Below, piece after piece: positions 1 through 64,000 of a stretch of 64,000 bases of DNA (position 1 is the first letter of the stretch; each line of letters opens with the position of its first letter). Made by a program: the position numbers and the translations under genes. Source of the stretch: Cyclobacteriaceae bacterium (lineage in GTDB: Bacteria > Bacteroidota > Bacteroidia > Cytophagales > Cyclobacteriaceae); contig JALHRJ010000017.1 in the NCBI GenBank assembly GCA_022841475.1, forward strand, positions 25,795 through 89,794, given 5' to 3'. The notes under the pieces are model-generated. The model did no database searches, had not been told where the DNA came from, and saw only the letters and a list, made by a program, of their open reading frames with translations.

Positions 1-1
1 T

Positions 2-40
2 GGTTTTTCAGGCGGTGGCGGATCGAGTGATTCGTGGTAA
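2..40 (+). CDS. C-terminal end of a TPM-domain protein (partial)
   Basis: Reading from base 2 gives the short tail GFSGGGGSSDSW and then a stop at 38-40. This glycine/serine tail ending in tryptophan is nearly the same as the end of the next gene. The gene entering the window from the left is therefore probably a second TPM-domain (TPM_phosphatase) protein in tandem. Such proteins in Bacteroidota are often next to lemA, which would lie outside this window. Only the tail is visible, so the call rests on similarity to its neighbour. Confidence 0.6.
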   Translation, partial: GFSGGGGSSDSW

Positions 41-71
41 GTATAGAACGTTAAGGAATTTTGAATTGACT

Positions 72-983
72 ATGCGAGTAAGATTTTTGATTTTCTCTTT
101 ATTGATATCTCTTTCTGCGTTTAGTCAGAAAGTTGTTCCTGAATTATGGCACACACGGGTGCACGATGATGCTCACGTGTTGAAGCAAGAAACTATCGAT
201 GCATTAGAAAAACAGTTAGAAGTCTATGAGGATTCTACTTCTAATCAAATCGCGATTCTTATTATCAGTTCGTTAGATGGGGACCCTATTGAAAGTTATT
301 CAGTTCGGGTTGCAGAAAAATGGCAACTCGGTCAGAAAGAAAAAGACAATGGAGTATTGTTATTGATTGCTGTTGATGATCATAAAATGCGGATTGAAGT
401 TGGTGCGGGATTAGAAGGAGTACTTACCGATGCATTAAGCAGTCGCATCATTCGCAACGAGATGGCGCCTAATTTTCGCAGGGCAGATTTTGACACCGGG
501 GTTACGGCAGCCGTCAACGGAATTATTGCTGCTATCGGGGGCGAATATACCGCAGACGATAGTAGCGAGATTATGGAGCTATCCATCACTGCGCGAGTGC
601 TAATAGGATTAGGTATTTATATTTTCCTTAGCATATTCGCCTTCTTCGGATTATTTATAAAAGGAAGTTGGGGTTGGTTTATGTATGTTTTTCTGATTCC
701 CTTCTTTTCAATTTTCCCGGCTTTTGTTTTTCCTTCCAATCTCTGGTACGTACCGGGCATTTCTTTTATCCTGATTTTTCCACTTATAAAATGGCTCGTT
801 GGACGAACCGCCTGGGGTAAGAACATGACCAAAAAATTTGAAGAGAGTAGCTCCGGTTCTGGTGGTTCTTCACGCGGAGGCAGTTGGAGTTCCTCATCCA
901 GCAGCAGTAGTTGGGGTGGTGGCGGAGGATTCTCCGGAGGTGGTGGCAGTTTTGGTGGTGGTGGCAGCAGCGGTAGCTGGTGA
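72..983 (+). CDS. TPM-domain membrane protein with Gly/Ser-rich tail
   Basis: The start is set at ATG 72, because that codon opens a clean signal peptide (MRVRFLIFSLLISLSAFSQ). The same frame stays open further upstream but overlaps the tail of the preceding gene. After the signal comes a TPM domain (about residues 25-150), which includes the family-like segment VLLLIAVDDHKMRIEVGAGLEG. Three hydrophobic helices follow (about 180-265), then a low-complexity Ser/Gly tail ending SGSW. The TPM domain would face the periplasm. Family members are linked to membrane-protein quality control and to phosphatase-like activity, but the role here is unknown. It forms a tandem pair with the gene at the left edge. 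Confidence 0.82.
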   Translation: MRVRFLIFSLLISLSAFSQKVVPELWHTRVHDDAHVLKQETIDALEKQLEVYEDSTSNQIAILIISSLDGDPIESYSVRVAEKWQLGQKEKDNGVLLLIAVDDHKMRIEVGAGLEGVLTDALSSRIIRNEMAPNFRRADFDTGVTAAVNGIIAAIGGEYTADDSSEIMELSITARVLIGLGIYIFLSIFAFFGLFIKGSWGWFMYVFLIPFFSIFPAFVFPSNLWYVPGISFILIFPLIKWLVGRTAWGKNMTKKFEESSSGSGGSSRGGSWSSSSSSSSWGGGGGFSGGGGSFGGGGSSGSW

Positions 984-994
984 TCCCATGTGCA

Positions 995-1009
995 AGCGGT
1001 CTGACCGCT
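995..1009. terminator. Small hairpin between convergent genes
   Basis: The arms AGCGGT and ACCGCT are separated by CTG, between the stop of the TPM gene (983) and the stop of the FAH gene (1020). There is no T-run, so it is at best a weak bidirectional terminator. Confidence 0.3.
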
Positions 1010-1019
1010 CTGACTTACG

Positions 1020-1856
1020 TTATAAAACGGACACCACATTCGACAACACTCCAATTCCCTCAATCGAAATAATTACTTCATCATTTTCTTGTAGCGTAAA
1101 ATCATTGGGCGGCACAATGCCAGTGCCTGTCATCAGAAAACAACCCACGGGAAATTTTAATGATTTATAAAGCCAGCTAGCCAGCTCCGGCAAATTTCGT
1201 TTCATGCGATTCAATTGAATGGAATTACTGAAAGCATCTTGGTTGTTTCTCTTAATTACAATTGAAATCTTTGTTTCAGCTGCGATGGGTTGTGCAGGCA
1301 CAAATAAACATGGACCTAAAGCACAACTGCCTTCGTAAATTTTTGCCTGTGGCAGGTAAAGTGGATTTTCCCCTTCAATACTTCGCGAACTCATGTCGTT
1401 GCCGATGGTATAGGCCTGAATTTCTCCAAAAGAATTTATATACAGTGTTAATTCCGGTTCTGGAACATTCCACGAGGAATCGGATCGAATATAAACACGT
1501 TCACCGGGTCCGGCTACACGTGCTGGTAATGCTTTAAAGAATAATTCCGGGCGGTCCGCCTCATACACTTTCTGATACACATCAGCCGCGCCTGATTCTT
1601 TCGATTCCTCCATCCGCGCATCGCGACTACGCAAGTAGGTAACTCCAGCTGCCCACACTTCCTGATTGCCAATGGGGGCAGAAGACTTTTTTATCAATGA
1701 TTGTGCTTCAGAAATTTTTTTGGCTTTCTCTGATAAGTGGTTCAGATGTTGATTAAGATCAGCTTGGTTGATAAGAGTATTCCACTCTTCATGTAAAAGA
1801 TATGCGTTGCCTTGCGAAATCCATAGCGGGCCTTCAGTAGTTTTATACAGATGCAT
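1020..1856 (-). CDS. FAH-family hydrolase/dehydratase
   Basis: This is a fumarylacetoacetate-hydrolase-fold enzyme of 278 aa. The catalytic domain shows EPELTLYI and [19 protein letters not shown], followed by [12 protein letters not shown]. These are the metal-binding and lid segments seen in the branch that includes 2-keto-3-deoxy-arabinonate dehydratase and other 2-oxo acid hydratases/isomerases. No signal peptide is seen, so it is cytosolic. The N-terminal 80 residues are the usual small cap region. It is convergent with the TPM gene and lies downstream, on the same strand, of the DUF5916 gene (88-base gap). The exact substrate cannot be read from the sequence; a sugar-acid role is an inference from the motif similarity. 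Confidence 0.85.
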
Positions 1857-1944
1857 GATTATTTTCTTAAGTCATTTAAGTCGAACCCCAAAAGTTGTAT
1901 GGCTAGCAAATTTAATTGATTAAAATTTTTTTCTATTGGCCAGG

Positions 1945-4119
1945 CTATATATTCCACCAGTAGGTAAACTTGACTACCAACGAATGATTTTTTACGGACA
2001 TGGTTGAAGGTAGATAATTATCGGTGTAGACAATGAACAAATCAGACGCTGGCCGGTAACGCCATTGAAAGCGCGTGTTGAGATTCATGTTATTTAGTTG
2101 TTCGTTATACTGGAGAAATGTAGTCCAGAAAATTTTGTTGGTGAACGTAATGTCTATTCTTGGCCCCACTAGCCAAAACGTATTTCGTCCCCAGGGTTCT
2201 GGCATCCGAATGTCGTTATAACTTGAGCTGAAGAGTAAGCTTACATAGGGCTGCACACGATATCCGATATCACTACTAAAAAATTGTCTTGTTCCGTCCT
2301 CGTAATACCCCCCCGACCGCCACGAAAAGGCATAGGTGAAAGTACTTTGTGGTTTTGAAAAGAACTCACCACCAAAGGAATTCCAGGAATGCTCGGTTCC
2401 GGCAGCGAGCATTTCTTTTCCAGAACGGGTTGGGTCAAAGGGCTGAAGCAGTTTTACATAATCGTGGGCAACCCACAAGGTAAGTGAACTAAGATTTCGG
2501 AAGTTAAGAAGGTACGCCATGTATGTTTCACTATCAGTTTGCTTAAAGGAGGGATCAAAGAAAATACTGGTAGCAACTCTTGGGCCATGGCTTAAAAGTG
2601 TTTTTCCTTTCGGGAAAAATAAATAGGAGGCTTGTGGGTTGGTTCGGATATAATTATTGCGAGGCACATAACCTACTTCGGCTGTGTAGCCACTGCCCAC
2701 GTATTCATATTGTCCATTGATCATGAGTTTACGACTGGCATATTGCAAGTTTCCGGCATAGGTAAAATCCTTCTCTACCTTTTGCGGGCTAAATGATTTA
2801 AGAAATAATGCCTTTCCGGTCCACCGATTATTGGACGAGGCAAGATTGTATTCAAAGCCCAGATTGCGATTATATTCTGAATAAACAGGCCCGGATGTTA
2901 TTTCAGATGGATTGTAGTTGAGTGATTCTTTATTGATCACCAGTATACCAATGTTTGATCGGGCGAAGACTTTGCGTTGCAGTGCCATCACCGCAAAATT
3001 TTGTGCAGGCAGCGCATCTTTATCAACAGCTCCGGTTTGCATGTCCATCATAGCGATTCGCCAGTTCTTATCAATTTTTCCGCTTAGCCGCGCACCAAAT
3101 TGAATAGGCGCTGAAAGCCCAATGCGTCTTGAAAAGAACGGCCGAATGGTGTTGTACCCGAAATTGTTAAACATGTCTCCGTTCTCAAGAAAAAACTGTC
3201 GCCTTTCGGGAAAGAATAATTCAAATCGATCGAGATTAGTGACTTGCCGATCAACATCTACTTGCGAAAAATCAGGATTCACCGTAAGGTCCAGATTGAG
3301 CGAAGAGGTAACAGCTACTTTTACATCTAGACCTACCTCACCACGATGGGAAGTTGGCGTTTCATTCTCGTATTCTTTTGTTACACCACCCAATGCATAG
3401 GGAATTACGGAAACGTTTGCCCCCGCATTTTTAGGGGGCGCATCCCATACGAGCGATCCGCTGAAGGCAAGAGCCGCAGATGGAAACTGTCGCGGCACCG
3501 GTGCCCAGCTCGACTTTTCAGTTGTCTTTAAATCCAGTCGACTGAAATTTATACCCCACTTGGTTATGCCATTTTTGTACCTAATCGTTTTGAATGGAAT
3601 CGCGGCTTCAAAAATCCATTTGTCTTCATAATTTTTTACAGCCGAGGTCCATTGATTGTCCCAGTTCAGGTCCACCTTGCCGCCTTCAAACATAAGTCCA
3701 TCCCACTGGGCTCCGGCTGCATTAGCGCCAAAGGAAAACCCATTCGTCATGTCATCGAAGGTGTCCATGAAGAGCAGAAAGTTGTCATTCTTACCAAATG
3801 AAAAATCTCTGCGCAGCGATTCCACAATGTAAGGCCCGGGAAGAGCGTGATAACAGATAGCCAGCAGGTAAAGGTTTTCATCATCATAGGTCATCTTTAC
3901 TTCGGTTCTTACCTGGGCACTACTGGTGTCCATAGGTGTAATCATAAAAAAGTCAGTGGCCGTAGCGCTTTTTTCCCAGTCTATTTCGTCAACAATGCCA
4001 TCGATGCGAATAGCATTCGTTGCTTTACGGATAGCAAGCTGGTAAGCTTCATTCTTTTTCTGAGCGCTCATGGTTGAAACGCATAGTATAAAGACAAAAA
4101 GAAGAGCAAGTCGCTTCAT
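1945..4119 (-). CDS. DUF5916 outer-membrane protein with CBM9-like domain
   Basis: The start is placed at ATG 4119, giving the signal peptide MKRLALLFVFILCVSTMSAQ; an in-frame start six codons upstream is less likely. After the signal, residues of about 30-220 form a CBM9-like beta sandwich (AIRIDGIVDEIDWEKS, WIFEAAIPFKTIRY). The rest is a DUF5916 barrel with the family hallmark VNPDFSQVDVDRQVTNLDRF followed by FFPERRQFFLENGDMF. The protein ends in aromatic beta strands (VKFTYWWNI), typical of outer-membrane barrels. The protein is common in Bacteroidota and its ligand is not known. The size (724 aa) is near the family's usual length. Confidence 0.88.
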   Translation of the reverse strand: MKRLALLFVFILCVSTMSAQKKNEAYQLAIRKATNAIRIDGIVDEIDWEKSATATDFFMITPMDTSSAQVRTEVKMTYDDENLYLLAICYHALPGPYIVESLRRDFSFGKNDNFLLFMDTFDDMTNGFSFGANAAGAQWDGLMFEGGKVDLNWDNQWTSAVKNYEDKWIFEAAIPFKTIRYKNGITKWGINFSRLDLKTTEKSSWAPVPRQFPSAALAFSGSLVWDAPPKNAGANVSVIPYALGGVTKEYENETPTSHRGEVGLDVKVAVTSSLNLDLTVNPDFSQVDVDRQVTNLDRFELFFPERRQFFLENGDMFNNFGYNTIRPFFSRRIGLSAPIQFGARLSGKIDKNWRIAMMDMQTGAVDKDALPAQNFAVMALQRKVFARSNIGILVINKESLNYNPSEITSGPVYSEYNRNLGFEYNLASSNNRWTGKALFLKSFSPQKVEKDFTYAGNLQYASRKLMINGQYEYVGSGYTAEVGYVPRNNYIRTNPQASYLFFPKGKTLLSHGPRVATSIFFDPSFKQTDSETYMAYLLNFRNLSSLTLWVAHDYVKLLQPFDPTRSGKEMLAAGTEHSWNSFGGEFFSKPQSTFTYAFSWRSGGYYEDGTRQFFSSDIGYRVQPYVSLLFSSSYNDIRMPEPWGRNTFWLVGPRIDITFTNKIFWTTFLQYNEQLNNMNLNTRFQWRYRPASDLFIVYTDNYLPSTMSVKNHSLVVKFTYWWNI

Positions 4120-4201
4120 TATTCGCAATATTATCAAAGCCTAAAGAGCGAACAAGCGATTCGTGACCATTGGCGAAACGCGGTTAGGAACTACGGATTT
4201 T

Positions 4202-4810
4202 CTACTTCCTGAATCCGGGCAAGGACAGCTTGTACTTTACAGAAAAAAGCCTGATAAGAATGATAGCTGAGATAGAAATGACCAGGTTATAGTTTCTTTC
4301 GAGAGGTGTTTGCAAATCTAAAATCAGGTAAATGATGGCACCCGTCAGGCACGCTGTTGCGTAAATCTCTTTCCGAAAAATTACGGGCAATTCGTTGGTT
4401 AGCGTGTCGCGGATAACGCCACCCATCACCGCGGTAAACATGCCCATAATGGCCGCGATCTCAGGGCGCACACCTAACCCGATTGCTTTCTCTACACCCA
4501 GTATGGTAAAGAAGGAAATCCCCAGTGTATCAAAGAGCAGAAAGGTTTTCCTGAATCGGATAATATTTCTATGAAAAACAATGGCAACAACAACACCCAC
4601 AAGGATTGAATACAAGAAGTTGATGTCCTTTACCCACACCAGCGGATAGCTGCCCAGCAATATATCGCGCAAGCTGCCGCCTCCAATAGCGGTAATAAAT
4701 CCTGTAAAGCCGGCACTAAACCAATCCTGATCTTTGTCTTGCATGGCCAACGCACCCGACACGGCAAAGAAGAAGGTGCCAAAAAGTTCAAGAATGTATT
4801 GAAATGCCAA
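4202..4810 (-). CDS. TRIC-type (UPF0126) cation channel protein
   Basis: This is a 202-aa inner-membrane protein with about seven hydrophobic helices, built from two repeated UPF0126 halves. The first half contains AIGGGSLRDILLG and the second contains VMGGVIRDTLTNELP; the repeated GG-x-x-RD motif is diagnostic of the prokaryotic trimeric intracellular cation channel family (E. coli YadS/YicG relatives). Some annotations call these glycine transporters. It stands alone, divergent from the NIPSNAP gene across about 110 bases. Confidence 0.9.
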   Translation of the reverse strand: MAFQYILELFGTFFFAVSGALAMQDKDQDWFSAGFTGFITAIGGGSLRDILLGSYPLVWVKDINFLYSILVGVVVAIVFHRNIIRFRKTFLLFDTLGISFFTILGVEKAIGLGVRPEIAAIMGMFTAVMGGVIRDTLTNELPVIFRKEIYATACLTGAIIYLILDLQTPLERNYNLVISISAIILIRLFSVKYKLSLPGFRK

Positions 4811-4896
4811 AAGCGTATGATTATTTATAAAAATAGAGATTCCGTTTGAGAATTAATTGTTCCGGGTAATATGAACACTCATTGACTGCTTCCTGT

Positions 4897-4904
4897 TACT
4901 TTTG
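4897..4904 (+). promoter_or_regulatory. Bacteroidota -7 promoter box for the NIPSNAP gene
   Basis: TACTTTTG matches the TAnnTTTG consensus and ends 17 bases before the ATG at 4922. No TTG sits at the ideal upstream distance (the nearest, 4882-4884, is only 12 bases away), so support is from this box alone. Confidence 0.4.
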
Positions 4905-4921
4905 AGGGTAAACAAATAAAT

Positions 4922-5698
4922 ATGAAAAAGTCAGTTAAACTTAGCTTCCTGTCATTGTTAATGATGATAGCTATTAGCGTTCAGGCTGCCCCCCGGGAGT
5001 TTTTTGAATTAAGGATCTATCAATTTAAAACCTTAGATCAGCAAACCCGAACCGAGAACTATCTGGAGAAAGCTCTCTTACCTGCGCTACATAGGGCAGG
5101 AATAAAAAAGGCAGGAGTATTTAAACCTTTGGAAACGGATACCACGTATGGAAAACGATTATACGTTCTGATTCCCTATACCTCATTAGATAAATTTGTC
5201 AACCTCGAAGAAACTTTGGCAAAAGACAAAGTTTACAATACGGATGGTAAAGACTATATCGATGCCACGTTTGACAACCCACCGTACTTCCGTTTCCAGA
5301 CAATCGTATTAAAATCTTTTTCAGGAATGCCCCAGTTAGCAGCTCCTGATTTGAAAAATCTGGTGAGCGAAAGGGTGTATGAGTTACGAAGTTATGAAGG
5401 CCACACAGAAAAAATCTATCGCAACAAGGTAGATATGTTCAATGCCGGTGATGAAATCGGGTTATTTAAACGGCTTGGGTTCAATGCCGTGTTTTATGGC
5501 GAAGTGCTAAGTGGGCCGCGGATGCCCAACCTGATGTACATGACAACTTTTGAGAATAAGGAAGCCCGGGATGCACATTGGAAGGCATTTGGGGAGGATC
5601 CGCAATGGAAAAAACTCGTTGCTATGCCCGAGTATCAAAAGAATGTGTCGAAGAACGAAATAACATTTCTTCGCCCTACATCTTATTCCGATCTGTAG
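4922..5698 (+). CDS. Exported two-domain NIPSNAP family protein
   Basis: A signal peptide (MKKSVKLSFLSLLMMIAISVQAA) is followed by two NIPSNAP-type dimeric alpha-beta-barrel domains. The first begins FFELRIYQFKT and the second RVYELRSYEG; the ELRxY element opens each domain. Export makes the protein periplasmic. In Bacteroidota such proteins often lie near sugar-acid or carbohydrate catabolism genes, but their activity is unknown. The start is supported by the signal peptide and by a -7 box 17 bases upstream. Confidence 0.85.
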   Translation: MKKSVKLSFLSLLMMIAISVQAAPREFFELRIYQFKTLDQQTRTENYLEKALLPALHRAGIKKAGVFKPLETDTTYGKRLYVLIPYTSLDKFVNLEETLAKDKVYNTDGKDYIDATFDNPPYFRFQTIVLKSFSGMPQLAAPDLKNLVSERVYELRSYEGHTEKIYRNKVDMFNAGDEIGLFKRLGFNAVFYGEVLSGPRMPNLMYMTTFENKEARDAHWKAFGEDPQWKKLVAMPEYQKNVSKNEITFLRPTSYSDL

Positions 5699-5792
5699 CA
5701 ATTACCAGCAATTAAAAACTTGTATACACGTTACAGGACAGGATAGTGGGTATAGTGGATTTGGCTTGGTAATTGACGAATTAACTTAAAAA

Positions 5793-7235
5793 ATGATTGC
5801 AGAGAAAAAATCCAGGTTAAGTCGTGTTGTACTGGTTTGTCTGGTATTCACATTATTGATTCTCCCTTCGTGTGATAAAGATGAACCCGAACATCCCAAT
5901 GTATATGTGAACAATTGGATCTTAACCAACATGGACTTCTGGTACTATTGGAATAGTACCTTGCCGGAAAATCCCGATAAAAGTAAGGAGCATGAAGAGT
6001 TTTTTAAATCATTACTTAATTCACAGGATCGCTTCTCCTGGATTCAGGATGATTTTCAAGACCTCATCAATTCTTTGCAGGGAGTAAGTAAGGAGGCTGG
6101 GTATGAGATTGCACTTTTTCGTGAAGGCACGGATAACAATAATGTACTTGCCCAGATAGTATATGTTAAACCAGGTTCACCTGCTGAAACATCAGGATTA
6201 AAACGCGGAGATGTAATAACCCGAATTAATAGCGAACAACTTACGCTGTCCAACTACCAGACCTTGTTAGGCGCCATCACAGAAAATCATTCCGTTGCTT
6301 ATCGTGAACTTGATTTAGCAACTCAATTATTTAAAACAGAGCAAACAAAAAGTTTGACTACCGTAGTGTATGCAGAGAATCCAAATTTCCTGAACAAAGT
6401 ATTCGTGTACAACGACCGCAAAATTGGGTACTATGCTTATAATCTGTTTTCAACGGGGCCTGCTCAAGGGAACACCCAATACAATACAGAGATGGATCAG
6501 ATCTTTGCCGGGTTTCAATCCGCAGGAATAACGGATCTGATTATAGACTTGCGTTTCAATAGTGGCGGAGCGGAGACAGCTACGAACAACCTCGCAAGTT
6601 TAATTGGCAAAGGTGTAGACGCAACCAAGGTATTTAGTATTCGTGAGTACAATGCCGAGGTAACAGCTGAAATAAAAAATGACCCTCAATTGGGCGAAGA
6701 TTTCCTCTCGGTAGAGTTTTTAAATAAGTCTCAGAACATTGGTAGTCAGTTACAGAACAATCGCGTTTATATCCTTACCGGAACGCGCACAGCTTCTGCC
6801 AGTGAGTTACTGATCAATGGCCTGCTTCCATACATGGATGTTTTTCTAATCGGAAATAAAACAGTGGGTAAAAATGTGGGCTCGATTACGCTCAATGAAG
6901 AGAATGATCCTAAGAATACTTGGGGTATGCAGCCAATTATCACTAAATCATTTAACAGCTTAAAACAATCCGATTACGATAATGGATTTAATCCGCAGGT
7001 TTTAGTGGAAGACAATAATCTGATCATCTATCCGCTCGGTGATCCGCGCGAGCGTTTACTTACCCGGGCATTACAGGAAATTACCGGGCTCACCGATTTT
7101 GGAAGGATAAAAGCATCGAAAACTCTGGGCTCCGAAATTGGTAATTCGTTGGACTTAAAAAGAAGAAGCAATGTGTTGGTTATTGACCCTGCGGTTCAAA
7201 AGTCGTTGCTTGAGCGCAAGCAAGTTTACCAATAG
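5793..7235 (+). CDS. Lipoprotein S41 (C-terminal processing type) peptidase with PDZ domain
   Basis: A lipoprotein signal ends in the lipobox LPSC (Cys27), so the enzyme should be membrane-anchored and face the periplasm. An S41 N-terminal helical segment is followed by a PDZ domain (about 105-180; VKPGSPAETSGLKRGDVITRIN) and the S41 catalytic domain (about 205-420). The nucleophile is Ser335 in TASASE and the general-base lysine is Lys360 in VGK, 25 residues later, the same spacing as in Tsp/CtpA peptidases. LIIDLRFNSGG precedes them as in the family. The stop codon directly abuts that of the convergent next gene. Confidence 0.92.
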   Translation: MIAEKKSRLSRVVLVCLVFTLLILPSCDKDEPEHPNVYVNNWILTNMDFWYYWNSTLPENPDKSKEHEEFFKSLLNSQDRFSWIQDDFQDLINSLQGVSKEAGYEIALFREGTDNNNVLAQIVYVKPGSPAETSGLKRGDVITRINSEQLTLSNYQTLLGAITENHSVAYRELDLATQLFKTEQTKSLTTVVYAENPNFLNKVFVYNDRKIGYYAYNLFSTGPAQGNTQYNTEMDQIFAGFQSAGITDLIIDLRFNSGGAETATNNLASLIGKGVDATKVFSIREYNAEVTAEIKNDPQLGEDFLSVEFLNKSQNIGSQLQNNRVYILTGTRTASASELLINGLLPYMDVFLIGNKTVGKNVGSITLNEENDPKNTWGMQPIITKSFNSLKQSDYDNGFNPQVLVEDNNLIIYPLGDPRERLLTRALQEITGLTDFGRIKASKTLGSEIGNSLDLKRRSNVLVIDPAVQKSLLERKQVYQ

Positions 7236-7895
7236 TTAATCGCCCACAACTACCTTTTTGCCTTTCGTTATCATGGTTGTTAAAGAGATGTGAAAGGTGT
7301 TTACTTCCAGATTTTGAAACGGCTGCGTTGAAACTCCATTGACGGTTTGCGTGTAGTTCTTGTTGAAGAAAGGAGTCAGGTAGTATTTGAACTTTAAACT
7401 GATGCCATGCGGAAACCGAACTCCGGCAAAGAGAGCGTGGTAAAACGCAGGAGTGCGACTACTGAACCACACATTGAACTTGTCTTCCTTGTTTTCATTG
7501 ACAAAGGTTTTCTCCTTGTAGTTGACAGGCACTTCAAATTCATAACCACCATACACATAATAATTATCCATGTCACCAATTTTTATGGCGATGGGCAGGC
7601 CTACGTTATACGTTCTGTATTTTTTGCGGGTGGAGGCATCCTGATCGTAAATGAACCCTACATTTCGAAGCGAGAGTCCGGTAAAAAATCCAAAATTCTT
7701 GCCTTGGTCGAAATGAGCCAGAGATTGACCATGAAAGAACATCGTAAACCGTGGAATAGATTGTTCCTCAATTCCATTTTGAGTTATCCTGGCGAACCCG
7801 AGTATCACCTCACCATCCCCGGTTATGTAGGGTTTTTGAGCCTTTAATTCGCCAGCAAGCATAATTAATGTCAACAGGATAAGGGTTTTCTTCAT
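7236..7895 (-). CDS. Exported beta-rich protein of unknown function
   Basis: This 219-aa protein has a signal peptide (MKKTLILLTLIMLAGELKAQ). The remainder alternates aromatic and polar residues in short strands (FTMFFHGQSLAHF, FHISLTTMI), as in small outer-membrane barrels of Bacteroidota. No named family was recognised. It is convergent with the S41 peptidase gene with no gap between the two stop codons, so the transcripts must overlap or be terminated inside coding sequence. Confidence 0.7.
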   Translation of the reverse strand: MKKTLILLTLIMLAGELKAQKPYITGDGEVILGFARITQNGIEEQSIPRFTMFFHGQSLAHFDQGKNFGFFTGLSLRNVGFIYDQDASTRKKYRTYNVGLPIAIKIGDMDNYYVYGGYEFEVPVNYKEKTFVNENKEDKFNVWFSSRTPAFYHALFAGVRFPHGISLKFKYYLTPFFNKNYTQTVNGVSTQPFQNLEVNTFHISLTTMITKGKKVVVGD

Positions 7896-7987
7896 GGAGT
7901 TGTAAGTTTTAGGTTTTATACGGTTTTTAATACCAGATTGATTCCAATTTTCTACAGTAATTACCTGTCCTTCTTAATGATAATCTC

Positions 7988-7995
7988 TATTTTTG
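7988..7995 (+). promoter_or_regulatory. Bacteroidota -7 promoter box for glyA
   Basis: TATTTTTG matches TAnnTTTG and lies 25 bases before the glyA ATG at 8021. No clear -33 TTG at the usual distance was found. Confidence 0.4.
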
Positions 7996-8020
7996 GCCCC
8001 TGAATTAGAATCCCTCCACT

Positions 8021-9292
8021 ATGAAGCGTGATAAAGTAATCTTTGACCTGATTGAAAAAGAAAAACAACGCCAGGAGCATGGCATTGAATTAATAGCTTC
8101 TGAGAATTTTGTATCGCTTCAGGTAATGAAGGCACAAGGTTCTGTCTTGACAAATAAATATGCGGAAGGCCTACCGGGCAAGCGTTATTATGGAGGCTGC
8201 GAAGTGGTGGATGAAGTGGAGCAGCTTGCCATAGACCGTATCAAGAAGTTGTTTGGTGCTGAGTGGGCTAACGTGCAACCGCATTCGGGCGCGCAAGCTA
8301 ATGCTGCGGTCATGCTGGCTTGTTTGAAACCCGGAGATAAAATTTTAGGGTTTGATCTTTCGCATGGTGGTCATCTTACCCATGGTTCACCGGTAAACTT
8401 TTCTGGTAAACTGTATCAGCCTTCATTTTATGGTGTAGAACAAGAAACAGGCGAAATAGATTTTGACAAAGTTATTGAAATTGCAGAACGTGAAAAACCA
8501 AAGATGATCATCTGCGGTGCCTCTGCCTATAGCCGCGATTGGGATTATGAAAAGTTGCGGATGGCTGCCGATAGTGTAGGAGCTTTATTGCTAGCTGATA
8601 TTTCGCACCCTGCCGGGTTGATAGCCCGTGGCCTTCTCAACGATCCCATGGAACATTGCCATATCGTAACCACCACCACGCATAAAACCTTGCGCGGACC
8701 TCGTGGCGGTTTGATTCTTGTGGGAAAAAATTTCGATAACCCGTTTGGACTAAAAACTCCGAAAGGCGAATTGCGGAAGATGTCGTCCCTATTGGATTCC
8801 GGAGTGTTTCCGGGCACACAGGGCGGCCCTCTGGAGCATGTGATTGCCGCCAAGGCAGTTGCTTTTGAGGAAGCGCTCAGTGAAGAGTATTTAAACTACA
8901 TCGTTCAGGTGGCTAAAAATGCCAAGACCATGGCGAAAGCCTTTGTTGATAAAGGTTATAAAATTATTTCAGGCGGTACGGATAATCACCTGATGTTGAT
9001 TGATCTTCGCTCCAAGAACCTGACTGGTAAAATTGCGGAAGAAGCTTTGATTCAGGCGGACATTACCATTAACAAAAATATGGTTCCGTTCGATACGCAA
9101 TCACCAATGGTAACTTCAGGGATGCGCATTGGTACTCCGGCAGTTACTACCCGCGGCCTGATGGAAAAGGATGTGATTAAAGTTGTTGACCTGATTGATG
9201 AGGCATTGAAGAAACCTGAGGATGCTAAACACCTAAAGGCTGTGAAGCGCAAGGTGAACACATTCATGAAGAAGTTCCCATTGTATTTGTAA
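8021..9292 (+). CDS. glyA: Serine hydroxymethyltransferase
   Basis: This PLP enzyme interconverts serine plus tetrahydrofolate with glycine plus 5,10-methylene-tetrahydrofolate in the cytosol. The full-length sequence (423 aa) shows [10 protein letters not shown] near the N-terminus, [15 protein letters not shown] for substrate binding, and the PLP lysine (Lys222) in [14 protein letters not shown]. Length and motifs are ordinary for bacterial GlyA. A strong terminator follows the gene, so it is probably a single-gene transcript. Confidence 0.98.
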
Positions 9293-9308
9293 GAAGTTAA
9301 ACCATTTT

Positions 9309-9333
9309 ACTTCGCCCAATGGCGAAGTTTTTT
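9309..9333 (+). terminator. Rho-independent terminator after glyA
   Basis: A perfect 8-bp stem (ACTTCGCC with GGCGAAGT) and a CAAT loop are followed directly by six T. It lies 17 bases after the glyA stop and 16 bases before the tatC start. Confidence 0.85.
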
Positions 9334-9349
9334 ATAGGGATTTGAAATT

Positions 9350-10189
9350 ATGAGTGAAGAAGCAGAAATGTCATTTCTTGATCATCTTGAAGCACTGAGA
9401 TGGCATGTGGTAAGGGCCGTGGCCGCGATTTTTATTATGATGATATTGGCTTTCATCTATACACCAGAGATTTTTAAGTATGTCGTTTTAGCTCCGGGCG
9501 AAATTGATTTTATAACCTTTCGCTGGCTATGCCGGTTGGGGGAATTAACAGGGGCTGCAGGCCTTTGCGTTACGGAAATCCCCATGAAGATTCAAAGCCG
9601 TTTTCTGATGGGGCAATTTACCATGCAGTTGCAAGCTTCCTTCGTAATCGGATTAGTGGTAGCCTTTCCTTATGTGGTTTGGGAGCTGTGGAGTTTTGTT
9701 AAGCCCGGTCTATATAGCAAAGAAAAACAAAGCTCAAGAGGTGCCGTGTTTTCTATTTCAGCTCTCTTCCTTCTAGGCGTTTCTTTTGGCTATTTTATTC
9801 TCAGCCCGATGACGATTGCTTTCCTGGCTAATTATTCCATAAGTCCAAAGATATCCAATGAATTTGATATCACCTCGTATGTATCTACCATTACCATATT
9901 GGTGGTGAGTTGCGGAATCTTGTTTCAGTTACCCATTGTTGTTTTCTTTTTAACCAAAGTTGGGATTGTTACCCCTAAGCTGTTAAGAAGTTATCGCAAG
10001 CATGCGGTAATCGCTATTTTGATTTTGGGGGCAATCATAACACCCAGTTCTGATCCTTTGAGTCTTTCCCTGATCTCTGTGCCGGTGTACTTCTTATATG
10101 AAATGAGTATTTTGATATCAACGATAGAGTTGAAGAGAAAAGCAAAACGTGAAATGGAAGAAGCATTGTTAGATCAACAATCCAACTAA
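9350..10189 (+). CDS. tatC: Sec-independent protein translocase subunit TatC
   Basis: TatC is the twin-arginine signal receptor of the Tat export system. The N-terminus carries the family motif MSFLDHLEALRWHVVR, six hydrophobic helices follow, and PYVVWELWSFVKPGLY is the conserved loop region. The length of 279 aa is slightly long, with an insertion near residues 47-80. It starts 16 bases after the glyA terminator. rpiB follows 2 bases after its stop, so the two are co-transcribed. tatA is not in the window. Three putative Tat substrates occur here (starts at 10663, 36507 and 44998). Confidence 0.96.
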   Translation: MSEEAEMSFLDHLEALRWHVVRAVAAIFIMMILAFIYTPEIFKYVVLAPGEIDFITFRWLCRLGELTGAAGLCVTEIPMKIQSRFLMGQFTMQLQASFVIGLVVAFPYVVWELWSFVKPGLYSKEKQSSRGAVFSISALFLLGVSFGYFILSPMTIAFLANYSISPKISNEFDITSYVSTITILVVSCGILFQLPIVVFFLTKVGIVTPKLLRSYRKHAVIAILILGAIITPSSDPLSLSLISVPVYFLYEMSILISTIELKRKAKREMEEALLDQQSN

Positions 10190-10191
10190 CT

Positions 10192-10620
10192 ATGAAAATT
10201 GCTATCGGTGCTGATCATGCCGGATTCGAGTATAAGGAGCTGTTGAAGAAACAACTTTCTAAACTTGGACATGAATCAAAAGATTTTGGCACCCATAGTC
10301 TAGATTCCGTTGACTATCCAGACTTCGCACATCCCGTAGCCAATGCCGTTGAAAGAAAGGAGTTTGAAATAGGTGTATTGATTTGTGGCAGCGCTAACGG
10401 TGTAGCGATTACGGCAAATAAACATCAGGGTATTCGGGCGGCTATTTGCTGGACGGAAGAAATAGCATCACTCGCCCGCCAACATAACAATGCTAATGTT
10501 GTCTGTATACCCGCACGATTTGTATCTCCTGAACTGGCAGAAAAAATTTTGGAAAAGTTTCTAACCACCTCTTTCGAAGGCGGACGCCACGAAAACAGGG
10601 TGAATAAGATCAGTTGTTAA
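10192..10620 (+). CDS. rpiB: Ribose-5-phosphate isomerase B
   Basis: RpiB interconverts ribose 5-phosphate and ribulose 5-phosphate in the pentose phosphate pathway. The 142-aa protein begins MKIAIGADHAGFEYK and contains CGSANGVAITANK and HNNANVVCIPARF. These match the active-site Cys loop and phosphate-binding part of the RpiB/LacAB family. The loop reads CGSANG where many homologues have CGTGxG. It lies 2 bases after tatC in the same operon. Confidence 0.93.
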   Translation: MKIAIGADHAGFEYKELLKKQLSKLGHESKDFGTHSLDSVDYPDFAHPVANAVERKEFEIGVLICGSANGVAITANKHQGIRAAICWTEEIASLARQHNNANVVCIPARFVSPELAEKILEKFLTTSFEGGRHENRVNKISC

Positions 10621-10662
10621 ACAACTTGTAGCAAGCACTTCTTTTCAATAACTTGGGTTATC

Positions 10663-11580
10663 ATGACTCATACTAGATCTCGCAGGGATTTTTTACAAAC
10701 CAGTGCTGCCCTGATCACCACAACGCTTGGTGTCTCCGCGTTTGATTTCAGAAAGAAAACACCTCGTCTGGCTTTCTCTACGTTGGGTTGCCCCGACTGG
10801 TCGCTTGCCCAAATTGTCGAGTTTGCCGCTCAGCATGGGTTTAAAGGAATTGAGGTACGCGGACTGAAAAGAAAAATGGATCTCACCACGTGTCCGGAGT
10901 TTAGTAAAGAAAACATTGCTGCATCGTTACGCATGGTGCGAGACGAGGGACTGGAGTTTATTAATCTTGGATCTTCATCTACCTTGCACTTTGCTGACGC
11001 TGACACGCGAAAGAAAAACATGGATGAAGGAAAGCGATACATCGATCTCGCACAAGAACTCAAATGCCCATACATCCGCGTCTTTCCAAATAACTTTCCC
11101 AAGGATCAGGAAAAAAATCAAACGATGGACTTAATCGCGAAGGGCTTACTGGAGCTAGGCGATCACGCTAAAGGAAGTAACGTGGCTGTGCTGCTTGAAA
11201 CACATGGTGATTTGATTTATGTAGAGGACCTTCAGCAAGTGATGAGTGCTTCGGAACATAAAAACGTAGGGTTGGTCTGGGACATTACCAACATGTGGAT
11301 CAAAACTAAAGAGGCGCCTTCTATGGCGTACAAGAAACTAAAGAACTACATTCGTCACACGCACATCAAGGATGCAAAGCAGGTGAATGAAACGATCACC
11401 TATACACGCCTGGCGCAAGGCGATGTTCCCATCTTCGAAGCGATTGATGCCTTATCAAAAGGTGGTTACAAAGGGTATTACAGTTTTGAGTGGGAAAAAT
11501 TATGGCATCCGGAACTGGAGGCGCCTGAATTAGCGATTGCTGATTACGCAGTAGTGATGAAAAAATATTTTCTACAATAA
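10663..11580 (+). CDS. Tat-exported sugar phosphate isomerase/epimerase-like TIM barrel
   Basis: A twin-arginine signal (SRRDFLQTSAALITTTLG) leads into a xylose-isomerase-like TIM barrel (AP endonuclease 2 superfamily). Segments such as FKGIEVRG, LLETHGD, GLVWDITNMW, HTHIKDAK and GYYSFEWEK place the metal-binding Glu, Asp and His residues at the strand ends as in the family. The Tat signal implies a folded periplasmic enzyme. The substrate is unknown, probably a sugar or cyclitol. It follows rpiB by 42 bases and is probably in the same transcript. A palindromic hairpin starts six bases after its stop. Confidence 0.87.
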   Translation: MTHTRSRRDFLQTSAALITTTLGVSAFDFRKKTPRLAFSTLGCPDWSLAQIVEFAAQHGFKGIEVRGLKRKMDLTTCPEFSKENIAASLRMVRDEGLEFINLGSSSTLHFADADTRKKNMDEGKRYIDLAQELKCPYIRVFPNNFPKDQEKNQTMDLIAKGLLELGDHAKGSNVAVLLETHGDLIYVEDLQQVMSASEHKNVGLVWDITNMWIKTKEAPSMAYKKLKNYIRHTHIKDAKQVNETITYTRLAQGDVPIFEAIDALSKGGYKGYYSFEWEKLWHPELEAPELAIADYAVVMKKYFLQ

Positions 11581-11585
11581 ATCCT

Positions 11586-11607
11586 CGGACTGTGTCCCCA
11601 CAGCCCG
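11586..11607. repeat. Hairpin repeat, TGTG/CACA family (degenerate copy)
   Basis: The arms CGGACTGTG and CACAGCCCG flank a TCCC loop, with one mismatch. It occupies the whole gap between two convergent stop codons (11580 and 11612), so it may act as a bidirectional terminator. It is related to the copies at 19127, 19220 and 20104. Confidence 0.6.
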
Positions 11608-11611
11608 AAAC

Positions 11612-13729
11612 TTACTTGTTTGCGGCTTCCTGTTTCTGATATCCTTCAATCTGTTTCTTCAACAAATAGTGATGTATTGCCTCAACATCTTCCTCGCTAA
11701 GTGAATTACTAAAATTTGCCATGCCGTTTTGTGAAAGAATTCCTTTCAATAAAATATCATTGAATACCATATGCTTTGCCGGTGTCAGCTTCGATAGATC
11801 AGGGTGTTGAGAAAGATGTTTGTCACCGAAGTCCCCATGACAGATAAAGCAGTAGAAATCATAAAGGGTTGCTCCTTTCGCAAGTAACTCGGTCTTGATT
11901 TTTGTATCCGGAGGCGCTGGTGTTTCAATTGGCTTTTTCTTAGGCGGTATAGGAGTTTCACCGCCTCCAAGTTTAAATGCGATGATCCTTGTTTTGTTTT
12001 CATATTGAAAGACAACCCCATCTGGCAAGTAAGCGCTGGTCTCTGCTCCGCCATAGCCTGCCATCACGGCAACGTATTGTTCGCCATCGATGCTGTAGGT
12101 TGTAGCACCAGCCATGATGCCTGTGGCTGTAAATATTGATTTCAATTTCTCACCGGTTCTCGCATCATGCACATTGAAGTATCCGGTGCGTGTTCCCTGA
12201 AAAACTAAGTCAGGTGTAGACATGATGCCGCCATCCGGTCCGCCCTCAGTAAATTTCCAAGCTACTTTTTGGGTTACCGGATTCCATGCCAATAAACTTT
12301 CTGATCTCAATGTATCCTCAGCGCTCTTGATCTGATCGGCTACATTCTTTTTGAATTTGAACATATTCGCATAATCAAGATTGGTATTGTCCACATCAGG
12401 CAACCAATTATACGTATCAAAACTTTTAAACACTTGTGGCACGGCACGCTCTGGGATATAGACCAATCCTGTGGTGGGATTGAATGACATCGGTTGCCAT
12501 ACATGCCCGCCTCCGAGATAGGGCACGACAAGCCTGGGTTTATCTTTATACCATTGTCCATTTTCTGTTAACACAGGTCGTCCGGTTTTCAAATCAACAT
12601 GACTGGCCCAATTGACTTTGGTATATTTTTCTGCGGAGATCAATTCTCCGGTTGCTCTATCCAATACATAAAAAAATCCATTCTTGGGTGCCATCATTAA
12701 AACCTTTCTTTGTTTTGCATCGATGTCAATATCCGCCAACACTATGTTTTGTGTAGCGGTGTAATCCCAAATCTCAGCCGGAGTAGTTTGATAGTGCCAA
12801 ACTAATTTTCCGTTGTCGGGATTGATGGCCAGAATAGAAGAGAGAAATAAATTGTCACCACCGGCAGGACTACGAAACCAAATCGGATAGGGTGTTGAAT
12901 TGCCTGTGCCTACATAAAGCAAGTTTAGCTCAGGATCATAAGCGGATTCACCCCAGGCTGTTCCGCCCATACCCGATTCCCACTGTGAATTGGGATCCCA
13001 TGTTTTAGCGGCCATCTCCATTTCTTCACTTTCATAACCTTTGGTGGGATCGCCCGGCACAATCCAGAAGCGCCACTTCTCTTCACCGGTTTTTAAATCA
13101 TAAGCCGTAATATATCCACGCACGCCATACTCCCCTCCGGAATTTCCAATCATCACAATGCTGCCAGCCACTTGGGGCGGGCTCGTAATCGTATACGCTT
13201 TGGTGCGATCGGTAAACGTGTCTTTACTCCAGAGCACGGAACCATTCTCAGCATTCAAACAAATTAAATATCCATCCAGCGTTCCTACATACACTTTTCC
13301 TTCCCATACGGCAACACCACGATTCACTACATCACAGCAAGCTCTGCGACCATACGATGCATCTACTTCTGGTTTGTATATCCACAGTTGCTTTCCGGTT
13401 TTTGCATCGAGGGCATACACCGCTCCCCATGCTCCTGAGGTGAACATAATTCCGTCTACCACAATCGGTGTTGCTTCCAATCCCCTAGGCACATTGCCTA
13501 TGATCGTACTGGCATCATACTCCCATGCATAGCCAAGATCTTTCACATTTTCTTTGGTGATCTGATTTAGCGGAGAATAATGCTGCATCATGTGATCCCC
13601 GCCTAACGACAACCAATCTTTTACTTCGCGATGTGTTAATCGTTCATAATCGATCCAGCCAATGGGTTTTTCTTCTTTGCAGCTGATGATGAAAACAAAA
13701 AACAATACAGCATAACATGATTTTCTCAT
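11612..13729 (-). CDS. PQQ-dependent quinohemoprotein alcohol dehydrogenase (lipoprotein)
   Basis: The start at ATG 13729 gives a lipoprotein signal (MRKSCYAVLFFVFIISC). A PQQ eight-bladed propeller covers about residues 35-590. It shows the vicinal cysteine pair (RRACCDVV), GGTAWGESAYDPE, and the WDYTATQ segment that carries the catalytic Asp in type II alcohol dehydrogenases. A C-terminal cytochrome c domain has Cys627-x-x-Cys630-His631. The enzyme would oxidise an alcohol in the periplasm and pass electrons from PQQ to haem and on to the respiratory chain. The length (705 aa) and domain order fit the family. No pqq biosynthesis genes are in the window. Confidence 0.93.
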   Translation of the reverse strand: MRKSCYAVLFFVFIISCKEEKPIGWIDYERLTHREVKDWLSLGGDHMMQHYSPLNQITKENVKDLGYAWEYDASTIIGNVPRGLEATPIVVDGIMFTSGAWGAVYALDAKTGKQLWIYKPEVDASYGRRACCDVVNRGVAVWEGKVYVGTLDGYLICLNAENGSVLWSKDTFTDRTKAYTITSPPQVAGSIVMIGNSGGEYGVRGYITAYDLKTGEEKWRFWIVPGDPTKGYESEEMEMAAKTWDPNSQWESGMGGTAWGESAYDPELNLLYVGTGNSTPYPIWFRSPAGGDNLFLSSILAINPDNGKLVWHYQTTPAEIWDYTATQNIVLADIDIDAKQRKVLMMAPKNGFFYVLDRATGELISAEKYTKVNWASHVDLKTGRPVLTENGQWYKDKPRLVVPYLGGGHVWQPMSFNPTTGLVYIPERAVPQVFKSFDTYNWLPDVDNTNLDYANMFKFKKNVADQIKSAEDTLRSESLLAWNPVTQKVAWKFTEGGPDGGIMSTPDLVFQGTRTGYFNVHDARTGEKLKSIFTATGIMAGATTYSIDGEQYVAVMAGYGGAETSAYLPDGVVFQYENKTRIIAFKLGGGETPIPPKKKPIETPAPPDTKIKTELLAKGATLYDFYCFICHGDFGDKHLSQHPDLSKLTPAKHMVFNDILLKGILSQNGMANFSNSLSEEDVEAIHHYLLKKQIEGYQKQEAANK

Positions 13730-13855
13730 AGCGAAAGAATTAAAGACAAGACACTGTTGACTGAGATCTCGCAACACAATGTAATCATAAGTTATGAAAA
13801 AGTATGTCGCGTCCCTTCAATTTCCCGGCCTACGTAGTGTGCTCTACAGTAAGCA

Positions 13856-13895
13856 CCACAGATTCATTGATTCAATAAAATCTGTGAATCTGTGG
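13856..13895. repeat. Palindrome between PQQ dehydrogenase and symporter genes
   Basis: CCACAGATTCA (13856-13866) and its perfect reverse complement (13885-13895) enclose an 18-base loop. It lies just after the stop of the symporter gene, on the same strand as the dehydrogenase downstream, and may terminate the symporter transcript. Confidence 0.55.
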
Positions 13896-13906
13896 CTAAT
13901 GTATCA

Positions 13907-15592
13907 TTACGCCAATCCCCATGGGCTGAACAACACCCACAAGAAGATCACACAACCAATCAATATAATCGTTAACCAAAAATCGGTGGAGTGCCCTTCT
14001 CCTTTTACGGATGGCGTATGCTTATAGGTAACTAATTTCAATTGCTCTTCGGATTGTTGTGGTGCGGTGAGACTCACCAGGATTAATATTACTCCACAAA
14101 CCAAAAAGAGAAACAAGGCATAGTGCAGGAAGTTGATGCCTAACATCATGTGAAGCAAGCTTCCTTCTTCAATCCGAATCATTCCTTCTTTTGCCATAAA
14201 CTCTGTTACCAATCGTGAAACGCCCAATACAAATCCTGCCCACAAGGAAACAATAGCACCGCGTGCATTGATGCGCTTGATAAAAAGTCCTAATAGAAAT
14301 ACAGCGGCTATCGGTGGTGAGATGTAGGCTTGAATACTTTGCAGATAATGAAACATACCTCCGCCCATCAGGGTTCTCATAAACGGAATCCAACTTAAAC
14401 TCACGATGACTAACACTACGGTTGCAATTTGCCCAACCAACACCAATTGCTTTTCTGAAGCCCCGGGCTTATACCGTTTATAAAAATCGATGGTGAATAA
14501 TGTTGATGATGAATTGAAGGCAGAAGATAATGAACTCATGAGCGCAGCAAGCAGTGCTGCAATCGCTAACCCTTTCAGCCCGACCGGAAGTAAACTCGTA
14601 ATCATCGCGGGCATGGCCTGATCTGGGTTATCCAATGAAAAGGCAAGCAGTCCTTTTTGAGCGAGCGCAAAGGCAATAACGCCTGGCATTAAGAAAATAA
14701 ACACCGGGAGAAGTTTTAAGAAGCCCGCAAACAAAGTGCCCTTGCGCGCCTGGCTGATGTCTTTTGCGGACAATACTTTCTGAACGATAAACTGATCGGT
14801 GCACCAATACCAAACGCCAAGAATAGGAGCACCGAAAAGCATTCCTGTCCACGGATATTCGGAATCGGAAATCGGTCGCCACATGTTGAAGAAGCGTTCG
14901 GCTGGAGGTGTGCCTGATTGAACGTGTGCATCCGCCAGGGTCTGTGTCATTTCATTCCAGCCGCCCAACTCATGCAATCCAAAAAATGTGACAGCAATGG
15001 TTCCTGCCAATAAAATAATGGTCTGAATTAAATCCGTATAAATTACGGCAGTCAATCCTCCCAGGACAGTATAAAATCCGGTGGAGAGTACTATGATGAT
15101 CGCGCCCGTCCAGAACGGAATGCCAAACATGTCGAAGATCAATGCTCCGGAAAAAATGATGAGTGAAATTTTCGTGAGCACATAAGCAAGAATGGAAACT
15201 ACAGAAAGATACGTGCGAGCAGCGGGTGAATAGCGCATCTCTAAAAACTGCGGCATGGTATACACACCCGTTTTCAGATAGAATGGAACGAATACCCATC
15301 CCAAAATAATCAGCACCAGCGAAGCAAGAATTTCAAATTGTGCATTGGGCATATCGGCTCGGGCACCAGAGCCGGAAAGTCCGAGAATGATTTCTGAGCC
15401 AACATTAGACGCAAAGAGTGCAGCGCCTATGACAAACCATCCTTCACTTTTGCCTGACAAGAAATAATCAGCTGATGCGGTGTCACTATGGCTGTGTGTT
15501 CGCCTGAGTGTGGCCCATCGGGCAATGTAAAAGACCACGCCAAAATAAGCGAACACAATTATGAGATCGAGCGTACTAAGGTTTGCAATCAT
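13907..15592 (-). CDS. Sodium:solute symporter, SGLT-like
   Basis: This is a 561-aa inner-membrane transporter with about 14 helices. GKSEGWFVIGAALFASNVGSE contains the family's Na+/substrate region. VLGGLTAVIYTDLIQT and VWYWCTDQFIVQKVLSAK are typical of the SGLT branch of the solute:sodium symporter family, which takes up sugars, inositol and related solutes. It lies downstream of, and on the same strand as, the AraC regulator (46-base gap). That suggests the regulator controls it together with the divergent PhyH gene. The substrate is not determined. Confidence 0.9.
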   Translation of the reverse strand: MIANLSTLDLIIVFAYFGVVFYIARWATLRRTHSHSDTASADYFLSGKSEGWFVIGAALFASNVGSEIILGLSGSGARADMPNAQFEILASLVLIILGWVFVPFYLKTGVYTMPQFLEMRYSPAARTYLSVVSILAYVLTKISLIIFSGALIFDMFGIPFWTGAIIIVLSTGFYTVLGGLTAVIYTDLIQTIILLAGTIAVTFFGLHELGGWNEMTQTLADAHVQSGTPPAERFFNMWRPISDSEYPWTGMLFGAPILGVWYWCTDQFIVQKVLSAKDISQARKGTLFAGFLKLLPVFIFLMPGVIAFALAQKGLLAFSLDNPDQAMPAMITSLLPVGLKGLAIAALLAALMSSLSSAFNSSSTLFTIDFYKRYKPGASEKQLVLVGQIATVVLVIVSLSWIPFMRTLMGGGMFHYLQSIQAYISPPIAAVFLLGLFIKRINARGAIVSLWAGFVLGVSRLVTEFMAKEGMIRIEEGSLLHMMLGINFLHYALFLFLVCGVILILVSLTAPQQSEEQLKLVTYKHTPSVKGEGHSTDFWLTIILIGCVIFLWVLFSPWGLA

Positions 15593-15638
15593 AACTGAAA
15601 GTAGGTTTGGGGGTAGAAGGGGTTATTTACTTGTGGGG

Positions 15639-16499
15639 TTAATTCAGTGCGTGTACATGTCGTTTTTTAAAATGCATGGGATTTTCCTGGGCATACTTAT
15701 TAAAGGTCTTATTAAAATACGACAAGTTGGTGAAGCCACTTTCGAAGCACGCTTCACTTACATTATAATTCTTGAGTAATAATTTCTTGGCCTGGTTCAC
15801 CCGATATTGATTTAAAAATTCCGTGAAGGTCATGTTTGTCATGCGTTTGAAGTAGCGACAAAAGGCAGCTGTCGATAAATTACATAAGTCGACCACTTGA
15901 TGAATATCCACCTTCTCATGATAATGTTCTTCCACGAACCGATATATTTTTTTGATGCGCTCTTGCTCCTTGAGATTATAATTATGCTCTACGGGCGGTA
16001 TGTTGAGCACATCGCTTTCTAAACTTGTTGCCAACAGCTGAAAAATTTCCAGTAATAAGATCCACTGCCGAAAGTGATTTTCATGCATCAACTCTTTCAA
16101 CTTATCACCAACGATTCTTTTAGTTTCTCCATGAAAGGCGATGGCTCTTCGTGCTTTTGCAAACAAAGTTCGGATGTCCGACAGCTCTGGAATATCTGCC
16201 AGTGCTTCCTGCAAAAAATCTTCCTGCAACTGGATCACAATTTTTTCATACTCGGTGCGAATACCAAAATCAAAATTCAGGTGGGGAATGTTGGGGCCCA
16301 TGAACACCAGGTCACTTCCCTCAAATTTCGAGATGTGATCTCCGATGTGCCGCGTGCCATTCGCGCCAGCGATAAAAATCAATTCATACTCCGGATGATA
16401 GTGCCAATAGAAAAGCTCATTCAGTCGCGGATTTTTTAAAATCCGGAATGAACTTCCCTCATCGGGCTGAACCTTCTCCAGTTTGATCTTCATGGACAT
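15639..16499 (-). CDS. AraC family transcriptional regulator with cupin sensor domain
   Basis: The start at 16499 (MSMKIKLEKV; the next ATG at 16493 is also possible) is preferred. A longer open frame would run into the divergent PhyH gene. Residues of about 15-95 form a cupin-type AraC sensor (FYWHYHPEYELIFI, GSDLVFMGPNIPH). Residues of about 185-286 carry the two helix-turn-helix motifs (DLCNLSTAAFCRYFKRMTNM, CFESGFTNLSYFNKTFNKY). It probably senses a small carbohydrate and controls the adjacent symporter and/or the divergent PhyH gene across a 142-base promoter region. Confidence 0.9.
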   Translation of the reverse strand: MSMKIKLEKVQPDEGSSFRILKNPRLNELFYWHYHPEYELIFIAGANGTRHIGDHISKFEGSDLVFMGPNIPHLNFDFGIRTEYEKIVIQLQEDFLQEALADIPELSDIRTLFAKARRAIAFHGETKRIVGDKLKELMHENHFRQWILLLEIFQLLATSLESDVLNIPPVEHNYNLKEQERIKKIYRFVEEHYHEKVDIHQVVDLCNLSTAAFCRYFKRMTNMTFTEFLNQYRVNQAKKLLLKNYNVSEACFESGFTNLSYFNKTFNKYAQENPMHFKKRHVHALN

Positions 16500-16641
16500 T
16501 CTTCGATTTTTTGACCATGAATGTACCCAAAATATCATTATCTTCGACAAAAGATCAATGGAGAACAAAAAATGGCAATTCCAGCAGAAGTTTCCACCTG
16601 AAAGCTGAAATACATTTGACCTAACAAAAAACATATACCTC

Positions 16642-17628
16642 ATGGAAAAAAAGACTCCCGCTACCATGGCTCCCACAATGGCCCCCACCATGGCTCCTGT
16701 GCATAAGGAAATTCCCGGCAACCCTTCTGTTGCCAAATCGAGCACGCAGAAATTAAATGATCGCTCTAATGGAAAGCCTCTACGTGTGCTCTCTGAAGAG
16801 GATTGGAAATTCTGGATTCACAATGGCTACATCGTAATCAAGAATGCAGTACCCAAAGAAAACTGCGAACGCCTTGCTAAACTGCTTTGGGAGTTTGAAG
16901 AAAAAGATCCGAACGATCCCTCTACCTGGTATGCACCACCGCGTGCCGAAATGCAAATGAAGGAACTCACCAATACGGGCATGGTGGAAATTTATAATCA
17001 TCAATACCTATGGGATAATCGTTCTGTTCAAAAAGTATATGATGCATTTGTGGATATCTGGGGAACCGAAAAACTTTGGTGCACCATCGATCGTGCTAAT
17101 CTCAACTTTCCGATCCGTCCGGGTTATGAATACAAAGGTTTTATCCATTGGGATTATGATCCGGAAACAAAACCACAAAATGTACAGGGGGTATTGGCGA
17201 TAGCCGATCAAACGGATGAGAACATGGGCGGCTTTCAATGCATACCCGAGTTGTATAGGACGTATGACACGTGGAAGTTAACACAGCCAGCCGACCGCGA
17301 TTACTTTAAACCAGATGTAACCGGCTTTGAAAAAGTAAAAGTAAAAATGGAAGCCGGAGATCTGCTGATCTTCAACAGCACAGAACCACACGGCATACGC
17401 CCAAATAATTCCAAAGATAAAGTGCGCATTGCTCAATACATTTCGATGATGCCTGCGGAAGAAGACAATGAAACCTTGCGTCAATGGAGAATAAACTCGT
17501 GGCGCGATCGCATTGCTCCTGAAGGTTATGCTTTCCCGGGCGATCCCCGTAAATGGGAACAAACCAAATATAAAACTGCTGAGCTTACACCACTCGGCAA
17601 GAAGTTGTTGGGATTGGAGAAGTGGTGA
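16642..17628 (+). CDS. Phytanoyl-CoA dioxygenase (PhyH) family oxygenase
   Basis: This Fe(II)/2-oxoglutarate oxygenase of 328 aa has the metal triad visible as His169-x-Asp171 (IHWDYD) and His250 (EPHGIRPN). Arg253 is a candidate 2-oxoglutarate ligand. The first 45 residues are low complexity and contain three TMAP repeats, so the true start could be one of several internal ATGs. No signal peptide is seen. It is divergent from the AraC regulator. The substrate is unknown; many bacterial PhyH enzymes hydroxylate small molecules rather than phytanoyl-CoA. Confidence 0.88.
   Translation: MEKKTPATMAPTMAPTMAPVHKEIPGNPSVAKSSTQKLNDRSNGKPLRVLSEEDWKFWIHNGYIVIKNAVPKENCERLAKLLWEFEEKDPNDPSTWYAPPRAEMQMKELTNTGMVEIYNHQYLWDNRSVQKVYDAFVDIWGTEKLWCTIDRANLNFPIRPGYEYKGFIHWDYDPETKPQNVQGVLAIADQTDENMGGFQCIPELYRTYDTWKLTQPADRDYFKPDVTGFEKVKVKMEAGDLLIFNSTEPHGIRPNNSKDKVRIAQYISMMPAEEDNETLRQWRINSWRDRIAPEGYAFPGDPRKWEQTKYKTAELTPLGKKLLGLEKW
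16663..16698 (+). repeat. Three in-frame 12-base repeats encoding TMAP
   Basis: Three consecutive 12-base units (ACC/ACA ATG GCY CCN) encode TMAP-TMAP-TMAP near the N-terminus of the PhyH protein. Each unit carries an ATG. Copy-number change would not shift the frame. Confidence 0.8.
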
Positions 17629-17664
17629 GTCTTCTTTAAATTATTCCTCGGTCTGTGTCCTCAC

Positions 17665-17979
17665 CATAGTCGTTAACTTAAGAAATGCATTGGTATTGTG
17701 TAAGCTATGATTGCCATCTTTGGCCAGGTATTTTATATATCGTCCCTACAGGACTTGAAATGCATAATTTTTCATTTTCTATTACCAACATGTCGTCCCT
17801 AACGGGACTTGTTTTCGATATTTTGAACTTGTATTTAAAGTCCCTTTAGGGACGACATGTTGGTAATAACCCAATCGAAATAAGTATCAAATCCCTTTAG
17901 GGATGACATATAGTTTTCCCACTTCAAAGCGTTAACACTAACAACTCATTTCTATCTCATCCTTAAGTTAACGACTATG
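17665..17979. mobile_element. MITE-like element, 315 bp, 18-bp perfect inverted ends
   Basis: The ends CATAGTCGTTAACTTAAG (17665-17682) and its perfect reverse complement (17962-17979) bound a non-coding 315-bp segment. The direct repeat GTGTCCTCAC lies immediately outside both ends (17655-17664 and 17980-17989), the expected 10-base target duplication. The inverted similarity extends further inwards imperfectly. No transposase frame exists inside, so mobilisation would need an enzyme encoded elsewhere. It carries four REP-like units. It occupies most of the 517-base gene-free gap 17629-18145. Confidence 0.8.
17737..17912. repeat. Four REP-like units in nested inverted arrangement
   Basis: The unit GTCGTCCCTAACGGGACTTG occurs in variants at 17737-17757 and 17780-17810 (forward) and at 17838-17868 and 17888-17912 (reverse). 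The inner pair forms a 31-bp inverted repeat with one mismatch around a 27-base spacer, so the transcript could fold into a long hairpin. Each unit also holds its own small GTCCC/GGGAC palindrome. This resembles REP/BIME sequences, but no REP-associated transposase gene is in the window. Confidence 0.75.
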
Positions 17980-18145
17980 GTGTCCTCACAGACCGAGCCT
18001 TTTTCCATTCAATTACGAGTCCTTTGTTTTAACACCGAACGAATTTCTTAAAAGAACAAAACTATTAGGTCTGGCTATGAGCTTGATTACAATCAAAAAA
18101 AATTGCAAAACTTATAATCACTCTATATCTTAAACAATCAAAATT

Positions 18146-19009
18146 TTGGAATCATTGAATCTTCGTATTAGCGTTTTTTTGTGCTTTTTCTTTTTTGCTG
18201 CCCTCACGGGCAACGGGCAGAGCGAGTTCCTATTTCGTATTCTGGCTGCCAAAGGTACCGTCTGGATTAATGGAAGCCCTGCTAAAGTAGGCGCTTCATT
18301 GTTCGAGGGAGATTCTTTAGAAATTAAATCAGAATCTTATGTTGGACTGGTGCATGGTTCGGGGAAGGCTGTTGAGGTAATGGATGAAGGAACTTATTCC
18401 ACCTACGATTTAGAAAACATGATACCCAAAACTTCTGATCTACTTTTGCGTCTACAAAATAGGCGTCCATCTGTAAAGCCCAACGCGAATGAAGGTATCT
18501 ATACCCTTACATCATTCCAACATCCGATATTGTTTTCCAAGGTTACTCTACTCTGGTGCCCTGATACTCTTACAATTAAAGAGTATCGAATCGATATCGA
18601 AAACATGTTTGACGAAGTATTGACGACCTACGTAACCACGAATACATATTATGAATTGGATTTAACTGATGAAACACTTCAAGGTGAGATGGTTTTGCTC
18701 GTTAAAATCAAGTCAAACGAACCGAATTCAAAGTTTAAGTCAGCGCAGATCCTGTTAAAGAAAGGAAGTCAGAAAAGTATCGATCAGGAACATGTGCTTG
18801 AAGGTAAACTCAACTCCAATTCAAAAGATCCAAAATACTGGATAGAAATCGGTGATGAATGTGCAAGCAAAAAATTCTTGTATAGTGCCCTTTATGCCTA
18901 TTATAAAGCCATGATTACCTCGCACGAAGCAATCTACAGGGATAAGCTTATTGATTTTGTCAAAACAGAGTTTAATGCTGATCCGGATTTTATTCGATGT
19001 TTTAATTAG
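18146..19009 (+). CDS. Exported FecR-like protein of unknown function
   Basis: This 287-aa frame has no ATG near its start. TTG at 18146 or TTG at 18155 opens a signal peptide (LRISVFLCFFFFAALTGNGQ), so a TTG start is likely. Residues of about 30-90 read like a FecR/LPXTG-type beta domain (AAKGTVWINGSPAKVGASLFEGDSL and LVHGSGKAVEVMDEGTY). The C-terminal third has alpha-helical, TPR-like character (KDPKYWIEIGDECASKKFLYSALYAYYKA). No named family was recognised. Upstream is the repeat-rich gap, where no clear promoter box was seen. Confidence 0.65.
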   Translation: MESLNLRISVFLCFFFFAALTGNGQSEFLFRILAAKGTVWINGSPAKVGASLFEGDSLEIKSESYVGLVHGSGKAVEVMDEGTYSTYDLENMIPKTSDLLLRLQNRRPSVKPNANEGIYTLTSFQHPILFSKVTLLWCPDTLTIKEYRIDIENMFDEVLTTYVTTNTYYELDLTDETLQGEMVLLVKIKSNEPNSKFKSAQILLKKGSQKSIDQEHVLEGKLNSNSKDPKYWIEIGDECASKKFLYSALYAYYKAMITSHEAIYRDKLIDFVKTEFNADPDFIRCFN

Positions 19010-19032
19010 TCTGGCAATCAGAAAAAAAATAA

Positions 19033-19118
19033 ATGAATCAACTCTATACAACCCTCAACAACGGTATCATCATGCCTTTGCTGGGCTTAGATGTTTATTA
19101 CATGTACAACCGCGAAGC
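19033..19118 (+). pseudogene. 5' fragment of an aldo/keto reductase gene
   Basis: These 86 bases match the first 86 bases of the intact reductase gene at 19265 with 10 mismatches (about 88% identity). The match ends abruptly at the codons for NREA, and a TGTG/CACA hairpin begins 8 bases later. The open frame runs on to 19230 as unrelated sequence, so no functional enzyme can be made. Confidence 0.85.
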
Positions 19119-19126
19119 TATGCCCT

Positions 19127-19156
19127 CGGTCTGTGTCCTCACAGACCGGTTTTTTT
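19127..19156 (+). terminator. TGTG/CACA hairpin with T-run
   Basis: The perfect 9-bp arms CGGTCTGTG and CACAGACCG flank a TCCT loop, and a run of seven T follows. This is a convincing intrinsic terminator and also a member of the repeated hairpin family. Confidence 0.75.
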
Positions 19157-19219
19157 CATTACCTAATTGTCGATTGATATCTCTTAGCATCATGGCAATT
19201 AAAATTTATTTGCCATTAG

Positions 19220-19243
19220 CTGGTCTGTGAGGACACAGACCAG
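19220..19243. repeat. TGTG/CACA hairpin, AGGA-loop orientation
   Basis: The perfect 10-bp arms CTGGTCTGTG and CACAGACCAG flank an AGGA loop, the reverse complement of the TCCT loop. It lies 21 bases upstream of the aldo/keto reductase start. Confidence 0.75.
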
Positions 19244-19264
19244 GGAAGAAGAATAAAAATTAGT

Positions 19265-20080
19265 ATGACTCAACTCTATACAACCCTCAACAACAGCATC
19301 ACCATGCCCTTGTTGGGATTAGGTGTTTACGACATGTACAACCGCGAAGCGGAAGAGGCTGTTGGCAACGCACTTGAAATTGGCTACCGACTGATCGATA
19401 CGGCTGCGATGTATAAAAATGAAACGGAAATCGGCAATGCGATTCGTACAAGTGCCGTTACACGTAAAGAAATTTTTCTTACCACCAAAGTAGCTGATGG
19501 TGATCAGGGTTATGATAACACGTTGCGTGCGTTTGATGAGAGCAGTAGAAAACTCAATTGCGATTACGTAGATCTGTATCTCGTTCATTGGCCGATTAAG
19601 AAAACACGCAAAGAAACCTGGAAGGCGCTTGAAAAATTGTATGCCGACAAACGCGTGCGCGCCATTGGCGTTGCCAACTACCTGCTTCCGTTTTTGAATG
19701 AACTCGAATCCTATAGCGAGATAACTCCCGCTGTTAATCAGGTAGAGTTTAGTCCATACCTGTTTCTGGAAGACCTGCTGAATGAATGCAACCGAAAAAA
19801 TATTCAATTGCAAGCCTACACACCTCTTGTGCGTGGGCAGAGATTTAGTGATCCTAAACTTATTTCACTTGCCAGTCAGTACGAAAAAACACCGGCACAA
19901 ATTATCCTTCGGTGGATGTTACAATTGGGTGTGTCTACGATCCCAAAATCATCGAACATAATTCGACTGAAAGAGAATTTTGATGTGTTTGATTTTCAGA
20001 TTTCGGATAGCGACATGAAGAAGATCAATGCCTTTAATGAAAACTTCAGAGTGGTGGATGATCCGATGATGATGCTGTAA
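19265..20080 (+). CDS. Aldo/keto reductase
   Basis: This is a cytosolic NAD(P)H-dependent carbonyl reductase of 271 aa with the complete catalytic tetrad Asp45, Tyr50, Lys75 and His108. The C-terminal NADPH-binding segment STIPKSSNIIRLKENFDVF is also present. It resembles the 2,5-diketo-D-gluconate reductase (AKR5) group. The gene sits between two TGTG/CACA hairpins, and remnants of its own 5' and 3' ends lie outside them. The hairpin just upstream leaves little room for a promoter. Confidence 0.93.
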   Translation: MTQLYTTLNNSITMPLLGLGVYDMYNREAEEAVGNALEIGYRLIDTAAMYKNETEIGNAIRTSAVTRKEIFLTTKVADGDQGYDNTLRAFDESSRKLNCDYVDLYLVHWPIKKTRKETWKALEKLYADKRVRAIGVANYLLPFLNELESYSEITPAVNQVEFSPYLFLEDLLNECNRKNIQLQAYTPLVRGQRFSDPKLISLASQYEKTPAQIILRWMLQLGVSTIPKSSNIIRLKENFDVFDFQISDSDMKKINAFNENFRVVDDPMMML

Positions 20081-20103
20081 ATTTTTCTCGCTGGTTTGTA
20101 AGG

Positions 20104-20133
20104 ATGCTGGTCTGTGAGGACACAGACCAGCAT
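20104..20133. repeat. TGTG/CACA hairpin, 13-bp stem
   Basis: The perfect arms ATGCTGGTCTGTG and CACAGACCAGCAT surround an AGGA loop. A decayed half-copy (GCTGGTTTGTAAGGA) lies just upstream. The hairpin lies between the convergent aldo/keto reductase and xseB genes. Confidence 0.75.
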
Positions 20134-20138
20134 AAGTG

Positions 20139-20161
20139 GAGTGATGGATGATCCGATGATG
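20139..20161 (+). repeat. Remnant copy of the 3' end of the aldo/keto reductase gene
   Basis: These 23 bases match 20049-20071 inside the reductase gene with one mismatch. The hairpin at 20104-20133 separates the two copies. Confidence 0.65.
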
Positions 20162-20176
20162 CTACTGTGAGGCGCT

Positions 20177-20389
20177 TTATTTACTCTTCTTTCGAGTTGT
20201 TGGTTTTTTATCTGATAACGCAGCCTCCACATCCTGATCAATAGATCGCAAGCTTGTTTCGCAATAGTCAATTAATTCTTTGGCTTGCTTTACTTTATCG
20301 GCAAGGGTGTCAAGTTGAATTTTGTCGTCTTCGATCTGGTCAACAAGTTTTGAGAGCTCGTTGTAGGCCTGGTTATAAGTCAAGTTCAT
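20177..20389 (-). CDS. xseB: Exodeoxyribonuclease VII small subunit
   Basis: This 70-aa helical protein begins MNLTYNQAYNELSKLVDQIE and has the LVDQIEDDKIQLDTLADKVKQAKELI coiled segment typical of XseB. It forms exonuclease VII with XseA and degrades single-stranded DNA in mismatch and recombination repair. The gene overlaps the end of xseA by 17 bases, so the two are translationally coupled. Confidence 0.93.
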   Translation of the reverse strand: MNLTYNQAYNELSKLVDQIEDDKIQLDTLADKVKQAKELIDYCETSLRSIDQDVEAALSDKKPTTRKKSK

Positions 20390-21524
20390 TTTTTGATTTT
20401 TTGGTAACGGTGCTGTGAATGAATTCGTTTTTCAGAATAGTTTTTATTTCCGAATTCGGCTTGATGTCTTTGGGATCGATGATGATCTGATCGTTGCTGG
20501 TAATAATCGCATATCCTTTATTCAAAATCGTGGACGGGCTATACGCTTTCACCGTTCTTTTCATTTGAAGCAGATTGTCCTTGGCTTTGTCGATCATCCG
20601 TTCAGTGGTTTCTAGCAGGCGATCTTTTAATTCGATGATTTCACTTTCAAAGTTGAAATTGTGCTCTACGATGCTGCTCGCCACTTTGGTGGGTGTCTTA
20701 TGCTGACGGGCCATCAGATCAACAATGCTCGTGTTTCTATCATGACCGATACCGGTAAAAATCGGTAACGGAAAAGACGCCACGTATTTTGATAATTCGT
20801 AATCATCAAAGGGTTTGAAATCGATTTGCGAGCCACCACCGCGCACAATAGCTACCACATCGAAGCTTTCTTTTTCGGTTTCAATCTGTTTTAGTTTTTG
20901 AATGATCAGGTTGCTGGAGTTATCTCCCTGTATCTGCGTTAAAAACTCAGATACCGAAAAGGCGTAACCATAAGGATTGTTTGCGATCTCTTGTTTGAAA
21001 TCCCGTTGCCCGTCCGACTCTGGTGCGGTGACTAACGCAATACGCTGCAACACGATTGACAATACCAATGACTTGTTGCTGGTGAAATATTGCCCATCAA
21101 CAAGTCGAATGTGTTTTGCGTTTTCATTGACTAACCGATCCAGTGTTTGTTGTTTCTCCTGTTCCAGTTTGCCAAGCGCATAGGTGTGATCGATCTCCAA
21201 CACTTCCAGGTCAATGCCGAAGCGTTTATGAAAACGCACTCTGACATTGCACGTGATCTCCAGGCCGTTGGCAAAGGTTTGACCAGAAAGTTTTTCAAAA
21301 CGCACCACATTGTCATACGCGTTTGACCAGAATACCCCTTTGATTTCTGCGGTGATGAGGCTACCTTCTTTTTCAATGAACTTTAAAAAGCACCAGCGTT
21401 TGTCGGCTTGTTTTTTTACATCAGTGATTTCGGCAGTGATCCAAAACGTTTCGCCCGCAAAGCGATCTTGAATGACGTCATCTATTTCTCCAATGAGTTC
21501 TGAAAGTCTTAGGCGCTTGGGCAT
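20373..21524 (-). CDS. xseA: Exodeoxyribonuclease VII large subunit
   Basis: The N-terminal OB-fold (FWITAEITDVKK, FLKFIEKEG) is followed by the Exonuc_VII_L catalytic domain with VVAIVRGGGSQIDFKPFDDYEL and PIFTGIGHDRNTSIVDL. At 383 aa it is shorter than the E. coli protein (456 aa), mainly in the C-terminal coiled coil. It is paired with xseB in the usual order. Confidence 0.94.
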   Translation of the reverse strand: MPKRLRLSELIGEIDDVIQDRFAGETFWITAEITDVKKQADKRWCFLKFIEKEGSLITAEIKGVFWSNAYDNVVRFEKLSGQTFANGLEITCNVRVRFHKRFGIDLEVLEIDHTYALGKLEQEKQQTLDRLVNENAKHIRLVDGQYFTSNKSLVLSIVLQRIALVTAPESDGQRDFKQEIANNPYGYAFSVSEFLTQIQGDNSSNLIIQKLKQIETEKESFDVVAIVRGGGSQIDFKPFDDYELSKYVASFPLPIFTGIGHDRNTSIVDLMARQHKTPTKVASSIVEHNFNFESEIIELKDRLLETTERMIDKAKDNLLQMKRTVKAYSPSTILNKGYAIITSNDQIIIDPKDIKPNSEIKTILKNEFIHSTVTKKSKNELDL

Positions 21525-21553
21525 TATTACACAGAAATAACAGTATGAGTTTT

Positions 21554-23554
21554 CTACCTCTTCGGTGGCAACTTCTCATTCAGTTTATCCGAATGCATAT
21601 ACTTGTTGAACCAATCGAGGTAGCGTGTCATCCGATCTTTCTGATAGCTTGGCACGGCAAGGCCATGGTTTTGTCCGGGGTAAACAACAAACTGCGTAGG
21701 CACTCCGAGTGTTTTCAATGCCTGGTACATCTGTTCGCTGCCAGCAGCGGGCACATTAAAGTCTTCTTCGCCTACCATATAGAGTGTGGGTGCTTTTATT
21801 TTCTCAACATTCAAAAATGGATATGAGACTTTCATCCACTTGTCCATGTTCTTCCACGGCACACCCAACTCGGTTTCATATTGAATGGTGTATTGATCGG
21901 TTCCATACATGGACAACTGCATGGCACTACCAGCGCCACTGGCGGCTGCTCTGAAGCGTGGATCGGTAGCCGTAACATAGTCAGTAAGAATGCCACCATA
22001 ACTCCAGCCGCCAATGCCCAACTTATTTGGATCGGCTTTACCTATCTTGATAAGATGATCGGTAGCCCCAATAATGTCCATCACTTCTTTATTTCCCCAA
22101 TCTCCGGAGATTGCCTTACTATAGGCAAGTCCGCGCCCATTGCTACCGCGATAATTTACGGTAGCAACTGCATAACCTTGTGCCGCTAAAATCTGGGGGG
22201 TTAAATCAAAACTAAAATCATCCTGCGATGTTGGGCCGCCATGAATCCATAAGATCAGCGGAAGCTTTTGATCTTTCGGTTTACCGGCCGGCCAGAAGAG
22301 GAAGTTGCCAACACGTGTGCCGTCTTTGCTTTTTGAATCAAAGGCTTCTACGGTAGCTAGCGTCAACGATTTTAAAAACTCATCGTGAATGTGTGTGAGT
22401 CTGCGTGCGGTTCCATTTTCAATCACATAAATTTCGTTCGGTGTCATTGGGTCGCTCGATAAGGTTACCCAGGTATCTCCAACTCCGTGTTGCAGTGAAT
22501 TGAATACACGGTCGCCACTGGTGATGGCTTTCATCTTTCCTTCCAAATCAAATGAAGTAACGTGACTTCTGCGATCATCCTCCACGGTCACCATCACCGA
22601 CTTGCTATCTGCCGACCAGCGTGGTGCTGATACATCGCGATCTAATTTGGCGTTTAGAATTTTTGATGCTCCACCTTCGGCAGGAATAATGGCGATTTGT
22701 GGTTGATCATAAATATCATACTCGGGTGTTTGTGATTTCAGGTAGGCAATCCATTTTCCATCGGGGCTCCATGCCGGGCTGTTGTCTGCATCAGACCAAG
22801 TAGTCAATTGTTTTAAGGGTGATCCTTTCTTTGCTTCCATCGACCAAAGATCACTGTTGCCGTTGCGATCAGGATCGGCTGTGCGGTTACTTACAAAAGC
22901 AATCTTCTTGCTATCAGGCGACCAGATCGGATTGGCCTCATCAAAATCTCCGGTGGTCAGTGTATCCAACTTTTTAGTTTCAACATCAAACACATAAAGA
23001 TGATTGCGCTTGCGTTCGAGGTAGCCTGCGCCATCTTGTTTGAAGTGATAACGATCGATCATGATGGGTTTGGCTTTCTTATCTTTTTTTTCTTCTTCCT
23101 CTTTCGACTCCTGATCTTTAATAACTAACGCAATCTTTTTGGAATCAGGGCTCCATACATAATCGCTGATGCTGTATTTCAGGTCGGTTAGTTTTTCTGC
23201 TTCGCCTCCTCTGCGGTCCATACGCCAGATTTGTGATTTCTTGGTTTCATAGCGTGATGAAAGAAAGGTGAGGTATTTTCCATCGGGCGTCCATCGGGGT
23301 TTGCTTTCGCCTTCTTTGCTGGCGGTAAGTTTTACGGATTCTTTTCCATCCCAGCTGATCATCCAGATGTCGCTATCCGATTTATCTTTTACCGAATCGG
23401 GAGCAGATAACACATACGCCACCCATTTGCCATCTGGCGAAACCTGCGGATCGCTGATGGAGCGCATTTTATAAATGTCGGATGGTGTGATGAGGCGCTG
23501 AGCAGTGGATGTCAGGGCGAAAAAAAGGAAAGGAAGTAGGCAAAGTTTTTTCAT
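21554..23554 (-). CDS. S9 family prolyl-oligopeptidase-type peptidase, exported
   Basis: The signal peptide MKKLCLLPFLFFALTSTAQ is followed by a WD40-like propeller (about 25-400) with repeated W(S/T)PDG/SK units. The alpha/beta hydrolase domain (about 410-660) has the nucleophile Ser518 in GWSYGG, Asp in GEEDFNVP and His in QNHGL. This is a dipeptidyl aminopeptidase/acylaminoacyl-peptidase-like exopeptidase, probably periplasmic. A Lys/Glu-rich insertion (KDQESKEEEEKKDKKAK) is unusual but lies in a propeller loop. It is on the same strand as xseA, 29 bases upstream of that gene. Confidence 0.93.
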   Translation of the reverse strand: MKKLCLLPFLFFALTSTAQRLITPSDIYKMRSISDPQVSPDGKWVAYVLSAPDSVKDKSDSDIWMISWDGKESVKLTASKEGESKPRWTPDGKYLTFLSSRYETKKSQIWRMDRRGGEAEKLTDLKYSISDYVWSPDSKKIALVIKDQESKEEEEKKDKKAKPIMIDRYHFKQDGAGYLERKRNHLYVFDVETKKLDTLTTGDFDEANPIWSPDSKKIAFVSNRTADPDRNGNSDLWSMEAKKGSPLKQLTTWSDADNSPAWSPDGKWIAYLKSQTPEYDIYDQPQIAIIPAEGGASKILNAKLDRDVSAPRWSADSKSVMVTVEDDRRSHVTSFDLEGKMKAITSGDRVFNSLQHGVGDTWVTLSSDPMTPNEIYVIENGTARRLTHIHDEFLKSLTLATVEAFDSKSKDGTRVGNFLFWPAGKPKDQKLPLILWIHGGPTSQDDFSFDLTPQILAAQGYAVATVNYRGSNGRGLAYSKAISGDWGNKEVMDIIGATDHLIKIGKADPNKLGIGGWSYGGILTDYVTATDPRFRAAASGAGSAMQLSMYGTDQYTIQYETELGVPWKNMDKWMKVSYPFLNVEKIKAPTLYMVGEEDFNVPAAGSEQMYQALKTLGVPTQFVVYPGQNHGLAVPSYQKDRMTRYLDWFNKYMHSDKLNEKLPPKR

Positions 23555-23621
23555 AGGCTGACAAGATAAAAAGAAAATGCAATTAGACGAGTTAGCATCT
23601 TTATATAAAATTGCAGATCAC

Positions 23622-23629
23622 TATATTTG
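23622..23629 (+). promoter_or_regulatory. -7 box immediately upstream of the MntA-like gene
   Basis: TATATTTG is a perfect TAnnTTTG match only three bases before the ATG at 23633. If used, the message would start at or just after the start codon. Confidence 0.35.
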
Positions 23630-23632
23630 TCC

Positions 23633-23923
23633 ATGCTTACGCAAAGAGATATTGAATATAAACTGACTGAACTCAAACCGATTCTCAAAGAGAAATTCTT
23701 TGTTAATCGTATTGGCTATTTCGGATCATACGCAGATGGGACTGCCACAGAAACTTCAGACTTAGATATTATTGTTGAATTCACTAAGCCCCTGGGCTGG
23801 GATTTTTTTGATTTGGAATCATTATTGGAGAAAAATCTTCAACTAAAAATAGATTTAGTTTCTGCAAAGGCGCTGAAATCTCAACTAAAGGAAATCATTC
23901 TCGATCAAGTAAAATACGTATGA
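23633..23923 (+). CDS. mntA: MNT-type nucleotidyltransferase antitoxin (MntA-like)
   Basis: This 96-aa minimal nucleotidyltransferase carries the GSx10DxD motif (Gly31-Ser32, Asp43 and Asp45; GYFGSYADG then SDLD). In MntA-HepT systems it neutralises the HEPN toxin by adding AMP to a toxin tyrosine. ATG 23633 is chosen over an in-frame TTG two codons upstream. Its stop overlaps the start of the next gene by 4 bases (ATGA), the classic arrangement of the pair. Confidence 0.88.
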   Translation: MLTQRDIEYKLTELKPILKEKFFVNRIGYFGSYADGTATETSDLDIIVEFTKPLGWDFFDLESLLEKNLQLKIDLVSAKALKSQLKEIILDQVKYV

Positions 23924-24273
23924 AGCAACAAAGACGCGAGGATCTTTATTTGCTTGACATGATCACCTCTGTTGAACGGATTATTCAATATACTGAAGGA
24001 CTTGACTTCGAATCCTTTCAAAAAAACTTCTTGGTGGTGGATGCTGTGGCCCGAAACTTTGAGATTATTGGTGAAGCGGCCCGAAAAATTCCAATGGATC
24101 TTCAAAAACGGTATCCCGAAGTTCCTTGGGATAAAATGTACCGTCTACGAAATATTGTAAGTCACGCATACTTTCAAGTAGATCATGAAACACTTTGGGA
24201 AATAATTACCAAGGATCTATCAAAGAATGGTAACGAATTAAAAGGAATTTTAAAGAAAGAATTCCCTCGGTAA
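23920..24273 (+). CDS. hepT: HEPN-domain toxin (HepT-like)
   Basis: This 117-aa all-helical HEPN protein (DUF86) contains the RNase motif Rx4HxY as Arg77, His82 and Tyr84 (RNIVSHAY). Tyr84 is the residue modified by MntA in characterised pairs. The protein cleaves RNA when not modified. The gene overlaps mntA by 4 bases. The pair sits alone between two genes of the opposite strand, as toxin-antitoxin cassettes often do. Confidence 0.9.
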   Translation: MKQQRREDLYLLDMITSVERIIQYTEGLDFESFQKNFLVVDAVARNFEIIGEAARKIPMDLQKRYPEVPWDKMYRLRNIVSHAYFQVDHETLWEIITKDLSKNGNELKGILKKEFPR

Positions 24274-24280
24274 TAGTTTC

Positions 24281-25162
24281 TCACCCCTTCAAAAACCCCA
24301 CATCGCGATATGCAGGCTTGGGATATTTATAGAAACCCTCTCCGGTTTTTTCTCCCAGCTTTCCCTGATCTATATATTCCTTCAGCAGCTTCGCGAAAGC
24401 TTGCGATGCGGCATCCTCTCTTTCTTTCACCACATGCCATGCTGTGTCAAGACCGATATTATCAATGATTCCAAACGGACCGGTGGGCGTGTGAAAATTC
24501 ACCATCCAGGAGCGATCAATATCCTCCATGCTGGCGATGTCTTTGGTTTTTAATCTTCCGGCCGCACCCAAGACAGCCATCAACATGAAATTAAAAATGT
24601 AGCCAGGTGATTCTTTCTTTACAATCACGGGCACCTGATTCAGTGATTTACCCAATTCCTGCAAAAGCGGAATCAATGTAGGATCTGTCGTTGGATGTGG
24701 CATGATATCTACTACGCGCGCATAAAACACATCGTGAAAATGAAATGCACAGAATTTTTCCGGGCGACCTGAAATGTTGGCTAGCTGCGAGGGAAGCAGA
24801 TATGAAGTGTTAGTCGTGAAAATGGTTTTCGCAGGAGCCACTTCACCGATTTGCTTCCATACTTCTTCTTTGATCGATAATTCTTCGGTTACGCTTTCGC
24901 TGATGAGATCACAATCTGACAAAGCGCTTTCTAAATCAGTTGAATAATTGATCCGCGACAGCGTGGCTTGCTTCTTATCATCCGTAAGAGTTCCGGCTTT
25001 GATTAGTTGAAAAATTATTTTATCAATCACCGACTTAGCTTTTTCAATAGCCGTATCCGAGATGTCGTAAAAAATTACCTGATAGCCTGAGATTGCCGCC
25101 TGCAAGCCAATGCGCGTACCCAAGTTACCGGTGCCAATGATGGTGATGTTTTTTATTTCCAT
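24281..25162 (-). CDS. 3-hydroxyacyl-CoA dehydrogenase
   Basis: The N-terminal Rossmann domain shows ITIIGTGNLGTRIGLQAA and then the second strand VIFYDIS. The segments SESVTEELSIKEEV and FTTNTSYLLPSQLA, the catalytic His in FCAFHFHDV, and KKESPGYIFNFML are as in the 3-hydroxybutyryl-CoA dehydrogenase family. It oxidises 3-hydroxyacyl-CoA to 3-oxoacyl-CoA with NAD. It is the last of five same-strand genes, after a kinase, an acyl-CoA dehydrogenase and an SDR, so it could complete their pathway. A hairpin separates it from the preceding PQQ gene. Confidence 0.92.
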   Translation of the reverse strand: MEIKNITIIGTGNLGTRIGLQAAISGYQVIFYDISDTAIEKAKSVIDKIIFQLIKAGTLTDDKKQATLSRINYSTDLESALSDCDLISESVTEELSIKEEVWKQIGEVAPAKTIFTTNTSYLLPSQLANISGRPEKFCAFHFHDVFYARVVDIMPHPTTDPTLIPLLQELGKSLNQVPVIVKKESPGYIFNFMLMAVLGAAGRLKTKDIASMEDIDRSWMVNFHTPTGPFGIIDNIGLDTAWHVVKEREDAASQAFAKLLKEYIDQGKLGEKTGEGFYKYPKPAYRDVGFLKG

Positions 25163-25177
25163 TTTATGCTGTGTTTT

Positions 25178-25246
25178 CCTCGGTGACTCTCCGTGTTCTC
25201 CGTGGTGAGAGCATTAACCACAGAGAACACAGAGTTTTCACAGAGG
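25178..25246. repeat. CTCTGTG-type hairpin
   Basis: CCTCGGTGACTCTCCGTG and onward to 25205 pairs imperfectly with 25217-25246 (ACCACAGAGAACACAGAG, then CACAGAGG). This gives a long hairpin of roughly 28 bp in the gap between two same-strand genes. It is related to the hairpin at 27467-27526. Confidence 0.65.
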
Positions 25247-25250
25247 TAAT

Positions 25251-27437
25251 TTATTTTTTCTCAGGCAATGCAAAGGCTATATAGCTGTCGCCCGACTTAC
25301 TTCCAATTTTTCCACCTCCGCAGGCAATCACTACATATTGTCGACCTTCAATTGAATAGGTTGCAGGCGTAGCATAGCCTGCGGCAGGAAGTTTTGCTTC
25401 CCATAGAACCTTACCACTTGTCTTATCAAAGGCACGGATTTTTTCATCTTTAGTCCCCGCGATAAATATAAGACCACCTTTTGTTACCAGTGGACCTCCA
25501 TAGGTTTCAGTGCCGGTGGGTGGTATGCCTCGTTTTGTCAACTCTTCATACTCACCAAGCGGCACCTTCCATAATAATTTTCCACTGTTCAGGTCAACTG
25601 CATTCAATGTACCCCACGGAGGTTTAATGCCGGGATAACCATTCTTATCCAGGAAGCGATTGTAGCCAGTTGTTGCATAGGGCACTTCATCTAATATACT
25701 TTTTGTGGAACTTGCAGTGGATACCGGCTCCTTCGATGCGCCTGGTTCTTTTCCTTCCAGGTCCAATAAAAAAGCAAGCAGTGCTTCTCTATCAGTACTC
25801 TTGATATGAGCAAAGGCGGGCATCATGTTCTTTCCTTTTTCAACAATGCTCCACAACTGTTGTGCATTGTATTTTGCTTTCATGTTCAGCACCGATGGAA
25901 ACGAACTTCCGTTTCCTTTTCGATCGGCCCCATGGCATGAAACACAATATCTTCCATAGACGGCTTCTCCCATTCCTTTCAACGATGTATCACCGCCTTT
26001 ACCGGGAACGTTAATGATCGTAAGTGACCATGGCAACTCACTGCTGTTTATATACATGATGGCTGTTTCGGGATCAACCGCGGCACCGCCCCACTCACCT
26101 CCACCATCAAAGCCAGGGAAAATCCAGACTCCATTTTTACTAGGAGGAGTAAATGGTTCTCCATATTTGATTGTCAGAAATCGCTCAAGCATTTCCGTAT
26201 GGGTAGCACTGTCGAGATCTGAAACATCTTCTTTTGTAAAAGATTGTCTGGCAAATGGTTCAGGTAATGTTGGAATTGGTTGTGTGGGCCACGCTACTTC
26301 TCCGGGTAAATCGGATGCCGGAACGGGTCGTTCTTCAATCGGAAAAACCGGCTCACCCGTTGCGCGGTCAAAGACATACACATATCCATTTTTGGTGATT
26401 TGCGCAACGGCATCAATTTTCTTACCGTTCCTATTGATGGTCACAAGATTAGGATTCGCGGGTAAGTCGCGGTCCCATATGTCGTGATGCACAACCTGAT
26501 AATGCCATTTATACATACCGGTTCCTGCGTCAAGCGCGATCAGTGAGTTGCCAAACAAATTTTGTCCTTTGCGAATGCCGCCATAAAAATCGCCACCGAT
26601 GGATCCTGTAGGAACATATACAATTCCTCGTTTTTCATCGAGTGACATGCCGGCCCAATTGTTGGCACCACCAAATTTTTTCCATGCATCCGGATCTTCC
26701 CAGGTGTCATAACCTAATGAACCCGGCCGTGGTATGGTATGAAACATCCATTTGAGTTCACCGGTGCGCACATCAAACGCTCGGATATGTCCAGGAGCCG
26801 CATCTGCTGATTCGGCTACACGGTGGCCCATGATCAGCAAGTCTTTGTAAATTACCCCTGGTGTAGTACCTGAAACAAAAGGATTGAACGTACCCGGTTC
26901 GCGATCCAGATTTTCTGAGAGATCAATGAAGCCACCTTTACCAAAACCGGGTATGTGCTTTCCGGTGGCAAGATCAATTGCCCAGGTCTTTCCACCTGTG
27001 TTGTATAAGATACGTTTGTCCTCTCCGCTTTCATCCTGCCAATAGACAACACCACGATTTACTTTATAAAATGCATACTTGTCATTATTCGCGGTACTAT
27101 CAATATCAGCAGGATCAAAAATCCATTTCGTTTCACCGGTGGCAGCATTGAGCGCAAATAGTTTCAGGCGTGGAGTTGTGCCATAGAGAATTCCATCCAC
27201 CATGATGGGATTGCATTGGTTTTGTGATCGGTTGTCTGGGTCTTTATCGCCTGAAGAGAATGTCCATGCTACCTCTAGCTGAGAAACATTTTCTGGTGTG
27301 ATGTGGGTATTAGATGAATAACGATTTCCTTCCTTTGAACCCGCATAGGTTTGCCAGCCGCTGTAATCAGTCTTCTCTCTATCCTGGCAAGAAAGCATAA
27401 GAGAGAGCACCAGAGTTGTTAAAAGAAATTGCTTCAT
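25251..27437 (-). CDS. PQQ-dependent dehydrogenase with inserted cytochrome c domain (lipoprotein)
   Basis: The lipoprotein signal (MKQFLLTTLVLSLMLSC) anchors this periplasmic quinoprotein of 728 aa. The propeller carries VVHHDIWDRDLPANPNL, the region of the catalytic Asp in the membrane glucose/quinate dehydrogenase group. A cytochrome c domain is inserted between blades, with Cys498-x-x-Cys501-His502, and the propeller resumes with GILFIAG-like strands to the end. It would oxidise a sugar or polyol and pass electrons through haem. CTCTGTG-type hairpins lie on both sides of the gene, which might mark a transferred or independently inserted unit. Confidence 0.92.
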   Translation of the reverse strand: MKQFLLTTLVLSLMLSCQDREKTDYSGWQTYAGSKEGNRYSSNTHITPENVSQLEVAWTFSSGDKDPDNRSQNQCNPIMVDGILYGTTPRLKLFALNAATGETKWIFDPADIDSTANNDKYAFYKVNRGVVYWQDESGEDKRILYNTGGKTWAIDLATGKHIPGFGKGGFIDLSENLDREPGTFNPFVSGTTPGVIYKDLLIMGHRVAESADAAPGHIRAFDVRTGELKWMFHTIPRPGSLGYDTWEDPDAWKKFGGANNWAGMSLDEKRGIVYVPTGSIGGDFYGGIRKGQNLFGNSLIALDAGTGMYKWHYQVVHHDIWDRDLPANPNLVTINRNGKKIDAVAQITKNGYVYVFDRATGEPVFPIEERPVPASDLPGEVAWPTQPIPTLPEPFARQSFTKEDVSDLDSATHTEMLERFLTIKYGEPFTPPSKNGVWIFPGFDGGGEWGGAAVDPETAIMYINSSELPWSLTIINVPGKGGDTSLKGMGEAVYGRYCVSCHGADRKGNGSSFPSVLNMKAKYNAQQLWSIVEKGKNMMPAFAHIKSTDREALLAFLLDLEGKEPGASKEPVSTASSTKSILDEVPYATTGYNRFLDKNGYPGIKPPWGTLNAVDLNSGKLLWKVPLGEYEELTKRGIPPTGTETYGGPLVTKGGLIFIAGTKDEKIRAFDKTSGKVLWEAKLPAAGYATPATYSIEGRQYVVIACGGGKIGSKSGDSYIAFALPEKK

Positions 27438-27466
27438 AGGTTATGGTTAAGTGTTTTTTGTGATTT

Positions 27467-27526
27467 ACCTCTGTGTCTTCTCTGTGCTCTCCGTGGTTAT
27501 ATGCTTTCACCACAGAGGACACGGAG
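27467..27526. repeat. CTCTGTG-type hairpin at the end of the kinase gene
   Basis: The left side (27467-27496) has two CTCTGTG units and ends CTCCGTGGT. The right side is ACCACAGAGGACACGGAG (27509-27526). The arms pair at about 14 of 18 positions. It abuts the stop codon of the APH-type kinase gene. Confidence 0.6.
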
Positions 27527-27527
27527 T

Positions 27528-28583
27528 TTAGATCGTATTCCTTTCAATTGCTCTTCTTGCATTTTCTCCACACGCTTTGATAACATAAATCAGCGAAGCG
27601 AATCGCGGATCTTTTGTTAGTCCTTGCTTATATCTGTAATAAATCTGCTGACAAATTACACCTACTTTAAAAGCACCAAAAGCATAGTAGAAAACAATAT
27701 TATCAATCAGTGTTCCTGATTGTTGTTGATAATATTCAACTACTTCCTTCCTCGTAAAATTCCCTGGCATCCAGGTAAGGTTAAAGGGTTTCAAAGCATC
27801 CGGATCGCTCGCTTCGGCCCAATAGGCGAGTGTTGTTCCCAAATCCATCAGCGGATCGCCAACGGTTGCCATCTCCCAATCAAGAATAGCAATGATATCG
27901 GTAAGATCATTCGGGTTCAATACAAGGTTGTCGTATTTAAAATCGTTGTGAATAAATGATGTGCGTGATGATGCTGGAATATTCTTCTGCATCCATGCTG
28001 CTACTTCATTCATCGAAGTGATGTCATCTGTTTGTGAATTGCTGTAACGTTTTATCCAGCCTTCTACTTGTCGTTGCACGTAGCCATTCGGTTTGCCGAG
28101 TGCATCAAGACCTGAAGAATGAGTATCGATTTGATGTAGTTGCGCTAATTGATCAATGGTAGCCTTTGATAATGATTTGAATGTTTTTTCGCTTATTGAA
28201 ATATCTTTCGGAAGTCGGTTTCTGAGAATCACACCCTTTACCAGTGTCATCAGGTAAAACTTTACGCCCATCACACTCTCGTCCAAACATAAATGAACGG
28301 CATCGGGCACTTTTGAGAAACCAGCTTCTTGCAATTTGGTCAGCACCGTAAACTCGCGTTCCATATCATGAGCTGATTTGATGTTGGCACCAAATGGTGG
28401 TCTGCGTAATACATATTCATGATTACCGGCTTGTATAGAATATGTCAGATTAGAATAGCCACCAGGAAATTGTTTGATTGAAATTTCCTGAGCGAAGCCC
28501 GGTACTTTGTCGCGCAGGTAATCCTGTAATTTTATAGAGTCAAGTTCTTCGCCTGCACGGGTATGTGTGGGTTGATCAAGCAT
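27528..28583 (-). CDS. APH-family phosphotransferase, LvaA/ACAD10-like
   Basis: This 351-aa kinase-fold protein has an N-lobe beginning IKQFPGGYSNLTYSIQAG and the catalytic loop FIHNDFKYDNLVLN with the Asp base. The metal-binding segment is ILDWEMATVGDPLMDLG. It matches the APH-type domain found in ACAD10/ACAD11 and in bacterial LvaA, which phosphorylate a 4-hydroxyacyl group. It is 3 bases after the acyl-CoA dehydrogenase gene, which strengthens that reading. It is not a typical antibiotic kinase. The start at 28583 leaves only the short operon gap. Confidence 0.88.
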   Translation of the reverse strand: MLDQPTHTRAGEELDSIKLQDYLRDKVPGFAQEISIKQFPGGYSNLTYSIQAGNHEYVLRRPPFGANIKSAHDMEREFTVLTKLQEAGFSKVPDAVHLCLDESVMGVKFYLMTLVKGVILRNRLPKDISISEKTFKSLSKATIDQLAQLHQIDTHSSGLDALGKPNGYVQRQVEGWIKRYSNSQTDDITSMNEVAAWMQKNIPASSRTSFIHNDFKYDNLVLNPNDLTDIIAILDWEMATVGDPLMDLGTTLAYWAEASDPDALKPFNLTWMPGNFTRKEVVEYYQQQSGTLIDNIVFYYAFGAFKVGVICQQIYYRYKQGLTKDPRFASLIYVIKACGENARRAIERNTI

Positions 28584-28586
28584 TGG

Positions 28587-29786
28587 CTATTGCATGTATT
28601 TTTTCAGGATGCTTTTTGCGAGCGAAGATTTATGCACTTCATCGGGGCCATCATATATTCGTGCGGCCCGCTCATGTCGATACCAGAATGACAGCAGCGT
28701 ATCATCAGTAACGCCCAACCCACCATGCACCTGAATCGCCCGATCAATTACTTTCATCAAGACATCTGCCGCATAAAATTTGATAGTAGAAATTTCATCT
28801 TTGGCTGCCTTGGCTCCCTCTTTATCAATTTTATGAGCGGCATTTAATACCAGCAACCGCGCTGCATTAATTTCAGCACGGCTTTCGGCTATCCAGAATT
28901 GAATAGCCTGTTGATGAGCCAATACTTTTCCTTCTTTGATTTGTCGCGCAACAGCACGCTTGCACATCATGTCAAAGGCGCGTTCGCAGATTCCAATCCA
29001 GCGCATACAATGATGAATGCGGCCCGGACCTAATCGTGCTTGTGCCAAAGCGAAACCCTTTCCTTCTTCGCCAATGAGATTCGTTACCGGAACTTTGCAA
29101 TTCGTAAACTGTACTTCTCCGTGACTTAAATAATCTTCACCCACATCACCCATGATGGGAATGTTGCGAATTAATTTATAACCTGGATTGTCAAGAGGAA
29201 CCACAATCATGCTCGCACGCAAATAGGGATTTTCGTTTTTCGGGTCGGTGATTGCCATCACAATAGTAAATGAAGCTCCATCCGCAGCAGTGGTAAACCA
29301 TTTATGTCCGTTGATTATATAATAGTCTCCATCACGGACAGCTGTGGTAGCCATTTCCACAGGATTAGAACCTGCAAACTCGGGTTCTGTCATAGCAAAG
29401 CAGGAACGTATGTCTCCGTTCATCAATGGCTTCAGGTATTTTTTTTTCAAGTCTGCCGAAGCGAACTGATGCATCAACTCCATGTTACCAATATCAGGCG
29501 CATTGCAATTAAAAATATAATGCCCGAGGGGAGAAGTGCCCAACACTTCGCTTACATGAGCAAATTCGGAAAGAGATAAACCAACTCCGCCATCATCTAC
29601 TGGCAAATGTGGCGCCCATAGTTTTTGTTCTTTCGCTTTCGAGCGAAGCGATTTTAATAATGGAAGTGATTGCCGGAAAGGATGAGAAATAATGTGCAAC
29701 TCAATTGGATAGACTTCTTGTTCGAGAAAAGATTTGTATTGAGGAAGAAGTGATTTGACTTTGTCAGAATAAAATAAATCAAGCAT
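28587..29786 (-). CDS. Acyl-CoA dehydrogenase, ACAD10/11-like
   Basis: This is a full-length FAD enzyme of 399 aa. CFAMTEPEFAGSNP and NGHKWFTTAADGASF form the FAD/substrate region, and IQVHGGLGVTDDTLLSFWYRH is typical of the C-terminal domain. The end YDGPDEVHKSSLAK matches the xDGPDEVH signature of the ACAD10/11 branch. In that branch the enzyme can act with the APH kinase to turn 4-hydroxyacyl-CoA into an isomer that enters beta-oxidation. It is 9 bases after the SDR gene and 3 bases before the kinase gene. Confidence 0.9.
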   Translation of the reverse strand: MLDLFYSDKVKSLLPQYKSFLEQEVYPIELHIISHPFRQSLPLLKSLRSKAKEQKLWAPHLPVDDGGVGLSLSEFAHVSEVLGTSPLGHYIFNCNAPDIGNMELMHQFASADLKKKYLKPLMNGDIRSCFAMTEPEFAGSNPVEMATTAVRDGDYYIINGHKWFTTAADGASFTIVMAITDPKNENPYLRASMIVVPLDNPGYKLIRNIPIMGDVGEDYLSHGEVQFTNCKVPVTNLIGEEGKGFALAQARLGPGRIHHCMRWIGICERAFDMMCKRAVARQIKEGKVLAHQQAIQFWIAESRAEINAARLLVLNAAHKIDKEGAKAAKDEISTIKFYAADVLMKVIDRAIQVHGGLGVTDDTLLSFWYRHERAARIYDGPDEVHKSSLAKSILKKYMQ

Positions 29787-29795
29787 AATCTCTCA

Positions 29796-30557
29796 TTAAA
29801 TTGTAAACCCGCCATCTGCAGTAAACACGCTACCTGTGCAATAGGCAGATTCGTCAGCAGCGAGATACAACGCCAGTGCAGCAATTTCTTCCGGTGTACC
29901 TACACGCTTGATGGGCAACATCTTCATCATGGTGTGCATGATTTTATCATTGCTCCACAACGCTTCACTAAATTTTGTCTTAATCAAGCCCGGACAAATT
30001 ACATTCGCACGAATATTATCCGCGCCCCATTCTTTGGCCAAAACTTTTGTAAGGGAAATTAAAGCGGCTTTGCTCACGCTATAAATTCCCAGGCCAGGTT
30101 CGGGTCTTAATCCACCAATAGAACTAATATTAATGAGGGATCCTGATTTTTTCTGCTTCATGAAGGGATATGCTTTCTTCGCCAATTCAAAGGGGCCCTT
30201 TACATTTACATTCATAATTTTATCAAACACACTTCCATCTGTTTCTATAACCGGACCAAAAGCCGGATTGGCTGCGGCATTATTGACAATAATATCTATT
30301 GCGCCATAGGTTGCAATTGTTTCTTCCACTAGTCGGGTAATATCAGCCACATCGCCCATATGACAGGCAATCGCTTTAGCCACACCACCCTTTTTAATAA
30401 TTGAATCAGCAACCTGATTAACTGCATCCAGTTTTCGACTTGATACCACCACGCGTGCACCGGCTGCGCCATAGATTTCTGCAATTGCTTCACCAATACC
30501 TTTGCTGGCACCTGTTACCACCGCAACTTTATCTGAGAGATTAAAAAGGGACTTCAT
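29796..30557 (-). CDS. SDR-family oxidoreductase
   Basis: This 253-aa classical short-chain dehydrogenase has the NAD(P) motif TGASKGIGEA (TGxxxGIG), NNAAANP, the catalytic Ser in SLINISSIGG, and Tyr-x-x-x-Lys as YSVSK. C-terminal VICPGLIKTKF is also usual. It is the first gene of the SDR / acyl-CoA dehydrogenase / kinase operon, comparable in position and type to the reductase of levulinate catabolism. It probably interconverts a keto- and a hydroxyacyl compound. Confidence 0.92.
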   Translation of the reverse strand: MKSLFNLSDKVAVVTGASKGIGEAIAEIYGAAGARVVVSSRKLDAVNQVADSIIKKGGVAKAIACHMGDVADITRLVEETIATYGAIDIIVNNAAANPAFGPVIETDGSVFDKIMNVNVKGPFELAKKAYPFMKQKKSGSLINISSIGGLRPEPGLGIYSVSKAALISLTKVLAKEWGADNIRANVICPGLIKTKFSEALWSNDKIMHTMMKMLPIKRVGTPEEIAALALYLAADESAYCTGSVFTADGGFTI

Positions 30558-30703
30558 AATTTGGAAGGATTATAAATATTTGAATCAGCAACAAGTTAAA
30601 GAATGATTTTGAGCTTGTTCAATCCTTTTGAAATCTTTTGGCGTGCACTTTGCGTATAAAACGATTTTGAATTTTGTAATTTTATCGTTCCAAATTATTC
30701 TTT

Positions 30704-31534
30704 ATGAAAATCAAGTATGTATTAGCCTTCGGTGCAGGACTATTTCTGATTTCCGCTGGCACACACGCGCAGGTTTTGAACAGGCTTAAAAACAGAGTTG
30801 AAAACAAAGCAGAACAAAAAGCCGGTCAGGAAATTGACAAACTTTTTAATGGAAAGAAAAAGGATCAGACAGGGGGGCAATCCGGACAAGGAGGGGCCAA
30901 TGGTGCTGGTGGTCAGAACGGGCAAGCTGGTGCCGGTGGTAACAATCCCTCTAATAACAGTGGCGCTGGATTAATTTCTACACCGCCTGATGTAAAGCAA
31001 AATCTGGCAGATGCTGAAGTGGCCTATAAAAAGAACAGTTATGGAGAAGCGCGCTACTCTGTTCAGCAGGCTATGCTGGGAGTTGAACTCGAAATCGGAA
31101 ATAAGATTTTGAGGTCCCTGCCTGAAACGGTTAGTGCACTTAATAAAGTAGCGGATGAAGATCGCGTAACAAGTACTGGCTGGGGTTGGGCAGGTCTTAC
31201 TATCCAACGAGAATATAGTGATGGAAACGACAAACAGTTTACAGCAATTATTGCCAATAACTCAGTTTGGATGGCGGGAGTTAATGCTTACCTGACTTCA
31301 GGAGGCTATGCACAACAAACCAATGGCCAACAAAATTGGAAACAAACCAAGTTAAAAGGCTATCGTGCCATCATCGAATACAGTGATGGCAGTGGGTATA
31401 AGCTAAGTGTGCCGCTTGGACAATCATCTATCATCGTGTTTGAAGGCCGGAACTTTGCTACCGAACCCGATATGATGAAGGCAGCGGAGACTTTTAATCT
31501 GGATGGAATCAAAAAGGAATTAGGAGAGCAATAA
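30704..31534 (+). CDS. Exported protein with Gly/Gln/Asn linker, paralogue of next gene
   Basis: The signal peptide MKIKYVLAFGAGLFLISAGTHAQ is followed by a short coiled stretch (RLKNRVENKAEQKAGQEID). A Gly/Gln/Asn-rich linker (about 50-90) comes next, then a globular domain (about 100-276). The globular domain shares an order of motifs with the following gene: YGEARYSVQQAM, ELEIGNKILRSLP, GWGWAGL and GYRAIIEY. No named family was recognised. The two genes are 13 bases apart and form an operon. Confidence 0.75.
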   Translation: MKIKYVLAFGAGLFLISAGTHAQVLNRLKNRVENKAEQKAGQEIDKLFNGKKKDQTGGQSGQGGANGAGGQNGQAGAGGNNPSNNSGAGLISTPPDVKQNLADAEVAYKKNSYGEARYSVQQAMLGVELEIGNKILRSLPETVSALNKVADEDRVTSTGWGWAGLTIQREYSDGNDKQFTAIIANNSVWMAGVNAYLTSGGYAQQTNGQQNWKQTKLKGYRAIIEYSDGSGYKLSVPLGQSSIIVFEGRNFATEPDMMKAAETFNLDGIKKELGEQ

Positions 31535-31547
31535 ATCATAAGCAGAT

Positions 31548-32147
31548 ATGAAAAAATTAGCATGTATAGTAGTGGGATTAGCTACAACTATTTCTGTAGC
31601 AGCCCAGGAATTTGATAAAAATATTGCCACTGCACGATCCACTTATTCGTCAGGCAATCTTCAGGATTCTCGCTTTGCCATGGAGCAAATGCTTCGTGAT
31701 TTAGATATGGCCATTGGCAAAGAGATTTTAACATTGCTTCCAACTAATATTGGATCCTTGTTGGCGGTTCAAAAAGAAGATAATGTGTCTGGCACAGGAG
31801 GCTATGTAGGATTATATGTCAACAGGCATTATGGTGCGGATCCCAAGAGAGCATCTATTGAAATCATTAATAATTCTCCCTTGATTAATTCACTCAATGC
31901 CATTTTAAGTATGCCTGTAATAGGAGGTATGATGCGGGACGAAAATCAAAAAATTGTGCGGGTGCAAGGGTATAAGTCAATTCTTAACAAACACGCTAAC
32001 AGTGAAACAGGAAAGACAAACTATGAATTACAGATACCCATGAACAACACCTTGTTGACACTGAAAATGGATGATACCACAGAAGCAGATATAACAACTG
32101 CTGCCAACACAATTCAATTGGCTAAAATTGTTGAGATCGCGCAATAG
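31548..32147 (+). CDS. Exported protein, paralogue of preceding gene
   Basis: This is a 199-aa protein with the signal peptide MKKLACIVVGLATTISVAAQ. It lacks the linker of its neighbour but keeps the same domain: LQDSRFAMEQMLRDLDMAIGKEI, then LLPTNIGSL, GTGGYVGLYV, VQGYKSIL and YELQIPMNNTLLTLK. Function is unknown; both would be periplasmic or surface proteins. A MITE-like palindrome starts 31 bases after its stop. Confidence 0.75.
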   Translation: MKKLACIVVGLATTISVAAQEFDKNIATARSTYSSGNLQDSRFAMEQMLRDLDMAIGKEILTLLPTNIGSLLAVQKEDNVSGTGGYVGLYVNRHYGADPKRASIEIINNSPLINSLNAILSMPVIGGMMRDENQKIVRVQGYKSILNKHANSETGKTNYELQIPMNNTLLTLKMDDTTEADITTAANTIQLAKIVEIAQ

Positions 32148-32178
32148 AAAAGGTTTTACACTTTGAATTTTAATACAA

Positions 32179-32308
32179 GAGGCTGTCTCAAAAGTCAATA
32201 ATCATCAACGTTGTCATGCCGGGCTTGACCCGGCATCCCATTTTAACCAGGGAAAAACTGGATCGCGGCTCAAAGGCCGCGATGACACTAGACTTTTGAC
32301 ACCGCCTC
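32179..32308. mobile_element. MITE-like palindrome, copy A (GAGGCTGTCTC ends)
   Basis: The left end GAGGCTGTCTCAAAAGTC and right end (reverse complement GAGGCGGTGTCAAAAGTC) match at 16 of 18 positions. Inside are two 8-bp hairpins: ATGCCGGG with CCCGGCAT, and ATCGCGGC with GCCGCGAT. The 130-bp element fills the gap between two convergent genes (stops at 32147 and 32320). A related copy is at 42371. No reading frame of note is inside. Confidence 0.7.
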
Positions 32309-32319
32309 TTTTTATTCAA

Positions 32320-33489
32320 CTATTGAAACACCCTTACATAATCTACAACCATTTCTTGAGGGAAAACAGTTGTTTCATCCGGTGGGCCCGGCCAGTTGCC
32401 GCCCACGGCAACATTAAGAATAAAGAAGAAGGAATTGTTAAATGGATAGCCGGCAATATTAGTGTTTGAAAATATTTTGAATTCCTGATTGTCAACATAC
32501 CACGTGATTTTATTCTTATCCCAGACAATGCTGAAGACATGGAACTTATCAGAGAAATCACCCGCTGTCAAACTCGTGCTACTGCTTGAGTATTTATAGC
32601 CAGCGTTATTGTAATGAACGGTGCCATGAGCCACAGAGGGTTGGTGCCCGACTAATTCCATGATATCAATTTCTCCACACACGGGCCATCCTGCGGAAGT
32701 TATGTTATCCCCCAGCATCCAGATAGCGGGCCAGATACCTTGCCCCTTCGGTAGTTTTGCGCGCACATCGATGCGACCATATTTAATTTTTACTTTTTCC
32801 TGTGTTTTTATTCGGGCAGATGTGTAGTTGCCAACACTCTCGCGGGCGGTTATAAATAATTTGCCATTTTCAAGACGTGAATTGTCAGGTGAATTAGTGT
32901 ATTTCTCCAATTCATTATTCCCCCAGCCGCAAATACCAACATCACAACCATTGCCAATTTCATAAGTCCAGTGAGTGGTGTTTAATTGTGATGCTGCAAA
33001 CTCATCACTCCACGTTAATTGCATAGAAGGATATTCTGCTGGAGTATAGAAACCCTCGTCATCACTTAAAATCGCTTCCATCGAATCGTCATCAGTTATT
33101 TCTACTGGAAGGATGTATTCCTGACCCTCGAAAGCAAGAACAATTTCAAAACTCTCTGTTAATTCCAGAAATTGATCGCCCAAAATCTCTACCGATAATT
33201 GAGCTTCGGTTTGACCCGGCATAAATGTTAAGTTGCCAGAGAGCGCATTTAGATCTTGTCCAAATTTGGCAGTGACTTCCTTCAGTTGATACGATACCAC
33301 GGTTTCAGACCCAATGACGCCTTTAACCTGAACAAATAAAATCTGGGTTGCCGTTGAATTCCCTTCATTCAATGTAATGGCTGAGAGGGAAAAGCCGGAG
33401 ATGCTGGTTTCTGGCTCATCTTTACATCCTGGCAATAAAAACAACGCGAAGAGGCTTAGGCTATTGAGTATAATCTTGATACGCTTCAT
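32320..33489 (-). CDS. Glycoside hydrolase family 16 lipoprotein with Calx-beta domain
   Basis: The lipoprotein signal MKRIKIILNSLSLFALFLLPGC is followed by a Calx-beta-like domain (about 30-130; LNEGNSTATQILFVQV, TFMPGQTEAQLSVEILGD). The GH16 domain (about 150-389) contains the catalytic motif Glu273-Ile-Asp275-Ile-Met-Glu278 (GEIDIMELVG). WGNNELEKYTNSPDN and GQGIWPAIWMLGDN are also typical of laminarinases/beta-1,3-glucanases. It is probably a surface or periplasmic endo-glucanase for marine or plant/fungal beta-glucan. It is divergent from the PNPOx-like gene. Confidence 0.93.
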   Translation of the reverse strand: MKRIKIILNSLSLFALFLLPGCKDEPETSISGFSLSAITLNEGNSTATQILFVQVKGVIGSETVVSYQLKEVTAKFGQDLNALSGNLTFMPGQTEAQLSVEILGDQFLELTESFEIVLAFEGQEYILPVEITDDDSMEAILSDDEGFYTPAEYPSMQLTWSDEFAASQLNTTHWTYEIGNGCDVGICGWGNNELEKYTNSPDNSRLENGKLFITARESVGNYTSARIKTQEKVKIKYGRIDVRAKLPKGQGIWPAIWMLGDNITSAGWPVCGEIDIMELVGHQPSVAHGTVHYNNAGYKYSSSSTSLTAGDFSDKFHVFSIVWDKNKITWYVDNQEFKIFSNTNIAGYPFNNSFFFILNVAVGGNWPGPPDETTVFPQEMVVDYVRVFQ

Positions 33490-33568
33490 AACATGGAGGT
33501 TAGTTCAAGACTCTAAAGTTAATAAAATGCAGATCGAAACTCACCACAAACTATTTTACTATATTTCA

Positions 33569-34108
33569 ATGGAAACTTGCAGAATCACAGTGAAGCCTTT
33601 AACCTTTTTGTTTTTTGTCTCAACCTTTTGTACCGCTCAAAGCCAGAAATTAAACAAGGACCATAGCCGGGAAGAAATTCTATTGGCAGCCCGCGAGATG
33701 ATCAATGCTGCCGGAACCTGTGCATTTGTTACGGTAGACGAAAATGGGCTACCGCACGCCCGAACCATGGATCCATTTGCACCCGAAACTGATTTTACAA
33801 TCTGGTTAGCGACTAATCCGCAAAGCCGTAAAGTAATACAGATCAAAAGTAACCCCAATGTTCTCCTCCACTATGTTGATAAGAACGATAACGGATATGT
33901 TTCAATTTATGGCAAGGCTGTTTTAGTAAATGAACAACATGAAAAAGATTTTCGGTGGAAAGAAGCATGGAAGACTTTTTATCCCAATCGGCAAACGCAT
34001 TATCTATTAATCAAATTCGTTCCAAGTCGGTTGGAAATCATTAACTATGCACGCGGCATCAACGGGAATTTCCAAACCTGGCAACCCGCTGAAGTTGATT
34101 TCAAGTAA
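33569..34108 (+). CDS. Pyridoxamine-5'-phosphate-oxidase-like (split-barrel flavin) protein, exported
   Basis: The frame is open further upstream but overlaps the divergent GH16 gene. ATG 33569 opens a plausible signal peptide (METCRITVKPLTFLFFVSTFCTAQ), and ATG 33527 is an alternative. The rest is a split beta-barrel of the general-stress-protein-26 type: TCAFVTVDENGLPHARTMDPF, IWLATNPQSRKVIQI and VSIYGKAVLV. Such proteins normally bind FMN or F420 in the cytosol. A secreted version is unusual, so either the signal is real or the start is wrong. Confidence 0.8.
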   Translation: METCRITVKPLTFLFFVSTFCTAQSQKLNKDHSREEILLAAREMINAAGTCAFVTVDENGLPHARTMDPFAPETDFTIWLATNPQSRKVIQIKSNPNVLLHYVDKNDNGYVSIYGKAVLVNEQHEKDFRWKEAWKTFYPNRQTHYLLIKFVPSRLEIINYARGINGNFQTWQPAEVDFK

Positions 34109-34147
34109 AGAGCAGTTAAACCTATTACATAATAGTGAATCGACACA

Positions 34148-34178
34148 TTGACAAATGTTTTTTTGCATTGCATCTTTG
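34148..34178 (+). promoter_or_regulatory. Bacteroidota promoter (-33 TTG and -7 box)
   Basis: TTG at 34148-34150 and CATCTTTG at 34171-34178 (one mismatch to TAnnTTTG) are separated by 20 bases, the expected spacing. The -7 box ends only five bases before the ATG at 34184, so any leader is very short. Confidence 0.45.
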
Positions 34179-34183
34179 AATAT

Positions 34184-36394
34184 ATGAAAGTGAATAGTGG
34201 AACGTATCGTTTTTTCTCTGTTATAATACTTGTTCTGATTTTCTTAGGTTGTAGCCAAACGAAGGAGCACAAACAGATGCTCCGATATCTGGATGAATTA
34301 AAGAAACGAAATGCAACGCGCGAAAACTTTTTTTATCCGGAAGCCAAAGTACTTCATTACGATTCGTTGATTTTAACAGCTAAAACAGAAGCCGCAATCT
34401 TAAGCAGCAATTATTATAAAGGCTATTTTCTTTTACAAGCCGGTGAGCCCGAGCAGGCTATTGAGATTTACAAGAATCTTCTTATCCGAATGGATTCAAC
34501 CGATAAAGAAGCGATCAAATTGGTTAACCAATATCTGGGTGTTGCTTATTTACGATTGGGAGAACAAATGAATTGCATAACCAATCGCACCGCGGAGTCT
34601 TGTATTTTTCCTATTCAAGGAAAGGGAATTCATCTGGATAACATGGGTTCTAAAAATGCCATTGCTCATTTTGAATCTCTGTTACGGATATCACCCGATG
34701 ATTTGGAGACCCGGTGGCTTTTGAATATTGCATACATGACGTTGGGTATTTATCCGGATTCTGTTCCGAAAGAATTTTTGATTCCAGGTTTATCCGATCA
34801 GGTTTCTAACGGCATAAAACCCTTTCAGGAAATTTCCAGCGAGCTGGGTATTGTTGAGAAGAACATGTCGGGCGGGGTTATCATTGAAGATTTTAACCTG
34901 GATGGATACTTAGATATTGTAACATCAGCCTGGGGTCTTGACGAACCCATGCATTTTTGGTTGAATAATGGCAATGGCTCATTTACCGATTTGTCGGTTG
35001 AATCAAAACTAGGTGAGTTTACAGGGGGACTTAACATGATGCAGACCGATTACAATAATGATGGTTATCCAGACATTTTTATTTTACGTGGGGGTTGGAT
35101 GAATAAATTTGGGCGCCAGCCAAATTCTTTGTTACGGAATAATGGGGACAATACATTTACCGACATAACTCAGTCCAGTGGATTGCTCTCATTCGCTCCT
35201 TCGCAAACAGCCACCTGGAATGATTTTAACAACGATGGGTGGCTGGATGTATTTATCGGTAATGAAAGCAATCAACCCGAATTGCATCCGTGTCAATTTT
35301 ACATCAATCAAAAAGATGGTACGTTTAAAAATGTAGCTTATGCGGCAGGTGTAGATTTGATCGACTTTGCCAAGGCGGTTACTTCAGGAGACTATGACAA
35401 TGATGGCTGGCAGGATATTTTTGTTTCTACGATGAATCGGAAAAGTTATTTATTCCGAAATACAGGAATGGTGGATGGTACAGTAAAATTTGAAGATGTA
35501 TCCGATCGTGCTGGTTTTACCAATCAGGTAAGTAAAACATTTCCTACCTGGTTTTGGGATTATGATAATGATGGCTTGTTGGACATTTTTCTCTGCGCCT
35601 TTGAATTTGATAAATCACTGGGCTATTACGAGGCAGCTGAAAAATTAGGACTTCCCTTGCGGGATGAATCGAAGATGAAACTCTATCATAATAATGGAGA
35701 TGGCACCTTTACGAATGTAGCTGAGCAGGTTGGCCTGGCTTCTGTGGCTAATGCAATGGGTTCTAATTTTGGCGATATTAATAATGATGGATTCCTGGAC
35801 TTTTATCTCGGCACCGGAAACCCCGATTCAAAGTCGATTATCCCCAATAGATTTTATTTAAATGATCAAGGCGCTTCATTTACAGATGTAACGGCATCAG
35901 CACGGTTAGGGCATTTACAAAAAGGCCATGGTGTTGCATTTGCCGATCTCGATTATGATGGTGATCAGGATATTTATTTACAGGTAGGCGGATCCTTCAA
36001 AGGAGAAAGTAACCAGAACTGTTTGTATGTAAACCCAGGCCAAAACGAAAACAACTGGATTGCCATCAAACTGGAAGGTGTTCAATCCAATCGTATGGGG
36101 ATTGGAAGTAGAATAGAATTAACATTCAATGAAAATGGTAAAGTGCGACACGTTTATCGCGATGTCAATTCAGGCGGAAGTTTTGGATCTTCGCCCATTC
36201 TTGCTCACATCGGTATTGGCACCGCAACGGTGATTGATCGCATTCAAATTCAATGGTCGGGAAGCAACCTTAAGCAGGAGTTTAATAAAATTAATCCCAA
36301 CCAATTAATCTACATTAAAGAAGGGGCGGAGCAAATTGAAACCCGGTCACAACAAAAATTAAGCTTTGTCAAGCAAACACTGGCCAACCAATAG
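34184..36394 (+). CDS. FG-GAP/VCBS repeat lipoprotein with ASPIC/UnbV C-terminal domain
   Basis: ATG 34184 gives a lipoprotein signal (MKVNSGTYRFFSVIILVLIFLGC). TPR-like helices follow (about 50-200). A propeller of FG-GAP/VCBS repeats then contains calcium loops such as DFNLDGYLDI, DYNNDGYPDI, DFNNDGWLDV, DYDNDGWQDI, DYDNDGLLDI and DINNDGFLDF. The C-terminal ASPIC/UnbV domain has the segments NRMGIGSRIELTF and DRIQIQWSGS. Members of this CRTAC1-like family are common in Bacteroidota and are thought to bind ligands or surfaces. Function here is unknown. Confidence 0.9.
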   Translation: MKVNSGTYRFFSVIILVLIFLGCSQTKEHKQMLRYLDELKKRNATRENFFYPEAKVLHYDSLILTAKTEAAILSSNYYKGYFLLQAGEPEQAIEIYKNLLIRMDSTDKEAIKLVNQYLGVAYLRLGEQMNCITNRTAESCIFPIQGKGIHLDNMGSKNAIAHFESLLRISPDDLETRWLLNIAYMTLGIYPDSVPKEFLIPGLSDQVSNGIKPFQEISSELGIVEKNMSGGVIIEDFNLDGYLDIVTSAWGLDEPMHFWLNNGNGSFTDLSVESKLGEFTGGLNMMQTDYNNDGYPDIFILRGGWMNKFGRQPNSLLRNNGDNTFTDITQSSGLLSFAPSQTATWNDFNNDGWLDVFIGNESNQPELHPCQFYINQKDGTFKNVAYAAGVDLIDFAKAVTSGDYDNDGWQDIFVSTMNRKSYLFRNTGMVDGTVKFEDVSDRAGFTNQVSKTFPTWFWDYDNDGLLDIFLCAFEFDKSLGYYEAAEKLGLPLRDESKMKLYHNNGDGTFTNVAEQVGLASVANAMGSNFGDINNDGFLDFYLGTGNPDSKSIIPNRFYLNDQGASFTDVTASARLGHLQKGHGVAFADLDYDGDQDIYLQVGGSFKGESNQNCLYVNPGQNENNWIAIKLEGVQSNRMGIGSRIELTFNENGKVRHVYRDVNSGGSFGSSPILAHIGIGTATVIDRIQIQWSGSNLKQEFNKINPNQLIYIKEGAEQIETRSQQKLSFVKQTLANQ

Positions 36395-36506
36395 CTCTTT
36401 TGTTTCTCTCTGATTTACCATCGAAACATTAATCAGTCTACTTGTCAACAACGCTTCGTCATAGACGAAAAATATTCTTATATTGAATTTGCGAAACCCT
36501 CCACCC

Positions 36507-38768
36507 ATGAAGCAAGAGACAATTCAAGAATCCATCATCAAAAAAATTGACAGACGCACTTTTCTGAAAGCTACCGGAATCACTACAACGGGGCTTGTGC
36601 TGGGTCTTCAATGGGCATGCTCACCCACTACAGAAACCTCCAATGTTTCTTTTGCACCAAACGTTTATTTAACTATTAATCCCGATGGATCAGTTATTAT
36701 AGTTGCACATCGTCAGGAAATGGGCACGGGTATTCGCACGGGCCTTCCCATGATTGTAGCTGATGAATTGGAGGCTGACTGGAAAAAAGTAAGTCTGGTG
36801 CAAGCTGTTGGCGATGAGGCAAAATATGGCAACCAAAATACGGATGGTTCATTCTCTGTGCGAATGTTTTTTGAGCCGATGCGGAAGGCTGGTGCCTCGG
36901 CAAGGATGATGCTCGAACAAGCAGCTGCCAAAAAATGGGGTGTTGATGTGAGTGAATGTAAAGCACTCAATCATGAAGTCGTTCATAGTAGTGGAAAGAA
37001 AATTGCATTCGGTGATTTGACGGAAGAAGCATCGAAGTTGCTTGCTCCCGCAGATGATAAAATAGTTCTTAAGAAAAAGGGGGATTGGAAATACATCGGC
37101 AAACCAATGAACTTGTATGATGTACCGGATATTGTAAAAGGTACAGCCGTATACGGAATTGATGTCGTTAAACCGGGGATGAAATATGCAGTGATACTAC
37201 GGTGTCCTACAGCCGGAGGAAAGGTGAAGAGTTTTTCGGATGCAGAAGCAAAGAAAGTATCCGGTGTGGTGAAAATTTTTGAAATGGCCGCTTCAGGCTT
37301 TCCCGCAGGATTTGATGTGCCGCAAGGTGGCATTGTGGTGGTGGCAGATACAACATGGGCTGCGTTAAGTGCTCGTAAGGCGTTACAAGTAGAATGGGAT
37401 TATGGCGTGAATGGTTCTTATGATACGGATGCTTATATCAATGAACTCAAAACGAAAGTAAAAAAGAAAGGTGATGTTCGCAGATCGAATGGCTCCATAG
37501 ATAAAGCGATCAACGGGGCAGCTAAAGTTTTAGAATCAACCTTTGTCACACAACATTTGTCGCATGCACCGATGGAGCCACCCAATGCAACAGCATTATT
37601 TAAGGATGGCAAGATGGAGCTTTGGGCACCAGTCCAATCACCCCAATGGATTCGTGATAGTGTGGCCGCAAACCTAAAGCTGGATGCCGCGAATGTAACC
37701 GTCAACGTAACTTTACTTGGTGGGGCGTTCGGAAGAAAATCAAAGCCTGATTTTGCTGTGGAAGCCGCGTTGATTGCTAAGGAACTGGAAGGCACACCGG
37801 TTAAAGTCACCTGGACCCGTGAAGACGATTTGGCGCACGATTTTTTTCATGCGTGTAGTGTACAACAGATCCGTGTTGCTCTTGATAAGCAAAACAACGT
37901 TACTGGCTGGAATCATCGCAGCGCCTTCCCCCCGATTGGTGGCACCACCAATACCAAGGAAATTTCACCCAGTACAGGCGAACTTGGGTTAGGCGTCATT
38001 GACTTTCCTTACAACGTTCCTAATGTTTCCTGCGAAGCCATTGAATCACCTGCCAAAACAAGAATCGGTTGGCTAAGATCGGTAAGTAATATTCAGCATG
38101 CTTTTGCGGTAGGCAGTATGCTCGATGAAATCGCGCACTATCGCAAGGTTGATCCTGTAAAAAATTTACTGGAGTTGCTGGGTCCTGACAGAATGATTCC
38201 ATTCAATGAATACATCGAAGGCTTTGAGAATTATGGTGAACCTCTGGATAAATTTCCATGGAGCACTGCTCGTTTGCGCAATGTGATTGAGTTGGTTGCT
38301 GAGAAGTCCGGTTGGGGTAAAGAACTCCCCAAGGGACATGGCATGGGAATCTGTGCCCATAAAAGTTTTCTAACCTATGTAGCCTGTGTAGTTCATGTAG
38401 CCATCGATGACTCAGGCAAACTCACCATACCAGAAGCACATTATGCTATTGACTGTGGACAAGTAGTAAACCGCAACTCGGTTATTCAACAATTTGAAGG
38501 CGGCTTTATTTTCTCGCTCAGCGGAGCTTTAAAGGGCGGCATCACTTTTAAAGAGGGTCGCAGTCAGGAAACTAACTTCGATAAATTTTTGGTTGCACGC
38601 ATGGAAGATGCACCGCTTGTTAAAACACATGTACATATTGTCGAGAATGATGAGAAGCCAACAGGTGTAGGCGAGCCTCCTGTTCCGCCAGTTGCTCCTG
38701 CATTGGCAAACGCAATTTTTGCTGTTACGGGAAAACGATATAGAGATTTACCGATTAAACTTTCATAA
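36507..38768 (+). CDS. Molybdopterin-binding subunit, IorB-like (xanthine oxidase family)
   Basis: ATG 36507 is favoured over an upstream TTG. A Tat signal (DRRTFLKATGITTTGLVLGL) ends near a cysteine, so the protein is exported folded. The molybdenum-binding part includes LLGGAFGRKSKPDFAVEAA and the C-terminal GVGEPPVPP with the catalytic Glu. The length (753 aa) matches isoquinoline 1-oxidoreductase beta subunits. The usual small [2Fe-2S] partner (IorA-like) is not adjacent on either side, so either it is elsewhere or electrons leave by another route. The substrate is unknown. Confidence 0.9.
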   Translation: MKQETIQESIIKKIDRRTFLKATGITTTGLVLGLQWACSPTTETSNVSFAPNVYLTINPDGSVIIVAHRQEMGTGIRTGLPMIVADELEADWKKVSLVQAVGDEAKYGNQNTDGSFSVRMFFEPMRKAGASARMMLEQAAAKKWGVDVSECKALNHEVVHSSGKKIAFGDLTEEASKLLAPADDKIVLKKKGDWKYIGKPMNLYDVPDIVKGTAVYGIDVVKPGMKYAVILRCPTAGGKVKSFSDAEAKKVSGVVKIFEMAASGFPAGFDVPQGGIVVVADTTWAALSARKALQVEWDYGVNGSYDTDAYINELKTKVKKKGDVRRSNGSIDKAINGAAKVLESTFVTQHLSHAPMEPPNATALFKDGKMELWAPVQSPQWIRDSVAANLKLDAANVTVNVTLLGGAFGRKSKPDFAVEAALIAKELEGTPVKVTWTREDDLAHDFFHACSVQQIRVALDKQNNVTGWNHRSAFPPIGGTTNTKEISPSTGELGLGVIDFPYNVPNVSCEAIESPAKTRIGWLRSVSNIQHAFAVGSMLDEIAHYRKVDPVKNLLELLGPDRMIPFNEYIEGFENYGEPLDKFPWSTARLRNVIELVAEKSGWGKELPKGHGMGICAHKSFLTYVACVVHVAIDDSGKLTIPEAHYAIDCGQVVNRNSVIQQFEGGFIFSLSGALKGGITFKEGRSQETNFDKFLVARMEDAPLVKTHVHIVENDEKPTGVGEPPVPPVAPALANAIFAVTGKRYRDLPIKLS

Positions 38769-38872
38769 ACACTGAGTAGTAGTTGGGTTTATTTTATTCC
38801 GTGTTGTCGGTCAAGGCAAGTTTCAGAAGTACTTGTGATTTTCTTTCTTAAGACTTATTTAAATATTCTGTT

Positions 38873-40612
38873 GTGAAAAAAACATTGCTTCTTTTCGGGG
38901 GAGTCTTACTGATTTTCATTTCAGTAGCTACTCTTCGCATTCCCCATTTATTTACGTTTCGAAGTCAGATTGATGCATCTGTAGTTCCGCCCATATCGAT
39001 ATGTGGCACACCGGGCGCAAGAACGATTCTTAAAATAATGGACACTACCCGGCAAATGGCTCCGCTCATGGAGAACTTAGGCAAGTATGGAATGAAAGTG
39101 TCGACTTCCAATGACCGAGCACAATTGTTTTTTAATCAAGGTCTCAATTTGTATTACGGATTTAATCATTTGGAAGCCTATAGATCATTCAAAGAAGTAG
39201 CCCGGTTAGATCCTGCCTGTGCAATGGCCTATTGGGGGCAAGCACTTTCATTAGGGCCTAACATCAATCTTCCTATGGATCCGGCAGATACTGAAACTGT
39301 TTATAAGGCGTTGCAAAAAGCATTGACATTGCTGGATAAATCATCACCCAAAGAGCAAGCGTTGATCAGTGCATTAAGCAGACGTTATACAGCAGAGGCG
39401 TTAAAGGATAGAAAATCGTTGGATGAAGCCTATGCAATAGCCATGGAAGAAGTTACAAAAAATTTTCCAGAGGATGCAGAAGTAAATACGCTATACGCGG
39501 AAGCGCTGATGGACTTGCACCCGTGGGACTTTTGGAAAAACGGAAAAGCTCAACCCTGGACATCGCAACCTGTAGCGATTATTGACAAGGTGATTTCAAA
39601 ATATCCCAATCACCCCGGTGCGAATCATTTGAATATTCATATCCTTGAGGCTTCTCCTGATCCTGATAAGGCTGTTGAAAGTGCCGATAAACTCATCGAC
39701 CTGGTACCTGGTTCGGGTCACCTCGTACATATGCCTTCACACATCTACATTCGTGTAGGCCGGTATATTGATGGAGTTGAATCCAATGAGCGGGCAGTAA
39801 AAACGGATGAGGAATACATTGCACAATGCAAAGTGCAGGGCGTTTATCCATTATTTTATTATCCGCACAATTATCATTTTCTTTTGGCGTGTGCCCAAAT
39901 GGCAGGTATGAGTAGTAAGTCGGCAGTAACTGCGGAAGCTCTAAAGAAAAGTATTCCTGCCGAGATGATGAACATACCGGACTTTGTTACACTGCAACAT
40001 TGGTATACGATGCCCTGGTATAATATGGTTCGTTTTGGTAAGTGGAATGAGGTATTGCAAATCAACGAGCCTGTTGACTCACTAAAATATGTTAAGAGTG
40101 TTTGGCATTATGCGCGAGGTATGGCGCTTATCCGGAAGAATAAAGTAACAGAGGCACAGCAGGAATTATCAAATCTCTCAAGCTTGGTAGCCGATCCGTT
40201 TATGGAGAGCACCATCGGTGGATTTAACAGTTTCAAAAATGTGTTGGGCATTGGCCAAAATATTCTGGCAGCCGAGATTCAGACTAAACTCAAAAATTAT
40301 GATCAGGCAATTCAGTTCATGAATAAGGCGATGGACATAGAGGATAACCTATTATACCAGGAACCACCTGACTGGTATCACCCTACGCGTCAGGTATTGG
40401 GAGCAATTTTATTGGAAGCAAAGAAACCGTCACTTGCCGAGCAGCGCTTTCGTGAAGACTTGAATCAGTATAGAAATAATGGATGGTCGCTACACGGCTT
40501 ACATCAAAGTCTGCTGGCCCAAGGTAAAAAGAAGGAGGCTGCGCTAGTGAAGAAAGAATTTGACAAGGCTTTTGGCAAGGCAGATATCACATTGAAATCT
40601 GTTCGGTATTAA
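38873..40612 (+). CDS. Exported tetratricopeptide-repeat protein
   Basis: The start is GTG 38873, which opens a hydrophobic N-terminus (MKKTLLLFGGVLLIFISVATL). Several TPR-like helical pairs follow (LFFNQGLNLYYGFNHLEAYRSFKEV, NHPGANHLNIHILEASPDPDKAVESADKLIDLV). The segment LVHMPSHIYIRVGRYIDG recurs in a family often found in Bacteroidota beside metallo- or oxidoreductase genes. The catalytic status is unclear. It lies 104 bases after the IorB-like gene on the same strand and might be co-expressed. It is convergent with an AraC gene, one base apart. Confidence 0.8.
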   Translation: MKKTLLLFGGVLLIFISVATLRIPHLFTFRSQIDASVVPPISICGTPGARTILKIMDTTRQMAPLMENLGKYGMKVSTSNDRAQLFFNQGLNLYYGFNHLEAYRSFKEVARLDPACAMAYWGQALSLGPNINLPMDPADTETVYKALQKALTLLDKSSPKEQALISALSRRYTAEALKDRKSLDEAYAIAMEEVTKNFPEDAEVNTLYAEALMDLHPWDFWKNGKAQPWTSQPVAIIDKVISKYPNHPGANHLNIHILEASPDPDKAVESADKLIDLVPGSGHLVHMPSHIYIRVGRYIDGVESNERAVKTDEEYIAQCKVQGVYPLFYYPHNYHFLLACAQMAGMSSKSAVTAEALKKSIPAEMMNIPDFVTLQHWYTMPWYNMVRFGKWNEVLQINEPVDSLKYVKSVWHYARGMALIRKNKVTEAQQELSNLSSLVADPFMESTIGGFNSFKNVLGIGQNILAAEIQTKLKNYDQAIQFMNKAMDIEDNLLYQEPPDWYHPTRQVLGAILLEAKKPSLAEQRFREDLNQYRNNGWSLHGLHQSLLAQGKKKEAALVKKEFDKAFGKADITLKSVRY

Positions 40613-40613
40613 A

Positions 40614-41570
40614 TCAGCGCTTTAGTAAAGAAGGATTGATTCCGAATTTTTTCTTGAACGCGGTTGAAAAATGATTGTGGTATTTGTATCCTACTATCGA
40701 GCTGATTTCCTGAATGGTCTGATCAGCGTTTAGCAGTAGATGGTAGGCGTGCTCCAATCGTTTGCTCAATAAGAATTCGAACACGGTTGTGTTAAAATTT
40801 TCGCGGAAACCCTTTTTTAAGACGAACTCATTGATCCCGAAATTCCGAGCGATTTCTTTGAGCGAGTGTTCCTTAAGAAAATTACCGGCCAGGTAATCAT
40901 GAATAGCATAAAATAAATCCTGCTGGGGGGATGGGCTTTTTTCTGATGCGGTCTTTTCCGATAAGTTGCTCAGCTGCAAAGCCACCAGCTCATGCACTTT
41001 TGCTTCCAAGAGGAGTCTCTTCAATGAACCACTTAACAGACTATTAAAAATTTCATGAATGGCCTTAAGCATATCAGCAGTTATCGCATAATCTCCAGGG
41101 TAATATATTTCCTTATCGACTAATTTTTTGCGCAGGTCGCACGACCATTGTTCTGAATTACATAACAGGTTGACATAATGTTCACGATCGATTTCAATAT
41201 GCACGTTGTTGAAGATAGGATCAAAGTGAAGCAAGTAATCATTTTCAGGTACGTACAGTTGATGATAGCGCTGCGCGGTCAGGTTAGCCGAGAGTTTATT
41301 ATTGAGGAAGTGCGCGCCCATACTACCTTTCAAAGAAATACAATGATGCACAGCATTACCTAGCCCGGCTTTCTGGTATTGCACGTTTACCGGCCTGAGC
41401 AAATGGGCCCGGTGTTCATAGATGCGGATGTATTTTAGATTAAGCGAACGCTCCTGCCAATAACCAAAATCAGGATGCTGACGGGATGTTTCAAGAAAGC
41501 CGTTGATCTCTCGCGTATCTGTTGTATAATGGTCAAATTCATCGAAATCAATAGTAGTTGACGTTTTCAT
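40614..41570 (-). CDS. AraC family transcriptional regulator
   Basis: This 318-aa protein has an uncharacterised N-terminal region (1-210) and a C-terminal AraC/XylS DNA-binding domain (about 215-318; LKEIARNFGINEFVLKKGFRENF, EISSIVGYKYHNHFSTAFKKKF). The N-terminal part resembles the sensor regions of Bacteroidota AraC proteins that respond to small molecules. It is divergent from the hemerythrin-like gene across about 90 bases and may control it. Confidence 0.9.
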   Translation of the reverse strand: MKTSTTIDFDEFDHYTTDTREINGFLETSRQHPDFGYWQERSLNLKYIRIYEHRAHLLRPVNVQYQKAGLGNAVHHCISLKGSMGAHFLNNKLSANLTAQRYHQLYVPENDYLLHFDPIFNNVHIEIDREHYVNLLCNSEQWSCDLRKKLVDKEIYYPGDYAITADMLKAIHEIFNSLLSGSLKRLLLEAKVHELVALQLSNLSEKTASEKSPSPQQDLFYAIHDYLAGNFLKEHSLKEIARNFGINEFVLKKGFRENFNTTVFEFLLSKRLEHAYHLLLNADQTIQEISSIVGYKYHNHFSTAFKKKFGINPSLLKR

Positions 41571-41659
41571 AAACTCCTTTTAGCGTACACAATGCTCCGT
41601 TTAACGTAGGCTTTTTTGCAAGGTTACTTCGTGTAAGGGCTATAAATAATTGAAAAACC

Positions 41660-42346
41660 ATGAATACAAATCGTCACAATTCTTTCAATCAAATTCACAA
41701 AGGTCTGCGAGCTCAGCTGTATGACACCGCCTTGAAAATCCAGCAAACCGATATGTCGCAAGTGGAAGCAGCAGCCCCGGTAATTGAACAAATTGAGGAA
41801 GTACTTTTTCTGTTTGAAAGCCATGCACATGGAGAAGATCATTATTTCAATGAGCCGTTGGAGAAAACAAATCCTGAAGTAGCTAGTCTTTTTGAAAAGG
41901 AACATGTGGAGGATCATCGTCTGGCGGATGTATTGAGCAGCCTGATCGCCTCGTACAAAGAAGCTGCTACCACTGACGCGAGAGCGGAGAAAGGCAAGCA
42001 TTTGTTTTATGCATTCAATGAGTTTATCGCTTTCAATCTGTATCACATGAACAAGGAAGAGATTGAATTGAATGCGGCACTCTGGGATCGCTACACAGAT
42101 TCAGAAATCAAATCCATAGAGCAGACCCTGGTGCAAAGTATCCCACCACAAAAGATGATGAAATATGCGAAGTGGATGATTCGAGGAATAAACAATAAAG
42201 AACTTATTCATTGGCTGGAAGAAGTGCGCGCATTTGCACCCGCCCCGGTATTTGAAATGCTCATCGTTATTGCAGAGACCGAGCTGCCAACCGATCGCTA
42301 TCAATTAATAGCTCGTGCGTTGAAGTATGAAGTTAAGGCAGCTTGA
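41660..42346 (+). CDS. Hemerythrin-like domain protein
   Basis: This 228-aa helical protein has candidate iron ligands in ESHAHGEDHYF, EKEHVEDHRLADVL and FNLYHMNKEE, the His/Glu pattern of hemerythrin (DUF2249/RIC-type) domains. A di-iron site would bind oxygen or nitric oxide, or protect iron-sulfur centres. It is divergent from an AraC gene, which suggests regulation by stress or a redox signal. A MITE-like element begins 24 bases after its stop. Confidence 0.85.
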   Translation: MNTNRHNSFNQIHKGLRAQLYDTALKIQQTDMSQVEAAAPVIEQIEEVLFLFESHAHGEDHYFNEPLEKTNPEVASLFEKEHVEDHRLADVLSSLIASYKEAATTDARAEKGKHLFYAFNEFIAFNLYHMNKEEIELNAALWDRYTDSEIKSIEQTLVQSIPPQKMMKYAKWMIRGINNKELIHWLEEVRAFAPAPVFEMLIVIAETELPTDRYQLIARALKYEVKAA

Positions 42347-42370
42347 GGAAATTGAATAACAACCAAAAAC

Positions 42371-42542
42371 GAGGCTGTCTCAAAAGTCAGACCGTCATTG
42401 CGGGCTTTGACCCGCAATCCAAGATTAGAAAAGGTAGAATGAGATTCCGGCTCAAGGCCTGCCTGCTCCGCCTACTGTCGGATTCAGCAAAGGCAGGGCC
42501 GGAATGACATTTCACTTTCTGATTGACTTTTGAGACAGCCTC
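42371..42542. mobile_element. MITE-like palindrome, copy B (GAGGCTGTCTC ends)
   Basis: Perfect 19-bp terminal inverted repeats GAGGCTGTCTCAAAAGTCA bound a 172-bp non-coding element. It contains ATTGCGGG paired with CCCGCAAT and a larger ATTCCGGC/GCCGGAAT hairpin with an extra arm of about 50 bases. It fills the gap between convergent genes (stops at 42346 and 42565). It shares ends and internal design with copy A at 32179. Confidence 0.75.
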
Positions 42543-42564
42543 GTTGTTTGTAAAGTGAACTGAT

Positions 42565-44016
42565 TTATTTCCTGTCCAATGGAGGAGGACCTTCGGGTAA
42601 TAATCCTTTGTAAACGGCATCGCCTTTGCGTTGCTTGAATTCTGCTTTTACAGCTTCCAATTTTTTGGGATCTTCAAACAGGTCAATCATTGTCATCGAT
42701 AGTGTTTTGGACGCATGCAACATGCCCTTGTGCCCAATCGACATGCCACCACAAGCAACAACGGCCCAGGAGTGCCAGGGTGTTCCAATCGGTGCTGTAG
42801 CCACACTCAATCGGATGGTTGGCGCTACCCAACTTACATCACCTACATCAGTAGAGCCACCGCCTGCATTGGGATCGGTTGCTTCCAATGGTTCCACCAC
42901 AGTATGTAAACCCACTTGTGGCTTGCCAGTGCTTTCCTGTATTTTCTTTGCGAAGTCAACTTCGTCATTCGTATATGACATCGGCCCCAGCAAACCCAGA
43001 TTCTTTGTAACGAAATCACCACCTGTACGATTCACCAGCACTTCATAAACACCCGACACCAATGTGATTTTATAATCTACGTTGGCTAAAATGGCAGCGC
43101 CTTCCGCCATCTTCTTTACCCTTTCATAAACTTCTTGCATGCCTTCGCGTTTGGTGTCTCGTACGCGTACCCAAAGACGTGAATAATCAGGCACTACATT
43201 CACAACTTGTCCACCATCCTGAATATGATAATGAATGCGTACCGATGGCTTGATGTGTTCACGCAAATAGTTAATGCCTGAGGTATAAAGCTCCAGTGCG
43301 TCCGAAGCACTTCTTCCATTCCACGGATCTGCGGAAGCGTGTGCAGCCTGGCCATTGAATTCAACAATGAAATCAACCAATGCTAAACCGGTTTGCACTG
43401 CGGCCTTCGTTTCTGCACCTGGGTGCCAATCCATCACGGCATCGACACCGTTGAATAATCCTGCGCGCACCATCCACAGTTTGCCAAAGAATTTTTCCTC
43501 TGCAGGGGTTCCATAAAATTTAATGGTGCCTTTAATTTTCCCTTGCTCAATCATTTCTTTAATTGAGATCGCTGCACCTAAACTGGCCGTTCCAAATAAA
43601 TTATGCCCGCAACCATGACCGGGTTTACCTTCATGCAAAGGACTCTTGGTTGGAACTTTATTTTGGGATAAGCCTGGCAAGGCATCGAACTCGCCCAGAA
43701 TTCCAATCACCGGGCTGCCACTTCCATACGTAGCCACAAAGGCAGTTGGCATTTCGGCAACGCCACGTTCCACTTTAAAACCATTCGCTTCGGCATAGTC
43801 GGCCAGTAGTTTAGAAGATTGTACTTCATTGAAAGCAGTTTCTTCAGCGGCCCAAATCTTGTCGCTGATCTCAATCAGTTTGGCTGAATGATTATCGACA
43901 GACTGAATGACTAATTTTTTGTTTGGTGTTATGATTGGAGTTGTAGATTTTTTTTGTGCGAAGACAACTCCTGATAAAATAAGAACCGAAAAAAGGACAG
44001 ACGTAATAAATTTCAT
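42565..44016 (-). CDS. Exported M20-family amidohydrolase (AbgB-like)
   Basis: The signal peptide MKFITSVLFSVLILSGVVFAQ is followed by an M20 catalytic domain with GILGEFDALPG and then HGCGHNLFGTASLGAA, plus EEKFFGKLWMVRAGLF. AVMDWHPG and VQTGLALVDFIVEFNGQAAHASADP mark the lid domain. The best match is the p-aminobenzoyl-glutamate hydrolase AbgB / indole-acetyl-amino-acid hydrolase type. Export suggests hydrolysis of peptide-like conjugates in the periplasm. It is followed on the same strand by a MITE and preceded by a PIG-L gene 25 bases upstream; the two probably form an operon. Confidence 0.92.
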   Translation of the reverse strand: MKFITSVLFSVLILSGVVFAQKKSTTPIITPNKKLVIQSVDNHSAKLIEISDKIWAAEETAFNEVQSSKLLADYAEANGFKVERGVAEMPTAFVATYGSGSPVIGILGEFDALPGLSQNKVPTKSPLHEGKPGHGCGHNLFGTASLGAAISIKEMIEQGKIKGTIKFYGTPAEEKFFGKLWMVRAGLFNGVDAVMDWHPGAETKAAVQTGLALVDFIVEFNGQAAHASADPWNGRSASDALELYTSGINYLREHIKPSVRIHYHIQDGGQVVNVVPDYSRLWVRVRDTKREGMQEVYERVKKMAEGAAILANVDYKITLVSGVYEVLVNRTGGDFVTKNLGLLGPMSYTNDEVDFAKKIQESTGKPQVGLHTVVEPLEATDPNAGGGSTDVGDVSWVAPTIRLSVATAPIGTPWHSWAVVACGGMSIGHKGMLHASKTLSMTMIDLFEDPKKLEAVKAEFKQRKGDAVYKGLLPEGPPPLDRK

Positions 44017-44041
44017 AGGTATGGATTAAGAATTGATTTAG

Positions 44042-44866
44042 TTAAAATAGAGATTGTTTTTGTTCGGAAGTAACAACCAACGGTTGAAAATAAGCGGTGC
44101 CCTTGAGCGATGCTTTGATAAGTTCATTCATGCCTTCCACCACTTCGGGTGTGTATTGACTTTTGTGGCACAGCCACGAATCTTTTGCTTTTTCATGATC
44201 CGCTTCAGCGATAGGAACCCGAACAGTTAAAAACTTACTATCCACCGTAGCCAGTTGCATTGGACTATCAGCAGGAAGATTGCCAGTTGGAATAGCAGAA
44301 TAATAAAGTTGGGCAGGTTTGTCCCATGCCTGACTTTGAAATACTTCGGTAACAACTGTGCTTACCAGCCGATGATCGTGATGACCAGTCCAGCCGGAAG
44401 CACCCCAGGTTATTATCACATCTGGCTTCAGCGTAATGAAAAGTTCTTTCACTTTTTCGCGCATCGTATTAAGTTGATCATGCAGTGGACCATATCCTTC
44501 GCCCATTTTTAATTGATCGTGTAAACCAAATTGTATAGGAGGTTCGATGCCTAATTTTTCCGCAGCACAAATAAGTTCGCTGGTGCGTGCTGCCGCAAGG
44601 CTATCCCCGGCAGGAATTTTTGCATGATCGGTAATTCCTAATCGGCCATCCGTAGCAATGGCCAGATATACCTTGACTCCTTCAGCTGCATACTTAGCGA
44701 GTACTGGGCTTACAGTAGCTTCATCATCGGGGTGCGCAAATATGGCCAGGATTATGCGCGATGAATTTAAATTCTGATTATCCGTAGGGGGTGTGCATTG
44801 CGATAACATGGTTGCCATCACCATGATAAAAAGTCGGGAAGCAACTTGATTAAATTTCATAATCAT
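44042..44866 (-). CDS. PIG-L family deacetylase (lipoprotein)
   Basis: The N-terminus ends in the lipobox-like LSQC, and the domain opens with ILAIFAHPDDEATVSPVLA. AHPDDE is the zinc-binding motif of LmbE/PIG-L N-acetylglucosamine deacetylases. ITWGASGWTGHHDHRLVS carries the third metal ligand. An alternative start (ATG 44860) is possible. It lies 25 bases upstream of the M20 amidohydrolase on the same strand, so the two may act in turn on an N-acylated compound. Confidence 0.9.
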   Translation of the reverse strand: MIMKFNQVASRLFIMVMATMLSQCTPPTDNQNLNSSRIILAIFAHPDDEATVSPVLAKYAAEGVKVYLAIATDGRLGITDHAKIPAGDSLAAARTSELICAAEKLGIEPPIQFGLHDQLKMGEGYGPLHDQLNTMREKVKELFITLKPDVIITWGASGWTGHHDHRLVSTVVTEVFQSQAWDKPAQLYYSAIPTGNLPADSPMQLATVDSKFLTVRVPIAEADHEKAKDSWLCHKSQYTPEVVEGMNELIKASLKGTAYFQPLVVTSEQKQSLF

Positions 44867-44997
44867 TCGGGATGTGATTTAAAGATAGCAATTACCTGCA
44901 TTCGGGAAACGGAAAAATTGACAACGGGTAATACACTAAAAGAATGGTGATAAGAAAGTCCAGAGTTTTTAATAGATTCGATCATTAATCACGAGCC

Positions 44998-46281
44998 ATG
45001 AGCAATACAATTAACAGGCGGGATTTTATAAAAACGGGTGCCTTGGGCGCATTGGGTCTCACCATCCTGCCCTCTTTTTTAACTCGCACTCCTCCCAGCG
45101 ACAGACTACGCATTGCACACATTGGTTTAGGGGGCATGGGCAATCAACATATGAGTTGGTTTGCAGCATTGCCAGATGCCGAGATTGTTGCCTTGTGCGA
45201 TGTGGATAAAGATCACCTCGGTAGTACACTCCAAACGCTAAAGGGATTACACCCGGATACGCAGGCAAAAACCTACGAAGACTTTCGTCACATTCTAGAT
45301 CGGAAAGATATTGATGCCGTAACGATTGCAACTCCCGATCATTGGCATGCGCAAATTGCTACGCTGGCTTTTCAGGCGGGTAAAGATGTGTATGGGGAGA
45401 AACCACTTTCGTATGACGTGAAAGAAGGTCAGATGATGTTGAAGAACCTGAACAAACACGATCGCATTTTTCAGTTGGGAACTCAAATTCATGCTGGTGA
45501 TAATTACCATCGCGTAGTGGAAATTATTCGTAGTGGTGCTATTGGTAAAGTGCATACCGTGCGCATCTGGAAGGATGCCTTTTCCCCCGGTTTGGGCGAA
45601 GCCAAAGTGCAGGCCCCACCGGCTGCATTAAACTGGGATATGTGGCTGGGTCCCGCGCCATTTACGGAATATGTTCCTGAGCGCGCTCATTTCACCTATC
45701 GCTATTTTCTGGATTATTCCGGTGGTGTGTTTGCCGACTTCTGGTGTCATATTGCCGATGTAGTGTGGTGGGCGGTTCAGCCTAAAGGACTAAAAAGTGT
45801 AGCAGCCCGCGGTGAGAAAACCGATGGTCAGGCTGATGCACCTAAATGGCTGGATGCAGATTTTGAATTTGAGGGATTAAAAATATTCTGGACAACCAAA
45901 GCACCGGATGTACCCGGAGCAGCGGAACGTAATATCGGAGCTTACTTTGAAGGTGATAAGGGTACACTTATTTGTGATTACAGCACAAAGTCTATTACCA
46001 TCAACGGAGTTACCGTTTCTGAGATTACGGAAATCCCTCAGACTATAACTCGATCACCCGGGCATCAGCAAAATTTTATTGATGCTGTTAAATCACGTAC
46101 ACAACCCGAATCTAATCTGGCGTATGCACGCGACATGACGTTGCCCATGCATTTGGCGCTTGCATCCTGGCGTGTAGGTCGCACGCTTATGTGGAATGCA
46201 GCCAAAGAGAAAGTTATTGATGACAAAGAAGCCAGCGCATTGCTGTCAAGAAAGTACAGAAAGAAGTGGGATTTGATTTAG
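44998..46281 (+). CDS. Gfo/Idh/MocA-family oxidoreductase, Tat-exported
   Basis: The twin-arginine signal NRRDFIKTGALGALGLTIL starts the protein. The Rossmann domain follows with RIAHIGLGGMGNQH, VALCDVDKD, VTIATPDHWHAQIA and EKPLSYDVKEGQ, where the EKP lysine is the usual catalytic element. The C-terminal GFO_IDH domain includes DYSGGVFADFWCHIADVVWW. It is probably a periplasmic NAD(P)-dependent sugar or cyclitol dehydrogenase or a glycosidase-type relative. It may work with the Tat-exported TIM barrel at 10663, which belongs to a family commonly paired with this one. Confidence 0.92.
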   Translation: MSNTINRRDFIKTGALGALGLTILPSFLTRTPPSDRLRIAHIGLGGMGNQHMSWFAALPDAEIVALCDVDKDHLGSTLQTLKGLHPDTQAKTYEDFRHILDRKDIDAVTIATPDHWHAQIATLAFQAGKDVYGEKPLSYDVKEGQMMLKNLNKHDRIFQLGTQIHAGDNYHRVVEIIRSGAIGKVHTVRIWKDAFSPGLGEAKVQAPPAALNWDMWLGPAPFTEYVPERAHFTYRYFLDYSGGVFADFWCHIADVVWWAVQPKGLKSVAARGEKTDGQADAPKWLDADFEFEGLKIFWTTKAPDVPGAAERNIGAYFEGDKGTLICDYSTKSITINGVTVSEITEIPQTITRSPGHQQNFIDAVKSRTQPESNLAYARDMTLPMHLALASWRVGRTLMWNAAKEKVIDDKEASALLSRKYRKKWDLI

Positions 46282-46311
46282 GACAGATTACAATCAGTGC
46301 GAAGTTACCTC

Positions 46312-47337
46312 CTACTTCAAATAATTATAGGTTATAGTCTCTTCTTTCGACAAGCCTGTGTGCTTTCTGCTACGGCTAGCCTTATTCCATTTAGATCGAA
46401 AACTACCCTCGGCCCAATCCGATAATATAGTAGGGTGAATGTAACTCGATCTACAAACAGCAGGTGTGTTGCCCAGATCGGAGGCCACTGTTTTGATTAC
46501 TTCGTTGGAAACTCTTTTTCGTGCAGTTTGTGTATCCGGATCTAATTGTTTGGAAAGCCGATACGCAGTTTTCCAGGTGGCAGCCCAGGTACGAAAATCT
46601 TTGGCTGTTACTTTTGCGTGGTCGGCTGTAATATTATCAAGGTATTCGTTGATGTGATTGGCTTTGATATCAAAGTCATTTCCGTTTTTGTCTTCATAGC
46701 GAAATAAGTCCTGGTTCTTTTTTCTGCCCCCAACTTCACCCGATGCCTGGATGAGTAACACGAGATCATCTTCCCAGATTCTTCGCTTCCAGAGTTTACC
46801 CGACTTCCCCATAAATTCAAATACTGCATCCCCTGTTCCTTCAGCAGTCCTGGATCGGTCAATAATCATGTGTCCTTCCTTTAAGGTTGTTAACCCATAG
46901 GAGTTATTCTGTTTGGCATACTCATCATTGCCTACCCTGAAATGATAGCGGTCAATTAGTTTGATGATCAACGCAGCTACTTTCTCCCTGGGCATGCCTT
47001 TCAGTTTCAAATCGGCATCTACTTTCTTTCTAATCACGGGTAACATGTTAGCAAAGTCAATCATGCCATCAAATTTCTCGGCAGCGCGTGCAGTTGTCCA
47101 CTTCTCGTGATAACGGTATTGTAATCTGCCTTTCACATCTTTGCCGGTGGCTTGCAAATGTGCGGTAGCATCAATTGCGATCCAAACCTCTTCCCACGCG
47201 GGTGGCAGTACAAGTTTATTGCAGCGCTCTATTATTTTTTGGTTGGCAATCCTTTTGCCGGTGTGGTCATAATATTCCCACGTAAATTTTTTATTGGCAG
47301 CAGGCTTTTTTTTTCGTGAGATACCTTTTTTCTTCAT
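46312..47337 (-). CDS. DNA topoisomerase IB
   Basis: This eukaryotic-like topoisomerase IB is 341 aa. The N-terminal region (WEYYDHTGKRI, LPPAWEEVWIAI) is typical of the bacterial type. The catalytic pocket includes RYHFRVGNDEY and the tyrosine in VCRSSYIHPTIL. It relaxes supercoils by nicking one strand. Many Bacteroidota carry one copy. It is convergent with the Gfo/Idh gene. Confidence 0.94.
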   Translation of the reverse strand: MKKKGISRKKKPAANKKFTWEYYDHTGKRIANQKIIERCNKLVLPPAWEEVWIAIDATAHLQATGKDVKGRLQYRYHEKWTTARAAEKFDGMIDFANMLPVIRKKVDADLKLKGMPREKVAALIIKLIDRYHFRVGNDEYAKQNNSYGLTTLKEGHMIIDRSRTAEGTGDAVFEFMGKSGKLWKRRIWEDDLVLLIQASGEVGGRKKNQDLFRYEDKNGNDFDIKANHINEYLDNITADHAKVTAKDFRTWAATWKTAYRLSKQLDPDTQTARKRVSNEVIKTVASDLGNTPAVCRSSYIHPTILSDWAEGSFRSKWNKASRSRKHTGLSKEETITYNYLK

Positions 47338-47540
47338 AATGATTGCCTTGGGTTAGCAGGGTATGAATACAATCTCACAATGAAAATACTAAAACTCTGA
47401 GACTAACCAATAAAGTTGACGGAGGAGTTCATATTCACTTTATGCCCAGCTAAATCCTTCACAAATGATTTTGTTATCCTCCAGCAATTTGCGAATGTCG
47501 GAGTAGCAGGAGTTCTAACAAAATGATAAAGGGTATCTTC

Positions 47541-49201
47541 CTAATAGTGCTTCCTTACAAACGCATACGCATTTTCAAAGCAAATCTTACGCGCAAGTTC
47601 TTCAGGACGGAAACTACCGAACCACATGGGCTCTTCGCGTTTCATGCTATCTAAAATATCAACAAGGTCTTGTTCAAATAAGCTAAACTGTAGCACAGAA
47701 GAATAGCGGGGCATGGGTTGCGTGTCGCCATCAAATCCTGTACCCATGCATATGTGGTCCCAGATAATTAATGGCTCGGGCAGGTTATATTCAAACGGAA
47801 TACGTATAAATTGTTCAAGGGTCCGTCTAAACATACGCAACGCACGGTGCCTTTCCAACGGGCCAAAGTTCATACCATTAAGCCATGCATGCGGCTCGGT
47901 GCCCAGTAATCTTTTATCAAAGGAAATCCCTAACAATCCCCGGCTCCGGAATATTTCTATCACATCCTGATCGCATAAGTTGATACTCCACGCAAGAAAC
48001 CCCTTTAAGTAGAAGTCATCGGTTTCTTTTTTCTTTGCTGCGTTTTGTACCATATCTTCCAATGAATCTAGTCCTGCATAGCCGGCATGACTCGCTATAA
48101 CCGGCAAAGGATTTTGTGGATTTTCTTTATTGAAAGGCTTGATGATTTCTTTATAAAAAGTAAATCGCGCAGCCGCGCTCATATGGTTGATGTCGATGAG
48201 GATACGCTTGGCACCATTGGGTCGTAGTTCTTTATCTAACCCAAGTAACTCGCGCCAGATGTCAATACAGGCGTGCGTGATATCAAGGTCTTGCCCTTTT
48301 TGCTGATCAAATAACAGTCGAGCCTGTACAGGAAAATTTTTGGTATGACCACACAGAGAGTTATAAAAATTTTGCGCAAAGGTGATGTAAAACGGAGCGT
48401 GTTTCCAGGTTGGTAAGGTTGCATCTTGCAATGATTCTTCCCCTTTTAATTGGCGGATGCGATGTTTAAGTTTTTCCAGACTGATATCGCGGGGTGGTTC
48501 TCCAGGGCGCAAGTCTTCATCTTCAGGATTGCCAATCCCCAATGAATGAATGCCGCCCAGGGTAGGCACAATAATAATTTCATCACGCTCAGTACTAACA
48601 TTTACCTCGTGGCCATGACCCACCAGGTGATAGGATCCCCACCATTTTCTTTTTACACCTGATTCATCCAATTGAATTTCTTCGGAGGTAGCCGTAAACT
48701 GACCAGCCTTGCGAAGAAAGAAACGATATTCATTTTTTAATTCTTCAAAGTAGTCATACTCCCCTTGCTGAATTCTTTTCACCTGCCCGGGTGTTAAGTT
48801 TAACGAACGGCTATGGAGGAATGCAAAGTCTGATGGTTTTAGACTACCATATCCAGGTATAGGTTTAAGTTCCTTCACCAGCCAGGCAATTGCTTTTTCA
48901 CTTCCATACTCATGCCAGTGTTCATGCAGCTTTTGGATGAATGTTTTATCAACGCGAGTACCCTTTACACACGAAAAAATCCTTTTTCGGGTGGCGATAA
49001 CGATGCAAATAAAAGCTTGGTGCCAGACCGTACACACTTGGCTAAATCACTTTGACTATACTGATTGTGTTGAGTGTTAGGGTTTAATTTACCAGATTGA
49101 GGTATAGCCCACGGGTGTGCTGAACTTATTTCTTCTGTGGTTGATAAACGTTTGGCATCGTAGGCTAATGCGGCCGGATGGCAATGAAAATCAGCGTACA
49201 T
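47541..49201 (-). pseudogene. M19-type dipeptidase gene interrupted by a frameshift
   Basis: The N-terminal part begins MYADFHCHPAALAY at 49201, with the HxH metal motif of M19 dipeptidases. It reads to a stop just after SPPEKGFFRV. The rest continues in another frame from about 48973 to 47541 with ASHAG, GTGFDGD and other M19-like elements. The switch is at a run of six A on the + strand (48974-48979). One extra base there would join the two parts into an enzyme of about 553 aa. It has no signal peptide and an unusual insertion, so it may be a cytosolic relative. A sequencing error in the homopolymer is a serious alternative. Confidence 0.75.
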
Positions 49202-49550
49202 AATTTTCCGGATCAACCTCAAGCTTTCTCATTTCGTAAACCTCTTTCATGGTAAGCAGGTTGGCATTAAGCCGATTAAGAAGCCGCGCATGTGCAGGAG
49301 ATTCAGACCCTTGTGCCATGATTACCACCGGCACATCTTTATAGCAGGAACAAAGCCGGATTGACCGTACCATTTCGATACCGGTAACCACCGGCAATTC
49401 AAGACTACTGATCACCAGGTCAAAGCGTTCAAGACGTGTTTGAATCAGGCCTTCTAAACCCGTATGGGCCTGATGAACAAACCAGGGGCTCAATTGCTTT
49501 TTGATGATGCGAGTAACCTCTTTTTGCCGATGAACTACCAGTACCTTCAT
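49191..49550 (-). CDS. Degenerate response-regulator receiver protein
   Basis: The start is at ATG 49550 (MKVLVVHRQKEVTRIIKK). The 119-aa sequence has a receiver-like fold, but the acidic pair at its start is missing. The phospho-acceptor position reads Ser (FDLVISSLELPVV, where active receivers have Asp). It is a pseudo-receiver without an output domain. Its end overlaps the start of the M19 gene by 11 bases, so the two are probably co-expressed. Confidence 0.7.
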   Translation of the reverse strand: MKVLVVHRQKEVTRIIKKQLSPWFVHQAHTGLEGLIQTRLERFDLVISSLELPVVTGIEMVRSIRLCSCYKDVPVVIMAQGSESPAHARLLNRLNANLLTMKEVYEMRKLEVDPENYVR

Positions 49551-49703
49551 TTGACTAAACAATTAACCTTAAACTGTAGCATGTGCCACGAGTCCAATAT
49601 CGTAATGTTTTAAAATCAAAGGTTGGCCTTTAGGCACGGCATCTTGAAGAAGAGCCAAATGCTATAAAAATGAGATATGGAAACCGCGTTTTTTTTAGAT
49701 TTG

Positions 49704-49729
49704 AAAAAATGAACTAAGGATTTCCTTAG
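49704..49729 (-). terminator. Possible terminator after the two-component operon
   Basis: On the minus strand CTAAGG and CCTTAG form a 6-bp stem around AAAT (49714-49729), and T-rich sequence including six T follows. A second, similar dyad (TTAAGGAATTTCCTAA, 49755-49770) lies upstream. Confidence 0.45.
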
Positions 49730-49775
49730 ACGCACTTCTTTTTTTCTTAGAAAATTAAGGAATTTCCTAATTGAC

Positions 49776-50429
49776 TTATGTGAGAATACCGAGCTCGTAG
49801 GCTGATTTGACAAGGCCCACAGTACTTTTTACTTTTAGTTTGTGCTGCAGATTGAGCTTATGGGTTTGAACCGTCTTTTCGCTGATGAACAAGCTGGCGG
49901 CAATTTCTTTCAAGGTTTTTTCTTCGCAAATCATACGCAGCACATCGCGTTCGCGCGGTGTAAGTTCAGATAATAATGAAAACTCGGGCCGCTCGCTATG
50001 CAATTTTGTTTTCATGCTTTTGCGAAGCACATTGGCGAGTAAATCGTTATGATAAAAATCTTTATCAATCACCGCACAAATGGCTTTCTCTAGTTCTTCC
50101 GGATCGGTGTTTTTGAGCAAGAAAGAATTGACACCCAACTCAAGCATGTAAAGGATGTATTTATCACTATCGTGCATCGTGAGAATAACAATCTTCAGAT
50201 CTGGATATTTCTGAATGAGTTGACTTGCACAGTCAATGCCATTCATAACGGGCATATCCAAATCTAACAGTACAACATGCGGCATCCGTTCAGCCACTTT
50301 TTGCAGACACGCGCTACCATTTTCTGCTTCTGTCACTTCTCCAATTCGCGGGAAGGTGGAAAGCAATCGCATCATCGCCTTACGAAAAATCTGGTGATCA
50401 TCGACAACGCAAACATCAATTTTTTGCAT
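49776..50429 (-). CDS. NarL/FixJ-type response regulator
   Basis: This 217-aa protein has an N-terminal receiver with Asp10-Asp11 and phospho-acceptor Asp56 (VVLLDLDMPVMNG). The C-terminal LuxR-type helix-turn-helix (ELTPRERDVLRMICEEKTLKEIAASLFISEKTVQTHKLNL) shows standard recognition residues. It overlaps the histidine kinase gene upstream by 14 bases and forms a pair with it. The signal and targets are unknown. Confidence 0.94.
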   Translation of the reverse strand: MQKIDVCVVDDHQIFRKAMMRLLSTFPRIGEVTEAENGSACLQKVAERMPHVVLLDLDMPVMNGIDCASQLIQKYPDLKIVILTMHDSDKYILYMLELGVNSFLLKNTDPEELEKAICAVIDKDFYHNDLLANVLRKSMKTKLHSERPEFSLLSELTPRERDVLRMICEEKTLKEIAASLFISEKTVQTHKLNLQHKLKVKSTVGLVKSAYELGILT

Positions 50430-51210
50430 ATCCCTGTTGAGGTAAAAAAATTCTTACAATAGTGCCGGGTTCGTTCTTTTCGAAAGATACACATCCCTGC
50501 AGCAAGCCGGCCCTGTTTTCAATATTAAACAACCCAAGTCCATATTGGTTAATACTCAGTTTGTTTTTCTTAGGCATCTCAAAACCAACACCGTTGTCGC
50601 GAATCTCGATGCAAAGTTCTTCATCGTGCCAGGCAAAATCAATTTCAATGATGGAAGCCTTCGCATGCCGGATGGCATTGTCCAGTGCTTCCTGCACAAT
50701 ACGATATAAAAGAATCTCCTGATTTTTATCCAACGGGGTAGTCGATCCGGTGGCTGTAAAAGTAATTGCCATTGCCTCACGTACGGATAATCGACTACAC
50801 AATTCATCAAGCGCTTCGGCTAAGCCAAAGCGTTCGAGGCTTGTAGGCATAAGATCCCACGAAATTCTTAATACAGTTTCATTAAGTTGATCTATGAGAT
50901 TTTTAATTTCATTTTTATCTGCTTCCGGAGCATTCTTGGTTAACGATAACGCGGTGGAGCGAAGTGTTTGCAACAAGATGCCGGCCTCATCATGCAAAGC
51001 CTTTGATACCCGCTTGCGTTCATTTTCCTGGGCTTCAAGCGCCAGGCGTAGCATTCGTTGCTGATAGTCGGATTCAAGTTGCTTTCGGTTGAGTTGTTTT
51101 TCAGCGCTTCGCCTTTGTTGCCAGAAAACAAAGATTAAGATGATAGCCACCAGCAAACATGCGCCAGCGATGGCGACCCATGCAATAAGTGATATAGAAA
51201 GAGAATTCAC
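50416..51210 (-). CDS. NarX-type sensor histidine kinase without sensor domain
   Basis: A single N-terminal membrane helix (about 8-30) is followed by a HisKA_3 dimerisation domain with the phospho-His in SKALHDEAGILLQ. An HATPase domain follows (about 155-260; DNAIRHAKASIIEIDF, DNGVGFE, NQYGLGLFNIENRAGLL). No periplasmic sensing domain is present, so another protein or the membrane state must supply the signal. The gene is paired with the NarL-type regulator and overlaps it. Confidence 0.92.
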   Translation of the reverse strand: MNSLSISLIAWVAIAGACLLVAIILIFVFWQQRRSAEKQLNRKQLESDYQQRMLRLALEAQENERKRVSKALHDEAGILLQTLRSTALSLTKNAPEADKNEIKNLIDQLNETVLRISWDLMPTSLERFGLAEALDELCSRLSVREAMAITFTATGSTTPLDKNQEILLYRIVQEALDNAIRHAKASIIEIDFAWHDEELCIEIRDNGVGFEMPKKNKLSINQYGLGLFNIENRAGLLQGCVSFEKNEPGTIVRIFLPQQGYAKN

Positions 51211-51286
51211 CTCGGCAGCTTTCTAAATGGTTTGTACCAATGTATTTAAATTTCTCCAAATAAAATTTAGAATCATTCAAACTCCA

Positions 51287-51294
51287 TATTTTTG
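51287..51294 (+). promoter_or_regulatory. -7 promoter box for the sulfur amino-acid PLP gene
   Basis: TATTTTTG matches TAnnTTTG and ends 22 bases before the ATG at 51317. No TTG at the usual upstream distance was found. Confidence 0.4.
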
Positions 51295-51316
51295 CCCATT
51301 GCTTTAATAACAATAC

Positions 51317-52447
51317 ATGAAGAATTCCAAAGCATCCAAGCTAACACAAAGTGTTCACGTAGGGTCCGTGGGTGATCCGTTATTTGGAGGCGTTATCACG
51401 CCAATTTACCCATCAGCTGCCTACGATTACGAAACGGAGGTTCGTTATCCACGTTATTACAATACACCCAATCAAAAAGCAGTAGTGGAAAAACTGGCGG
51501 CCCTTGAAAATGGGGAAGATGGTCTTGTGTTTAGCTCAGGAATGGCCGCCATCATGACGTCCCTTTTTGCTATGGTAAAATCCGGTGATCATATCTTATT
51601 TCAGCACGACTTGTATGGAGGCACCCATCATGCAGCATTGCATGAGTTGGAACGTTATGGAATGGAATATTCAATGTCTGATGTATCTGATCTGAAATCT
51701 TTTGAAAAAGCAATCCGCAAGAACACAAAAGTAATTTACGTTGAGACGCCTTCCAATCCACTACTAAAAATTACAGATCTGGTGGGTGTTGCTAAAATTG
51801 CCCGCAAGCATGGCATCATCACCATTATTGACAATACGTTTGCAAGTCCGGTAAATCAAAACCCGATCGATTACGGAATTGATATCGTAACTCATAGCGG
51901 CACAAAATACATTGGCGGACATAGTGATATTTGCTGTGGGGCTATGGTTTCGTCAAAAAAATTAACGGAACAAATTAAACAAAGTGCACTTCACTTTGGG
52001 GGGAGCCTGGATGCTCAAACCTGTTATTTGGTTGAGCGCAGCTTAAAGACAATTGTGCTTAGGGTTCGTCAGCAAAATGAAAATGCATTGGCGATTGCTA
52101 AATTTCTTGAGGCTGAGCCTAAGGTGGGGAAAGTGTTTTATCCGGGACTTAAAAACCATCCCGGTTATGCTATTGCCAAAAAACAAATGCCAGGCGGATT
52201 TGGAGGTATGTTGTCGTTTGAGATAAAATCTGATCCGGCCCGGTTTATTAAAAAACTCAACTACATCAAGCGCGCCATCAGTCTCGGAGGTGTAGAGTCA
52301 ACCATCACCCAACCTGTTAAAACTTCGCACGCAAAGCTCACTGCTGCCGAGCGTAAAGCGGTGGGTATCTCCGACAAGCTTTTGCGTTTGTCGGTTGGTA
52401 TTGAGGAGGCAGAAGATTTGATCAACGACATTAAGCAGGCATTATGA
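51317..52447 (+). CDS. Cys/Met-metabolism PLP enzyme (cystathionine gamma-synthase/lyase type)
   Basis: This 376-aa enzyme carries RYYNTPNQKAVVEKLAALE, then GLVFSSGMAAI. The PLP lysine is in DIVTHSGTKYIGGHSD, and C-terminal SLGGVESTITQPVKTSHA is also typical. It could be cystathionine gamma-synthase, cystathionine gamma-lyase or O-succinylhomoserine sulfhydrylase; motifs alone do not decide. It overlaps the GNAT gene by 4 bases. Confidence 0.93.
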   Translation: MKNSKASKLTQSVHVGSVGDPLFGGVITPIYPSAAYDYETEVRYPRYYNTPNQKAVVEKLAALENGEDGLVFSSGMAAIMTSLFAMVKSGDHILFQHDLYGGTHHAALHELERYGMEYSMSDVSDLKSFEKAIRKNTKVIYVETPSNPLLKITDLVGVAKIARKHGIITIIDNTFASPVNQNPIDYGIDIVTHSGTKYIGGHSDICCGAMVSSKKLTEQIKQSALHFGGSLDAQTCYLVERSLKTIVLRVRQQNENALAIAKFLEAEPKVGKVFYPGLKNHPGYAIAKKQMPGGFGGMLSFEIKSDPARFIKKLNYIKRAISLGGVESTITQPVKTSHAKLTAAERKAVGISDKLLRLSVGIEEAEDLINDIKQAL

Positions 52448-52896
52448 TTACTGTGCGCCCAGCTACTATTGATGATGCTTTGGCGATCATTGACTTTCAA
52501 CTCAACATGGCTATGGAGACGGAAAGTCTTACGCTGGATTATCCCACGGTTACCCGAGGTGTGCATGCAGTGTTTGAAGATTCAACCAAGGGGTCTTACT
52601 ATGTAGCTGTTGATGATAAGAAAATAATAGGGAGCCTGATGACAACCTACGAGTGGAGTGATTGGCGATGTGGAACAGTGATCTGGATACAGTCGGTATA
52701 CATAATAAAAAATTATCGGGGACAAGGAGTGTACAAGAAATTATATCAGTACATCCAGCAACTGGTTACCCCGGAATCAGGCTACCGGGGTATTCGCCTA
52801 TATGTCGATAAGACAAATATCCCTGCGCAACGTGTATATGAAAAGCTGGGAATGAATGGAGAACACTATCAGGTGTATGAATGGATGAAGGGTTAA
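52444..52896 (+). CDS. GNAT-family N-acetyltransferase
   Basis: This 150-aa protein opens with ITVRPATIDDALAIIDFQ and has the acetyl-CoA loop IIKNYRGQGVYKKLY (RGxGxxxxL variant). The C-terminal strand is RVYEKLGMNGEHYQVYEW. It is translationally coupled to the PLP enzyme (ATGA overlap). Its substrate is unknown. Confidence 0.9.
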   Translation: MITVRPATIDDALAIIDFQLNMAMETESLTLDYPTVTRGVHAVFEDSTKGSYYVAVDDKKIIGSLMTTYEWSDWRCGTVIWIQSVYIIKNYRGQGVYKKLYQYIQQLVTPESGYRGIRLYVDKTNIPAQRVYEKLGMNGEHYQVYEWMKG

Positions 52897-52966
52897 ATAC
52901 GCCATTCAATAAGTGAGTTCGAAAGTTTAGTTAGCTTAGTAATGACATTTCTAAACCCCACCTCAT

Positions 52967-53320
52967 ATGACACACGCTGGCAAATCAGTTTATTATTTCG
53001 GATTTTATTTGTTGATTTTAGGAGCTACGTTAACGGGCTTTCCTAATGTATTGCTTTCTACATTTCAGTTTCCGGAGACAAACGAAATCTGGATACGCGT
53101 AGTGGGTGTTCTCGTATTTAACATTGGTTTGTATTATGTTTTTATGGCTCCCACCCGCAGTACATTATTCTACTCAATATCGGTTTATACCCGGGCCTCT
53201 ATTCTTGTTTGGTTTATTGTTTTTGTTTTGATGGGCTGGGCACCCACCCCTTTAATTTTATTTGGTGCGGTTGATATGGCGGGCGCAATCTGGACATTTT
53301 TTGCAATGAAAAGAAAGTAG
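52967..53320 (+). CDS. Small integral membrane protein
   Basis: This 117-aa protein has four predicted helices (about 10-30, 42-62, 72-92 and 96-114). It contains LLILGATLTGFPNVLL and WIRVVGVLVFNIGLYYVFMAPT. No named family was recognised, though similar short four-helix proteins occur across Bacteroidota. Its stop codon directly abuts that of the next, convergent gene. Confidence 0.75.
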   Translation: MTHAGKSVYYFGFYLLILGATLTGFPNVLLSTFQFPETNEIWIRVVGVLVFNIGLYYVFMAPTRSTLFYSISVYTRASILVWFIVFVLMGWAPTPLILFGAVDMAGAIWTFFAMKRK

Positions 53321-53944
53321 TCAACTTGCTTTTAAGGTTACTGTGCGGTTAAGTCTTTTTATCATCCACTCAGCTACTAATAGATTAGGAACCCAGCATA
53401 CCCATGCTATTACACGATACGCATCAATAAAATCAATCTGCGCTATTTGCGAAAGAGGTAAATAGACACGCAGCGTAACGGCTGCAAAGGTTAATGCATA
53501 GCTTCGGATCATCCATTGTTGATGCTTAACAATTTCTTTATTACGAATGGAGTAATAAGCCATTGATGTTGTTACTAACCACGATACCGCCAGCCCACCA
53601 AATCCTAAACCGGCAACCCAACCACCCGTAGCATAAAAGGCCAGATATAAACCTGCGCTGCCACTGAGCAAACAAACAATCACATAAATTTTACCTAGCG
53701 CACGATGTATGGCTAGATTACGATTGCGAAAGCGCTCGTTAAACTGCGACCACCCCGAAAGTAGAGCAACACCGCCTAAAAATATATGTTGATAAAATGC
53801 AATGTTCCATAGTTGATTTTGCAGAAGTTCATCCGGTTTGGAACTTAGTAAACCAAAGCGCGCATTTATGAGTAAGTAAATAATTGGATACAGTCCAACC
53901 CCAATTGCCAGGAAAGCAAAAATTATCCAACGAAAAGTTTTCAT
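53321..53944 (-). CDS. DUF2306 membrane protein
   Basis: This 207-aa protein has about six helices. The conserved element HRALGKIYVIVCLLSG and KHQQWMIRSYALTFAAV mark the DUF2306 family, where His residues may bind haem or act in electron transfer. Function is not established. It overlaps the preceding gene by 4 bases and is convergent with the small membrane protein. Confidence 0.85.
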   Translation of the reverse strand: MKTFRWIIFAFLAIGVGLYPIIYLLINARFGLLSSKPDELLQNQLWNIAFYQHIFLGGVALLSGWSQFNERFRNRNLAIHRALGKIYVIVCLLSGSAGLYLAFYATGGWVAGLGFGGLAVSWLVTTSMAYYSIRNKEIVKHQQWMIRSYALTFAAVTLRVYLPLSQIAQIDFIDAYRVIAWVCWVPNLLVAEWMIKRLNRTVTLKAS

Positions 53945-55170
53945 GTTTTCTGTTTCTTCTTTTTAGCTGAAGGAAAAAGTACGTTGTTTAAAATTAGCCG
54001 ATAACCCGGTGAATGCGGATGCATGGAAAGATCGGTATTCATTCTTCGCCAACCGGGCATTCCCTCAGGATCGTGGCCGCTGTAATACGTCCAATGGCCC
54101 CGACCAATTTCTCCGTACACATACCGAACATTACTAGCTTTTCGGTTTTCTCCTAATACAAGCGCGTCCGGTTTGATCAACGCAGCATTGAATGAGGTTG
54201 TTTGACCACTGAATTCTTTAATTGCATATTGATGATTTTGTGTGAGCAGGGATGGAACAATATCCCACTTGGCGGAGAATTGAAATAGTTGAAAGAAGTC
54301 ACTGCTTGGTTGGAAAAAATCGGGCCGCCCGGTGTTGATATCAGAAAATCTCCGACTGGTTGGCGGCTCCAGAATAAAATTTTCAAAGGCGAGTGATTTA
54401 CTAAAATCCAGACCACCGGCATCATCGCCCTGGAAATCCTGAAAGGAAATACCAGATCCTTCGGCCGCCAATGCAATATCAAATGTTTCGGCTCCTGAGC
54501 ACATCGCAAAGAGGTATCCGCCACCCGCACAAAAGCCTTTTATTTTTTTTGCCACCACAAGTTTCATTTCAGTAACGGATGCAAATCCTAATCGGGAAGC
54601 CGTTGCCTCCTGAATTTTTGCTTGAATGATTGCAGACTCTCTGCGCATGAACCGTCCATGTTGGCCGGTAAAATCTTCATGGTGCAAGTGTAACCAATCA
54701 TACTTCACCAATTCATCCTTCAAAACTTCTTCATCATAGAGAATTGTATAAGGTATTTCAGCATAATCAAGTGCCAGAATAACTGCATCTGAATCGTCAG
54801 TTATCAGTTCATTCTTCGGAGAGTACACAGCAATTTTTGGCGCAGTCTCCAACCTCACTACATTCATGTTTACAGCCGGGCTCGAAATTTCCTGCAAAAT
54901 GTCATTCGTTTTGGCGGATGAAATAAGTTCAAAGGAAATGCCTCTAACGGAACACTCACTTTGCATACCAGGCGAATAGGCAACCAGAAAACTGCCGCCC
55001 CTAAAGTTCAACAACCAGTCAAGTGCAATATTTTGTTGCAACGCGAAATAGGCAAGCCCATATGCCTTGAGGTGATTGCGTTGGGATTCATCCATGGGAA
55101 TGAGAATGGAGTTAGCACGCGAAGTGTTAACTAAAATGACGAAGAATATCAGAATGCAGAACTTCTTCAC
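53941..55170 (-). CDS. Exported GATase1-like protein, commonly labelled asparagine synthetase B in Bacteroidota
   Basis: The signal peptide (MKKFCILIFFVILVNTSRAN) precedes SILIPMDESQRNHLKAYGLAYFALQ. This 409-aa family is often called asparagine synthetase B in genome annotations, but no AsnB glutaminase/PPase domain is visible. KIAVYSPKN near residue 110 and FCAGGGYLFAMCSGAETFDIA near 215 look like a class-I glutamine-amidotransferase fold with a Cys nucleophile elbow. The name is therefore doubtful. The signal peptide indicates a periplasmic role. It is translationally coupled to the DUF2306 gene. Confidence 0.7.
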   Translation of the reverse strand: MKKFCILIFFVILVNTSRANSILIPMDESQRNHLKAYGLAYFALQQNIALDWLLNFRGGSFLVAYSPGMQSECSVRGISFELISSAKTNDILQEISSPAVNMNVVRLETAPKIAVYSPKNELITDDSDAVILALDYAEIPYTILYDEEVLKDELVKYDWLHLHHEDFTGQHGRFMRRESAIIQAKIQEATASRLGFASVTEMKLVVAKKIKGFCAGGGYLFAMCSGAETFDIALAAEGSGISFQDFQGDDAGGLDFSKSLAFENFILEPPTSRRFSDINTGRPDFFQPSSDFFQLFQFSAKWDIVPSLLTQNHQYAIKEFSGQTTSFNAALIKPDALVLGENRKASNVRYVYGEIGRGHWTYYSGHDPEGMPGWRRMNTDLSMHPHSPGYRLILNNVLFPSAKKKKQKT

Positions 55171-55282
55171 ATCTCGGATGATTATGTATAGACAATCTCC
55201 ACTAATTTTAGCAGATAAGCAAAGGTATTTGTATCAATGGAATTGAAAGAACTAATATCTTTAACTACGCTATTTTAAAATT

Positions 55283-55693
55283 ATGAACCTCGCAGCTCCA
55301 CATATTGAAGAAATCACTCCAGAATTAGAGTTCACCACCTCCCGCAGTAGCGGACCAGGCGGACAAAATGTAAACAAAGTCAATACAAAAGTTACGTTGA
55401 AATGGGATGTTGCGCACGCGGCCATCGCTGATGCGCAACGGGAATTGATTGTTAAGAAACTTCACACCCGGCTAACCAAAGAAGGAATCCTCATTCTCAC
55501 CTCGCAAGACAAGCGGTCGCAATTACAAAACAAAGAAGCGGTGATTCTTAAACTGGAGCAGTTGTTGACCAAGGCTTTTGCTCCCAAAAAAGTTAGGAAA
55601 GCAACGAAACCTGGCAAAGCGGCAAAGCAATCGCGACTACAAGCAAAGAAGCAGCATGCCGAAAAAAAGAAATGGAGGCAACGACCTGATTAG
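55283..55693 (+). CDS. arfB: Peptidyl-tRNA hydrolase ArfB (alternative ribosome rescue)
   Basis: This is a short release-factor-like protein of 136 aa. The GGQ motif is Gly26-Gly27-Gln28 in SSGPGGQNVNKVNTKV. The basic tail (KKVRKATKPGKAAKQSRLQAKKQ) inserts in the empty mRNA channel of a stalled ribosome. It rescues non-stop complexes when tmRNA is not enough. It is upstream of, and on the same strand as, an IF2-N-like gene. Confidence 0.95.
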   Translation: MNLAAPHIEEITPELEFTTSRSSGPGGQNVNKVNTKVTLKWDVAHAAIADAQRELIVKKLHTRLTKEGILILTSQDKRSQLQNKEAVILKLEQLLTKAFAPKKVRKATKPGKAAKQSRLQAKKQHAEKKKWRQRPD

Positions 55694-55756
55694 CATTAGT
55701 TTTTTTGAGTATTTATAAGCCAGTATATTTGCGACTTCATTCAGAAACCTAAACAC

Positions 55757-56503
55757 ATGCGGCTTGGACAGTTAGCCAGAAAATTGGCTTTAAGACCTTC
55801 ACAGATTGTTGATTTTTTATCCACCCAACAGATTTATTTAGAGGAAGGATCAAATGCGCGAATAGATGATGATCGCGTTATAGATATCGTTAATCACTTT
55901 GCGCCAACGCGCCTGCAGGAAATAGTTACCAACTTGAAAACGGAAGCCGAAGAGGTAGCAATTCCTGTGGTTGAAGTTGTGGAAGAAGTAATCAAGGAGA
56001 AAGCAGCGGAAGTTCCAATAACGCCAATACTTTCTAATACCGACACCCAAGTAGAAAAACCAGAAGTAATAAAGGCCCCAAAAGTTGAACTTTCGGGACT
56101 TAAAGTTTTAGGCAAAATAGAATTGCCCGAACCCAAAAAGAAAGAGATTCAACAGCCAACTGAAGAGGAGTTAACTTCAGCTCCTGAAGAAAGGCGAAAG
56201 CCCCGCCCGGTAAAGCGAGAGTTATCTAAGCCTGCCAGAGAGTCTGCAACCCAGCAGGCGTGGCGCAATCCCATAGCCCAGCAGCGAGAACGTGAGGCCC
56301 GCGAAGCCGAAGAAAGAAAAAAAGAAGCAGCCGAGCGTGAGAAGGAAAGACGCAGGGAGAACTACTTGAAGAAAGTGAAGCTTGGGCAACCAACCAAGGC
56401 TATGAAGTTGATGGATGAGCCCACCGAGCAACTGTCAGCACGCCAATTGGAAGTAACCCCAAAAAGCTGGTGGGGAAGGTTTAAAAAATGGTTGAACAAC
56501 TGA
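55757..56503 (+). CDS. Protein with IF2-N-like domain and charged linker
   Basis: The N-terminus (MRLGQLARKLALRPSQIVDFLSTQQIYLEEGSN) resembles the IF2 N-terminal helical domain found at the start of bacterial initiation factor 2. It continues as a long acidic/proline-rich, then Arg/Glu-rich coil, and ends with SWWGRFKKWLNN. Total length is 248 aa, far shorter than IF2, and there is no GTPase. The arrangement resembles a protein that binds RNA or the ribosome. It lies 64 bases after arfB, and the small zinc-ribbon gene follows. Function is unknown. Confidence 0.7.
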   Translation: MRLGQLARKLALRPSQIVDFLSTQQIYLEEGSNARIDDDRVIDIVNHFAPTRLQEIVTNLKTEAEEVAIPVVEVVEEVIKEKAAEVPITPILSNTDTQVEKPEVIKAPKVELSGLKVLGKIELPEPKKKEIQQPTEEELTSAPEERRKPRPVKRELSKPARESATQQAWRNPIAQQREREAREAEERKKEAAEREKERRRENYLKKVKLGQPTKAMKLMDEPTEQLSARQLEVTPKSWWGRFKKWLNN

Positions 56504-56508
56504 CGTAA

Positions 56509-56664
56509 TTGAAAACCAAGGAATGCCCGTCCTGTGCGATGGAAGTGGACACCAGCAGCAAGCTGTGCCCTATCTGTGGCTACGAATTCGCAGAATTTAC
56601 TCCAGTTATAAAATGGGTGGCGCTATTACTGATTCTTGCCTTCCTTCTGCTGCTCATTTTCTAG
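56509..56664 (+). CDS. Small zinc-ribbon membrane protein
   Basis: A 51-aa frame starts at TTG 56509, five bases after the preceding stop. It encodes two CxxC pairs (CPSC and CPIC, 10 residues between them) as a zinc ribbon, followed by a hydrophobic helix (WVALLLILAFLLLLIF) and a stop. An in-frame TAA lies directly before the TTG, and the next ATG would lose the first CxxC, so TTG is the likely start. It is probably in one operon with the IF2-N-like gene. Confidence 0.65.
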   Translation: MKTKECPSCAMEVDTSSKLCPICGYEFAEFTPVIKWVALLLILAFLLLLIF

Positions 56665-56772
56665 GGCACTAAAAGTCTGCTAATTCTCAATCTGCGACCT
56701 GACCAATGTCATGGATTTCCAGGTAAAAGAAGTCTAATCTTATACTAAGGAATCAGACAAAAATCAGCTCTT

Positions 56773-57465
56773 ATGGCACTGGAAATAAAAAAGACCGAAC
56801 AGGCTGATCTGGATAAAAAGGAAGTATTTTTTTTCAGTATCAGTTTATTCATAACCCTCATCATAGTTTTGTGGGCTTTTGAATGGAAGCAATATGAAAG
56901 ACCAATTGTAGAATTGGTATCGCGCAGTACAAACACATTTGAAGAAACCATGGATGTGCCGGCAACTGAAATTCCGCCACCACCGGAGATTATTGTTCAG
57001 CAACCTCAACTCGTGGAGGTTCCAAACGAACAAGAAATAGAACAAGAAATTAAGTTTGTCTTTGATGTTGAGGTAACGGAAGACACAAAAATCCAGGCTG
57101 TAGAAGTAATTGAAGTGCCGAAAGTGGAGTTAGAAGAAACGGAACATGTCTTTACCATTGTTGAAGTTACGGCTGTACCCAAAGATGGACTTGGTGCCTT
57201 TTATAAATATGTAAGTGAACAAATAAAATATCCGGCTCAAGCCCGAAGAATGCGTGTAGAGGGCAAAGTATTTGTGGAATTTATTGTTGGGAAAGATGGT
57301 AGGATTTCAGAGGTAGTTGCCGTGAAGGGAATTGGAGCCGGTTGCGATGAAGAAGCTGTTCGTATCATTCAAAGTTCTCCACCCTGGAACCCAGGTAAAC
57401 AGCGCGGCAGGCCGGTAAGACAACGCATGGTGCTACCTATTATTTTTAAATTAGCGGAACGTTAA
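56773..57465 (+). CDS. Energy transducer TonB
   Basis: An N-terminal helix (about 20-42; FFFSISLFITLIIVLWAF) is followed by an acidic/proline linker (about 65-135). The C-terminal TonB domain (about 145-230) has IKYPAQARRMRVEGKVFVEFIV and VRIIQSSPPWNPGKQRGRPVRQRMVLPIIFKL. It couples the proton motive force through ExbB/ExbD to TonB-dependent receptors such as the one at the window end. exbBD are not seen here. Confidence 0.93.
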   Translation: MALEIKKTEQADLDKKEVFFFSISLFITLIIVLWAFEWKQYERPIVELVSRSTNTFEETMDVPATEIPPPPEIIVQQPQLVEVPNEQEIEQEIKFVFDVEVTEDTKIQAVEVIEVPKVELEETEHVFTIVEVTAVPKDGLGAFYKYVSEQIKYPAQARRMRVEGKVFVEFIVGKDGRISEVVAVKGIGAGCDEEAVRIIQSSPPWNPGKQRGRPVRQRMVLPIIFKLAER

Positions 57466-57485
57466 CCTTATTTTTTTAAAAATAT

Positions 57486-57734
57486 TCAAGCGAATTTTTT
57501 AGCGTGCTTCGCAGCAGTGAGTATTAAGTTCCGGTAGAAATTATGCTTGATCCTTTCTTTCAAATTACAGTTAACCAACTGTTGAGTCGTAAGCAGATGT
57601 GCGACTAAGCGTTTCTTACTTTCCGCGATCAGATTTGCAATGGAATCGGTTACGGCAAAACTAGGTAATGAAACATGGGCAAGCCGAATCAATCTTGATT
57701 CTAAAAAAATTGATTTTGTAAGTGAAATCTGCAC
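57486..57734 (-). CDS. Possible small protein of unknown function
   Basis: This 82-aa frame with a GTG start is in the gap between tonB and the next gene. The sequence has helical character (LIAESKKRLVAHLLTTQQLVNCNLKERI) and no hallmark of a known family. It might be real or a chance frame in a 341-base gap (57466-57806). No promoter box was seen on its strand. Confidence 0.3.
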   Translation of the reverse strand: MQISLTKSIFLESRLIRLAHVSLPSFAVTDSIANLIAESKKRLVAHLLTTQQLVNCNLKERIKHNFYRNLILTAAKHAKKFA

Positions 57735-57806
57735 AAATGGTACATGGTTGCTTTTTTACTGTTGCTTTTTACTAAAGTAACCATTCAAAATTTTAATATT
57801 TACGGT

Positions 57807-58223
57807 ATGGAAAAGTTGGTATTTATCATTGATGACGATCCCGTCTATCTGAATTTCATGAAAGGCCATTTTAAACAAATGGATGAATTCAAGACGCAGG
57901 TATTTCAAAATGGCCGCGATGCAATCAAAGAACTTGATTCTGTAAAACCCTATCTGATAATACTGGACCATCAGTTTTTAAATGACCCAGCCAAGACAGG
58001 CCTTGAATACCTTAAGAAGATCAGGAAAAAAGATTCTGCGATTCCCGTAATTTATATTACTGCCAGCAAGGATGAATCACTTCTTGCCAAGACTAAAAAA
58101 TTAAAGGTAACGGATCATATTCTTAAGGATGATGTATTTCTGGTGCATCTGCGCACAGCTTTAGATAATTTAAAAGTGAAATCTGAAAAAGGGGGCTTTT
58201 TTAAAAAGCTCTTTAAGAAATAG
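57807..58223 (+). CDS. Single-domain response regulator
   Basis: ATG 57807 (MEKLVFIIDDDPVYLNF) is chosen over a longer frame start. The receiver has Asp9-Asp10-Asp11, phospho-acceptor Asp54 (LIILDHQFLND) and the Lys in HILKDDVF. After the domain only a short basic tail remains (FFKKLFKK), so there is no DNA-binding part. It probably interacts with a kinase or an effector protein at the membrane. Confidence 0.9.
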   Translation: MEKLVFIIDDDPVYLNFMKGHFKQMDEFKTQVFQNGRDAIKELDSVKPYLIILDHQFLNDPAKTGLEYLKKIRKKDSAIPVIYITASKDESLLAKTKKLKVTDHILKDDVFLVHLRTALDNLKVKSEKGGFFKKLFKK

Positions 58224-58247
58224 GTCCCGGGCCGCATTCACATTATT

Positions 58248-59228
58248 ATGAAAGCCATTCAATGCCATCACTATGGCTTACCCGAAACGTTGGTGTTGGA
58301 AGAAACGAAGGTTCCATCTATTGAAACGAATGAAGTCTTAATTCAGGTAAAAGCCTGTGGCGTAAATTTTCCGGATGTTCTTATCATTCAAAATAAATAT
58401 CAATTTAAACCGACCTTACCCTTTTCTCCCGGTGGAGAAGTCTCTGGTGTGATTGCCCAAGCTGGAGAAAATGTTAAACATCTAAAAAAAGGTGACAATG
58501 TTGTGGCTTTATGTGGCTGGGGCGGCTTTGCAGAATACGTGGCTGTAAAATCAACGCGTGTTTTTAAGATGCCCGAGGGAATGGACTTCACGCACGCTGC
58601 ATGTACATTATACACCTATGGCACTTCGTATCATGCGCTAAAAGACCGTGCTACCCTTAACCCCGGAGAAACTTTATTGGTGCTGGGTGCTGCCGGTGGT
58701 GTGGGGTTAGCGGCTGTTGAGTTGGGGAAAGTTATGGGAGCCACCGTGATTGCTGCGGCATCGGCTGACGATAAACTGATTGTATGCAAAGAGAAAGGAG
58801 CGGACTACCTGATCAATTATTCAACAGAGGATTTGCGGGCTCGCCTAAAGGAAATTACAAATGACAAAGGTGTAGATGTTGTTTACGATCCTATTGGTGG
58901 GCCACTTGCAGAACAAGCTTTGCGCTCTGTTTCCTGGAAAGGAAGATATCTGGTAGTAGGCTTTGCATCGGGCGTAATTCCTTCGTTTCCCGCTAACCTT
59001 CCGCTATTAAAAGGGGCTTCAATCGTGGGTGTGTTCTGGGGCAGTTTTGCGGAACGAGAGCCCAAACAAAGCGCCCAAAATTTTACAGACTTAGTTGCCT
59101 GGATTAAAGAAGGCAAAATTCAGCAGCACATTGATAAGATTTACACGTTGGAAGAAAGTCCGCAAGCCCTGCAAGATCTTATCGATCGTAAAGTAAAAGG
59201 CAAAGCTGTGGTGAATGTCACCGCTTAA
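58248..59228 (+). CDS. NADPH:quinone oxidoreductase (MDR family)
   Basis: This 326-aa zinc-independent medium-chain oxidoreductase begins MKAIQCHHYGLPETLVLEE. It carries GVNFPDVLIIQNKYQFKP, PGGEVSGVI and the nucleotide motif LVLGAAGGVGLAAVELGK. It uses NADPH to reduce quinones or related compounds in the cytosol. It starts 24 bases after the receiver gene and is probably co-transcribed. Confidence 0.93.
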   Translation: MKAIQCHHYGLPETLVLEETKVPSIETNEVLIQVKACGVNFPDVLIIQNKYQFKPTLPFSPGGEVSGVIAQAGENVKHLKKGDNVVALCGWGGFAEYVAVKSTRVFKMPEGMDFTHAACTLYTYGTSYHALKDRATLNPGETLLVLGAAGGVGLAAVELGKVMGATVIAAASADDKLIVCKEKGADYLINYSTEDLRARLKEITNDKGVDVVYDPIGGPLAEQALRSVSWKGRYLVVGFASGVIPSFPANLPLLKGASIVGVFWGSFAEREPKQSAQNFTDLVAWIKEGKIQQHIDKIYTLEESPQALQDLIDRKVKGKAVVNVTA

Positions 59229-59239
59229 ATTGAAGCATC

Positions 59240-59256
59240 ACTCTCTGGCGGAGAGT
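59240..59256. terminator. Short hairpin between convergent genes
   Basis: ACTCTC and GAGAGT flank TGGCG in the 39-base gap between the oxidoreductase and the FKBP gene. No T-run is present, so termination is uncertain. Confidence 0.35.
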
Positions 59257-59267
59257 ATCTCGAAACC

Positions 59268-60020
59268 TTAGTTGACTTTAATCAACTCTATTTCAAAAAT
59301 CAGCGTTGAATGGGGTGGGATCTGACCACCCGCTCCACGTTCGCCATAGCCGAGTTCGGAAGGAATGAAGAGGATCCATTTGTCGCCCTCACGCATAAGT
59401 TGTAAGGCTTCTGTCCAACCAGAAATAACCTGACCAACTCCGAACGTGGCCGGTTGACCACGCTCAACAGAGCTATCAAACGGGGTTCCATCAATAAGCT
59501 TACCGGTATAATGAACAGTAACATTATCTGAAGCTGATGGAGTTTTACCACTTCCGGCTGAAATCACCTTGTACTGCAATCCTGAAGAGGTTACCTTAAC
59601 TCCTTCTTTAGCTTTATTGGATTCTAAAAATGCCTGACCCTCTGCTTTCATTTTAGTTACTTTGGTTTCCATTGCCTGCTGCATATACGTTTGTACAATC
59701 ATTGAACACTCTTGTTCCTTTATAATTAGTTCTTTCTTTTCGAAAACATCCTGAATTCCAAAATAGAGTGACTCCAGGTCGAGAGAATCGCCACCCTGAC
59801 TTTTCAAATTGGTGGCCACCAATACACCGAGACCATAACTTGCCTTTTTATGTTCATCGGATAAGTTGGCTACTTTTGGTTTTTGAAGTTCCGCCAGTTG
59901 AGCTTTTAGTGTTGTCAATTCTGTATTCAGCCGGGCTGCTTCGGCAGCAAGCTCCTTTTTAGATTGTGCAAAAACGGTTGTGCCTGTTAAAATGAAAAAA
60001 CATAGAATTAAAATTCTCAT
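59268..60020 (-). CDS. FKBP-type peptidyl-prolyl isomerase, exported
   Basis: ATG 60020 gives the signal peptide MRILILCFFILTGTTVFAQ; a longer frame starts inside a terminator. A coiled N-terminal segment (ELAAEAARLNTELTTLKAQLAELQ) and an FKBP-N dimerisation part (YGLGVLVATNLKSQGGDSLDLESL) precede the FKBP domain (about 135-250). The FKBP domain has GLQYKVISAGSG, VTVHYTGKLIDGTPFDSS, PSELGYGERGAGGQIPPHSTLIFEIEL. This Mip/FkpA-like arrangement assists folding of exported proteins. Confidence 0.95.
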   Translation of the reverse strand: MRILILCFFILTGTTVFAQSKKELAAEAARLNTELTTLKAQLAELQKPKVANLSDEHKKASYGLGVLVATNLKSQGGDSLDLESLYFGIQDVFEKKELIIKEQECSMIVQTYMQQAMETKVTKMKAEGQAFLESNKAKEGVKVTSSGLQYKVISAGSGKTPSASDNVTVHYTGKLIDGTPFDSSVERGQPATFGVGQVISGWTEALQLMREGDKWILFIPSELGYGERGAGGQIPPHSTLIFEIELIKVN

Positions 60021-60054
60021 ACTCTTCAATTGAAATTTGGAGGTGCAAAGAAAC

Positions 60055-60080
60055 AAAAACCTCCGGCTTTCGCCAGAGGT
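60055..60080 (-). terminator. Rho-independent terminator after the lipoprotein gene
   Basis: Read on the minus strand, ACCTCTGGC and GCCGGAGGT form a 9-bp stem (one G-U) with a GAAA loop, followed by five T. It ends transcription of the gene at 60107 before the FKBP gene. Confidence 0.8.
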
Positions 60081-60106
60081 CTTGCTTATTCTGATTAAGA
60101 TTTATT

Positions 60107-61234
60107 TTATTTAAAAGTTACGGCTAGGTCACTGGTGTTTTTTGGATTGTATGGGCTCAGGGAATTCAACCGGGCAGTCAATACATCCCAATCAGCACCC
60201 GGTGAAACGCCTCCGGCAATAAATCCTTTCTTGTTATCAAAATAACCAGGTGCGGAGGTATTCGTTAAAAATGCAGCCAACAAGTTTTGATTAATACCAG
60301 GCCATACAGAATTGATTTCACTAGTGAAAACGTTTTTAACGGAATACTCTTTCAATAATACTTCACGGTCCGACTCATTGAGGACACTAGGGGGTAATCC
60401 AACTTCGGCAACCGCGATATCTTTTACATCATTACCCGAAGCCACGAAGGCCCAGTTGAAGCCTACATTGCCAGAGAACAGAATGGCATTAGGATGGTTG
60501 GTGTTTCCATACACATCTACCACATTTCCTTTTTTACCAGCAAACATGCGCAGTGTACTTACGGAGTAGGGGTTTTCAAGCGGGCTTTCAAGAGGCAATC
60601 CTGAAATGCTTACTTCCATTTGGGCATCATAACCCAACTCACCACCTTCTGTATAGTCAATACGGAAGACAGCATCTTTTGCGCTCGCATTATGGGTACG
60701 ATCGCAATTGTAAGGCTTAACAATAGCGATACCTTTTACAAGCGTACTTTTATTCCAGAAGATCTGCAGCGCTTTGCCACCATCAGCTTGATTTTCTGAA
60801 TCCGCATCGGTTACAGTGAGTTGATAGTCCCACGCCTTGTCTTCAAACGTAACATTGGATAACACAATAAGATTTTTTGTGCGATTGTCGTCATCACTGG
60901 TGTAGGTAAGGGATTGGATCCGGTCAATTTTGTGTTTGCGGATGCCGGTAATAAACTCTTCAACCAGTTCTGCGGCACCTTCGCCTACAGCAATAAAGGT
61001 GTTAAGGTGAAGGTAGATGTCATTACCTTGCAACGTGTCTTCTTTGATTTTTCCGGAGATCCTTCCATTTGAAATGCTGTTTTGATTGCTCAGCGAGGAA
61101 GGGATATCTACACTAAACGACTGCGGTAATAAATCTTGTTGGGGATCAATGGTTTCATTGTTTTCGCACGCGGTAAGTACGAGTGAAAAAAGAATACCTA
61201 CCGTGAACAGACGAGAGATGAATTTTGAGTTCAT
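60107..61234 (-). CDS. Lipoprotein of unknown function
   Basis: A lipoprotein signal ends LTAC (MNSKFISRLFTVGILFSLVLTAC), followed by a beta-rich domain of 375 aa with no named family recognised. Segments such as NDIYLHLNTFIAVGEGAAEL and VVDVYGNTNHPNAILFSG look like a ligand-binding or surface domain. It is on the same strand as, and probably co-expressed with, the receptor and DUF4249 genes upstream. It may be a surface partner of that uptake system. Confidence 0.75.
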   Translation of the reverse strand: MNSKFISRLFTVGILFSLVLTACENNETIDPQQDLLPQSFSVDIPSSLSNQNSISNGRISGKIKEDTLQGNDIYLHLNTFIAVGEGAAELVEEFITGIRKHKIDRIQSLTYTSDDDNRTKNLIVLSNVTFEDKAWDYQLTVTDADSENQADGGKALQIFWNKSTLVKGIAIVKPYNCDRTHNASAKDAVFRIDYTEGGELGYDAQMEVSISGLPLESPLENPYSVSTLRMFAGKKGNVVDVYGNTNHPNAILFSGNVGFNWAFVASGNDVKDIAVAEVGLPPSVLNESDREVLLKEYSVKNVFTSEINSVWPGINQNLLAAFLTNTSAPGYFDNKKGFIAGGVSPGADWDVLTARLNSLSPYNPKNTSDLAVTFK

Positions 61235-61334
61235 AATTTTTTGTGTTTTAGTTTATTTCAGTTTTTGTTTCGGGGCGGTCTAGAACTTCCCCTTCAACTA
61301 CTAAAACACACCTGGTGGGCCACACCCTTATGAA

Positions 61335-61379
61335 CCCTGATAAAAAATTTTAAAATCGGTAAATTGAGGTTTATCAGGG
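61335..61379. repeat. Hairpin at the 3' end of the DUF4249 gene
   Basis: CCCTGATAAA (61335-61344) pairs perfectly with TTTATCAGGG (61370-61379) across 25 bases. The second arm includes the DUF4249 stop region. No T-run follows on the minus strand, so its role is unclear. Confidence 0.4.
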
Positions 61380-62180
61380 CTTTTCTACAATAAGAGTTGT
61401 ATCGCTGACTACCGTAGTGACGGCAAAAAAGCCAATGGCTCCAGCACTTAAATTAGTTGTGGCATTAACCCGATCCACATCAAAAACACCTCCGCGCCAT
61501 TCAGTTTCCGAAAGCACCGATCGGAGAAAGGAACGATAGGCAGCGCTTGTTGAATATTTTTTTCGGATGATGGTAGTGCCTGCGGGAAATAAAAATTCCG
61601 TTTTACCAGGCTTAGCGGTCTCATTCACATCGATTGATTTCAAATCATAAAAAACGATCCGGCCTTCACAACTGCTTTCCGGTAAGCACACAGGTGTATT
61701 TTTCCACGAGATGGAGTGGTCAATGTAATTGGCGCTTTCACCGGTTTCATTGAGTACCAATGTATATTGATCATTGACTCTTCTGTACTCCATTGGAGTA
61801 AGCGGCTCAACGGGTACTGAGCTATCCAGCGCAACGTATTCCTTGCCCTGGTAGAGAATATACAAGGTATATACTTCGCCAAAGACGGCACGAAACATGG
61901 GCGTGTAATATTCTCCAGATCCTGCAGGTTGTTCACTGAGCGTATAAATCTTAGAGTTTCCCTCAGCAACAAGTATCACAGCACCGCTGGCCGGAGTTGC
62001 TTTTCCATTTATTGATTGATAAGGTAGCGTAAGTTTTACTTTATGGTTGATATTCTCATTGGTCAACACTCCTTCAACCGCAAGCAGTTCGGTGTCTTTT
62101 GATTGAAGGGGAACATCAATCCGTTCTTCGCAGGCGAAAAAAAGAGAAATGACAATAATGAAAATAGCACGTGTCTTCAT
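61374..62180 (-). CDS. DUF4249 lipoprotein
   Basis: The preferred start is ATG 62180 (MKTRAIFIIVISLFFAC), which overlaps the receptor stop as ATGA; ATG 62186 is an alternative. The DUF4249 domain is marked by LLAVEGVLTNENINHKVKLTLPY and YYTPMFRAVFGEVYTLYI. The family is a typical partner encoded after TonB-dependent receptors in Bacteroidota. The protein would be a lipoprotein helping to bind or pass the ligand. Confidence 0.9.
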   Translation of the reverse strand: MKTRAIFIIVISLFFACEERIDVPLQSKDTELLAVEGVLTNENINHKVKLTLPYQSINGKATPASGAVILVAEGNSKIYTLSEQPAGSGEYYTPMFRAVFGEVYTLYILYQGKEYVALDSSVPVEPLTPMEYRRVNDQYTLVLNETGESANYIDHSISWKNTPVCLPESSCEGRIVFYDLKSIDVNETAKPGKTEFLFPAGTTIIRKKYSTSAAYRSFLRSVLSETEWRGGVFDVDRVNATTNLSAGAIGFFAVTTVVSDTTLIVEKP

Positions 62181-64000
62181 CGCCATTTAAAATTGTATGA
62201 AATGGAAGGGGTAACCTGAAATAAATAAAACTGAGAAATGGCGTGTTCGCTTTCTAGTAAGTTCGAAGGAATTTTAAAATCGCGTTCACTCAATTGAGTT
62301 TTATTATAATTGATAAAGAGAGGATTTTTTCTTCCGTATAAGTTGAAAACTGAAAAAGTTAAATAATGCTGAAATTTCTTTTCTGTGTTTCTATTCAATT
62401 TTAGGGAAGCTGAAACATCAAGCCGGTGATAGTCCGGTAAACGGTCGTTGTTCTTTTGTCCATATATGGGAACTTCGAGTCCATTGTAGGAATAGAAACT
62501 AACAGGCGATGAATAAGGAGTTCCGCTAAGATAATTCCAATTTAAGTTTACGGTCCAACGCAGGCTTACGTCATAGGCAGCCGTCAAGTTGAATTGATGT
62601 GGCCTGTCGGAAAAAGCGTTGAAGGATTGCCCCTGATTAAGATCTCCAAATTGTCGTTTAGCCCGCGCGTATGAGTAGCCAACCATTCCGCGTAAGCGGC
62701 CTTCATCTTTTTTTGCCTGCAACTCAATTCCATAAGCCTGGGCTGTGCCAAAGCGAAGTTCACTCTCCAGGAAGGGATTCAATAATGTTTCGGCATGGGT
62801 CTCATAATCTATTTGATTATACATTTTTTTATAGAACCCTTCTGCAACGAGCGAGATGCCTGCCTCAGCGAACTGATGATAGGAACCCAACGTAAACTGA
62901 TCTGAAATTTGCGGTCGTATGTTAAAACTACTGGGGAGCCATACATCCAGTGAAGTAAACGGACTGATGGAGTTAGAAATAAGATGTACGTTTTGCACAT
63001 TGCGTGCATAGCTTCCTTTGAGAGAAGTATGTTCGTTAATCAGATATTGGATAGTGATGCGCGGCTCAGCTCTTAGGTACCTGATATAGGGATCTCCTTT
63101 TTCAAAAACGAGTGTATCAATGGGATTTCTGCTGGCGTCAAACTTAAATTCAAAGGCTTCGCCCGTATTTGTCCATGTTGAAACCCTTACACCATATTTA
63201 AGTCCCCATCTTTTATTTAATGTAACTTCATGATTTGCATACAGAACAAATTCTGAGGAATTGCGAACGGAAAGATTCGACACAACCCGATTGGTTAATC
63301 CATCTTCCAGGTTTCCGGGATTGAAGTTGTAGCCGTTGAGACCTAAGCCAAACATCAATTCGTTTTGTGGTTTGATGAAATAACTGAAATCAGTTTTGAG
63401 ATTGACATTGCCAATGTGGGAATTCCAGCGTTGTTGCCGTGCAACATTGGTATACAAATAATAATCATACCCGCTGGCCGACAAGGTAGTATTTACAAAC
63501 AGTCGGTTTGAGAAGAGATGATTCCACCGAAAGGTGCCAGCTGTGTTGGTCCAGTTGATGCCGTTATTTCCTGAAAAATAGTTATCGCTTCCCGTATAGA
63601 AGGAAAAGAAGATCCGGTTTTTGGAATCCAGTTTAAAATTCATTTTTCCCGTAAGGTCATGAAACCGGAATTGTTGAATATTTGGATCTATTGCTTGAAA
63701 CAACCATTGCAATCGCGAAAACCTACCCGAAACTAAAAATGAACTAACATCTTTTTTCAGCGGTCCCTCAATACCTAATTTGGTGGAGGCTAAACCAACA
63801 TTGCCCCACATTTGCATGTGTTGGTCATTTCCTTTTTTCGTGTGGATATCTAATACCGATGACAAGCGCCCGCCCAATGACGCGGGCATATCGCCCCTAT
63901 AAATATTGATGTCCGTTATTGCATCGGGTATGATCGTTGAGAAAATGCCCAGTAAGTGACTGGGATTGTAAATGGGAGAATCATCGATGAGCACCAGGTT
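62177..64000 (-). CDS. TonB-dependent receptor (5' part outside window)
   Basis: The frame runs out of the right edge of the window, so the signal peptide and the N-terminal part are missing. What is seen begins in the plug domain (LVLIDDSPIYNPSHLLGIF, YRGDMPASLGGRLSSVLDI) and continues through the barrel (about 90-605). It ends in an aromatic strand (VTPSISYNFKWR). This outer-membrane receptor takes up a ligand with energy from TonB. The stop overlaps the DUF4249 start. Confidence 0.93.
   Translation of the reverse strand, partial: NLVLIDDSPIYNPSHLLGIFSTIIPDAITDINIYRGDMPASLGGRLSSVLDIHTKKGNDQHMQMWGNVGLASTKLGIEGPLKKDVSSFLVSGRFSRLQWLFQAIDPNIQQFRFHDLTGKMNFKLDSKNRIFFSFYTGSDNYFSGNNGINWTNTAGTFRWNHLFSNRLFVNTTLSASGYDYYLYTNVARQQRWNSHIGNVNLKTDFSYFIKPQNELMFGLGLNGYNFNPGNLEDGLTNRVVSNLSVRNSSEFVLYANHEVTLNKRWGLKYGVRVSTWTNTGEAFEFKFDASRNPIDTLVFEKGDPYIRYLRAEPRITIQYLINEHTSLKGSYARNVQNVHLISNSISPFTSLDVWLPSSFNIRPQISDQFTLGSYHQFAEAGISLVAEGFYKKMYNQIDYETHAETLLNPFLESELRFGTAQAYGIELQAKKDEGRLRGMVGYSYARAKRQFGDLNQGQSFNAFSDRPHQFNLTAAYDVSLRWTVNLNWNYLSGTPYSSPVSFYSYNGLEVPIYGQKNNDRLPDYHRLDVSASLKLNRNTEKKFQHYLTFSVFNLYGRKNPLFINYNKTQLSERDFKIPSNLLESEHAISQFYLFQVTPSISYNFKWR

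Follow-up and report, generated by a model that had tools for sequence, protein, structure and literature searches.

What kind of mobile DNA splits the hairpin that follows a PhyH-family gene in this Cyclobacteriaceae genome, how did it come to lie at the very centre of that hairpin, and does transcription still end after the gene? These questions arise from an earlier note on the window, by which we mean the whole stretch of 64,000 nucleotides that was analysed and to which all coordinates refer. We argue here, at a probability of roughly 75%, that the insert is a non-autonomous element related to IS231-like insertion sequences (IS) of the IS4 family, that it occupies the exact centre of a REP-like hairpin, and that a transposase with a preference for hairpin centres probably delivered it in trans.

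Structure of the insert

The earlier note had described a 315-bp MITE lying in a hairpin and flanked by a duplication of 10 bases, and both its letters and its coordinates hold on rereading (Table 1). The duplicated sequence, GTGTCCTCAC, is the centre of a hairpin with an 11-bp stem, and a run of five T residues follows two bases beyond that stem. When the 315-bp insert and one duplicate are taken out, the flanks fold into a stem of 11 bp that is capped by a TCCT loop; the fold thus confirms that excision rebuilds a TCCT-loop hairpin with a T-run, like the intact copy that begins at 19128. The note's further claim, that the insertion struck the loop of a repeated hairpin, is borne out by the position of the duplication at the hairpin centre and by intact copies of the hairpin elsewhere in the window.

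Table 1. Features of the split hairpin, the insert and their surroundings, in window coordinates
Feature	Position	Strand	Basis or remark
PhyH-family gene, upstream of split hairpin	16642-17628	+	ORF; PF05721, 38 bits, cut-off 22
Left hairpin arm CTCGGTCT	17647-17654	+	direct reading; inverted-repeat pair I1
First 10-bp target duplicate GTGTCCTCAC	17655-17664	+	direct reading; inverted-repeat pair I1
MITE-type element, 315 bp	17665-17979	.	perfect 18-bp inverted ends, 10-bp duplication, no inner ORF of at least 80 aa
Left terminal inverted repeat CATAGTCGTTAACTTAAG	17665-17682	+	same 18 bases at ends of IS copies L061 and L062
IS200-type palindromic cassette within element, borders approximate	17733-17915	.	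four GTCCC/GGGAC palindromes; aligned with stand-alone cassettes C41 and C19
Right terminal inverted repeat	17962-17979	-	exact reverse complement of CATAGTCGTTAACTTAAG
Second 10-bp duplicate GTGTCCTCAC	17980-17989	+	direct reading
Right hairpin arm AGACCGAG	17990-17997	+	direct reading
T5 run 3' of split hairpin, terminator-like, putative function	18000-18004	+	direct reading
Intact target hairpin GGTCTGTGTCCTCACAGACC, T-run after it	19128-19147	+	exact match; terminator-like scan hit 19126-19149
Intact target hairpin	19222-19241	- (opposite orientation)	exact match
Intact target hairpin	20109-20128	-	exact match

Allowing up to three mismatches, the 18-bp end is confined in the window to the two termini of the element, where shuffled sequences would lead us to expect 0.02 sites. 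Across the whole genome, at up to two mismatches, these two exact sites are joined by two 2-mismatch sites, at C20 and C4. No partner end was found by eye for the C4 site. The C20 site is a terminus of a second, diverged copy of 200 bp, which has 95 bp in common with the window element at one end (77% identity) as well as part of the interior, and is shortened at the other end. This copy is flanked by GTGTCTTTAC and GTGTCTTCAC, within a degenerate hairpin of the target-hairpin family, such that both copies found in the genome (2/2) occupy hairpin centres. The structural characters expected of a MITE are present: small size (315 bp and 200 bp), no transposase, the inverted ends of autonomous copies, a target duplication and two copies. 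Rfam returned for the element DNA only two microRNA-family matches, far below gathering scores and attributable to the palindromes within the element, and the plasmid collection returned a single match of 33 bases (E 0.5). In some 350 bp, three types of mobile repeat lie one within another: a RAYT-type palindrome holds an IS4-type MITE, and this in turn holds an IS200-type cassette.

Family of the element

The earlier note would have abandoned its reading had the 18-bp ends never occurred elsewhere. They do occur, the exact end being present in 10 other genomes among 193 relatives searched and in 40 stretches of a named genome collection; matches with one or two mismatches are partly due to chance, because a reversed control pattern also matches many genomes. 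The autonomous element with the same ends, which the note had proposed to look for, exists in related Cytophagales as an IS of 1.54-1.56 kb with an IS4-family transposase. In the genomes G030 and G043 exact ends enclose elements of 1,555 and 1,540 bp, each with one long ORF, and in a Ferruginibacter sequence (L115, 1573-3132) they stand 1,560 bp apart. The flanks of the Ferruginibacter copy differ, with 10-mers GTGTCTCCAC and GTGGGGACAC that do not match each other, which suggests that copies may have recombined or that the assembly was joined at this point.

Transposases from three loci with the same end (L061, L062 and L068) score above the cut-offs for PF01609 and NF033592, and the Y(2)R(3)E(6)K motif is present in all three. 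The end CATAGTCGTTAACTTAAG matches all eight fixed positions of IS231 ends, CAT-------AA--TAA--- (Table 1 of PMC2266710), and also matches the four fixed positions given for ISH8 ends, hence the two subgroups are not separated by ends. The target duplication is 10 bp at the window element and 10-11 bp at other complete copies, where the IS231 range is 10-12 bp. Judged by these characters, the element, whose family the earlier note had considered unclear, belongs to the IS4 family and is IS231-like; at the subgroup level, ends, duplication length and YREK motif agree with IS231, with ISH8 a further possibility.

The element's own draft genome yielded no transposase homologue, although the same query was positive in G043, G030, G025 and others, and the element contains no inner ORF of at least 80 aa; it is therefore a non-autonomous derivative. 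Among 395 genomes sampled evenly from the phylum, none matched the transposase at E 1e-60, so at this threshold it is not widespread there; at E 1e-40 it was detected in 25 of 390 genomes of the family. A search of 390 family genomes with the MITE DNA, a weak one with at most two candidates scored per genome, gave one partial match beyond its own genome (G020, cassette only). Ten stretches of Cellulosilyticum ruminicola (L081, L085, L089, L090, L091, L098, L103, L111, L113 and L119) also carry the exact 18-bp end, at AT-rich sites with no hairpin core; the ends are the same and the taste in targets is another.

The target hairpin and the PhyH locus

Besides the intact copies in Table 1, GGTCTGTGTCCTCACAGACC recurs at 11587 with three mismatches (0.00 expected in the window). 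At C76, five copies of the window hairpin stand around or beside a 188-aa RAYT-like gene, and at C140 another RAYT-like gene, whose product is 48% identical to that of C76, lies between hairpins with a GTG-N4-CAC core and other arms. Against NF047646 (REP-associated tyrosine transposase) the C76 and C140 proteins score 73.4 and 79.5 bits, just below the cut-off of 80. The Y1 genes at C19, C61, C41 and C153 have no such hairpin in the flanks that were fetched. Association with RAYT genes, one hallmark of REPs, is thus seen at two RAYT-like genes, but a genome usually has more than 100 REPs, and the number here is low, 14 places with up to three mismatches in the 5.7-Mb genome. For both reasons we call these hairpins RAYT-associated, REP-like palindromes. 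This name is better than the terminator hairpin of the earlier note, which was right as to the T-run and the terminator-like appearance. The window hairpin at C76 (L021, 588-1758 of G000:C76) brackets each of two adjacent genes, the RAYT-like one and one that resembles 2'-5' RNA ligase genes (PF13563, 28 bits, cut-off 27).

The search for an orthologous empty site found none: at 12 other PhyH loci, from 11 genomes of the same genus, both the element and the hairpin are missing from the 1.5 kb on each side. In three genomes of the genus, G041 among them, an aldo/keto-reductase-like gene lies within about 25 bases 3' of PhyH, from which it follows that about 1.6 kb has been inserted at the window locus. 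The stretch absent from those relatives includes a 287-aa ORF (18146-19009) that separates the split hairpin from the hairpin pair and has no Pfam match at E 0.01. The aldo/keto-reductase-like gene has its opening 86 bases (19265-19350) repeated just upstream, at 19033-19118, with 76 of 86 positions identical, and the paired hairpins at 19128 and 19222 lie between the two 86-base copies.

Choice of target

From 42 exact ends one was dropped for a flank shorter than 10 bases, and 41 were analysed, with phylum labels taken from record titles. Of the 26 Bacteroidota ends, several of which come from one genome and are not all independent, 20 adjoin 10-11 bases that read GTG-N4/5-CAC or GTC-N4/5-GAC; the other six have no such core, nor does any of the 13 Firmicutes ends or the two remaining ends. 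Complete copies were selected by their ends and duplication, not by hairpins (L008 was delimited by eye). Of the 35 loci examined, 17 were incomplete and 18 complete, though one of the latter, L204, is L122 fetched again; with the window element, L008 and L112, the set comes to 20.

When the targets of these 20 Bacteroidota copies were rebuilt, 16 had a centred stem of at least 7 pairs, compared with 628 of 6000 random positions (10%) and 132 of 364 targets with swapped flanks (36%). At a threshold of at least 8 pairs the corresponding counts are 12 of 20, 501 of 6000 and 105 of 364. L130, L188, L191 and L203 are the four copies below 7 pairs. Folding the whole target with longer flanks gave 15 of 20 centred, 14 of them with at least 7 pairs (random positions, 406 of 4000). 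Two further short copies with one-mismatch duplicates and doubtful ends (L092 and L110), not centred on folding, were left out; counting them would give 16 of 22. In Firmicutes, two complete copies that share this end lie at AT-rich sites and have no centred hairpin. Hairpin loops, to which the earlier note had pointed as a preferred target of some transposases, are thus the usual target of the Bacteroidota relatives, and the transposon group of the window element likely seeks hairpins.

It may be instead that the transposase reads sequence only, that is, a symmetric core (GTGTCYYCAC and its relatives) of which REP-like palindromes are merely the main carriers. The duplicated core is indeed strongly conserved, two copies (L194 and L195) have imperfect arms, and part of the hairpin signal must be the core itself, since over a third of the swapped-flank targets, which keep the core, still give centred stems. 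Against this, all eight complete copies of GTG/GTC type (among which the C20 copy was entered by its second duplicate) have a stem of at least 8 pairs, whereas only 48 of the 159 insertion-free occurrences of the core lie in such a hairpin. Distant copies, moreover, occupy palindrome centres with quite different cores: three of the four G710 copies lie at TGCCGCA-N5-TGCGGCA, the fourth being one mismatch off, and the target of the G750 copy is a 15-bp stem. We regard sequence-only targeting as a serious alternative, if a somewhat improbable one.

Under the reading that we prefer, a transposase drawn to hairpin centres, the MITE would have been inserted by cut and paste by an enzyme now absent from, or unassembled in, its own genome. 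A transposase dimer would dock on the dyad axis of the palindrome and read the symmetric GTG/GTC...CAC/GAC core, and would probably also read the paired arms, whether as a cruciform or as a bendable palindrome. Because core, arm letters and pairing vary among hosts, these insertions are a natural collection in which the parts played by sequence and by structure in target choice could be told apart. If structure is what is read, the enzyme would be an example of a DDE transposase whose integration is guided by shape and does little harm.

Fate of the terminator

The earlier note had suggested that the insertion may have disabled the PhyH terminator, which finds no support in silico. The predicted fold of the RNA from 17640 to 18010 has an energy of -146.7 kcal/mol, against a mean of -69.8 for 100 shuffles (z -15.6), and keeps 11 outer pairs, ten of them at probabilities of 0.96-1.00 and the outermost at 0.63-0.97 across four sequence contexts. 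Replacing the interior with 40 shuffled versions leaves outer-stem pairing unchanged, so the pairing is due to the symmetry of the ends and the target: the target halves and the element ends are mirror-symmetric, and the outer stem is predicted to re-pair for that reason. In folds of the growing transcript the outer stem is still open at 17989 but has closed, atop the paired element ends, once 17997 is reached, ahead of the T-run. The outer stems of the Terrimonas and C20 MITEs are likewise predicted to be paired, save at mismatched positions (two in C20).

On the opposite reading, the hairpin arms, now more than 300 bases apart, no longer serve as a terminator and transcription continues past PhyH. 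The fragment from 17955 to 18003 does fold weakly on its own (only -3.7 kcal/mol), and a simple terminator scan, with three terminator-like sites against 3.5 in shuffles, lists the intact hairpin at 19126 and omits the split one; this omission arises because the loop exceeds the limit of the scan. Pair probabilities near 1 in all four contexts and with all 40 shuffled interiors, together with closure of the outer stem ahead of the T-run, make the loss of the terminator unlikely. Termination after PhyH is instead predicted to survive the insertion: the mirror symmetry of target halves, duplicates and ends would let the RNA re-zip through the element ends to the original outer stem before the T-run, and with this stem termination would be retained. 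By this prediction, a terminator may outlast an insertion at its hairpin dyad, a point to bear in mind wherever operon breaks are inferred from MITE or IS insertions. A far wider proposition, that a Bacteroidota clade of IS4-family transposases picks terminator and REP palindromes by DNA shape, docking on their dyad or on the extruded hairpin whatever their arms, and that after the mirror-symmetric insertion the hairpin re-forms and terminators stay unbroken, is speculative and, as a whole, doubtful.

The cassette and the extent of the element

The cassettes at C41 and C19 have only interior palindromes in common with the element, and one C19 cassette adjoins an IS200-type Y1 transposase gene. 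At this locus (L013, 1598-2059 of G000:C19) the gene lies between GTCCC/GGGAC palindromes like those in the MITE interior, and this palindrome-flanked Y1 locus is a likely source of the MITE cassette. The 68 bases from the end to the cassette are common to both MITE copies and absent from stand-alone cassettes; acquisition of the cassette likely predates the separation of the two copies.

That the cassette, rather than the IS4-like ends, drove movement is very hard to credit: stand-alone cassettes are known at C41 and C19, one of them beside an IS200-type transposase gene, but they lack the 68 bases found in both MITE copies, the 449-bp Terrimonas copy and the 1.5-kb copies appear cassette-free though they have these ends and the duplication, and IS200-type transposition, unlike the window element, involves no target duplication and has no need for long inverted ends. 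It is just as improbable that the hairpin arms belong to a longer unit with 36-base inverted ends that moved whole: arms, duplicates and ends do form one 36-base inverted repeat (89% complementary), and arms of the same kind occur at both copies in the genome, but intact insert-free copies of the hairpin exist, the duplicates are direct repeats, as from target duplication, and copies with identical 18-bp ends have different arms, which already refutes it.

Comparison with known systems

Insertion of an IS4-family element at a REP axis is already known. In the relevant parts of PMC1525189 and PMC2266710, all nine copies of ISRm22 (IS4 family, subgroup IS4Sa) in Sinorhizobium meliloti lie at the palindromy axis of REPs, and the window element resembles it in being an IS4-family element at the axis of a REP palindrome. 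ISRm22 differs, on the same pages, in its 6-bp duplications and single REP consensus, in contrast to the 10-11 bp, IS231-like ends, differing arms and MITE form of the window group. Other IS, including ISPsy8, ISPa11, ISPpu9 and ISPpu10, also target REP palindromes according to the relevant part of PMC1525189, and ISPsy8 similarly sits on the symmetry axis of a predicted hairpin. They belong, as described there, to other IS families or make unlike duplications, of 3 bp in ISPsy8 and 2 bp in ISPpu9 and ISPpu10, with none defined in ISPa11.

In structure there is a likeness to IS231 and MIC231 of the Bacillus cereus group, which, in the relevant parts of PMC2266710, share the ends CAT-------AA--TAA, duplications of 10-12 bp, the YREK motif, non-autonomous derivatives and some insertion specificity. 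The difference lies in the host phylum, subgroup IS231 being reported there almost exclusively from the B. cereus group, and in the target, since hairpin loops are not mentioned in those parts of PMC2266710. When the plasmid collection was searched with the transposase, the best matches were Bacillaceae IS4-family transposases, only about 30% identical to those of the window group, none covering 80% of the query.

The target, in turn, resembles REP/RAYT systems (see PMC2817692), in which opposed palindrome pairs lie beside a gene for a REP-associated tyrosine transposase-like protein; these usually comprise more than 100 REPs per genome, against the 14 hairpins here. Among the literature matches listed (titles and the starts of abstracts), none concerned IS231-like elements in RAYT hairpins of Bacteroidota. 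Set against those matches, and as far as our searches show, three things are new: a Bacteroidota IS231-like group with hairpin targets of differing arms, a MITE of that group with an IS200-type cassette inside it, and a hairpin that is predicted to survive the insertion.
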